Shown here piece by piece: positions 1 to 35,016 of a DNA stretch of 35,016 nucleotides. Each line of letters starts with the position of its first letter. The stretch's first letter is position 1. A model generated the notes under the pieces. It was given only the letters and a program-made list of their open reading frames with translations. It was not told where the DNA came from and ran no database searches. Source of the stretch: an uncultured Bacteroidota bacterium (GTDB lineage: Bacteria > Bacteroidota > Bacteroidia > NS11-12g > UBA9320); the NCBI GenBank assembly GCA_913043145.1, contig CAJWLP010000015.1:1-35016 (forward strand), in the 5' to 3' direction. The position numbers and the translations under genes are program-made.

Positions 1-319
1 GGTTGATTAATGACGCTCACCTTAAGCCACTCTGAAGACAAGTCATTTGAGAAGTGATTCTGATAGTTGTTGTCTGAATAATAATGGGTAAGTATAACCC
101 CAGATAAAAAAAACAACCATAGAGCAAGAATTGACCCAAGCCTGATAAGTAAAAAAACTAATCTCTTTTTTAAAATGAAATGGATGAAGACCAGTGCAAA
201 TAAACTAACCAGAAATACTAAAATCACCCAATTTATAGAAATGAAAGTACTTGTAGGTACAAGTATCCCAACAATAAACGGAATCAAAAACTTAAGAAGC
301 GGAATATGCTTCCATACAT
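1..319 (-). CDS. ComEC/Rec2-family competence protein, N-terminal fragment
   Basis: This frame is open from an ATG at 317-319 to the left edge, giving 106 residues of a longer protein. A TGA lies directly before the ATG, so the start cannot move further upstream in frame. The fragment begins MYGSIFRFLSFLIPFIVGIL, is almost wholly hydrophobic, and has about three membrane segments (roughly residues 8-24, 29-49 and 55-80). A short charged segment with NDLSSEWLKV follows. A start of this kind, Pro-Phe-x-x-Gly-Ile in the first helix followed by two closely packed helices, is typical of the DUF4131 region of Bacteroidota ComEC proteins, which form the inner-membrane channel for incoming single-stranded DNA. 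The diagnostic competence and metallo-beta-lactamase domains lie outside the window, so the call rests on the N-terminus alone. It sits 16 bases downstream of the next gene on the same strand and is probably co-transcribed with it. Confidence 0.6.
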
Positions 320-335
320 TCAATTTTAGTTAGAA

Positions 336-905
336 TTAAACATACTTTCTGTAAATTAAAGCCTTTAGCTCATCTTTCAACTCCTCTTGATCCCAGTTCC
401 CTCTTACTTTATATGCTTTATAAATCTCAAATGCTTCATCTCGATTGGAAGCATTATCTATTTCGGTTATAAATGAATTATATCCCGACTTATCCCCATC
501 AAAAAACACATTTTGAAACTCGAATCGCTTTGCTATTGACATTCCTTTAGCAATACTAGAGATGGGTTTGTTACTATATTTTTCAAACAAAGAAAGCATT
601 TCCTCATTTTCATTTTTCAAGGGATCTTCCTTATCTGCAACTTTATTTTGTTCTGTATGTGAAACAGATTCTTTCTCCTCTTTTGAAGAAATCTTTTCTT
701 TCTTAGCAACTTCAGCTTTTAAAGATTTAAGCTTCCCCTTCAAAGCCAAACTGTTTACCTCATCGTAAAGATCAATACAATGTTTTCTGAACACATCGAT
801 ATCCAACTGTGACAACTTTTCTGAATGTAAGCTCAACCTACTATTATGAATACTCAACATCCCTAAAAGTTCATCAATTTTTTCATGGATTTTATCTCTA
901 CTCAT
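336..905 (-). CDS. Hypothetical protein, charged, no recognised domain
   Basis: I do not recognise this 189-residue protein. It has no signal peptide or membrane segment and should be cytoplasmic. The N-terminal 60 residues are predicted helical. A Lys/Glu/Ser-rich low-complexity linker follows at about residues 60-100, and then a more compact C-terminal part with the segments AKRFEFQNVFFDGD and YKVRGNWDQEELKDELKAL. The layout of helical head, disordered linker and folded tail suggests a scaffold or interaction protein, but no function can be assigned. It lies 16 bases upstream of the ComEC-like gene on the same strand and is divergent from tdk across 64 bases. Confidence 0.75.
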   Translation of the reverse strand: MSRDKIHEKIDELLGMLSIHNSRLSLHSEKLSQLDIDVFRKHCIDLYDEVNSLALKGKLKSLKAEVAKKEKISSKEEKESVSHTEQNKVADKEDPLKNENEEMLSLFEKYSNKPISSIAKGMSIAKRFEFQNVFFDGDKSGYNSFITEIDNASNRDEAFEIYKAYKVRGNWDQEELKDELKALIYRKYV

Positions 906-969
906 TTTTATTAATTTCTACGAATAAAATCAAATAATATTACATTCGAGACTTCGTAATTAACAAGGC

Positions 970-1557
970 ATGTATACAAAACCAAAAAATAGCATGGGAT
1001 GGATAGAAATTATTTGCGGATCTATGTTCTCAGGAAAAACAGAGGAACTAATCCGAAGAATTAAACGTGCTAAAATAGCAAACCAAACGGTACATATATT
1101 TAAGCCTGAAATGGAAGTTAGGTATCATAAAGAAAAGATTGTTTCACACGATGACAATCAAATAGACTCTACACCAATCCATGACCCCAAAGAAATATTA
1201 AAATTGGCTGATAGCGTAGATGTGATTGGAATAGATGAAGCACAATTTTTTAGTCCCAACTTAGCTGAAGTGTGCAATCAACTAGCAAATAAAAATAAAC
1301 GAATCATCATTGCTGGTTTAGATATGGATTTTTTAGGAAATCCCTTTGGTGTCATGCCTAATCTTATGGCAATGGCGGAATTGGTAACTAAAGTTCATGC
1401 CATATGTATGAAGTGTGGTTCTGAAGCACAATTTTCTTATCGCTTTTCAAATGCTGGCGATCAAGTAAAATTAGGAGAAAAAGATTTATACGAACCCAGG
1501 TGTCGCACATGTTTTAACCAAGGGATGGAAAAACAACAATTGGATAGAAATAAATAA
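970..1557 (+). CDS. tdk: Thymidine kinase (type II, TK1-like)
   Basis: Transfers a phosphate from ATP to thymidine to make dTMP in the pyrimidine salvage pathway, in the cytoplasm. The 195-residue length suits the type II family. The Walker A loop GSMFSGKTE is at residues 17-25 and the Walker B segment GIDEAQFF at about 87-94. Four zinc-binding cysteines form the C-terminal lasso: C146 and C149 (CMKC), then C178 and C181 (CRTC). An alternative ATG lies eight codons downstream, before GWIEIICGS. Related proteins usually carry a short tail here, so I keep the first ATG, without certainty. The last 44 bases overlap the 3' end of the convergent UbiA-like gene. Confidence 0.97.
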   Translation: MYTKPKNSMGWIEIICGSMFSGKTEELIRRIKRAKIANQTVHIFKPEMEVRYHKEKIVSHDDNQIDSTPIHDPKEILKLADSVDVIGIDEAQFFSPNLAEVCNQLANKNKRIIIAGLDMDFLGNPFGVMPNLMAMAELVTKVHAICMKCGSEAQFSYRFSNAGDQVKLGEKDLYEPRCRTCFNQGMEKQQLDRNK

Positions 1558-2374
1558 GGTCCCCAAAAAATCGGTATCGATCGTTGAATTTAAAATAGGA
1601 AGAAAAAATAGTAATGCAAAGAAGGGTGAGCTGCATTGATACAAACACAAAAAAAATGATCGACGTAAGATGGCAGTTAATATAAGAAATAATCAACATG
1701 ATCATCGATATCCCAATTCCTAGATAGATCAAACTTCTGAATTTACTTCGGCTATACAGATGTGCTATTGTGAGCATATTATCTCTTTGGTCTCGATCTC
1801 GATCATAAAAAGAAAAAATCAATAAGTTTGATAGGTTGATGAAATAAAAAATAATGAAAATGTAGGTTAGTTGAGGCAGGTTAAGAGACACCTCGTTGCC
1901 AATCAATGGTGTGACAACAAAACCTATTGTAACAACTAATGCGACAAATATTTCTTTTAGATACCTTAAAAATTTATACTTACGTGACAAAAAATAGTTA
2001 ATACAAAAATGTAAGAATGTCAATATGCTCAGAAATAAGACATAGCTGTAATAAACTCGAGGAACCCAAAATGAAAGACCAATTATAATTATTGAACCAG
2101 ATATTATCCATCGAATTATTTGCTTTTGCCTTAAAAAATGCTCACGATGCCTGATAGAGGAGGCGTTCTTTCCTATACCCAAGCCGTCTAATAAGTGATC
2201 AAGCGTATATATAATCCACATACTTAGCGATAGCCCTGATGCCAAAACATAGTTTGGCTTAACATCAAATAAATTACTGAAAAATAAATAGGATGATAAT
2301 GAACCTAAGGCAACAAGGATGCTGTAAGTGTTAATGAAGTTCAGAATTGATTGATATGAATAAAATCGTTTCAC
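1514..2374 (-). CDS. UbiA-superfamily-like integral membrane protein
   Basis: A 286-residue protein with about eight hydrophobic segments and two acidic loops placed as in UbiA prenyltransferases. These are YTLDHLLDG at residues 57-64 (D59 and D63) and YDRDRDQRD at 190-198 (D191 and D195, a DxxxD pattern). In the family these aspartates bind magnesium and a prenyl diphosphate, which is joined to an aromatic or polar acceptor. The first motif lacks the usual Asn before the Asp, so the fit is remote and the substrate is unknown. The gene follows the short nfu by 13 bases, last in a minus-strand group, and its 3' end overlaps tdk. A non-enzymatic membrane protein cannot be excluded. Confidence 0.7.
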   Translation of the reverse strand: MKRFYSYQSILNFINTYSILVALGSLSSYLFFSNLFDVKPNYVLASGLSLSMWIIYTLDHLLDGLGIGKNASSIRHREHFLRQKQIIRWIISGSIIIIGLSFWVPRVYYSYVLFLSILTFLHFCINYFLSRKYKFLRYLKEIFVALVVTIGFVVTPLIGNEVSLNLPQLTYIFIIFYFINLSNLLIFSFYDRDRDQRDNMLTIAHLYSRSKFRSLIYLGIGISMIMLIISYINCHLTSIIFFVFVSMQLTLLCITIFSSYFKFNDRYRFFGDLIYFYPIVVFPSLG

Positions 2375-2387
2375 AACGAGCTTACTT

Positions 2388-2618
2388 TTATTCGATAGCT
2401 AGAACAGATTCAACCTCAGGCAATAATTTTTTAATACTTTCCTCAATGCCTGCTTTCATCGTAAGATGACTAATACTGCAGGTACTGCATGCACCCAGAA
2501 GACGAAGTTTCACGATATTATTTTCATAAGCTACAAATTCAACATCGCCCCCATCCTGCTTCAAGAAGGGTCTCACACTATCAAGTGCCTCTAGTATTTT
2601 ATTCTCTGACGTTGACAT
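2388..2618 (-). CDS. Nfu-type Fe-S scaffold, single NifU C-terminal domain
   Basis: A 76-residue protein that is essentially one NifU-like domain. It holds and passes on Fe-S clusters in the cytoplasm. The cluster-binding CxxC is C44-S-T-C47, preceded by the conserved KLRLLGA strand and followed by a helix ending LLPEVESV, as in the family. It has no A-type or Nfu N-terminal domain, unlike the second Nfu at 29712-30275. It starts 21 bases after the Mrp ATPase gene, and the pairing of carrier ATPase and scaffold supports a shared role in cluster delivery. Confidence 0.93.
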   Translation of the reverse strand: MSTSENKILEALDSVRPFLKQDGGDVEFVAYENNIVKLRLLGACSTCSISHLTMKAGIEESIKKLLPEVESVLAIE

Positions 2619-2639
2619 TTAACTTCAAATTTATTGTTT

Positions 2640-3647
2640 TTATTTGGATGCGGCTAGAATAGAAAGTTTTTGAACAATTTTACCTGTAATGGCAAGATAA
2701 TCTTTATGGATATTATCAAACTTTTTATTTTCCTTGATAGGAATTTCACCCAAAAAATCAACGGAGGATTCTTTGCTTAATTTCTGACCACCTTCTTTAC
2801 CAAAAATATAATACTTTTCACCATTTTCGTCTGGCTGAAAAAAACTCATATTTTCAACAATGCCTAAAATATTCTGGCTTATGTGTGGGTTGCGGAACAT
2901 ATCAATAGCTTTTCGAGTATCTGCAACAGCAACTTCCTCCGGGGTTGTAATTAGAACCACACCACTTATAGGAATATGTTGAACAACACTCAAATGTATA
3001 TCTCCAGTACCTGGTGGTAAATCTATAATAAGGTAATCGAGATTTCCCCATTTCACATCACTACAAAACTGACTAATCGCCTTTGATAACATTGGTCCTC
3101 TCCAAACGAGGGCTTGTTTCGTATCCACCATATAACCAATGCTCATAGTTTGAACACCCTGATTCTCAATTGGAACCATTAAGTCACCATCCATTTCAGG
3201 CTTTTTGTCAACTGTATTCATCAGAGTTGGTATCGAAGGACCATGGATATCTGCATCCATCAACCCAACTTTAGCCCCTGATATAGCTAATGTTCTAGAC
3301 AGATTAATAGCAAATGTACTCTTACCAACACCCCCCTTGCCAGATGCGACAGCAATAATATTTTTAATTCCAGATAAAACAGATTGGTCGTCTCTGCTCT
3401 GTTGAACGTTAGACGTTATATTAATTTTTACAATTGCCTCTGAATTAACCATTGTATAAATTGCATTTTTACATGCATTGACAATACTTTCCTTCATAGG
3501 ACAAGCTGGAGTAGTTAAGACTAAATCAAAGGCAACTTCGGCTCCATTTATGGATAAATCTTGGATCATTCCCAAAGAAACTAAATCCTTTTTAAGGTCA
3601 GGATCTTCAACATAGCTCAATGCTTCTATAATCTGGTCTTTATTCAT
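2640..3647 (-). CDS. mrp: Mrp/ApbC-family Fe-S carrier P-loop ATPase
   Basis: A 335-residue protein with an N-terminal MIP18/DUF59 domain (about 1-80, with TTPACPMK at 45-52) and a ParA-like ATPase domain from about 95. The deviant Walker A GKGGVGKS is at 103-110, DADIHGPSIP at 131-140 and DLPPGTGD at 209-216. Members of this family bind and transfer Fe-S clusters in an ATP-dependent way. Most proteobacterial and eukaryotic members have a CxxC late in the ATPase domain. Here the matching segment, ENMSFFQPDENG at about 265-276, has no cysteine, as I recall for other Bacteroidota members, so cluster binding would need other ligands. Its ATG shares one base with the stop of the preceding gene (TAATG), suggesting translational coupling, and nfu follows. 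Confidence 0.95.
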   Translation of the reverse strand: MNKDQIIEALSYVEDPDLKKDLVSLGMIQDLSINGAEVAFDLVLTTPACPMKESIVNACKNAIYTMVNSEAIVKINITSNVQQSRDDQSVLSGIKNIIAVASGKGGVGKSTFAINLSRTLAISGAKVGLMDADIHGPSIPTLMNTVDKKPEMDGDLMVPIENQGVQTMSIGYMVDTKQALVWRGPMLSKAISQFCSDVKWGNLDYLIIDLPPGTGDIHLSVVQHIPISGVVLITTPEEVAVADTRKAIDMFRNPHISQNILGIVENMSFFQPDENGEKYYIFGKEGGQKLSKESSVDFLGEIPIKENKKFDNIHKDYLAITGKIVQKLSILAASK

Positions 3648-3961
3648 TATTTATTTTTAATAAAAAATATGCGTTTATTCATCTTGACTACAAACCACTT
3701 AACAAATTTATGCTGTCCTAAAATACTGCCTATTACAAATAGGAATAGTTGGTAAACTAAGTAAACAATAAAAATGGTAATAATAAGTTCGTACCACAAC
3801 AATTCTCCATATGTCGACTTACTAAATAAATACTCGGTAATGGGTTTTCTAACGAATACAATCGAGGAACCTGTGATTGCAAAAATCACAAAAATCCAAA
3901 GTAATTGAAGGTCAGATTCAATGTTCCATTTATGTTTGAGTTTTTGAATAATTTTCTTCAT
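3647..3961 (-). CDS. Small two-helix membrane protein, DUF6787-like
   Basis: A 104-residue protein. A short basic head, KLKHKWNIESDLQLLWIF, leads into a membrane helix at about residues 19-36. A second hydrophobic stretch spans about 52-82, and the tail KFVKWFVVKMNKR is basic. The pattern of W-x-I-E-S, then ITGSS, then K-P-I/V and a C-terminal G-Q-x-K-F is one I associate with a conserved Bacteroidota family of unknown function, recalled as DUF6787. The family number is from memory. Its stop codon overlaps the mrp start by one base, so it probably shares transcript and translation with the Fe-S genes, but nothing shows a role in that pathway. Confidence 0.8.
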   Translation of the reverse strand: MKKIIQKLKHKWNIESDLQLLWIFVIFAITGSSIVFVRKPITEYLFSKSTYGELLWYELIITIFIVYLVYQLFLFVIGSILGQHKFVKWFVVKMNKRIFFIKNK

Positions 3962-4023
3962 TAAAATATAGCTACTAAATTAGTTATTTAAACATTCAAC
4001 TATATCATTTTGTGTTCTTGATT

Positions 4024-4056
4024 AAAAAAAAGATGGGAAGCTCTCGCTTCCCATCT
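4024..4056 (-). terminator. Rho-independent terminator of the ompA-like gene
   Basis: A perfect 11-bp stem (4031-4041 with 4046-4056) encloses a 4-base loop. On the minus strand it is followed by eight T residues (A run at 4024-4031, the last also pairing). It lies 28 bases past the stop of the OmpA-family gene and separates it from the Fe-S gene group. Confidence 0.93.
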
Positions 4057-4084
4057 GAATTATAGTTTAGTTTTATGGTAAATA

Positions 4085-5599
4085 TCAGTATACTAACTTA
4101 AAGTCAACTCTTCTATTGAATGCTCTTCCTTTAGCAGTAGAATTATCCGCAACTGGTTTAGATTCTCCATAACCAATAGCTGACATACGACTTTCTTCAA
4201 TACCCTGAGAAGCAAGATATCTTTTAACAGCCTCTGTTCTCTTTTGAGAAAGAACAAGATTGTCTGCATCATCACCTTGATTATCTGTATGGCCCTCAAT
4301 TATAACATTAGCTTCCTTATACTCTTTCATAATTTCAGCTAAGACATTTAAATTCTCAAAAGACTCAGACTTAATAATATCTTTTCCGCTTTCAAAGAAT
4401 ATTCCCTTAGCAGCAAGTCTTATTTTCTCTTTAACTTCTTCCTTAATTTCAGGACAACCTTTGTTCTCTACTATTCCTGGAGTAGCTGGACAAACATCAA
4501 CGTGATCGTATATACCATCTCCATCTGAATCCGGACATCCTTGTCCTTCTAAAGGTCCAGCCTTAAGTGGACACTTATCTTCAGCATCTGTAATACCATC
4601 TCCATCTGAGTCTGGACACCCGTTAAATGCAGCTAAGCCTGGAACTTTAGGACACTTGTCTTCTGAATCAACAATACCATCTCCATCTGAGTCTGGACAC
4701 CCGTTAAATGCTGGTAATCCAGGTACATCTGGACACTTATCATCTTCGTTTATAACACCATCTTTATCGTCATCCATTGGACACCCAACTGTATCAACAG
4801 CGTAATTGATTGGTGTATTAGGACAAATATCAAAGTCATCACTAATTCCGTCTCCGTCCTCATCTTTGATTCTATATGAGCCGCCGTCTCCACCAAAGTT
4901 AAATACGAACCCAAAAGAGTGATATGCATATATATCGTGTAGAGGTTTGTTACCTTCTTGAGCACTATTCAAACGTGCTCCAGAAACCATGTATGGGCTT
5001 GCATCATAATTATCATCAAACGAATAATTGAATTGCTCACTTATTACTAAATCAATTGCATCTGAAACTCTAACTTTAAGTCCTAGACCAGCATTCCAAT
5101 GAGAAGCAATCCAAGATCTATCTAAACGGTAACCTTCATATTTAGGACTTAATGTTTCAGGAGTAAATTTTGAAACAGATGACATAGCACCCCATCCAGC
5201 TCTAATGAAGGGCTTGAATCTGGCATCTTCATCAAGGATGTAACCATTATTAAACTTATAGGTTAACCCAATCACTCCCTCTGTTACACGAGACCTAAAT
5301 CCTACCCTGACAACATCAGCTCTTACAACGTCATAGACATTCTTGTAAAAACCAATATCACCACCACTACCATAAATATTAACATCAAAAGAAGAATTAA
5401 TATACATACCAAATGCTCCTCCAACACCTTGATAATCAGGACTGTTTTTAAAGTATAGTGATGAACCCATGTCGCCATGATACTCACGGAGGCCACCATT
5501 TACTTCAAACCCGAATTTCTTGTAAGACGTCTGGGCATTAACAAAGAATGATGAAAATATTAACAGTAATAGACTTAATCTGAGTAGGTTTTTATTCAT
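4085..5599 (-). CDS. OmpA-family outer membrane protein with thrombospondin type 3 repeats
   Basis: Anchors the outer membrane to peptidoglycan. The 504 residues divide into a signal peptide (about 1-22, cleavage after VNA), a beta-barrel-like domain with alternating hydrophobic strands (about 25-237), a calcium-binding thrombospondin type 3 region (about 246-383) and an OmpA C-terminal peptidoglycan-binding domain (about 394-504). The TSP3 region shows five D-x-D/x-D-G motifs, each followed by a CP pair. The OmpA domain shows IIEGHTDNQGD near 433-443 and NRRVDFKLVY at the end. Two of the TSP3 units share 39 identical bases, suggesting a recent duplication. The gene has its own promoter and terminator, so it appears monocistronic and is likely highly expressed. 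Ligands beyond peptidoglycan and calcium are unknown. Confidence 0.95.
   Translation of the reverse strand: MNKNLLRLSLLLLIFSSFFVNAQTSYKKFGFEVNGGLREYHGDMGSSLYFKNSPDYQGVGGAFGMYINSSFDVNIYGSGGDIGFYKNVYDVVRADVVRVGFRSRVTEGVIGLTYKFNNGYILDEDARFKPFIRAGWGAMSSVSKFTPETLSPKYEGYRLDRSWIASHWNAGLGLKVRVSDAIDLVISEQFNYSFDDNYDASPYMVSGARLNSAQEGNKPLHDIYAYHSFGFVFNFGGDGGSYRIKDEDGDGISDDFDICPNTPINYAVDTVGCPMDDDKDGVINEDDKCPDVPGLPAFNGCPDSDGDGIVDSEDKCPKVPGLAAFNGCPDSDGDGITDAEDKCPLKAGPLEGQGCPDSDGDGIYDHVDVCPATPGIVENKGCPEIKEEVKEKIRLAAKGIFFESGKDIIKSESFENLNVLAEIMKEYKEANVIIEGHTDNQGDDADNLVLSQKRTEAVKRYLASQGIEESRMSAIGYGESKPVADNSTAKGRAFNRRVDFKLVY
4592..4711 (-). repeat. Direct repeat inside the TSP3 region of the OmpA gene
   Basis: The same 39 bases occur at 4592-4630 and 4673-4711, a period of 81 bases or 27 codons, in frame. 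Each copy encodes the FNGCPDSDGDGI part of a calcium-binding TSP3 unit. The DNA identity exceeds what protein constraint needs, so a recent tandem duplication or gene conversion is likely. Confidence 0.85.
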
Positions 5600-5621
5600 A
5601 ATTATACACTTTTTGAGTAAG

Positions 5622-5651
5622 CAATATTACATTAATATGACTAAACTTCAA
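5622..5651 (-). promoter_or_regulatory. Probable sigma-A promoter of the OmpA-family gene
   Basis: On the minus strand a TTG (5649-5651) is separated by 19 bases from TAATATTG (5622-5629). That is a one-mismatch fit to the Bacteroidota TAnnTTTG -7 box with normal spacing. Transcription would start near 5615 and leave a leader of about 15-20 bases. Confidence 0.5.
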
Positions 5652-5667
5652 AAATAATTTTGCTAAT

Positions 5668-6693
5668 TCACCCGCGAATTTTTGTGCATTCAGAACAATT
5701 TTGACAAATATCTATATTGCTTCTGCTTTTTAAAATTAACCTTCTAAACCGATTATATTCATCTCCATCCCAAATTGATTTGAACAATTTTTTATCTAGA
5801 CCACCCAATTGATAGGACCCATCTTTATCAAAGCAGCATGGAACAATTTTCCCATCCCAAGTAACAACACAGGCATGCCACATTCTCCAACAGTGACTCA
5901 GCAGACCATTTTTTATTTTGTAAGACAAGCCTTTTTTTATGTATCTCGAATACTTAGGGTTTTGTGGTAATAAATCACTCCCTGATTCAAAATTATATAT
6001 CTGAGCAGTTTTTATAGTTAAATGATCTACTCCTATTTCTTTTGCCATCTTTTTGATCTCTTCAACTTCATTTTCATTATGCCTAAAAACAATGAATTGC
6101 CATATAATAAATGGTGTTTTTGATTTTAATTTTCTCTTCCATTCAACCATTTTTTTTGTTCCTTCAACTACCTTTTTGAAATCCCCACCTATACGATATT
6201 TAGAATAACTTTCTTGATTCGTTCCGTCAATGGATATAATGAGACGACTCAGTCCACTTTCAACTGTTTTTTGACAATTTTTATCATTGAAATAGTGTCC
6301 ATTACTTGAAGTTGCGGTATAAATATTCCGCTCAGTCGCATAACCTACCATTGAAAGAAAATCTTTGTTCAAATAAGGCTCTCCTTGAAAGTAATACGTA
6401 ATGTAGGTTAGTTCTTTGTGAAGCTGATCGATGATTGATTTATTTAGCTCTGGTTCAAGCATTCCAATGGGTCTGCTGAACGATCGAAGACCACTCGGGC
6501 ATTCTGGACACCTCAAGTTACAACTGGTTGTCGGTTCAATTGAAATTGCTACTGGATACCCTGAATGATAATTTTTTTTTAACCGCTTACTGACGTGATA
6601 GCTTACAAAAATTTTCAATGCGTTAATCAAACGCAATAGAGTGAAGGTTTTTAGATAATTTAACCCATCCGTTAGAATAGCTTTTCTTGACAT
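5668..6693 (-). CDS. Radical SAM protein with SPASM-like C-terminal Fe-S domain
   Basis: A 341-residue enzyme expected to cleave S-adenosylmethionine with a 4Fe-4S cluster. The radical SAM motif is C58-x3-C62-x2-C65 (CNLRCPEC), followed by YYFQGEPYLN near 100-109 in place of the usual GGEP, and ISIDGTNQESY near 153-163. The C-terminal part carries C268, C275, C286, C287, C330, C333 and C336, an arrangement matching a SPASM or twitch-type auxiliary cluster domain. About 45 residues of basic, partly hydrophobic sequence precede the catalytic barrel. Its ATG shares one base with the stop of the upstream membrane-protein gene, so the two are probably co-translated. SPASM enzymes modify peptides or small molecules, but I see no precursor peptide here. 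The neighbouring polysaccharide genes make a sugar or lipid substrate equally possible. Confidence 0.92.
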   Translation of the reverse strand: MSRKAILTDGLNYLKTFTLLRLINALKIFVSYHVSKRLKKNYHSGYPVAISIEPTTSCNLRCPECPSGLRSFSRPIGMLEPELNKSIIDQLHKELTYITYYFQGEPYLNKDFLSMVGYATERNIYTATSSNGHYFNDKNCQKTVESGLSRLIISIDGTNQESYSKYRIGGDFKKVVEGTKKMVEWKRKLKSKTPFIIWQFIVFRHNENEVEEIKKMAKEIGVDHLTIKTAQIYNFESGSDLLPQNPKYSRYIKKGLSYKIKNGLLSHCWRMWHACVVTWDGKIVPCCFDKDGSYQLGGLDKKLFKSIWDGDEYNRFRRLILKSRSNIDICQNCSECTKIRG

Positions 6694-7166
6694 TAATTAA
6701 GATAATCTCTTTTTTTGAGGAAATACAATCCACTTATGAGTGTGAAAACAAGAAAACTGAAGTTTAATACCCAACCCGATAAACTGAAGCCTGTAAAATA
6801 AAAACTACCCATCAAAGTAAATAAGCTACCACCAAAAAATAAATGTAGCCCTATTTTTCTCATCTGTCTTAAGAAAACACTTCCAAAAAGAGCAACAATA
6901 CAGCCTATTATTCGAGTCAAACTAAGTTTTTTATACCTTCTTTCGATAAGATTATACTCTAAATCAGAGATAAACTGATCAAATGTTCCGACTAATGCAG
7001 GATTATTAGACTTTTCTTTTTGGTATTCTAGTGACTCAAGTAGACTATCTCTCAAAAAATTGACACTCTCTGGATGACGATAAGATTCAATATTACTGGC
7101 TATAACGAACGATAATATCAACGTCACTATAAACCCAACGATAGAATATGATTTTGTCAAACCCAT
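6693..7166 (-). CDS. Hypothetical membrane protein, about four helices
   Basis: I do not recognise this 157-residue protein. One hydrophobic segment sits at about residues 8-24. A mainly polar, Glu/Lys-rich stretch of about 55 residues (25-82) follows, probably outside the membrane, and then three hydrophobic segments at about 83-100, 106-127 and 130-149. The C-terminus is basic (LKKRDYLN). Its stop overlaps the start of the radical SAM gene (TAATG), so it likely supports or localises that enzyme. A good promoter lies directly before its ATG. Confidence 0.78.
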   Translation of the reverse strand: MGLTKSYSIVGFIVTLILSFVIASNIESYRHPESVNFLRDSLLESLEYQKEKSNNPALVGTFDQFISDLEYNLIERRYKKLSLTRIIGCIVALFGSVFLRQMRKIGLHLFFGGSLFTLMGSFYFTGFSLSGWVLNFSFLVFTLISGLYFLKKRDYLN

Positions 7167-7173
7167 TTGTGAG

Positions 7174-7205
7174 CAAATCTAACAAAATTCAATCTGTTAA
7201 TTCAA
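7174..7205 (-). promoter_or_regulatory. Probable sigma-A promoter, nearly leaderless, before the membrane protein/radical SAM pair
   Basis: On the minus strand, TAGATTTG (7174-7181) matches the Bacteroidota TAnnTTTG box exactly. A TTG lies 21 bases upstream (7203-7205). The ATG at 7164-7166 is only eight bases past the box, so the transcript would have almost no leader. It makes this pair a transcription unit separate from the polysaccharide genes upstream. Confidence 0.6.
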
Positions 7206-7294
7206 CACTAAATTCACTCAATAAGAAAGTTCGTTTAAAGTATTTATTTCGATTTTAAGCCATGTTATTTTTTCATAAAAGTGCTGTTAAAACG

Positions 7295-8800
7295 TCAGAA
7301 CTGAAAATAAATGAAAGGCTGAATTTCGGCAGATTTCGCCTGATATATAATAAAAATCAGTAAACCGACCCCCGCGACTTGCAGATAAATAGGCATATTA
7401 GAGAAAAAACTCTTTAAGCTCTCCTTAAATCTGTATGGTAATAAATGAATGAAAAAACCAAATACTATGAGAGACATTGGCTTCCAGTAACCTGCAATGC
7501 GGTTAGTTATGCTGCTTACATCAAAATCAAAAAATATTTTATGAATCATAGTGTCAACCGTTTTTAAGTCAATGGCACGAAAATACATCCAACAGAATGC
7601 TACAAAATGAAAAGTAATTAGCATTGATACAAAACTCCAAAGGAAATTCTTTCTTACTGTAATCATACTCGACCCAAACTTATGAATAGCTAGTCCTAAA
7701 CCATGAATGCCCCCCCAAATAATGAATTTTAAAGCTGCTCCGTGCCACAATCCACCCAGTAACATAGTAATTAAAAGGTTTGTGTAGGTCCTAACTTTAC
7801 CCTTTCGATTACCCCCGATAGAAATGTATAAATAGTCACGAAGCCATGTAGAGAGTGAAATATGCCATCTTCGCCAAAACTCTGTAATGCTTTTAGATTT
7901 ATATGGACTATTAAAATTAATTGGTAGTTTGAACCCTAACAAGGCAGCAATCCCTATGGCCATATCCGAGTATCCTGAAAAATCACAATAAATTTGAATA
8001 GCGTATCCATAAACAGCAACTAAATTTAGAAATCCACTGTAAATCTCTGGGGCATCAAATACTCGATCAACAAAATTAACACTGATATAATCACTAATGA
8101 CCACCTTCTTTACTAAGCCAGTTGCAATAAGAAAAACTGCATTTCCAAAACCTCTTCTACTTAAAAAATACGGTTTATTGATTTGTGGAAGAAAATCAAT
8201 AGCCCTGACGATAGGGCCTGCAACTAGCTGGGGAAAAAACGAAACAAAAAAAGCAAAATCAAGAAGTCGATTACATGGTTTTATTTTATCCCTGTAAATA
8301 TCTATACTATAGCTAAGCGTTTGAAATGTATAAAACGAAATACCTACTGGTAAAATGATTTCTGTGATGTTATACTCAGATTGAAACAGGTCGTTAGAAA
8401 ACATCGCCACAAAATTCAAAGCTTGAAATTCTGAACCAGCTATAGAATTTATGGTATCTACAATAAAATAGGAATACTTAAAATAAAAAAGTAGCCCCAG
8501 GTTTGTTAGAATGCTTAAAAATAAAAAAAATCGCTTTCGCCACCCATCACTATTGAATATTTTGAAACCAAATATGTAATCAAAAATGATGCTAACCAGA
8601 AGCAAAACAAAATAAAAACCGCTGCATTTATAGTAAAAAAATAAACTAAAAGCCAAGAGGTAACTATTCCTAATTCTGTTATGTTTATGAATTAATGCAA
8701 AAAATCCAAACATGACAGTAAATAGCATCAAAAAAAGATATTGACTAAATAAAAGTGGTTGATCTGATGAAAATCTAACGATGTTATCGAAACTAATCAT
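7295..8800 (-). CDS. MBOAT-family O-acyltransferase (AlgI/PatA-like)
   Basis: An inner-membrane protein of 501 residues with about ten to twelve hydrophobic segments, thought to move acyl groups, usually acetyl, across the membrane to modify a polysaccharide. Family hallmarks are the long PVGISFYTFQ segment (151-160), FFPQLVAGPIVR (188-199), YCDFSGYSDMAIG (271-283), FWRRWHISLSTWLRDYLY (309-324, H313) and LLGGLWHGA (348-356, with the putative catalytic H353). Its start overlaps the stop of the SGNH hydrolase gene by four bases. The pairing of an MBOAT channel with a periplasmic SGNH enzyme is the classic two-part acetylation machine (PatA/PatB, AlgI with AlgJ/AlgX). The precursor genes upstream favour a mannose-containing surface polysaccharide as acceptor. 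Peptidoglycan is the alternative. Confidence 0.94.
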   Translation of the reverse strand: MISFDNIVRFSSDQPLLFSQYLFLMLFTVMFGFFALIHKHNRIRNSYLLAFSLFFYYKCSGFYFVLLLVSIIFDYIFGFKIFNSDGWRKRFFLFLSILTNLGLLFYFKYSYFIVDTINSIAGSEFQALNFVAMFSNDLFQSEYNITEIILPVGISFYTFQTLSYSIDIYRDKIKPCNRLLDFAFFVSFFPQLVAGPIVRAIDFLPQINKPYFLSRRGFGNAVFLIATGLVKKVVISDYISVNFVDRVFDAPEIYSGFLNLVAVYGYAIQIYCDFSGYSDMAIGIAALLGFKLPINFNSPYKSKSITEFWRRWHISLSTWLRDYLYISIGGNRKGKVRTYTNLLITMLLGGLWHGAALKFIIWGGIHGLGLAIHKFGSSMITVRKNFLWSFVSMLITFHFVAFCWMYFRAIDLKTVDTMIHKIFFDFDVSSITNRIAGYWKPMSLIVFGFFIHLLPYRFKESLKSFFSNMPIYLQVAGVGLLIFIIYQAKSAEIQPFIYFQF

Positions 8801-9948
8801 AATTTAAAATCACTTTCATAATGATACATCAATGCTTCATAGAGTAATTTGCCCTGCATTTCATAACCCTCTTTTGTGAAATGGATTAAATCTTTTCGAG
8901 CCAAAGATTTTTTTTGCCACTCTAAGATAGAGTTTTTACCTCCCATGACTTTGTATAAATCCCATAAAGCAACATTTTCTTCATCGGCTATTTCATATAA
9001 AATTTTACAAAGTTTTTCAATGTTTTTATTTGAATATCTACGTTTAAAAAAATGATCAGAAGGTGTTGTAATCAAAATTGAAATACTTGAATCTTGATTT
9101 TTAATTCGTTGAATCATTTTTTTAAAGTCTTCTTTCACACAAACTGAACAAAATCTGCTTGGATAAGTATAGCTATCATTTGTCCCAAAACTAATAATGG
9201 TTAGTTTGGCATTTAGGTCTGTAATTTGTGTTTGAAAATCTGAACTTCTTAGGTATTGAGAAGCCGTTGCTCCATTCACGCCAGTAGAATGATATAAAAC
9301 ACCGCTTGAATCATTTTTTAAAATAATACCCTGTATATCAGGCTGAACATTAGAGGAATGGGTCGATCTAAATTTAATTTGACTTAATGGCTTTTTTGAT
9401 TGGATAAATGTATAATTACTATTCCTGTTCCATGTTATATCATTGGAATCTATTACTGGTAATAGCGTCCCAAATTCATCAAAAATTGTAATTTTTTTAA
9501 ATGTTGAATTCCCTTCTTCTAACACATTGATAGATAATTCGGCATTAGGCAAGGGGGATACTGAGTAACCCACTAAACCAATTTTATTTGACTCAAAACC
9601 TTTCTTAATCGAACAATACTCCCAATCACCGTCATAACTAAATTGAACATCATTTGGACCATAACTTCCAGCTATTTTATACGGAAAAACTACCCCCCTA
9701 CCCGCGTTACCAAAATTATTTTGTAATAACGTACGAACCTTTCCTGTCAAATAATTAGCTTGGATGTGAGAGTCTCCAATATGAACTATAGAAACCACTT
9801 TGTTTTGAGATTTAATTTGAGCTAACTCCTCAAAAAATTGTTGCAATGACTTAGCATTAACTATTCGATTTTGATTTTCTGGGAGATCTATATATTCTGT
9901 GAATGATATGGTAAAAAATAAAATTGATAGAAAGTAATTTATCATCAA
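8797..9948 (-). CDS. SGNH/GDSL-family hydrolase or O-acetyltransferase, exported
   Basis: A 383-residue protein with an N-terminal hydrophobic signal or anchor (about 3-18), so it acts in the periplasm or at the surface. Block I is HIGDSH (56-61) with nucleophile S60. Block III is SFGTND, carrying the oxyanion-hole Asn. The catalytic pair is D353-x-x-H356 (DLIHF). A middle domain of about 150 beta-rich residues is inserted between blocks I and III, as in AlgX-like and other carbohydrate-acting members. It is translationally coupled both ways, overlapping manC and the MBOAT gene by four bases each. This fits a transferase that receives acyl groups from the MBOAT protein. Deacetylation is possible on sequence alone. 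Confidence 0.92.
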   Translation of the reverse strand: MMINYFLSILFFTISFTEYIDLPENQNRIVNAKSLQQFFEELAQIKSQNKVVSIVHIGDSHIQANYLTGKVRTLLQNNFGNAGRGVVFPYKIAGSYGPNDVQFSYDGDWEYCSIKKGFESNKIGLVGYSVSPLPNAELSINVLEEGNSTFKKITIFDEFGTLLPVIDSNDITWNRNSNYTFIQSKKPLSQIKFRSTHSSNVQPDIQGIILKNDSSGVLYHSTGVNGATASQYLRSSDFQTQITDLNAKLTIISFGTNDSYTYPSRFCSVCVKEDFKKMIQRIKNQDSSISILITTPSDHFFKRRYSNKNIEKLCKILYEIADEENVALWDLYKVMGGKNSILEWQKKSLARKDLIHFTKEGYEMQGKLLYEALMYHYESDFKL

Positions 9949-11030
9949 TTGTACTTGCCGTTATATTGCTTTCTAATATCTCCAACTAACTTCTTAACTT
10001 CTTGCTCTTGATCTTTCTTGCATATTAAAAGAGCATCATCTGTATCTACAACAAAATATCCATCTAAATCTTTAATTACCACCAACTTTTCTTTTTCAGA
10101 AACAATTAGATTATTAGTCGCATCAATAGCAAGAAGATTGACATTTAAAACCGTATTGGAATCCACCCCTTGAAGGCTTTCATGAACACTTTTCCATGTT
10201 CCTAAATCACTCCAGCTAAACTCTGATGGCAAAACATATACATTTTCGGCTTTTTCTAATATGCCATTATCAATAGAAATACTTGGTATAGAAGAATAAA
10301 TGCGATCAATGTGCTTTTTTTCTAGAACGGTATTATATGCTCCTTTTACCTCTGAGAAACTCAAATTTAGTTCCGGTAAAAAATTATTTAAAGCCTTTAA
10401 AATAGTTGGAATACTCCAAATAAACATCCCACTATTCCATAAAAAATCACCGCTTTCTAAAAATTTCTCAGCTAACTCTAGTGGAGGTTTTTCTGTAAAG
10501 GTTTTTACCTTATTAATGCCTTCTGATGTCTCATCAGGCTCAAACTGAATATATCCATAACCTGTATCTGGCCTATGTGGCTTAATACCAAGTGTAACTA
10601 AAGCATCATTGTTTTTTGCATAATTATAAGCTTTGAAAATTTGATTATTGAATGCGTTAGTATCTTGAATTAAATGATCACTCGGAGCAACAATAAGAAC
10701 ACCTTCATTTGATAGCTCTGAAATTTTATTAGCTGCATAAGCTGCACATGCAGCTGTATTCTTACCTAATGGCTCCCCAAGTATTTGATTATCAGTAACT
10801 AAAGGTAATTGTTCTTTGACTAAATCAAGATAATTTTGATTTGTAATAATGAAGATATTTTCCTGAGGTACGAGGTTCAGAAATCGATTATATGCATCCT
10901 GAATTAACGTACTTCCGGTACCTAATATATCGACAAATTGCTTAGGTCGTGATTCTCTACTAACTGGCCAAAACCGTGTTCCAATACCCCCGGCTAAAAT
11001 TATCGCATATGTATCTTTTAATATTTTCAT
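9945..11030 (-). CDS. manC: Mannose-1-phosphate guanylyltransferase
   Basis: Makes GDP-mannose from GTP and mannose 1-phosphate in the cytoplasm, the donor for mannose and the precursor of GDP-fucose. The nucleotidyltransferase signature ILAGGIGTRFWPVSR is at residues 11-25, with RPKQF at 28-32. LGIKPHRPDTGYGYIQ, FTEKPP and FLWNSGMFIW follow in the expected order. At 361 residues it has only the transferase domain, with no phosphomannose isomerase cupin fused to the C-terminus. Both ends overlap neighbours by four bases, within the kdsD-manC-SGNH-MBOAT unit. Confidence 0.95.
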   Translation of the reverse strand: MKILKDTYAIILAGGIGTRFWPVSRESRPKQFVDILGTGSTLIQDAYNRFLNLVPQENIFIITNQNYLDLVKEQLPLVTDNQILGEPLGKNTAACAAYAANKISELSNEGVLIVAPSDHLIQDTNAFNNQIFKAYNYAKNNDALVTLGIKPHRPDTGYGYIQFEPDETSEGINKVKTFTEKPPLELAEKFLESGDFLWNSGMFIWSIPTILKALNNFLPELNLSFSEVKGAYNTVLEKKHIDRIYSSIPSISIDNGILEKAENVYVLPSEFSWSDLGTWKSVHESLQGVDSNTVLNVNLLAIDATNNLIVSEKEKLVVIKDLDGYFVVDTDDALLICKKDQEQEVKKLVGDIRKQYNGKYN

Positions 11031-12013
11031 AAAATTCCCTCTCTTATCAAATCTTGAACATGAACCATGCCCAATGGTTCGTTTTCTTTAGATAAAACAA
11101 TGTGATTAATCTTATTTTCTTTCAAAAAACCAACACCTTGAATCGCTAATTCATCTGCACTCATAGTTTTAGGATTAGGCGTCATAATTTCATGAGCTTT
11201 AAAGTGTTTTCCTAAAAGAGCATTTGAGGTCACATCTGAACCTCTCGTTAACATTCTTCTTAAATCTCCATCTGTGATAATTCCTGCAATTTTTGAATTA
11301 GACAACACAAGAACTGCTCCCATTCTTCCTTCTGTCATTGCAACAATACACTGGGGCAATGCATCCATATGATCAACTACTGGCAATGAATTTTTACTTG
11401 CAATATCTCCCAATGTTAAATAGAGCTTTTTACCCAATGATCCACCTGGGTGATACTTTGCAAAATCTTCAGACTTAAAGTTTCGGCATTTAATTAGGGC
11501 CACGGCCAAAGCATCGCCCATCGCCATTTGAACAATCGTACTGGTGGTTGGAGCAAGATTGTTTGGACAAGCTTCTGCATCAACCGTTGTATCAAGTAAA
11601 AAATCACAATTTTTTGCTAAAAATGAATCTAAATTTCCAGTCATACCAACTAATTTGTTCCCCGCATTTGATATCAATGGAACAAGTGCAACAATCTCAG
11701 GGCTATTTCCACTCTTTGAAATACAGATTACAATATCATGATTTTGAATCATTCCTAGGTCGCCATGTATAGCATCGGCGGCATGCATGAACAAAGCAGG
11801 TGTGCCTGTGCTATTAAATGTGGCAACCATTTTCTGACCAATAATGGCACTTTTTCCAATACCAGTCACGACAACTCTTCCTTCAGAAGAAAGTAGTTTA
11901 GTGACTACATTTGAAAAATGATCGTCGAGTAAATTGCTCAATTTTTCGAGGCTTTTACTTTCTAACAATATGGTATCTTTACCAATTTTGAGAATATCTT
12001 TCGATTCCTTCAT
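11027..12013 (-). CDS. kdsD: KpsF/GutQ-type arabinose-5-phosphate isomerase
   Basis: Interconverts ribulose 5-phosphate and arabinose 5-phosphate, the first step to KDO for lipopolysaccharide or capsule. The 328 residues hold a sugar isomerase (SIS) domain at about 45-175, with VTGIGKSAIIGQK (49-61), HAADAIHGDLGM (77-88) and ISKSGNSPE (98-106). A CBS-domain pair follows at about 205-328. This is the family's usual length and layout. It is the first gene of the four-gene unit and is divergent from recQ across 94 bases. The other KDO genes (kdsA, kdsB, kdsC) are not in the window. Confidence 0.94.
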   Translation of the reverse strand: MKESKDILKIGKDTILLESKSLEKLSNLLDDHFSNVVTKLLSSEGRVVVTGIGKSAIIGQKMVATFNSTGTPALFMHAADAIHGDLGMIQNHDIVICISKSGNSPEIVALVPLISNAGNKLVGMTGNLDSFLAKNCDFLLDTTVDAEACPNNLAPTTSTIVQMAMGDALAVALIKCRNFKSEDFAKYHPGGSLGKKLYLTLGDIASKNSLPVVDHMDALPQCIVAMTEGRMGAVLVLSNSKIAGIITDGDLRRMLTRGSDVTSNALLGKHFKAHEIMTPNPKTMSADELAIQGVGFLKENKINHIVLSKENEPLGMVHVQDLIREGIL

Positions 12014-12107
12014 GTAATTTGATGCAAATTAAAAAATTATTTCTGCAAGTGATACAAAGTGTATTATATTAGTGTTTAAATTCGTTGGATATTCGTAAAA
12101 TAAAATA

Positions 12108-14300
12108 ATGACTACAGAAGTTTTGGATTTAAAGGCCAGCCTCAAAGAGTTTTTTGGATTTGATTCGTTCAAAGGAATGCAAGAACAAGTTATATCCACA
12201 ATACTCAAAGGAAACGATTGTTTTGTCATTATGCCAACAGGAGCTGGAAAATCTCTTTGCTATCAGCTACCTGCATTAATCAGCAACGGTACAGCCGTAA
12301 TTATATCTCCTCTAATCGCTTTAATGAAAAATCAAGTTGATGCTATCAGGGGTTTTGGTGAAAATGATTCTATTGCTCATTTTTTGAATTCATCTCTGAC
12401 AAAAACACAAACTGAAAGAGTAAAAAGAGATGTTTCAGAAGGTCGCACAAAAATGCTCTACGTTGCTCCAGAAACATTGAAAAAAGATGAAACTATCGAC
12501 TTCCTTCGATCAGTAAAGTTAAGTTTTGTTGCAGTAGATGAAGCTCATTGTATTTCTGAGTGGGGTCATGACTTTAGACCTGAATACCGAAGAATAAAAC
12601 AGATAGTAAAAGAAATTGATGATGTACCTATGGTGGCACTTACAGCAACAGCTACTCCCAAGGTGCAATTGGATATTCAAAAAACATTGAATATGCTCGA
12701 TGCTCAAGTTTTTAAATCATCATTTAATAGAGCTAACCTTTATTATGAGGTTTTACCCAAAGGGAGTAAAGCACAAACCATGAAAGACCTAATCTCTTTT
12801 ATCAATAAAAGAAAGGGTAAAAGTGGAATTGTATACTGCCTGAGTAGAAAGAAAACAGAAGAGGTGGCTGAGATACTTCAAGCAAATGGCATAAACGCTC
12901 TTCCTTATCATGCTGGGTTAGACGCTAAAACTAGAGCGGGTAATCAAGATAAATTTCTAATGGAAGATGCTGATGTAATTTGTGCCACAATCGCATTTGG
13001 TATGGGCATTGATAAACCTGATGTTCGCTTCGTAATCCATTACGATGTTCCGAAATCATTAGAAGGCTACTATCAAGAAACAGGACGAGCAGGTCGAGAC
13101 GGTATGGAGGGTGATTGTGTTCTTTTCTATAATCCAAAAGACACAGAAAAGTTAGAAAAATTTCTAAAAGACAAACCCGTAGCAGAACGAGAAATTGGCA
13201 CTCAGTTAATTTCTGAAATGGCCTTCTTTGCTGAATCTTCACAATGTCGCAGAAAATCATTACTTCATTATTTTGGTGAAAACTTTGACACTGAAAAATG
13301 TGACAAAATGTGTGACAATTGCAGAAATCCAAGAGAAACTGAAGAAGCTACCAATTCTCTAGTTGCTGCACTTAAAACTATCCAGTTCACTGATGGAAAA
13401 GTAGGGTTAAAACATATCATCAATATCCTTATGGGCAAAGCCTCGCCCGAGGTGAAAGCATACAAACACAATCACCACGAATTATTTGGCTTTGGTAAAG
13501 AAAAAAATGAAAATTATTGGAAAACCCTGATTAGATATGGACAAATCAACAATCTAATTATCAAAAATATTGAATTGTATGGGCTTCTTTCAATAAGTAA
13601 AGACGGCTTGAATTATTTAACAAAGCCAACAAGTGTTCAGATTGCCCTAGACAAGGAATATGATGCCATAAGTGATGCTGATTTTGAGTCTATTCAAATA
13701 GAAGCTGTTTATGATAAAGTGCTTTATGCAAAGCTGAAGGAACTTCAAAAGGAAGTAGCTAAAGATATGGGACTTCCTCCATATGTGATTTTTCAAGAAA
13801 CATCTTTAGAGGACATGGCGTTCAAATTTCCTATCACCATGGATGAAATGGAAAACATTACTGGTGTGGGTAAAAATAAGGCTAAAAAATTCGGAAAACC
13901 TTTCATTCAGCTGATATCTAATTACGTAGATGAGAATAATATTGAAAGGCCTGACGATTTAGTTTTGAAATCGGTCGTTAATAAAAGTGCTCGTAAAATT
14001 CATATCATTCAAAATATTGATAAAAAGGTTTCAATTGAAGATATTGCTAAAGGTCAAGGGCTTGATTATGAGGAATTAATTGAAGAATTAGAAGCTATCG
14101 TATTTTCCGGAACACAGGTAGACTTACTTTATTACATCGACGAAATCATAGATGAAGAAGGGAGAGACGAGATTTATGATTACTTCAAATCTGATGATTC
14201 TGGAAGTATTGATGCTGCCGTAAATGAATTTGATGGAGAATTCACACATGAAGAAATGAAGATATTTCAAATTCAATTCATGAGTGATGTTGCAAATTAG
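12108..14300 (+). CDS. recQ: ATP-dependent DNA helicase RecQ
   Basis: A 3'-5' DNA helicase for recombination and stalled-fork repair. Over 730 residues it shows a helicase core with Walker A MPTGAGKS (42-49), DEAH (144-147), HFLNSS and TATPK in the first lobe, and QETGRAGRDG in the second. The RecQ zinc site follows (C380, C398, C402, C405), then a winged-helix region and an HRDC domain at about 530-610 (KELQKEVAKDMGLPPYVIF). A further C-terminal extension of about 110 residues is rich in acidic and helical sequence, longer than in E. coli RecQ (609 residues) and common in Bacteroidota. No start alternative is needed, because DLKASLKEFFGFDSFKG lies at the right distance from the ATG. Confidence 0.97.
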   Translation: MTTEVLDLKASLKEFFGFDSFKGMQEQVISTILKGNDCFVIMPTGAGKSLCYQLPALISNGTAVIISPLIALMKNQVDAIRGFGENDSIAHFLNSSLTKTQTERVKRDVSEGRTKMLYVAPETLKKDETIDFLRSVKLSFVAVDEAHCISEWGHDFRPEYRRIKQIVKEIDDVPMVALTATATPKVQLDIQKTLNMLDAQVFKSSFNRANLYYEVLPKGSKAQTMKDLISFINKRKGKSGIVYCLSRKKTEEVAEILQANGINALPYHAGLDAKTRAGNQDKFLMEDADVICATIAFGMGIDKPDVRFVIHYDVPKSLEGYYQETGRAGRDGMEGDCVLFYNPKDTEKLEKFLKDKPVAEREIGTQLISEMAFFAESSQCRRKSLLHYFGENFDTEKCDKMCDNCRNPRETEEATNSLVAALKTIQFTDGKVGLKHIINILMGKASPEVKAYKHNHHELFGFGKEKNENYWKTLIRYGQINNLIIKNIELYGLLSISKDGLNYLTKPTSVQIALDKEYDAISDADFESIQIEAVYDKVLYAKLKELQKEVAKDMGLPPYVIFQETSLEDMAFKFPITMDEMENITGVGKNKAKKFGKPFIQLISNYVDENNIERPDDLVLKSVVNKSARKIHIIQNIDKKVSIEDIAKGQGLDYEELIEELEAIVFSGTQVDLLYYIDEIIDEEGRDEIYDYFKSDDSGSIDAAVNEFDGEFTHEEMKIFQIQFMSDVAN

Positions 14301-14330
14301 AAAAAACAACTATAAATTTGCAGCCCAAAA

Positions 14331-14403
14331 TGGCTGATGGTGTAACTGGCAACACGTCTGTTTTTGGTACAGAAGAGTCCAGGTTCGAGCCCTGGTCGGC
14401 CAA
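14331..14403 (+). tRNA. tRNA-Gln, anticodon UUG
   Basis: A 73-base cloverleaf. The 7-bp acceptor stem pairs TGGCTGA with TCGGCCA (one G-T pair). The D stem is GTGT/ACAC, the anticodon stem TCTGT/ACAGA with a 7-base loop holding TTG at positions 34-36, and the T stem CCAGG/CCTGG with loop TTCGAGC. The discriminator base is A and no CCA is encoded, so CCA must be added by the nucleotidyltransferase. It lies between recQ and prs on the same strand. A 98-codon open frame on the opposite strand here is an artefact of the tRNA. Confidence 0.97.
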
Positions 14404-14412
14404 CTAGATTGT

Positions 14413-14438
14413 GAGAGAAAGAAGTAACTCTTTCTCTC
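14413..14438 (+). other. Perfect 10-bp hairpin after tRNA-Gln, no U-tract
   Basis: An uninterrupted 10-bp stem (14413-14422 with 14429-14438) encloses a 6-base loop, nine bases past the tRNA end. It has no run of T, so it is not a standard intrinsic terminator. It may mark 3' processing of the tRNA precursor, or stabilise or pause a transcript that continues into prs. The remaining 80 bases up to prs show no clear promoter. Confidence 0.5.
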
Positions 14439-14519
14439 CAACCAACATAGTCTAAAGGAATATAGATTCCAATAGTTTATGATAACTACCAAAAAAGTAG
14501 TGAAAGTAAAACAAAGAAT

Positions 14520-15491
14520 ATGCCCTCTTTTATAAATAAAGTAAAGATTTTTGCTGGATCTGGATCCCACTCCATTGCAGAGAAGATTGCAAAAGCTTAC
14601 GGTCAAAACTTAGGTAGCGTTACCTTAAACAGTTTCAGTGATGGGGAGTTTCAGCCATGTATAGATGAAACTGTTCGTGGGTGTGATGTTTTTATCATCC
14701 AATCTACCATGCCCCCTGCTGATAACACCATGGAGCTGCTTATGCTTATTGATGCAGCTAAAAGGGCTTCTGCCCACAAGGTTGTTGCAGTTATTCCATA
14801 CTTTGGTTTGGCAAGACAGGACAGAAAAGACAAACCAAGGGTTCCTATAAGCTCCAAAATGGTTGCAAATATTTTAACCGCAGCTGGAGCTGACCGCGTA
14901 ATGACTATGGACTTACACGCACCACAAATCCAAGGATTTTTTGACATCCCTGTTGATCATCTAGACTCAACAGTCATATTTATACCATACATTAAAAATT
15001 TACCCGCTGAGAATTTATTGCTTGCTGCACCTGATGTAGGAGCAACAAAACGTGTACGTGAATTTGCAAAATTTTTAGGTGTAGAGATGGTCATTTGCGA
15101 TAAGGCAAGAAAACGTGCCAATGAAGTTGCGTCAATGACGATTATTGGTGATGTTAAAGATAAAGATGTTGTTTTAATAGATGATATTTGTGATACAGCA
15201 AATACGCTCTGCAAAGCCGCTGCTTTGATTAAAGATAAAGGAGCAAAATCCGTACGAGCAGTATGTACGCATCCCGTTCTTAGTGGCAAAGCATGTGAAA
15301 ATTTGGAAAACTCCGTATTAGAAGAAATTGTACTTTGTGATACCATCCCAATTAAAAATGGTAATTACAGTAAAATTAAAGTACTTAGCGTTGATAATCT
15401 TTTTGCAAACGCTATAAGAAGTGTCAGTGAATTTGGGTCAATAAGCTCCTTATTTAACATCTCTGACTCCTACCAGAAAGAATTAATTTAA
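14520..15491 (+). CDS. prs: Ribose-phosphate pyrophosphokinase (PRPP synthetase)
   Basis: Makes PRPP from ribose 5-phosphate and ATP, supplying purine, pyrimidine, NAD, His and Trp synthesis. The 323 residues carry FSDGEFQPCIDETVRG (39-54), GLARQDRKDKPR (96-107), DLHAPQIQGFF (131-141) and the PRPP-binding loop DDICDTANTL (221-230). All are conserved in class I enzymes. It is followed after 24 bases by the L25 gene, a pairing common in Bacteroidota, and the two end at the terminator at 16165-16198. Confidence 0.97.
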   Translation: MPSFINKVKIFAGSGSHSIAEKIAKAYGQNLGSVTLNSFSDGEFQPCIDETVRGCDVFIIQSTMPPADNTMELLMLIDAAKRASAHKVVAVIPYFGLARQDRKDKPRVPISSKMVANILTAAGADRVMTMDLHAPQIQGFFDIPVDHLDSTVIFIPYIKNLPAENLLLAAPDVGATKRVREFAKFLGVEMVICDKARKRANEVASMTIIGDVKDKDVVLIDDICDTANTLCKAAALIKDKGAKSVRAVCTHPVLSGKACENLENSVLEEIVLCDTIPIKNGNYSKIKVLSVDNLFANAIRSVSEFGSISSLFNISDSYQKELI

Positions 15492-15515
15492 AATAAGAAT
15501 TTAATATTTAGTAAA

Positions 15516-16145
15516 ATGAAAGTAATCGCATTAAAAGGTGATGTAAGAGACGGATTAGGAAAATCTGCCACCAAAAAAGTGAGAAAAGAAGGGAAAGTAC
15601 CCTGCGTAATTTATGGTAAAAATGAAAATTTAAACTTTTCAGTTTATCAAGCTGACTTTAAGCATTTAGTATATACTCCTAACACTTTCCTTGTTCAGGT
15701 TTCTGTTGGAGGAAATGTAAAGCTTGCTAAAGTTCAAGAATTACAGTTTCATCCTGTATCAGAGGATATTATCCATGCTGATTTTTATGAGGTAGACGAT
15801 AAGAGTCCATTGTCTATATCTGTACCTGTTAAGATTGTAGGAAATTCTCCTGGAGTTATTGCAGGTGGAAAATTGCAACTTAAAATCAAAAAATTAAGTG
15901 TTTCTGGTTTAATCGCAGACCTCCCAGAATTTATCGAGGTTAATATTGACGAACTTGAAATAGGAAAAAGTGTTAAAGTCAAAGACATTCAAGTTGATAA
16001 GCTTCAATTGCTTGATTCAGAAAATAACTCCATTGTCTCGTGTGTTGTAACGCGTGCTGCTAGAAGTGCTGCCGATGGAGAAACCGAGGAAGAAGATGCA
16101 ACTTCAGAAGAAGGAGAAGCTACTGAAGAAAAGACAGAAGAATAA
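15516..16145 (+). CDS. rplY: 50S ribosomal protein L25/general stress protein Ctc
   Basis: Binds 5S rRNA in the large subunit. The 209 residues comprise the L25 N-terminal domain (about 5-90: LKGDVRDGLGKSATKKVR, VPCVIYGK, ELQFHPVSEDIIHADFYEV) and the TL5/Ctc C-terminal beta domain (about 95-182: VPVKIVGNSPGVIAGGKL). A tail of about 25 residues made almost wholly of Glu, Asp, Ser, Thr and Ala follows. The long two-domain form with an acidic tail is usual in Bacteroidota. Start MKVIALKG fits the family. Confidence 0.96.
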   Translation: MKVIALKGDVRDGLGKSATKKVRKEGKVPCVIYGKNENLNFSVYQADFKHLVYTPNTFLVQVSVGGNVKLAKVQELQFHPVSEDIIHADFYEVDDKSPLSISVPVKIVGNSPGVIAGGKLQLKIKKLSVSGLIADLPEFIEVNIDELEIGKSVKVKDIQVDKLQLLDSENNSIVSCVVTRAARSAADGETEEEDATSEEGEATEEKTEE

Positions 16146-16164
16146 ATATACATTAACAATAACT

Positions 16165-16198
16165 AAAAGCCCTTTTTCTATGAAGAAGGGCTTTTTTT
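16165..16198 (+). terminator. Bidirectional intrinsic terminator between rplY and the SDR gene
   Basis: A 14-bp stem with one G-T pair (16165-16178 with 16182-16195) has a 3-base loop and a T run at 16192-16198. It ends the prs-rplY transcript. The A run on the other arm gives a weaker TTTT on the minus strand, so it may also serve the convergent SDR gene. The SDR's stop codon (16178-16180) falls at the loop, and the preceding codons are made from the 3' arm and T run. Confidence 0.93.
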
Positions 16199-17188
16199 AT
16201 AACCCTCACAAGCTCTTTCTAAACACGAATCCATGGATTCAAATTCAACATTTAAATAATCTCGAACTTTTTTATTTGAAAACTGATTCTTTGAAATGCT
16301 TGCCCTAACAGTCTCTCTCGTTAACATACCACTTAGCCCGATAAATTCTAAAAACAATATAGCCCCGTAAATCAAATAATAGATAAAGCCTTTTACTTCA
16401 ATAAAAGGGGGTCTTTTATTGAATTCTTTGGCCATTTTTAAGGCTATACTTTTAAACGTTTTATTTTCTGAGACGAGGACAAATCGCTCCCCATTTACGT
16501 TGGATAAACAAAGCTTTTCCATAATTTTAGCAACATCCTCAACACCTACAAATCCAGTAATTCCTTTGCTGTAAAACCAAAACGATTTAAATGCATTTTT
16601 GAAAAGCTGATTGGATCCTTTTTTCCAATCTCCATATCCTAGAACAATGCCTGGATTAACCATCACTACCGACAAGCCCTCCTCTTTACCTCTGAATATT
16701 TCGCATTCCCCTAAATATTTGGAGAATCCATAAAAACTATGGGATTGCTCAGAAGACCATAAATTATCCTCATTAATAATTTCGTTCTTATCATTTTTAG
16801 TCAAAGCAGCTATACTACTACTATACAATAGTTTTTTTACGTTGGATTCAATTGCAGCATTCACAACATTCGCTGTATATCTTTGGTTCACTCGTATCAT
16901 TTTTTCACGATCTTTCTTCGAGTAAGATATCAATCCAGCCAAATGAATAACGTAATCACAAGCTTGAAAAATTTCTTCCAAGCCAGCAACATCATATAAC
17001 TCACATTCACACCAAATGAGTTTTTCATAAGTACTCGATGGGTAATTATAATTTAATTTGACTAATTCAAATTCATTAAACGATGACTTTGGTCTGTGTA
17101 TCGCCCTCACATCATGACCCATTTTAAGTAAGTGATGAATAATGTGTACACCTAAAAAACCATTGGATCCAGTTACGGCAAAAATCAT
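16178..17188 (-). CDS. NAD(P)-dependent epimerase/dehydratase, extended SDR family
   Basis: A 336-residue Rossmann-fold oxidoreductase. The dinucleotide motif TGSNGFLG is at residues 6-13, IHLAG at 81-85, LLYSSSIAAL at 120-129 with the catalytic Ser, and the YxxxK pair at Y153 and K157 (YGFSK). After it comes VNPGIVLGYGDW. The sequence resembles dihydroflavonol-4-reductase-like and hydroxysteroid-type SDRs common in Bacteroidota. A hydrophobic stretch near 266-285 (FIYYLIYGAILFLEFIGL) may touch the membrane. The substrate is unknown. The last residues, YKKSPSS, are encoded by the rplY terminator. Confidence 0.9.
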   Translation of the reverse strand: MIFAVTGSNGFLGVHIIHHLLKMGHDVRAIHRPKSSFNEFELVKLNYNYPSSTYEKLIWCECELYDVAGLEEIFQACDYVIHLAGLISYSKKDREKMIRVNQRYTANVVNAAIESNVKKLLYSSSIAALTKNDKNEIINEDNLWSSEQSHSFYGFSKYLGECEIFRGKEEGLSVVMVNPGIVLGYGDWKKGSNQLFKNAFKSFWFYSKGITGFVGVEDVAKIMEKLCLSNVNGERFVLVSENKTFKSIALKMAKEFNKRPPFIEVKGFIYYLIYGAILFLEFIGLSGMLTRETVRASISKNQFSNKKVRDYLNVEFESMDSCLERACEGYKKSPSS

Positions 17189-17228
17189 GAGATTCTTCGT
17201 TTAATTTTGTAAACCACGAATATATTGA

Positions 17229-18320
17229 ATGCTTGAACATTACTTCAATAAAATAAACTTAGACATTACTTCATCCTCTCATGGGCTTGGATCGATAATC
17301 GATGCTTACATTTCTGAATTCCCCAAACTTGACCAAGCTAAGGTTGCGTTAATTGGATACGGAGAAGACTGCAATAGTATTCGTGAACACCTTTACCGAC
17401 TCAGTAAATTTAACAATACAGCAAACAATATTGTTGATCTTGGTAATATAAAGACTCATGATGAGGAACACGAAAATCAATCAGCCCTATACCTCATCAT
17501 TGAAGAATTAAAAAATTTAGGTATTACTTCCGTATTTATTGGAAAAGAGCTTAATCAAGGTTTCGCACTATATCGAGGTGTGAAAGGGTCGAAGAATCAA
17601 ATGCAGGTTTCCTGTATTTCATCAAAAATACCCGTTTCTGAAAATCAACTATTTAGTAAAATACATGAAGATGATTATGAAAATACTTGTAAAATAAATT
17701 CGCTTGCATATCAAAATCACTTCGTATCTCCTGAAGAACTAGCAACAATAAAAAGTAAAAATCACAGCATTATTAGGTTAGGTAATCTCAAAAAAAACAT
17801 AGAAGAGTCTGAACTATACATGAGAAATTCTAATTTAATTTTACTTGATATTAATGCAATTCAACATGCTGATGCTCCTGCAAAAGAAGGCGTATATCCA
17901 AGCGGATTATCAAGTGAAGAGGCCTGCCAAATTGCAAAGTATGCTGGCATAAGTGATTACAATTCTTGTTTTGGTATTTTTGGTTATGTGCAACACCTGG
18001 ACGAGAGAGAATTAACTGCCGCTCTTTGTGCTCAAATAATATGGTACTTTATCGATGGGTTTTACAGTCGTATGAATGATAAACCTGAATCGCATCAAGA
18101 TTTTATAAAATATCGATGTGACTTTAGTTACAATGATACTCCCATACTATTCATCAAAAGTAAACGATCCTCTAGATGGTGGATGAAAATCGAACATCCA
18201 GCAGAACCTAATAATACAAATCTTACATTAACTATTCCCTGTTCATATGAAGATTATCAGATTGCCGCAGATGGTGAAACTCCTGAAAGATACCTGAATG
18301 CTCTTCAATCATTGAAATAA
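17229..18320 (+). CDS. Arginase/formimidoylglutamase-fold protein lacking most metal ligands
   Basis: A 363-residue protein similar in outline to ureohydrolases, which normally hydrolyse a C-N bond at a binuclear manganese site. Recognisable parts are VALIGYGEDCNSIREHL (39-55), SVFIGKELNQG (101-111) and LLDINAIQHADAP (205-217). SGLSSEEACQIAKYAG follows at about 225-240. The expected GGDHS is replaced by GKELN and no DAHxD motif is visible. Only the DINA region retains an acidic residue at a metal position, so catalysis is doubtful. The C-terminal third has the RSSRWWMKIEHP and LTIPCSYEDYQIAADGETP segments, shared with a Bacteroidota family usually annotated formimidoylglutamase. It may be a pseudoenzyme with a binding or regulatory role. 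Confidence 0.8.
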   Translation: MLEHYFNKINLDITSSSHGLGSIIDAYISEFPKLDQAKVALIGYGEDCNSIREHLYRLSKFNNTANNIVDLGNIKTHDEEHENQSALYLIIEELKNLGITSVFIGKELNQGFALYRGVKGSKNQMQVSCISSKIPVSENQLFSKIHEDDYENTCKINSLAYQNHFVSPEELATIKSKNHSIIRLGNLKKNIEESELYMRNSNLILLDINAIQHADAPAKEGVYPSGLSSEEACQIAKYAGISDYNSCFGIFGYVQHLDERELTAALCAQIIWYFIDGFYSRMNDKPESHQDFIKYRCDFSYNDTPILFIKSKRSSRWWMKIEHPAEPNNTNLTLTIPCSYEDYQIAADGETPERYLNALQSLK

Positions 18321-18357
18321 AAATTTCTTAGTAGCGTTTTATAAATTGACACACAAA

Positions 18358-18474
18358 ATGATTAAATCAAAACTTATAATAATTTTAGTCATTTCGCTCA
18401 CCGTTATTTCTTGCTCCTCCAGAAAAAATTGTAGCAAAAAAAATAAGACTAGGGTGGAAATGTGCTGGATGTGA
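18358..18474 (+). CDS. Small lipoprotein, 38 residues
   Basis: An ATG at 18358 opens a 38-codon frame ending in TGA. The product starts with a basic MIKSK and has a hydrophobic stretch LIIILVISLTVIS. A lipobox-like Cys follows at residue 19 (VISC), and then a short basic tail, SSRKNCSKKNKTRVEMCWM. The signal is typical of lipidated Bacteroidota proteins, and the mature part would be about 20 residues. It lies between the ureohydrolase-like gene and the MerR/carotenoid genes on the same strand. I do not know its function. The coherent signal and lipobox support a real gene, but the short length leaves some doubt. Confidence 0.6.
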   Translation: MIKSKLIIILVISLTVISCSSRKNCSKKNKTRVEMCWM

Positions 18475-18571
18475 ACCCTTGTTAATTTACATTGTAGTCG
18501 TTTTTTTACTAGTATTTCCAAACAAAACACCTACTTGTGTTGTATTATCTTTAGCATATTTAGCTACAAAG

Positions 18572-19447
18572 ATGATTAACACGTTGAGTATTAAGGATTT
18601 AGAGAATATTAGTGGCATCAAAGCACACACTATTCGTACCTGGGAAAAAAGATATTCTATTTTTGATCCTAAGAGGACTCCAACTAATATTAGATATTAT
18701 GATCATGATGACTTGAAAAAACTATTAAACCTTGTTTCTGTTCTCGACCACGGCATGAAGATAAGTAAAGCTAGTGCATTATCTGCTGAGGATTTAAATA
18801 ACAAAATTGAAGAGTTACAAAAACAAAATATTGACACAGCTAAAGCATCACTCATAAATAATTTAATTATAGCAACATTAAAATGTGACAATAAGCTTTT
18901 TGAATATGTATACCAGAAAAGTATTGATGAGTTCGGCACAGAAGAAACCATCGAAACTGTAATAAGTCCACTTTTGATAAAAATTGGACTAATGTGGACT
19001 ATTAACAAATTGAATCCATCGCACGAACACTTTACAAGCCAACTTGTAAGACAAAAATTGTTTTCGGCAATAAATAGTTTGCCGTTTGTTCAATCTGACA
19101 ATAGGTTTGTACTTTTCTTGCCTGAAACAGAGTTTCACGAAATTGGGTTACTTTACTCCTACTATATCCTACGTAAAGAGAATTGTGAATGCATCTATCT
19201 AGGAGCAAATGTTCCAATTGTTGATGTAGAAGAGTGCAGTATAAATACGAATGCAAAAAATATTATTTGTGCTTTTACAATATTTCGATCAAAAAAGAGA
19301 ATTGACGCATATTTAGATAATATGATCAAAATGTTCAAAGACCATAAAATTCTAGTTCACGGCTTACCTGACTCATTCAAAACAACCTACCAACATTCAA
19401 ATATATATTTCATTTCTACTATCGATGATTTGAAAAATCATTGTTAA
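18572..19447 (+). CDS. MerR-family, B12-binding light-responsive repressor (CarH/LitR-like)
   Basis: Proteins of this type bind adenosylcobalamin, repress carotenoid genes in the dark and let go of DNA when light breaks the Co-C bond. The 291 residues comprise a MerR winged helix (about 4-70: LSIKDLENISGIKAHTIRTW, then EKRYSIFDP), a four-helix B12-binding-2 domain (about 90-168) and a Rossmann B12 domain (about 176-290). The adenosyl-capping motif W-x9-E-H is exact (W142, E152, H153), and the lower cobalt ligand is H189 in E187-F-H-E-I-G192. The residue after W142 is Thr, where Thermus CarH has the His that coordinates cobalt after photolysis. I start at ATG 18572; a TTG frame from 18479 would add 31 hydrophobic residues that do not fit MerR proteins. 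crtI follows after 26 bases. Confidence 0.93.
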   Translation: MINTLSIKDLENISGIKAHTIRTWEKRYSIFDPKRTPTNIRYYDHDDLKKLLNLVSVLDHGMKISKASALSAEDLNNKIEELQKQNIDTAKASLINNLIIATLKCDNKLFEYVYQKSIDEFGTEETIETVISPLLIKIGLMWTINKLNPSHEHFTSQLVRQKLFSAINSLPFVQSDNRFVLFLPETEFHEIGLLYSYYILRKENCECIYLGANVPIVDVEECSINTNAKNIICAFTIFRSKKRIDAYLDNMIKMFKDHKILVHGLPDSFKTTYQHSNIYFISTIDDLKNHC

Positions 19448-19473
19448 ATCTTTTATTCTTAAAGACACCAACC

Positions 19474-20946
19474 ATGCGAAGTCAGTTGAAAATTGCAATT
19501 ATAGGTTCAGGGTTTTCAGCTTTATCAAATGCTTGCTACCTAGCCAAAGAAGGCTACAACGTTGAGGTTTTTGAAAAAAATAGTTCACTTGGGGGAAGAG
19601 CAAGAATAAAACAAATAAATGGATTCAAATTTGACATGGGTCCAAGTTGGTATTGGATGCCAGATGTATTTGATAACTTTTTTAATGACTTCGGTGCTTC
19701 AGTCAAAGACTTTTATGAACTAAAACGATTAGACCCAAGCTATCGAGTATTTTGGAAAGACCAACCCGATGATATTCCAGCAAAAATTGAAGATCTAACA
19801 AATTACTTTGAAAGTTACGAAAAAGGATCGGGAGAAAGATTGAGAAAATTTTTGGATGAAGCTAAAATAAAATACGAAGTTGGAATGGGTGATTTTGTAA
19901 CCAAGCCCTCATTATCTTACAAAGAATTTATAAGCATAAATATTGCTAAAAAGGCAATGAACCTAGACTTATTTAAATCCATAAGTAAACACATAAGACA
20001 ACACTTCAAGCATCCAAAATTGATCGAACTTTTAGAGTTTCCGGTGCTTTTTCTTGGAGCAAAACCTAAAAACACCCCTGCTTTGTACAGTCTAATGAAT
20101 TATGCTGACATGGCCCTAGGTACGTGGTACCCAATTGGCGGAATGAACAAAATAGTTCAGGCAATGGTTTCAGTCGCAGAGGATTTGGGTGTCAAATTTC
20201 ATACAAATGCCAATGTTACCGAAATCCTTACATCAAACAATCGGTGCACTGGTCTAATGGTTAATCAAAAAGTACAGTCGGCAGATATCGTAGTTAGTGG
20301 TGCTGATTACCACCACACAGAACAAAAGTTGCTCCCAAAACCTTTTAGAATGTACTCCAAATCCTACTGGGAAAAACGTACTATGGCACCAAGTAGTTTA
20401 TTATATTATGTGGGATTAAATAAAAAATTAGATGGCATAAAACATCACAATTTATTTTTTGATGAAGATTTCAGTTCGCATGCAGAAGAAATTTATGACA
20501 CCCACAAATGGCCAAAAAAACCATTATTTTACATATGTTGTCCAAGTAAAACTGACAAAACTGTAGCCCCAAAGGGTAAAGAAAATATTTTTTTTCTAGT
20601 TCCTGTTTCAACGGAATTAAAGGACAATGAATCTATCAAGGATTTATATTTCGATCAAATATGTGACCGTTTAAAGAAATTTACTGGTACAGATATCAGA
20701 CCAAATATTGAAATTAAAGAAAGTTTTGCCCACACTGATTTTGTTAGTGAATACAATTCTTTCAAAGGAAATGCATACGGATTGGCTAACACATTAACAC
20801 AAACAGCCTTCTTAAAACCAAAGTGTAAAAACAATAAACTCAAAAATCTTTATTATATTGGTCAACTAACAGTTCCTGGACCAGGTGTACCCCCTGCAAT
20901 TGTATCCGGTAAAATTGTAGCTAACCTAATTTCTTTAAACCATTAA
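19474..20946 (+). CDS. crtI: Phytoene desaturase (CrtI type)
   Basis: An FAD-dependent, membrane-associated enzyme that desaturates phytoene to lycopene. The 490 residues begin MRSQLKIAIIGSGFSALSNA, with the FAD-binding Rossmann motif at about 7-35. VFEKNSSLGGRAR follows, then GFKFDMGPSWYWMP. The C-terminal signature GQLTVPGPGVPPAIVSGK, typical of bacterial CrtI, is near the end. The ATG at 19474 is preferred to an in-frame TTG at 19441 that overlaps the MerR gene. crtB follows after three bases. Confidence 0.96.
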   Translation: MRSQLKIAIIGSGFSALSNACYLAKEGYNVEVFEKNSSLGGRARIKQINGFKFDMGPSWYWMPDVFDNFFNDFGASVKDFYELKRLDPSYRVFWKDQPDDIPAKIEDLTNYFESYEKGSGERLRKFLDEAKIKYEVGMGDFVTKPSLSYKEFISINIAKKAMNLDLFKSISKHIRQHFKHPKLIELLEFPVLFLGAKPKNTPALYSLMNYADMALGTWYPIGGMNKIVQAMVSVAEDLGVKFHTNANVTEILTSNNRCTGLMVNQKVQSADIVVSGADYHHTEQKLLPKPFRMYSKSYWEKRTMAPSSLLYYVGLNKKLDGIKHHNLFFDEDFSSHAEEIYDTHKWPKKPLFYICCPSKTDKTVAPKGKENIFFLVPVSTELKDNESIKDLYFDQICDRLKKFTGTDIRPNIEIKESFAHTDFVSEYNSFKGNAYGLANTLTQTAFLKPKCKNNKLKNLYYIGQLTVPGPGVPPAIVSGKIVANLISLNH

Positions 20947-20949
20947 ATT

Positions 20950-21792
20950 ATGAAAGAATTATTTGATAAAATCTCTCTAAATGCTAGTAAGCATGTGACT
21001 AATGAATACAGTACTTCATTCTCTTTAGGTATAAAAATGTTGCATCAATCCATTCGCGAACCTATTTATGCTATTTACGGATTTGTTAGACTAGCTGATG
21101 AAATTGTAGATTCATTTCATGAGTTTAACAAAAAAGAACTTTTAGATGACTTTAAGAAACAGACCTTTCAAGCTATTAATGTAAAAATAAGCCTAAACCC
21201 GATACTTAATAGTTTTCAGCACGCTGTTAACTATTACCAAATTGACAAGTGGCTGATTGATGCATTCTTTGATAGCATGGAAATGGACTTAGAAGATCAA
21301 CAGTATAATCAGGAAACATTTGACAAGTATATTCTTGGTAGTGCTCAAGTAGTGGGATTAATGTGTCTAAAGATATTTTGCAAAGGTGATACTGACGAAT
21401 TTGAAAGTTTAAAGCCTGGAGCTATGAGCCTTGGTTCGGCATTTCAAAAAGTAAATTTTCTAAGAGACTTAAAAGCTGATAAAGAGAATCTCGGAAGAAT
21501 TTATTTTCCAGGAATGAATAATCATGAATGGACTCCTGAGCTTAAAGAAAAAATTCAAGCCGATATTAAGCAGGACTTCGTCCATGCACTGGAGGCTATT
21601 AATCGACTCCCGTCAAACTCAAAATATGGTGTATACACAGCCTATCGATATTATTTCAAACTATTCAAGAAATTAGAAAATGCCAGTTTTGAAGAACTTC
21701 TAACTAATCGATTAAGGGTACCGAATTATACTAAGATTAGGTTATTGTTTACGTCTAAAGTTCGATTGTCACTTGGGTCATATTTCTTATGA
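20950..21792 (+). CDS. crtB: Phytoene synthase
   Basis: Condenses two GGPP into phytoene, the first committed carotenoid step. The 280 residues show both aspartate-rich motifs for magnesium and diphosphate: D50-E-I-V-D54 (RLADEIVDSF) and D173-L-K-A-D177 (NFLRDLKADKENLGRIYFP). STSFSLG (21-27) and YGFVRLAD (43-50) are conserved family blocks. Its stop overlaps the crtZ start by four bases (ATGA), so translation is coupled. Confidence 0.96.
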   Translation: MKELFDKISLNASKHVTNEYSTSFSLGIKMLHQSIREPIYAIYGFVRLADEIVDSFHEFNKKELLDDFKKQTFQAINVKISLNPILNSFQHAVNYYQIDKWLIDAFFDSMEMDLEDQQYNQETFDKYILGSAQVVGLMCLKIFCKGDTDEFESLKPGAMSLGSAFQKVNFLRDLKADKENLGRIYFPGMNNHEWTPELKEKIQADIKQDFVHALEAINRLPSNSKYGVYTAYRYYFKLFKKLENASFEELLTNRLRVPNYTKIRLLFTSKVRLSLGSYFL

Positions 21793-22244
21793 ATTATCTA
21801 ATCTATTTTCTTATTTCAATCGGAACATTTGCCTTAATGGAGTTTGTAGCCTGGTTTACTCATAAGTATATCATGCATGGATTTCTTTGGGCTCTTCACA
21901 AAGACCATCATCAGGTTAATCCAGGTTTTTTTGAAAAAAATGACGCCTTTTTCCTAATTTTCGCGATACCCAGTGCAGCATGCTTCATTGTTGGAAGTAG
22001 TCTGGAAAGCTACTTTTATTTATTTTTTGTTGGTGTAGGGATAGCCCTTTATGGTATCGCATATTTTTTGGTTCATGATATTTTTATTCATCAGCGATTT
22101 CGCCTATTTAAACGTACAAACCATCGATATCTCAAGGCTATAAGAAAAGCACATAAGATACACCACAAACATTTAGAGAAAGAATTTGGAGAGTGCTTTG
22201 GAATGCTCATTGTTCCATTCAAATTTCTCAAAAATGCCAAGTAA
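21789..22244 (+). CDS. crtZ: Beta-carotene 3-hydroxylase
   Basis: A 151-residue di-iron membrane hydroxylase of the fatty acid hydroxylase superfamily that turns beta-carotene into zeaxanthin. The histidine clusters are H25-x4-H30, H37-x2-H40-H41, H96-x4-H101 and H122-x2-H125-H126, in the usual CrtZ order, with about four membrane segments between them. It overlaps crtB by four bases and shares one base with the start of the cyclase gene (TAATG). Confidence 0.95.
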   Translation: MNYLIYFLISIGTFALMEFVAWFTHKYIMHGFLWALHKDHHQVNPGFFEKNDAFFLIFAIPSAACFIVGSSLESYFYLFFVGVGIALYGIAYFLVHDIFIHQRFRLFKRTNHRYLKAIRKAHKIHHKHLEKEFGECFGMLIVPFKFLKNAK

Positions 22245-22939
22245 TGGGTAATTTATATTTATGGATTAACATCTTAGCTGTTTTCTTTCCATTACTCCTA
22301 AGTTTTAATAAAGTTGGCCACTTTTATAGACGATGGAAAATACTGTTCCAATCGATAGCCATTATGTGGCTTTTTGTAGTTTCGTGGGATATTTGGTTTG
22401 CATCAATTGGTGTATGGGGTTTCAATTCAAAGTATATAATTGGTACTGATTTTTTACATTTACCTATAGAGGAATGGCTTTTCTTTCTGTGTATTCCCTA
22501 CTCATTTATGTTTTTGTATGACCAGCTTGTTATTCTAAATACTCCAAATTACTTTAAGAAAATCGAGCGTTACTTGGATTTCACTTTCATTGGTATTGCA
22601 TTGTGTTTTTTAGTGATTGGAATTCCTAAACTATATACCACAATTGTATCAACTCTCGTAATACTTTTTACTTCGTTAATTTATAAGATAAACCCCAAAA
22701 ACAAGGGTGTGTTTTATATGAGTTACCTTGTTGTCTTAGTCCCATTTATCATAGTAAATGGAGTATTGACAGGTGGTGTAACAGAAGAACCCATTGTCTG
22801 GTATAATAATGCTGAAAATCTAGCAATTCGATGTTTTACTATACCTATAGAAGACTTTTTATACTATTTTTTAATGTTTGAAATATGCTATTTAGCATAT
22901 GAACAAATAAAAAAGACTACCCAAAAGGATAGTCCTTAA
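22244..22939 (+). CDS. Lycopene beta-cyclase, fused CrtYc-CrtYd type
   Basis: A 231-residue membrane protein with about seven helices and two lycopene cyclase half-domains. The first has SWDIWFASIGVWGF followed by the acidic LPIEEWLFF motif (about 75-83). The second has NAENLAIRCFTIPIEDFLYY near the C-terminus. In Actinobacteria and some archaea these halves are separate CrtYc and CrtYd or fused. They are unrelated to FAD-dependent CrtY. The enzyme closes the ends of lycopene to give beta-carotene. I start at the ATG sharing a base with the crtZ stop. A longer frame from 22193 would add 17 residues inside crtZ and is not hydrophobic. No ketolase gene follows. Confidence 0.92.
   Translation: MGNLYLWINILAVFFPLLLSFNKVGHFYRRWKILFQSIAIMWLFVVSWDIWFASIGVWGFNSKYIIGTDFLHLPIEEWLFFLCIPYSFMFLYDQLVILNTPNYFKKIERYLDFTFIGIALCFLVIGIPKLYTTIVSTLVILFTSLIYKINPKNKGVFYMSYLVVLVPFIIVNGVLTGGVTEEPIVWYNNAENLAIRCFTIPIEDFLYYFLMFEICYLAYEQIKKTTQKDSP
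22909..22934 (-). terminator. Intrinsic terminator of rpoD, inside the 3' end of the cyclase gene
   Basis: On the minus strand an 8-bp stem with one wobble pair (22927-22934 with 22915-22922) and a 4-base loop is followed by six T (A run 22909-22914). It lies 22 bases past the rpoD stop and overlaps the last codons of the convergent cyclase gene. On the plus strand the downstream sequence is only weakly T-rich, so it is poor in that direction. Confidence 0.7.
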
Positions 22940-22955
22940 TTTAATGCTTTATTAA

Positions 22956-23819
22956 TTAACCAAGATAAGATTTTAGAATCTTACTCTTGCTAGATTTTCT
23001 CAATCTTCGCAATGCTTTTTCTTTTATTTGACGAACTCTTTCTCTGGTTAAGCCCACCTTGTCAGATATATCTTCTAAAGTATGTGCTGGTCCACCATCT
23101 AGTCCATAATAATATTTCAGAACATCTCTTTCTTTTTCTGATAACGTAGAAATCACTCGATTAATTTCTTTTCTTAAAGATTCATCCATCAATGGCTGAT
23201 CTGGATTTGGCTCATCATTGTTGTCTAATACACCAAGCAAACTATTGTCCTCTCCTTCAATCAAAGGAGCGTCAATTGATAAATGCCTACCACTAGATTT
23301 GAAAGCATTTTCAACCTCAGTAATGCTAATTTCTAACTCTTTAGCAATTTCTTCTGGAGTAGGCTCACGTTCTTGCAATTGCTCTAAACGAGCTGCAGCT
23401 GCACTAATTCTTCCAATACTTCCAACTTTATTAAGTGGTAAACGTACAATTCTTGATTGATCAGCAAGTGCCTGCAAAATAGACTGTCTAATCCACCAAA
23501 CTGCGTATGAGATGAATTTAAAACCACGAGTTTCGTCAAAACGTTTGGCTGCTTTAATCAATCCAAGATTACCTTCATTGATTAAATCACCTAATGTTAA
23601 CCCTTGATTTTGATATTGTTTAGAAACAGATACAACAAATCGAAGGTTAGCATTCACTAATTTTTCAAGAGCTGCTTGATCACCTTCTCTAATTCTTCTT
23701 GCAAGCTCAACTTCCTCTTGGGCATCAATCATTGCTACCTTACTAATTTCATTGAGGTATTTGTCAAGTGACTTATTTTCTCTATTAGTAAACTGTTTTG
23801 ATATTTTTAACTGTCTCAT
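22956..23819 (-). CDS. rpoD: Primary sigma factor RpoD/SigA, short Bacteroidota form
   Basis: Directs RNA polymerase to housekeeping promoters. The 287 residues lack region 1.1 and the long non-conserved insert of E. coli RpoD (613 residues), as is usual in this phylum. Region 1.2 ([13 protein letters not shown], 19-31) is present, as are region 2 ([18 protein letters not shown], 54-71; [19 protein letters not shown], 77-95; [15 protein letters not shown], 104-118), region 3 and region 4 ([13 protein letters not shown] and [20 protein letters not shown]). This sigma recognises TAnnTTTG, which appears several times in this window. It is divergent from pdxA. Confidence 0.97.
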
Positions 23820-23863
23820 GTATTATTTGAAGTGTTTATCCTATACAGAATATTTTGAATCTG

Positions 23864-23871
23864 CAAATTTA
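23864..23871 (-). promoter_or_regulatory. Possible -7 box for rpoD
   Basis: On the minus strand, TAAATTTG is an exact TAnnTTTG match 45 bases before the rpoD ATG, giving a leader of about 35-40 bases. No TTG is found at the expected upstream distance, so the call is tentative. The rest of the 215-base gap between rpoD and pdxA is AT-rich and otherwise shows only the pdxA element at 24019-24026. Confidence 0.35.
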
Positions 23872-24018
23872 ACCATATCATTCTATTATTAACTACTATT
23901 TTAAATGACTTTGCAGTGTGTAATCACCCTCAAAAATTGTGCCTAAAACTAATTTTTGTTTGCATTTAACACATTATACCTACAAATTAATTGGTGCAGT
24001 TATGTAAACAAGAAACCA

Positions 24019-24026
24019 TACATTTG
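24019..24026 (+). promoter_or_regulatory. Probable -7 box for pdxA, nearly leaderless
   Basis: TACATTTG is an exact TAnnTTTG match ending nine bases before the pdxA ATG, so the leader would be only a few bases. The nearest upstream TTG (23991-23993) is 25 bases away, longer than usual. Confidence 0.45.
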
Positions 24027-24034
24027 CCTTCAAT

Positions 24035-25111
24035 ATGAGTGAAAAACCAGTTATAGGTATAACCATCGGAGATTTCAACGGAATTGGCCCAGAGCTGATT
24101 TTAAAAACATTTTCAAGCGAATTAATTTTTAATTATTGTACTCCTGTGATTTATGCGAACACTTATATTTTTAAATATTATGCCGATTTATTAAACTGCT
24201 CACCTCTTAATTTCAATATTGTTGTGAAAAGTTCAGACTTAAAACAAAACAAATTGAATTTACGATCATGTTGCAAAGACCGAATTGAAATAACCCCTGG
24301 TGTTGCCAGTACTCAGGCTGGAAAATTAGCACTCGACGCTCTTCAACTAGCTGTCTCTGATGTGAAGAATGGTCTTATCTCTGACATCTTAACATGTCCA
24401 ATTGATAAAAAATCTAGTACAGATGCAGGACTATCTTTTAATGGTCACACCCAATACTTTGCCGAAGAGTTTGAATCTGATGTACAAATGATTTTAATGA
24501 ATGATGAGTTGAGGGTATCCATGGTTACAGGACATACACCGCTAAATGAAGTGACACAAAAAATCACAAAAGATAAAGTACTTGAACATATTCGTCTGAT
24601 CAATGAAAACCTAAAAGCAGACTTCGCTATCATCAGGCCCAAAATAGCTGTAATGGGTATCAACCCACATGGGGGAGATAATGGTCTAATGGGTCGCGAA
24701 GAACTTGACATTATTGCTCCCGCAATAAAGGAAGCTCAAAAAGAAAATATATTGGTTGTTGGGCCATATGCTCCAGATGGGTTTTTCGGCTCACACAATT
24801 CTACAAACTTTGATGCCATTGTAGGCATGTACCATGACCAAGTATTGATTCCTTTCAAACAAATTGCATTTAACGACGGCGTCAACTACACTGCAGGTCT
24901 TCCAATTATAAGAACGTCTCCAGATCACGGAACTGCATACGACATAGCAGGAAAAGGAGTCTCAGATACTTCTTCGTTTATAAACGCCCTTTACCTCATT
25001 AATAAAGTTCGTAGAAATCGAATTAACTACTACGATAACTCAAAAGAACCCCTAGCGTATAAAACACATCGAAGAGAAAAATTCAGCATAGGTGTTCCTG
25101 ATTTAAGATAA
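24035..25111 (+). CDS. pdxA: 4-hydroxythreonine-4-phosphate dehydrogenase
   Basis: An NAD-dependent step in the DXP-dependent pathway to pyridoxal phosphate. The 358 residues include GITIGDFNGIGPE (8-20) and metal-binding histidines at H167 (VTGHTPL), H212 (NPHGGDNG) and H267 (MYHDQV). These sit one position from the E. coli ligands (166, 211, 266). TSPDHGTAYDIAGKG is at 294-308. It stands alone upstream of the DUF177-rpmF run, with a separate promoter after it. Confidence 0.97.
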   Translation: MSEKPVIGITIGDFNGIGPELILKTFSSELIFNYCTPVIYANTYIFKYYADLLNCSPLNFNIVVKSSDLKQNKLNLRSCCKDRIEITPGVASTQAGKLALDALQLAVSDVKNGLISDILTCPIDKKSSTDAGLSFNGHTQYFAEEFESDVQMILMNDELRVSMVTGHTPLNEVTQKITKDKVLEHIRLINENLKADFAIIRPKIAVMGINPHGGDNGLMGREELDIIAPAIKEAQKENILVVGPYAPDGFFGSHNSTNFDAIVGMYHDQVLIPFKQIAFNDGVNYTAGLPIIRTSPDHGTAYDIAGKGVSDTSSFINALYLINKVRRNRINYYDNSKEPLAYKTHRREKFSIGVPDLR

Positions 25112-25147
25112 GTGTCTGCAATTAATTAGTTTTATCGTTAAAATACT

Positions 25148-25155
25148 TACTTTTG
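25148..25155 (+). promoter_or_regulatory. Probable -7 box for the DUF177-rpmF-fatty acid operon
   Basis: TACTTTTG is an exact TAnnTTTG match ending 13 bases before the DUF177 gene's ATG. A TTA (25126-25128) sits 19 bases upstream where TTG would be expected. This probably drives the run from 25169 through the following genes. Confidence 0.5.
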
Positions 25156-25168
25156 CCAACTTTTGGAA

Positions 25169-25669
25169 ATGAAGCTGTCTGAATTTGATATTGATTTTAA
25201 CAAATTTAAAAACGAAAAAGACTTCTTCAGTTTCAAATTAAATGATGCGTTCTTTGAATTAAAGGAAAATAGTTTATATCAACATGGAGATTTCAATATT
25301 GACATTCAATGTGAAAAATTTGAGGATACCATAATCCTGGATTACACATTTAAAGGAAATATAAAATCTCACTGCGAACGATGTTTAAAAAAAATTAAGA
25401 TTCATATTAACACGTTTAGACAAGATGTATTGAAGTTAACATTGAATAATGACCTCTTAAACGAGGAAAATTATTTATCTGTCAACCACCCCGTCTATTC
25501 CGTTTATGATTCAATTTATGAGCAAATTTGTTTAGACATACCTACTCGTTTGATATGCGAAAATTCCGAAATTCAAAAGAAATGCACCATCGAACATCTT
25601 GACACCAAACCAATAGAGAAAAGAGTGGATGATAGATGGGCTGAATTAAAAAAATTAATTAAAAAATAA
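25169..25669 (+). CDS. DUF177/YceD-family protein
   Basis: A 166-residue protein of the YceD family, linked to 23S rRNA processing and ribosome assembly and almost always encoded next to rpmF, as here. The family's Cys pair is visible in SHCERCL (about residues 67-73), and the acidic C-terminal part ends [13 protein letters not shown], a tail that recurs in Bacteroidota members (D-P-R-W-x-x-L-x-x-L). An in-frame TTG two codons upstream is ignored because the ATG gives the usual MKLSEFDI start. The rpmF ATG follows the stop by one base. Confidence 0.92.
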
Positions 25670-25670
25670 A

Positions 25671-25853
25671 ATGGCACATCCTAAACGTAAAATTTCCAAG
25701 ACTAGGAGAGACAAGAGAAGAACCCATTACAAGTTAGGCAACAGACAGCTTCACAGAGACCCGTCTACTGGAGAAATTCATCTATATCATAGATTGAATT
25801 TAGAAACCGGCATGTATCGCGGAGTGCAAGTTCTTGAACCTAACGCTGAATAA
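25671..25853 (+). CDS. rpmF: 50S ribosomal protein L32
   Basis: A 60-residue basic ribosomal protein beginning [20 protein letters not shown], the standard L32 start, with TGEIHLYHR in the second half. It has no cysteine, so it is the zinc-independent form. It is followed after six bases by plsX, the conserved rpmF-plsX-fabH order linking ribosome and lipid synthesis. Confidence 0.97.
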
Positions 25854-25859
25854 TCAAAT

Positions 25860-26807
25860 ATGAATGTTGGTATCGATGCCATGGGAGGCGATTTTGCTCC
25901 CAAGGAATGCATCAACGCAGTAGTAAAAGAAGCGAATGCTGAAAATTGCGATTCGCACTTTTTCGTTTTTGGGGAACCAGAAGCACTAAAAGAATATACC
26001 GAAGATTTAAACCATCCTAATATTACTGTCGTTCCTTCTGGTGAAAGCATTAGCATGGGCGAACACGCAATAAAGGCTGTTTCAACTAAAAAAGATTCTA
26101 GCATAAATATTGGGATGCACTTCTTGGCTGAAGGAAAAATTGATACATTCCTAGGTGCCGGGAACACTGGAGCTATGATGGTGTCTGCACTTTACAATGT
26201 AAAAGGAATTCCAGGCATCGATCGTCCAGCCTTATCGTCTGTACTGCCCCAACAAAGTGGTGTTACTGGTGTACTAGTTGATGTGGGTGCAAACAGCGAT
26301 GTAAAGCCTGAGACCATAGCAAAATTTGCTATACTCGGTACAGAATATGCCAAGGCAGTGTACGGTATTAAGAACCCAAGAGTTGGTCTAGTAAATATTG
26401 GCGAAGAAGAAGAAAAAGGTAATAGTGTCACAAAAGCAGCATTTCCTATTCTTAAAAGTCAAAAAGGTATCAACTTCATAGGTAATGTTGAAGGAAGACA
26501 TCTATTCAACGATAAAGTTGACGTTGCGGTATGTGACGGTTTTACTGGAAATGTCATTGTCAAAACATGTGAGGGTTTTTTCTACAACTTACTAAAAAGG
26601 GGAGTTGAAGACGACTTTTTATCAAAATTTAATTTCCAAAATTATGGAGGAACTCCAATTTTAGGAATTAAAAAATCTGTTATAGTAGGTCATGGCATCT
26701 CTAATTCTAAAACATTTTCTAATATGATAAAACTTGCAAAAAATGTAGTAGAATCAGAATTAATTTCTAAAATTGAACTTTCAATTTCTGAAACTACAAC
26801 GAATTGA
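25860..26807 (+). CDS. plsX: Phosphate acyltransferase PlsX
   Basis: Makes acyl phosphate from acyl-ACP and phosphate, feeding PlsY for phospholipid synthesis. It is a peripheral membrane protein. The 315 residues include MNVGIDAMGGDFAPKECINA at the start, IGMHFLAEGKIDTFLGAGNTGAMM (about 79-102), RPALSSVLP, LVDVGANSDVKP (131-142), LVNIGEEEEKGN and CDGFTGNVIVKTCEG. All are family blocks in the right order. Confidence 0.97.
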   Translation: MNVGIDAMGGDFAPKECINAVVKEANAENCDSHFFVFGEPEALKEYTEDLNHPNITVVPSGESISMGEHAIKAVSTKKDSSINIGMHFLAEGKIDTFLGAGNTGAMMVSALYNVKGIPGIDRPALSSVLPQQSGVTGVLVDVGANSDVKPETIAKFAILGTEYAKAVYGIKNPRVGLVNIGEEEEKGNSVTKAAFPILKSQKGINFIGNVEGRHLFNDKVDVAVCDGFTGNVIVKTCEGFFYNLLKRGVEDDFLSKFNFQNYGGTPILGIKKSVIVGHGISNSKTFSNMIKLAKNVVESELISKIELSISETTTN

Positions 26808-26823
26808 AGCCAATAACAATCCA

Positions 26824-27807
26824 ATGAGAGCAGCTATAACAGCAGTAGGTGGCTATGTCCCCGAAAAAATTCTGACTAATCAAGACCTCGAAAAAATGGT
26901 AGACACCTCTGACGAGTGGATACGAACTAGAACTGGAATTAAGGAAAGAAGAATTCTTGAAGAAGATAAAGCAACCAGTGATCTTTGTATCAAAGCCATT
27001 GAAAAATTATTAGATAAAAGAGGCATATCTGCCGAAGAAATTGATTTAGTAATCGTTGCCACAATAACGCCTGACCATGCTTTCCCTTCTACTGCAAATA
27101 TTGTTACACACAAGATAGGTGCTACTAAAGCTTGGGGGTTTGATATGAGTGCCGCTTGTTCAGGGTTTTTATATGCCCTTGACACAGGCTCTAAATTTAT
27201 AGAAAGCGGAAAACATCAAAAAGTTATCGTTTGTGGGGCAGATAAAATGTCCTCAATTGTAAACTATAAAGACAGAAATACTTGTGTAATTTTTGGTGAC
27301 GGTGGTGCTGCAGTTTTATTAGAACCTAGCCAAGATGAAAATGGCATCATTGACAGTGTTTTAAAGTCAGACGGGGTCGGAATTGACTATCTTAATTTGA
27401 AAGCTGGTGGATCTAAGTACCCGTCGTCCTATGAAACAATTGATAACGATATGCACTATCTATACCAAGAGGGTAAGACTGTATTCAAGTTTGCTGTTAC
27501 TAACATGGCCGAAGTTAGTCGTGAGATTATGGATAGGAATAACTTAACCGGTGACGCAGTTGACTATTTATGTGCTCACCAAGCAAATCTCCGAATAATC
27601 GACGCAACAGCTCGAAGAATGGAGTTAGATGAAAAAAAGGTGCTTATAAACATTTCCAAATATGGTAATACCACCGCTGCAACAATTCCGTTGCTGTTTT
27701 CAGATTTTGAATCAAAGTTCAAAAAAGGAGATAATATTGTTTTAGCTGCCTTTGGTGGAGGTTTTACATGGGGAGCTATATATTTAAAGTGGTCATATAA
27801 TTCATAA
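26824..27807 (+). CDS. fabH: 3-oxoacyl-ACP synthase III
   Basis: Starts fatty acid chains by joining an acyl-CoA to malonyl-ACP. The 327-residue thiolase-fold protein has the catalytic triad C112 (MSAACSGFLYAL), H252 (LCAHQANLRII) and N282 (SKYGNTTAAT). DTSDEWIRTRTGIKERR at 27-43 is the CoA-binding start. I use ATG 26824 (MRAAITAVGGYVPEK). A frame from 26773 would overlap plsX and add 17 unlikely residues. In Bacteroidota this enzyme often primes branched chains, which cannot be read here. Confidence 0.96.
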   Translation: MRAAITAVGGYVPEKILTNQDLEKMVDTSDEWIRTRTGIKERRILEEDKATSDLCIKAIEKLLDKRGISAEEIDLVIVATITPDHAFPSTANIVTHKIGATKAWGFDMSAACSGFLYALDTGSKFIESGKHQKVIVCGADKMSSIVNYKDRNTCVIFGDGGAAVLLEPSQDENGIIDSVLKSDGVGIDYLNLKAGGSKYPSSYETIDNDMHYLYQEGKTVFKFAVTNMAEVSREIMDRNNLTGDAVDYLCAHQANLRIIDATARRMELDEKKVLINISKYGNTTAATIPLLFSDFESKFKKGDNIVLAAFGGGFTWGAIYLKWSYNS

Positions 27808-27851
27808 CACATCAATTTATTTATACTATTTTCGCTTAAGAATTTAAAGAT

Positions 27852-28316
27852 ATGGACTTAAAAGAAATTCAGACTTTAATCAAATTTATTTCATCATCTA
27901 AGGTTGATGAAGTTGCTATCGAGCAAAAAGATTTTAAAATTAGAATTAAACGAAATGCACAAACGGTAACTGCTACAGTTCCTAAGCCAGTCGCTGTTCA
28001 AGAGGTGCCTGTGGTTCAACAAGCAGTAACGCCTCTAGTAAAAGAAACTGCTCCCACAACTTCTGAAGATTCCAAAACAGAAGAAATTAAATCACCAATG
28101 ATTGGTACATTTTACAGAAAGTCATCTCCAGACAAGCCTGTTTTTGTCGAAGTAGGTGATGTGATTGAAAAAGGTCAGGTAATCTGTATTATCGAAGCCA
28201 TGAAACTATTCAATGAAATAGAATCTGAGGTTAGCGGAAAAATCGTTAAAGTATTAGTTGATGACTCACAACCTGTTGAATACGGACAGCCATTGTTTGT
28301 CATTGAACCTAAGTAA
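27852..28316 (+). CDS. accB: Biotin carboxyl carrier protein of acetyl-CoA carboxylase
   Basis: Carries biotin between the carboxylase and transferase subunits that make malonyl-CoA. The 154 residues have an N-terminal helical part, a Pro/Val/Ala-rich linker at about 40-75, and a biotinyl domain at about 80-154 with biotin-accepting K118 in EAMKLFNEIES. MIGTFYRKSSPDKPVFVEVG is the typical thumb region. accC follows after 15 bases. Confidence 0.97.
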   Translation: MDLKEIQTLIKFISSSKVDEVAIEQKDFKIRIKRNAQTVTATVPKPVAVQEVPVVQQAVTPLVKETAPTTSEDSKTEEIKSPMIGTFYRKSSPDKPVFVEVGDVIEKGQVICIIEAMKLFNEIESEVSGKIVKVLVDDSQPVEYGQPLFVIEPK

Positions 28317-28331
28317 ATTAACTACTACTCT

Positions 28332-29672
28332 ATGTTTAAAAAGATCTTAATTGCCAATAGAGGTGAAATCGCCTTGCGGGTTATTCGTACATGTAAAGAA
28401 ATGGGAATTTCTACTGTAGCAGTATATTCATCTGCGGATGAAGATAGCCTCCATGTTAAGTTTGCTGATGAGGCGGTATGTATTGGTCCTCCATCTAGTA
28501 CTCTTTCGTACCTAAATATGCCAAACATTATAGCTGCTGCCGAAATAACCAATGCAGATGCTATTCATCCAGGTTATGGCTTCCTTTCTGAAAATGCAAC
28601 TTTTTCTGAAATGTGTAGAGATCATGGAATCAAATTTATTGGTGCTAGTCCCGAGATGATTGAAGGGATGGGAGACAAGTCTAACGCTAAAGCAACAATG
28701 ATTGCAGCTGGTGTACCTTGTGTTCCTGGTTCTGACGGCCTTCTGAAAGATGTAAAAGAAGGAAAAAAAATAGCAAAAGAGATTGGATATCCTGTAATGC
28801 TGAAAGCTACAGCTGGTGGTGGTGGTAGAGGCATGCGTTTAATATGGAAAGAGGAAGAGTTTGACGATGCTTGGACAAGTGCACGCACCGAATCTAAAGC
28901 TGCATTTGGAAATGATGGAATGTATCTTGAAAAATTTGTAGAAGAGCCTCGTCACATTGAAATTCAAATAGCTGGAGACCAATATGGAAAAGTTTGCCAC
29001 TTATCTGAAAGAGACTGCTCTATTCAAAGAAGACACCAAAAATTAATCGAAGAAGCCCCCTCTCCATTTGCAGATGAAGAACTTCGAACAAATATGGGTG
29101 AAGCGGCTATAAAAGCGGGCGAAGCCATAAACTATGAAGGTGTTGGAACCGTCGAGTTTTTGGTTGATAAATACAAGAAATTTTATTTCATGGAAATGAA
29201 TGTTCGAATTCAAGTAGAACATCCAGTTACTGAAGAAATAATCAACTTTGACTTGATCAAGGAACAAATTAAAATTGCCGCAGGACACCCTATCAGTGGT
29301 CAAAATTATCTTCCTCAAAAGCACTCCATCGAGTGCAGAATAAATGCGGAAGACCCCTTTAATGACTATCGACCTAGTCCAGGCAGGATTGAAGTCCTCC
29401 ACAAACCTGGTGGTCATGGAATTCGTGTAGATACACACATCTATGCTGGATATAGTATACCTCCACACTATGATTCAATGGTTGCCAAGCTAATTGTGTC
29501 TGCACAAACAAGGGAAGAATGTATCGTAAAAATGGAACGTGCACTCTCAGAATTTGTGGTAGAAGGGATTAAGACAACTATTCCACTTCATCTGAAACTT
29601 ATGAGAGATCCCGATTTTAAGGCTGGAAACTTCACCACCAAGTTTATGGAAACATTTGACATTAATAAGTAA
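28332..29672 (+). CDS. accC: Biotin carboxylase subunit of acetyl-CoA carboxylase
   Basis: An ATP-grasp enzyme that carboxylates the biotin on AccB. The 446 residues start [20 protein letters not shown]. They contain [12 protein letters not shown] (about 79-90), the glycine-rich ATP loop [12 protein letters not shown] (about 158-169), HQKLIEEAP and [13 protein letters not shown] with the catalytic Arg and Glu. Length and order match the family. The transferase genes accA and accD are not here. The 39 bases between its stop and the convergent nfu gene hold no clear terminator. Confidence 0.97.
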
Positions 29673-29711
29673 ACTACTTTTAAATTAATTTTCATAGTCT
29701 TAATTAATCTG

Positions 29712-30275
29712 TTATGCAGCTTCTGCTTCAACAGATTCAACCTCTGGAACCAACCTTTTGAGAAGGTTTTCAATGCCCGCTTTTAATGTCAGAGTGCTAC
29801 TGGGACAACCACTACACGAGCCTTTCATTGTTACAGTCACAACACCCGAGTCAAAACTCTTAAAATCAATTGCTCCACCATCCATTTCGACGGCAGGTTT
29901 AACGTGATCTTCCAAAAGTTGTTTTATTTTAGTTACAACCTCTGATTCTTCTTCATCTGAAAGTTTTTCCTTAACTACAATAATCGGTTTTTCGGCTTCT
30001 AGATACTCCTGAACAAACTTTTTAAGTTGTGGTATAATGTCAAACCAGTCATAATCCTCCTTTTTAGTAATCGAAACAAAATTATTCATTATAAAAATAC
30101 CCTTGACAAAATCATATTGAAATAGTTCTTCTGCCATTGGACACGTTTCTAGGTTTTCTTTTACTCTGAAGTCAATGCTATCATTAGGCAAAATCATGCG
30201 GTTTGCCACAAATTTCATTGATTCAGGATTTGGTGTTTTCTCTGAATATACCGTTATTACGTCTGCTAATTCCAT
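29712..30275 (-). CDS. Nfu-type Fe-S cluster scaffold with N-terminal Nfu_N domain
   Basis: A 187-residue carrier for Fe-S clusters. It has an Nfu N-terminal domain (about 7-95: YSEKTPNPESMKFVANR) and a C-terminal NifU domain (about 105-183). The cluster-binding pair is C154-S-G-C157 (KGSCSGCPSSTLTLKAGIE). It is the longer of two Nfu proteins in the window. Both end in an L-x-x-x-V-P/L-E-V-E-S-V helix, so they are paralogues that have diverged in domain make-up. Confidence 0.94.
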   Translation of the reverse strand: MELADVITVYSEKTPNPESMKFVANRMILPNDSIDFRVKENLETCPMAEELFQYDFVKGIFIMNNFVSITKKEDYDWFDIIPQLKKFVQEYLEAEKPIIVVKEKLSDEEESEVVTKIKQLLEDHVKPAVEMDGGAIDFKSFDSGVVTVTMKGSCSGCPSSTLTLKAGIENLLKRLVPEVESVEAEAA

Positions 30276-30292
30276 TTTAAATCTAAACGATG

Positions 30293-30300
30293 CAAAGGTA
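30293..30300 (-). promoter_or_regulatory. Probable -7 box for nfu
   Basis: On the minus strand, TACCTTTG is an exact TAnnTTTG match 17 bases before the ATG, giving a leader of about 10-14 bases. No TTG is seen at the expected upstream distance. Confidence 0.45.
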
Positions 30301-30342
30301 TCATTTGTTTTTTAAGACTTCATAAAAAACAAATTAGTAAAA

Positions 30343-33300
30343 TTATTTGTGCTTATCGAAAGAACACCAAACGCAAAGATCATCCTCGCACCCTTGGTTA
30401 AACTCTAAATTTTGAATACGTTGATAGACTTCTTTTACCTGTCTTCTTACAAAAAGGTATTCTTCACTAGTAAAATATACTTTGTGCTTTTTATACTCGC
30501 CATCTACTGGTTCTATAAAGTCAATTTCTCCAGATGTCACCTCTAATGAATTGGATTTATTACTCTCCAATAAAGCTTTATAAAACAAAATCTGCCTCCA
30601 ATAGTCGCCACCATATCTCTTCTCAAAATTTAACTCTTTGGGATTATCTATTAACTCAGTGGGTGGACTAACTTTTGATTTACCATACTTATATTGACCC
30701 GTTTTGAAATCTACTACATGTACTTTCCCTTTATTTATTGTCAACTTATCTATTTGTCCTCGAATAGGAACACCATCTATTTCACAATTATTCAAAAACA
30801 CCTCTGATTCAACATTTTTTTCATTTAAAATATAAGACGAATAGTTTTGATAATACTTCGTTAATATCTCTTTACCATAATAAAGCCTTCTTTCAAAATT
30901 TGCCTTTATAAATGATTCCTTGTTGTTATTCATCTCATTGGTGTATACCTTCGTTAATATATCAATTGCGTCGGTTTCAGATTTTATGTTAACACTCTCT
31001 TTATATAACTTATCAATGGCTGAATGAATAGCTGAGCCAAATGTCATACTATCATTTTTAGATGATGGAACACGAATAATATTTTGATAAAAAAAGGAAA
31101 CTGGACATTTCAAATAACTATTGAGGTTGGTCGCACTAAGTCTAAAATTTTCTACTTCTTTTTTAACAAAATCCTGCTCGAAAAGCTTTATAATTTTTGA
31201 TTCATTGGGTTTTAACATATAATCAAAAAAATGCAACAAATCCTCTTCAGATGCTTGAGCTTTTTTGAGCTCACATACCTTACTTTCTAATACCTCCTCA
31301 ACAAAAAGACTTCTCATCAATAGCTTATCGTTATCATTTTTTAATGAAAAACTAATTTCTAGATGTTTTCTTGCCCTCGTAAGGGCAACGTAAAATAATC
31401 TTCTTGACTCTTCTTTTAATGCTTCTTTGGGCTCACCAGGCAATAAAGTGTTTAATCTGAATGGTAAAGAGTTTTTATCCTTTTCCCAATTGTTTTCAGT
31501 ACAACCTATTACAAAGACATAATCAAATTGCAATCCTTTAGACCCATGCACAGTCATTAAATTTACTCCATTTACTCCATGAACTATTTTATTCAACTTT
31601 AGGCCGAGTTTATTCTTCTTAAGTAATTCAATTTTATCTAAAAAGCCTCCCAGTTTAAGGTATGGATTTCTTCCTGTTTCCTCTTTCAAAAAGTTGTAGT
31701 ACGTTTTTAAACACTGGATTTGAAATGTTGCATCATGACTTTTGAGAGCTCGAGAGACAAAACCCATTTTGGACATGAATTTTTCAACAAAATCCTGAAG
31801 TGTTAAATTGTGAATCTCTTTTAGCCAATAATCAATATCTGAAAGGAATGCTTTTAGCTCAGCTTTACTCTCTCCAGGTATATTAATTCCCGAAAGCCCA
31901 GTGTGTAAAAATTCTCTCCATCCAATTTCTTTGTCTTGACCTATCGTATTACTAATCAATCCTAAAGCTATCGAGCTGACATTTTTAAAATTATGTGCAT
32001 GCAATAACTCAAAAAGCAGATGTTGACCGCTATCTAATTTTTTTGATTCGAGATTTACATATTCTAAAAAAGAATTTAGTTGGTTAACTATTGGAATTTG
32101 AAGAACATCCTGTGTTTTTGCAACATTATAACTAATGCCCTCGCTTTCTAAAAATTTAATTAACTCATCGCTTTGTTTGTGTTTGCGATACATAATACTT
32201 ATGTCAGATAAAGAAACTCCTTGAGATTTGAGCTCTTTAAGTTTTGAAGTGATATTAACTATTTCCTGAAATGTATTAGGATATTCTGTCACATAAGTCG
32301 CTGGATTAATTTTTGCTACATCTTGATTTGCCGCAATAATTTCCTTGTTCAACCCTGGAACTTTCCCAACTAACCGCTCTTTATTGTTTTTTATCAGATA
32401 GTTACTTGCATCAAGTATGTGTTGACTTGATCGATAATTTTGGTCTAAAACTACTAACTTTATATGAGCTTTGTAGTTGGAGTAAAATTCATAAATATTC
32501 TCAACATTTGCTCCTTGAAACTTATAAATTGATTGATCATCATCCCCAACAACAAAAACATTGGGGTTGTCCCAATAATTAATGAGTTTGTATAATAATT
32601 CATTTTGAACCCCGTTGGTGTCTTGATATTCATCAACTAAAAAGTAATGAAAAGACTCTTGGTATTTTAGCAACAACTCGTCATTAGAATCAAAAGCTTT
32701 TAAAACCCATGATAACATATCGTTAAAATCATAACGCTTTCTTTCTTTCAGTTTTAGCTTGTAAATAGTTAAAAGTTTTGATGCCTCACATAATTTATCA
32801 AGTCCTTTAGAAAAAGAATCAAATTTATTTTGATTCAAATCACCAGCCTGGTTATTGCCGTATTTTTTTTTGTAATGGAAAGATTCATCCAATAAAGCTT
32901 CTTTCTTAGCTTCTTGAATTTTTATTTCAATTTCTTCAGGCGTTATATTATCCTTTTTGAGGAGGCCAAATAGACTTTTTAGATTTTGTAAATCATAATA
33001 TACATCCCCTACATATCGTTTCAATAAGCTGTTTGGCGGGAATTCATCAATTATCTCTCTCAATACCTCAATAGTCTCTAAATCAGAAATTGGGTCTAAA
33101 TGTTGTATGCCGAAAATATCTTTATTTTCTTGTATAATCATATTGCAAAACCCATGATAAGTATAAATTCCCACCTTGTAAGATTCAGAGCCGATCATAG
33201 AATTTAAGCGGTTTCTCAATTCCGATGTAGCAGCTTCTGTAAATGTTAAACACAATATGTTTTCAGCATGAGTATCCGTATTATTTAAAATACTTGCTAT

Positions 33301-33426
33301 ACGAGCACCCAACACTTGAGTTTTTCCTGTTCCAGGCCCAGCAACGACCATTACCGATCCATTAATTGAGTCAACAGCAACTTTCTGATTGTCGTTTAGC
33401 TCCTCATATACTTTTCTAAAATCCAT
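30343..33426 (-). CDS. UvrD-type helicase fused to a RecB/AddB-like Fe-S nuclease
   Basis: A 1027-residue DNA repair protein. The N-terminal superfamily 1A helicase has Walker A AGPGTGKT (29-36), YHGFC, Walker B DEYQD (265-269), GDDDQSIYKFQGA (294-306), LDQNYRSS, VNLMTVHGSKGLQFD and the motif VI segment FYVALTRARKHL. The last 250 or so residues form a PD-(D/E)XK nuclease. FRLSATNLNSYLKCPVSFFY opens it, then GSAIHSAIDKLY, RGQIDKL, and the catalytic D906-F-K908 (VVDFKTGQ). A cysteine in the opening segment plus C1013, C1018 and C1021 at the C-terminus match the 4Fe-4S arrangement of AddB and AdnB nucleases. No partner subunit gene is adjacent, so it may act alone or with a distant partner. Confidence 0.93.
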   Translation of the reverse strand: MDFRKVYEELNDNQKVAVDSINGSVMVVAGPGTGKTQVLGARIASILNNTDTHAENILCLTFTEAATSELRNRLNSMIGSESYKVGIYTYHGFCNMIIQENKDIFGIQHLDPISDLETIEVLREIIDEFPPNSLLKRYVGDVYYDLQNLKSLFGLLKKDNITPEEIEIKIQEAKKEALLDESFHYKKKYGNNQAGDLNQNKFDSFSKGLDKLCEASKLLTIYKLKLKERKRYDFNDMLSWVLKAFDSNDELLLKYQESFHYFLVDEYQDTNGVQNELLYKLINYWDNPNVFVVGDDDQSIYKFQGANVENIYEFYSNYKAHIKLVVLDQNYRSSQHILDASNYLIKNNKERLVGKVPGLNKEIIAANQDVAKINPATYVTEYPNTFQEIVNITSKLKELKSQGVSLSDISIMYRKHKQSDELIKFLESEGISYNVAKTQDVLQIPIVNQLNSFLEYVNLESKKLDSGQHLLFELLHAHNFKNVSSIALGLISNTIGQDKEIGWREFLHTGLSGINIPGESKAELKAFLSDIDYWLKEIHNLTLQDFVEKFMSKMGFVSRALKSHDATFQIQCLKTYYNFLKEETGRNPYLKLGGFLDKIELLKKNKLGLKLNKIVHGVNGVNLMTVHGSKGLQFDYVFVIGCTENNWEKDKNSLPFRLNTLLPGEPKEALKEESRRLFYVALTRARKHLEISFSLKNDNDKLLMRSLFVEEVLESKVCELKKAQASEEDLLHFFDYMLKPNESKIIKLFEQDFVKKEVENFRLSATNLNSYLKCPVSFFYQNIIRVPSSKNDSMTFGSAIHSAIDKLYKESVNIKSETDAIDILTKVYTNEMNNNKESFIKANFERRLYYGKEILTKYYQNYSSYILNEKNVESEVFLNNCEIDGVPIRGQIDKLTINKGKVHVVDFKTGQYKYGKSKVSPPTELIDNPKELNFEKRYGGDYWRQILFYKALLESNKSNSLEVTSGEIDFIEPVDGEYKKHKVYFTSEEYLFVRRQVKEVYQRIQNLEFNQGCEDDLCVWCSFDKHK

Positions 33427-33622
33427 AAGAAGTGTCGAATTTAAAGCGATTTTTTCAATGTGATATTCTTTTTAAAATTAAAACGTACAAGTCTTTAATT
33501 AAAATTTAAACGCCAATTTCAAAAATAACTGTTAGCAAAAACTTTAAGTTAATTCATCGAATGCCTCTAAAAATTAATAATTTTTTTTTTGCAACTATTC
33601 CAAAAAAGCGTGTCTAATTCTA

Positions 33623-33630
33623 TATATTTG
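33623..33630 (+). promoter_or_regulatory. Probable -7 box for the GEVED/PKD gene
   Basis: TATATTTG is an exact TAnnTTTG match ending 30 bases before the ATG. The -33 region shows no TTG at normal spacing. In the other direction an exact CAAAnnTA match at 33520-33527 could serve the helicase gene with a leader of about 90 bases, but that is weaker. Nothing else stands out in the 234-base gap, which is very AT-rich with a run of ten T at 33581-33590. Confidence 0.45.
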
Positions 33631-33660
33631 AAATTCAAATTCGTAACAAAATAATTATTA

Positions 33661-35016
33661 TGGTAAAAACAAATACTCAATTCAGGGCTATTAAGAGCCT
33701 AATTAGTAATGGTCTGACATTCCTATTCTTACTATTACTAACCTTTGGAGCACAAGCTCAAACGTACTCACGACCAACACACTACTACGGGTGCGGTTAT
33801 CAAAATTTTGGTAGAACTTACGTAAGTTATGCCGCTATTGATGCGGTTACCATTGAAGATTCTGACGGTAACGTGGTTTATTCCAAAAATGGTGACGCTT
33901 GTAATTCAAGCCCACAAGGATACAGGACAACAGGCCATCACAATGTTGTTGAGCCTAATTCAGCATTTAACTTAAATGCCGGGTCTACTTACAAGGTAAC
34001 CATTGGTGCTTTGAATCCCAATAACGTAACATTTTATGGTATCAATGTAGGTGTATGGATTGATTTTAATGACAATGGAAATTTTGGCGATAGAGGCGAC
34101 TTTGTTAGTCCTGCTAATTGGAGTGTTCGACATAGAGGAACAAGATCTTTCAATTTCACAGTACCTTGTGGGGGAACTACAGGAACGGTAAGAATGCGTT
34201 TAAGATGTAATCTTGACATCTATCGTGATATGAATGCCAACAATCACACCAACCAAGTTTTTTATGGAGAAACCGAAGATTATGAGTGCGATTACGTTTC
34301 ACCATCATCTACTGTTGCTAGGTTCATAGCCCCAGATTCAGCATTTGTTGGAACACCTGTCAACTTTACTAACTCAAACCAAGCTGGATACATTTCTCAC
34401 AAATGGTCATTAAATGGTGCTTCTTACAGCTCAACGAATGCAACTCATGTGTTTGCAACTGGAGGTAAATATGATGTTAAGTTAGTAAGTACAAATTGTA
34501 ATGGTGTAGATTCTACTACAAAATCAATAAAAATAATAACGCCTACCGCACCTCCTGCATCAGATTTTATTGCTGACAAGAGTGTATACGAAATTTTTGA
34601 AACCATAGAGCTTACTGATTTAAGTACCAATGGTCCAACTTATTGGAATTGGATGTTTGTTAACACAACTACTCTGGACACTATAGACGGCGACGATATT
34701 GCTACCCTTCGTGGAAACGATCCATATGTAAACAAAAACCCTAGCGTAAATACGGGTTCATTTTTAGGAGCAGTTCCTATCGGGGTATGGGATGTTTATC
34801 TAACAGCATCTAATATTATTGGTAAAGGGACTGAAACTAAGAAAGTAAATTACGTTACGATCCAACGTTCAAGTTACAACATGGGAGCAGGAACAGCATT
34901 GCCAGCTAACGTAATTAACGTTTCTGCAGGTACCATCTATGATGATGGAGGGCCTACAGGCAACTATGGTAATAATAAAACAACTGAAGCACTAATTGCC
35001 CCATGTGGAGCAAAGA
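33661..35016 (+). CDS. Secreted GEVED/PKD-domain protein, partial at the right edge
   Basis: The frame is open from the ATG at 33661 to the end of the window (452 codons) with no stop. A long signal peptide (basic head to about residue 18, then TFLFLLLLTFGAQA) is probably cleaved near residue 33. Residues of about 100-203 form a GEVED-like domain: FYGINVGVWIDFNDNGNFGD and the closing GETEDYECDY. Two PKD-like regions follow at about 207-290 (FVGTPVNFTNSNQAGYISHKW) and 295-390 (ADKSVYEIFETIELTDLS). From about 410, YDDGGPTGNYGNNKT resembles the start of a CUB-like domain. In Bacteroidota such proteins are large adhesins or enzymes exported by the type IX system. The C-terminal sorting domain that would prove this lies outside the window. 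Confidence 0.85.

Follow-up and report, generated by a model that had tools for sequence, protein, structure and literature searches.

In the textbook mechanism of Thermus thermophilus CarH (PDB 5C8D, 5C8E, 5C8F and 3WHP), the light state is a bis-His state. H132 is the upper cobalt ligand of that state, and H177 is the lower axial ligand. The conflicting reports on H132A make the need for the upper histidine disputed in Thermus itself: one described disassembly in the light, and a later one found mostly tetramer with a 352 nm species (PMC10442372). H132 directly follows the adenosine-stacking W131, and residues at this position (W+1) are known to vary, being Arg in CtMerR, Gln in SasPcob, and Tyr in AbDPcob (PMC11796333). 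CtMerR of Chloracidobacterium thermophilum (PDB 8JBS and 8JBT) is a MerR-B12 photoreceptor in which the Trp, the Glu-His pair, and the lower His are intact. It binds adenosylcobalamin (AdoCbl), photolyses it to a 356 nm hydroxo/aquo-cobalamin, and as a tetramer falls apart into monomers in the light; in its anaerobic light structure, the motif Glu turns to a water-mediated cobalt contact (PMC11796333). With Arg and not His at W+1, CtMerR provides the nearest experimentally examined case of a light state that lacks bis-His ligation (PMC11796333).

Two further groups are related. The myxobacterial CarH and CarA proteins are MerR-B12 regulators of carotenoid genes with tandem repeat operators. 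A Wx9EH motif separates the AdoCbl-dependent CarH from CarA, a Gly-to-Pro change occurs at one dimer-dimer site, and the W+1 His occurs in "many," not all, of the CarH proteins (PMC9304148). The class II LitR proteins of Pseudomonas (PplR and PmlR) belong to the same LitR/CarH family and lie near photolyase genes; they keep only the four-helix half and are thought not to bind B12 (PMC9758184).

The regulator and its operon

We analyzed a stretch of 35,016 nucleotides (the window) from an uncultured marine Bacteroidota bacterium. It is contig 15 of a draft genome of 1.7 Mb in 86 contigs that is 80% complete. The features discussed here are as follows.

18519..18546, + strand: putative operator/promoter, CAAACAA-N14-TTGTATT, a degenerate copy of TAAACAA-N13-TTGTTTA
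18572..19447, + strand: CarH/LitR-like regulator gene, with a MerR winged helix-turn-helix (aa 6 to 70), a four-helix B12-binding_2 domain (aa 95 to 163), and a divergent Rossmann B12 domain
18995..19000, + strand: W142 (18995-18997) and T143 (18998-19000), equivalent to Thermus W131-H132; stacking Trp retained, bis-His ligand replaced by Thr
19022..19030, + strand: H151 (19022-19024), E152 (19025-19027), and H153 (19028-19030), equivalent to Thermus E140-E141-H142; the E and final H nearly invariant, H151 not
19136..19138, + strand: H189, predicted lower axial cobalt ligand, equivalent to Thermus H177, within ExHxxG
19474..20946, + strand: crtI-type phytoene desaturase, 26 bp after the regulator
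20950..21792, + strand: crtB-like phytoene synthase; phytoene/squalene synthase models match, all under their curated cut-offs
21789..22244, + strand: crtZ-like beta-carotene hydroxylase, with no NCBIfam match and named from its length, histidine motifs, and gene order
22235..22939, + strand: crtY-type lycopene cyclase with two CarR domains

The regulator gene translates into 291 amino acids with no internal stop. In Pfam, MerR_1 (51.6 bits) and B12-binding_2 (27 bits) both scored over their cut-offs, and the Rossmann B12-binding model scored under its own (13.9 of 32.1 bits). The best solved relatives found by HMMER were the Thermus CarH chains 3whp and 5c8d (E 6e-19). There was no gap in the alignment from the Trp to the lower His; therefore, T143 corresponds to H132, H151 to E140, H153 to H142, and H189 to H177. 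The numbering of Thermus W131 was verified against the full pTT27 gene. The adenosine-capping motif Wx9EH is complete (W142-x9-E152-H153), and the lower His lies in an intact ExHxxG (E187-F-H189-E-I-G192). An AlphaFold model built from 60 homologues had a mean pLDDT of 91. Its top fold matches were CarH structures in the dark, light-exposed, and H132A forms (5c8e, E 1e-15), and the cobalamin-domain entries of the latter two matched with a TMt of 0.84 to 0.89. Unlike class II LitR, the regulator has the lower His and the Rossmann fold.

The regulator thus shares with Thermus CarH the domain order, the fold, the W/E/H cap, the lower His, and a carotenoid-gene neighborhood, in which it is the first gene of the operon. 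This agrees with the original prediction of a CarH/LitR-like protein, directly on a carotenoid operon, that has its capping residues and lower His intact and Thr in place of the bis-His ligand. We describe it as a divergent protein of the CarH/LitR branch that probably works like CarH, and not as a proven CarH, because it departs from the full B12 motif, the GxxH element, the NCBI equivalog score, and the operator type given below.

The genome also encodes an adenosyltransferase (197 bits), a methylmalonyl-CoA mutase, and a second strong B12-binding_2 protein; therefore, AdoCbl is probably made and used. It encodes a microbial rhodopsin as well (L226; Bac_rhodopsin, 147 bits, G000:C41:8415-9086), so light probably matters to the organism. 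The desaturase at 19474-20946 passes the NCBIfam model NF058655 for a bifunctional phytoene desaturase/3,4-desaturase (CrtID) with 736.9 bits against a cut-off of 640, and the operon product may therefore not be plain zeaxanthin.

The residue after the capping tryptophan

We collected homologues from relatives, a phylum-wide profile search, a genome-collection scan, plasmids, and the phyla of an Actinomycete, a Chloroflexales, and a Bdellovibrio metagenome-assembled genome. The protein was present in 103 of 117 relatives, and a profile search of 395 genomes from throughout the phylum had matches in 122, the weaker of them being cobalamin-domain matches only. We use "Bacteroidia" for a pool of the window's same-class genomes and of contig records titled as Bacteroidota groups.

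The W+1 residue was Thr in 15 and Ser in 2 of the 17 sampled genus homologues, so T143 is not due to chance or a sequencing error. Across the class, the four B12 residues (equivalent to W142, E152, H153, and H189) were retained in 184 of 186 distinct homologues. None of these 184 had His at W+1, where the residue drifts among L, Q, T, V, M, I, S, G, C, and A. T143 thus belongs to a Thr/Ser that runs through the whole genus, within a class-wide absence of His. Because the four B12 residues are kept while W+1 drifts, selection appears to act on AdoCbl capping and not on a W+1 ligand.

Among distinct homologues with the same four residues from elsewhere, His at W+1 was absent from all 19 sequences of the Actinomycete phylum, all 4 from Pseudomonadota plasmids, and all 4 of the Bdellovibrio phylum. 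It occurred in 1 of 14 sequences from other classes of the window's own phylum and in 20 of the 29 Chloroflexota sequences. This sampling is uneven; outside Bacteroidota the numbers are small, and the searches behind them started from the Thermus sequence, a choice that favors His. The outgroup of the collection scan had His in 4 of 15 sequences, three of them from Chloroflexales/Chloroflexaceae records. On a tree of 148 rows (quick method, SH-aLRT support only), the His label required four changes, and 87 Bacteroidia rows without His made up one side of a branch with 99% support. Apart from Thermus, the W+1 His is therefore common only in Chloroflexota within the present sample. The title of a 2016 paper (reference 27 of PMC9758184) calls a histidine of the LitR light-sensing domain "semi-conserved," which we read as meaning the W+1 position.

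These counts bear on two points. First, the W+1 residue of the regulator differs from that of Thermus CarH, and this could be a local oddity of one gene, such as drift in a nonfunctional copy. We give this reading almost no weight, as the frame and motifs are intact, all 17 genus members have Thr or Ser, and the class is non-His throughout; local drift and a pseudogene were accordingly rejected. Second, the regulator had been proposed as an unusual natural variant of a well-studied photoreceptor. This did not hold: absence of the W+1 His is normal for the class Bacteroidia, mostly also the case outside Chloroflexota and Thermus, ordinary for the one gene in the window, and a kind of variation already published for other proteins. 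The remaining interest lies in the divergence of the clade as a whole. Although the standard account of CarH rests on a bis-His light state, a large branch found in common producers of carotenoids has no His at W+1. If this branch is light-responsive, then bis-His ligation would be a lineage-specific add-on, and loss of the adenosyl group would be the general trigger.

Cobalamin tail, interface, and upstream DNA

The Bacteroidia proteins depart from Thermus CarH at further sites. In the full B12 motif, ExHx2G-x41-SxV/T-x22-27-GG, the ExHxxG part is present in the regulator, and the tail reads A234-F-T236 and H263-G264, with A in place of the Ser and HG in place of GG. The Ser was kept in 25 of 184 Bacteroidia versus 23 of 29 in the Chloroflexota sample. 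In place of GG, most Bacteroidia have SG or TG, and GG is present in 27 of the 29 Chloroflexota proteins. Therefore, the prediction that AdoCbl binding is likely is supported at the cap and the lower His and weakened at the incomplete tail-binding motif.

The R176-D201 pair of the Thermus dimer interface is absent in the Bacteroidia branch, and it is F188/N213 in the regulator. Thermus G160 and G192 are replaced by P171 and N204, and the Gly-to-Pro change at one dimer-dimer site is common to the regulator and myxobacterial CarH/CarA. Position 204, at the dimer-dimer interface, is a near-invariant Gly that has become Asn in the window's six-species subclade; it is Gly in the other 11 sampled genus members.

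The regulator scored 98.9 of the 400 bits of the NCBIfam CarH equivalog NF052513, whose cut-off is narrow. It has three of the four elements of the SignatureFinder light signature (GxxW, EH, GxxH, and GxxxP; PMC11796333), and the GxxH position reads T186-x-x-H189. All four elements were present in 112 of 186 Bacteroidia homologues.

In Thermus, three 11-bp TnnACA repeats lie between carH and crtB, and the Bacteroidia clade lacks such an array. In the 184 Bacteroidia regions upstream of the regulator, TnnACA repeats with 11-bp spacing never formed a run of three, and runs of two occurred in 5 of them (4.4 expected). The Thermus control was positive, as were 3 of 14 same-phylum relatives of other classes; the search was confined to DNA preceding the regulator gene, and the run is missing from many outgroup genes too.

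We found instead an inverted repeat, TAAACAA-N13-TTGTTTA, upstream of the regulator in 106 of 183 Bacteroidia loci, where its frequency elsewhere in these loci would predict 30; the repeat was derived and counted on the same sequences, and intergenic DNA is A+T-richer than those background windows, so this enrichment is a lead and not a test. The 13-bp spacer was preferred upstream (54 of 106, versus 140 of 726 in the background). The window's copy has three mismatches and a 14-bp spacer and lies 53 bp before the start codon. The repeat may be an operator or a promoter.

Judged by these comparisons, the Bacteroidia regulators form a divergent CarH branch in which the B12-tail motif, the R176-D201 pair, and the operator all depart from Thermus. 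We suggest, tentatively and as a rather doubtful whole, that the branch could be a separate design of B12 photoreceptor. It would combine a light state in which the protein supplies no upper ligand, a rebuilt lower-nucleotide pocket (perhaps accommodating other cobamides or a different mode of binding), an altered dimer interface, and binding as a dimer to TAAACAA-N13-TTGTTTA rather than as a tetramer to tandem 11-bp repeats. The Bacteroidia proteins offer natural cases, with other interfaces and operators, for testing the adenosyl-loss trigger.

Neighboring genes and the proposed light state

At least one crt gene lies near the regulator in 85 of 219 loci. The regulator is near a DNA photolyase and a TIGR01777-type gene in 46 of 73 relatives outside the genus, and Thermus carH adjoins phr and crtB. 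These neighbors place the regulator in a light-damage setting, and together with the photolyase and the TIGR01777-type SDR gene it probably forms a light-damage regulon. Loci L037, L053, L056, and L073 show the regulator near these two genes, in divergent orientation in those examined. In four loci of the same genus (L016 to L019), the regulator still lies between formimidoylglutamase-like and rpoD-type sigma genes; the crt operon is absent there, and crtI (55% identical) is on another contig. Light-induced carotenoid synthesis is known in one Bacteroidota species, and its regulator has only been guessed at (PMC7064467).

We favor, with moderate confidence, a model in which the regulator, loaded with AdoCbl in the dark, represses its own crt operon and is released by light with no side chain as upper ligand. 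In the dark, AdoCbl would be bound with H189 under the cobalt and W142, E152, and H153 around the adenosyl group. The loaded protein would form a dimer or larger oligomer and repress its own promoter and crtI-crtB-crtZ-crtY. Green light would then break the Co-C bond, and the adenosyl group would leave. T143 would supply no upper ligand, and water or hydroxide, held by E152 and H153 as in CtMerR, would fill the site. The light state is thus most likely His189-Co(III)-water/hydroxide. Loss of the adenosine contact to W142 would suffice to weaken the oligomer and free the DNA.

The regulator has no His at the H132 position, and the known site therefore cannot furnish a side chain for a bis-His adduct. 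It had been suggested that H151 or H153 might swing onto the cobalt after photolysis and restore bis-His ligation. H151 belongs to the motif loop, H153 hardly varies, and both could face the emptied adenosine pocket. However, residue 151 is His in 6 and Gln in 10 of 17 genus members, and His in 85 and Gln in 88 of 187 class members, and H151 was rejected as a substitute on this conservation. H153 is equivalent to Thermus H142, which is present there yet is not a ligand. CtMerR has the same E-H pair and no W+1 His, and its anaerobic light structure contains aquo/hydroxocobalamin (PMC11796333). We regard such a swing as quite improbable. CtMerR itself differs from the regulator in phylum, in having Arg rather than Thr, and in sequence (about 18% identity over the aligned fold).

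A second alternative is that light sensing has been lost and that the regulator is a B12-status sensor with AdoCbl as co-repressor, or a CarA-like B12-independent regulator, kept on the crt operon for some other purpose. The incomplete tail motif and weak Rossmann match, the altered interface residues and operator type of the branch, and retention of the regulator in the four congeners whose crtI lies elsewhere would all fit such a loss. However, the capping Trp, which is lost in B12-independent CarA (PMC9304148), is nearly invariant in Bacteroidia, as is the EH pair, and the relatives' neighbors are photolyase and crt genes. Moreover, given the intrinsic photolability of AdoCbl, a sensor of this cofactor would tend to be light-responsive in any case. 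We consider this loss unlikely, though much less so than a swinging histidine.

The near-invariant adenosine cap and the photolyase and crt neighbors therefore favor the light-responsive AdoCbl repressor. Counting against it are the A234/H263 tail, the F188/N213 pair, N204, the missing GxxH, and the low equivalog score. Moreover, we found no experiments in the literature on any Bacteroidota member of the CarH/LitR branch, and the one study in which Thermus H132A stayed mostly tetrameric in the light indicates that loss of the His can impair the switch.

Two extra copies (L223 and L224, in G278 and G369) are paralogues in which the Trp, the His, or the lower His is disrupted. From these residues, they are likely B12-independent copies comparable to CarA.
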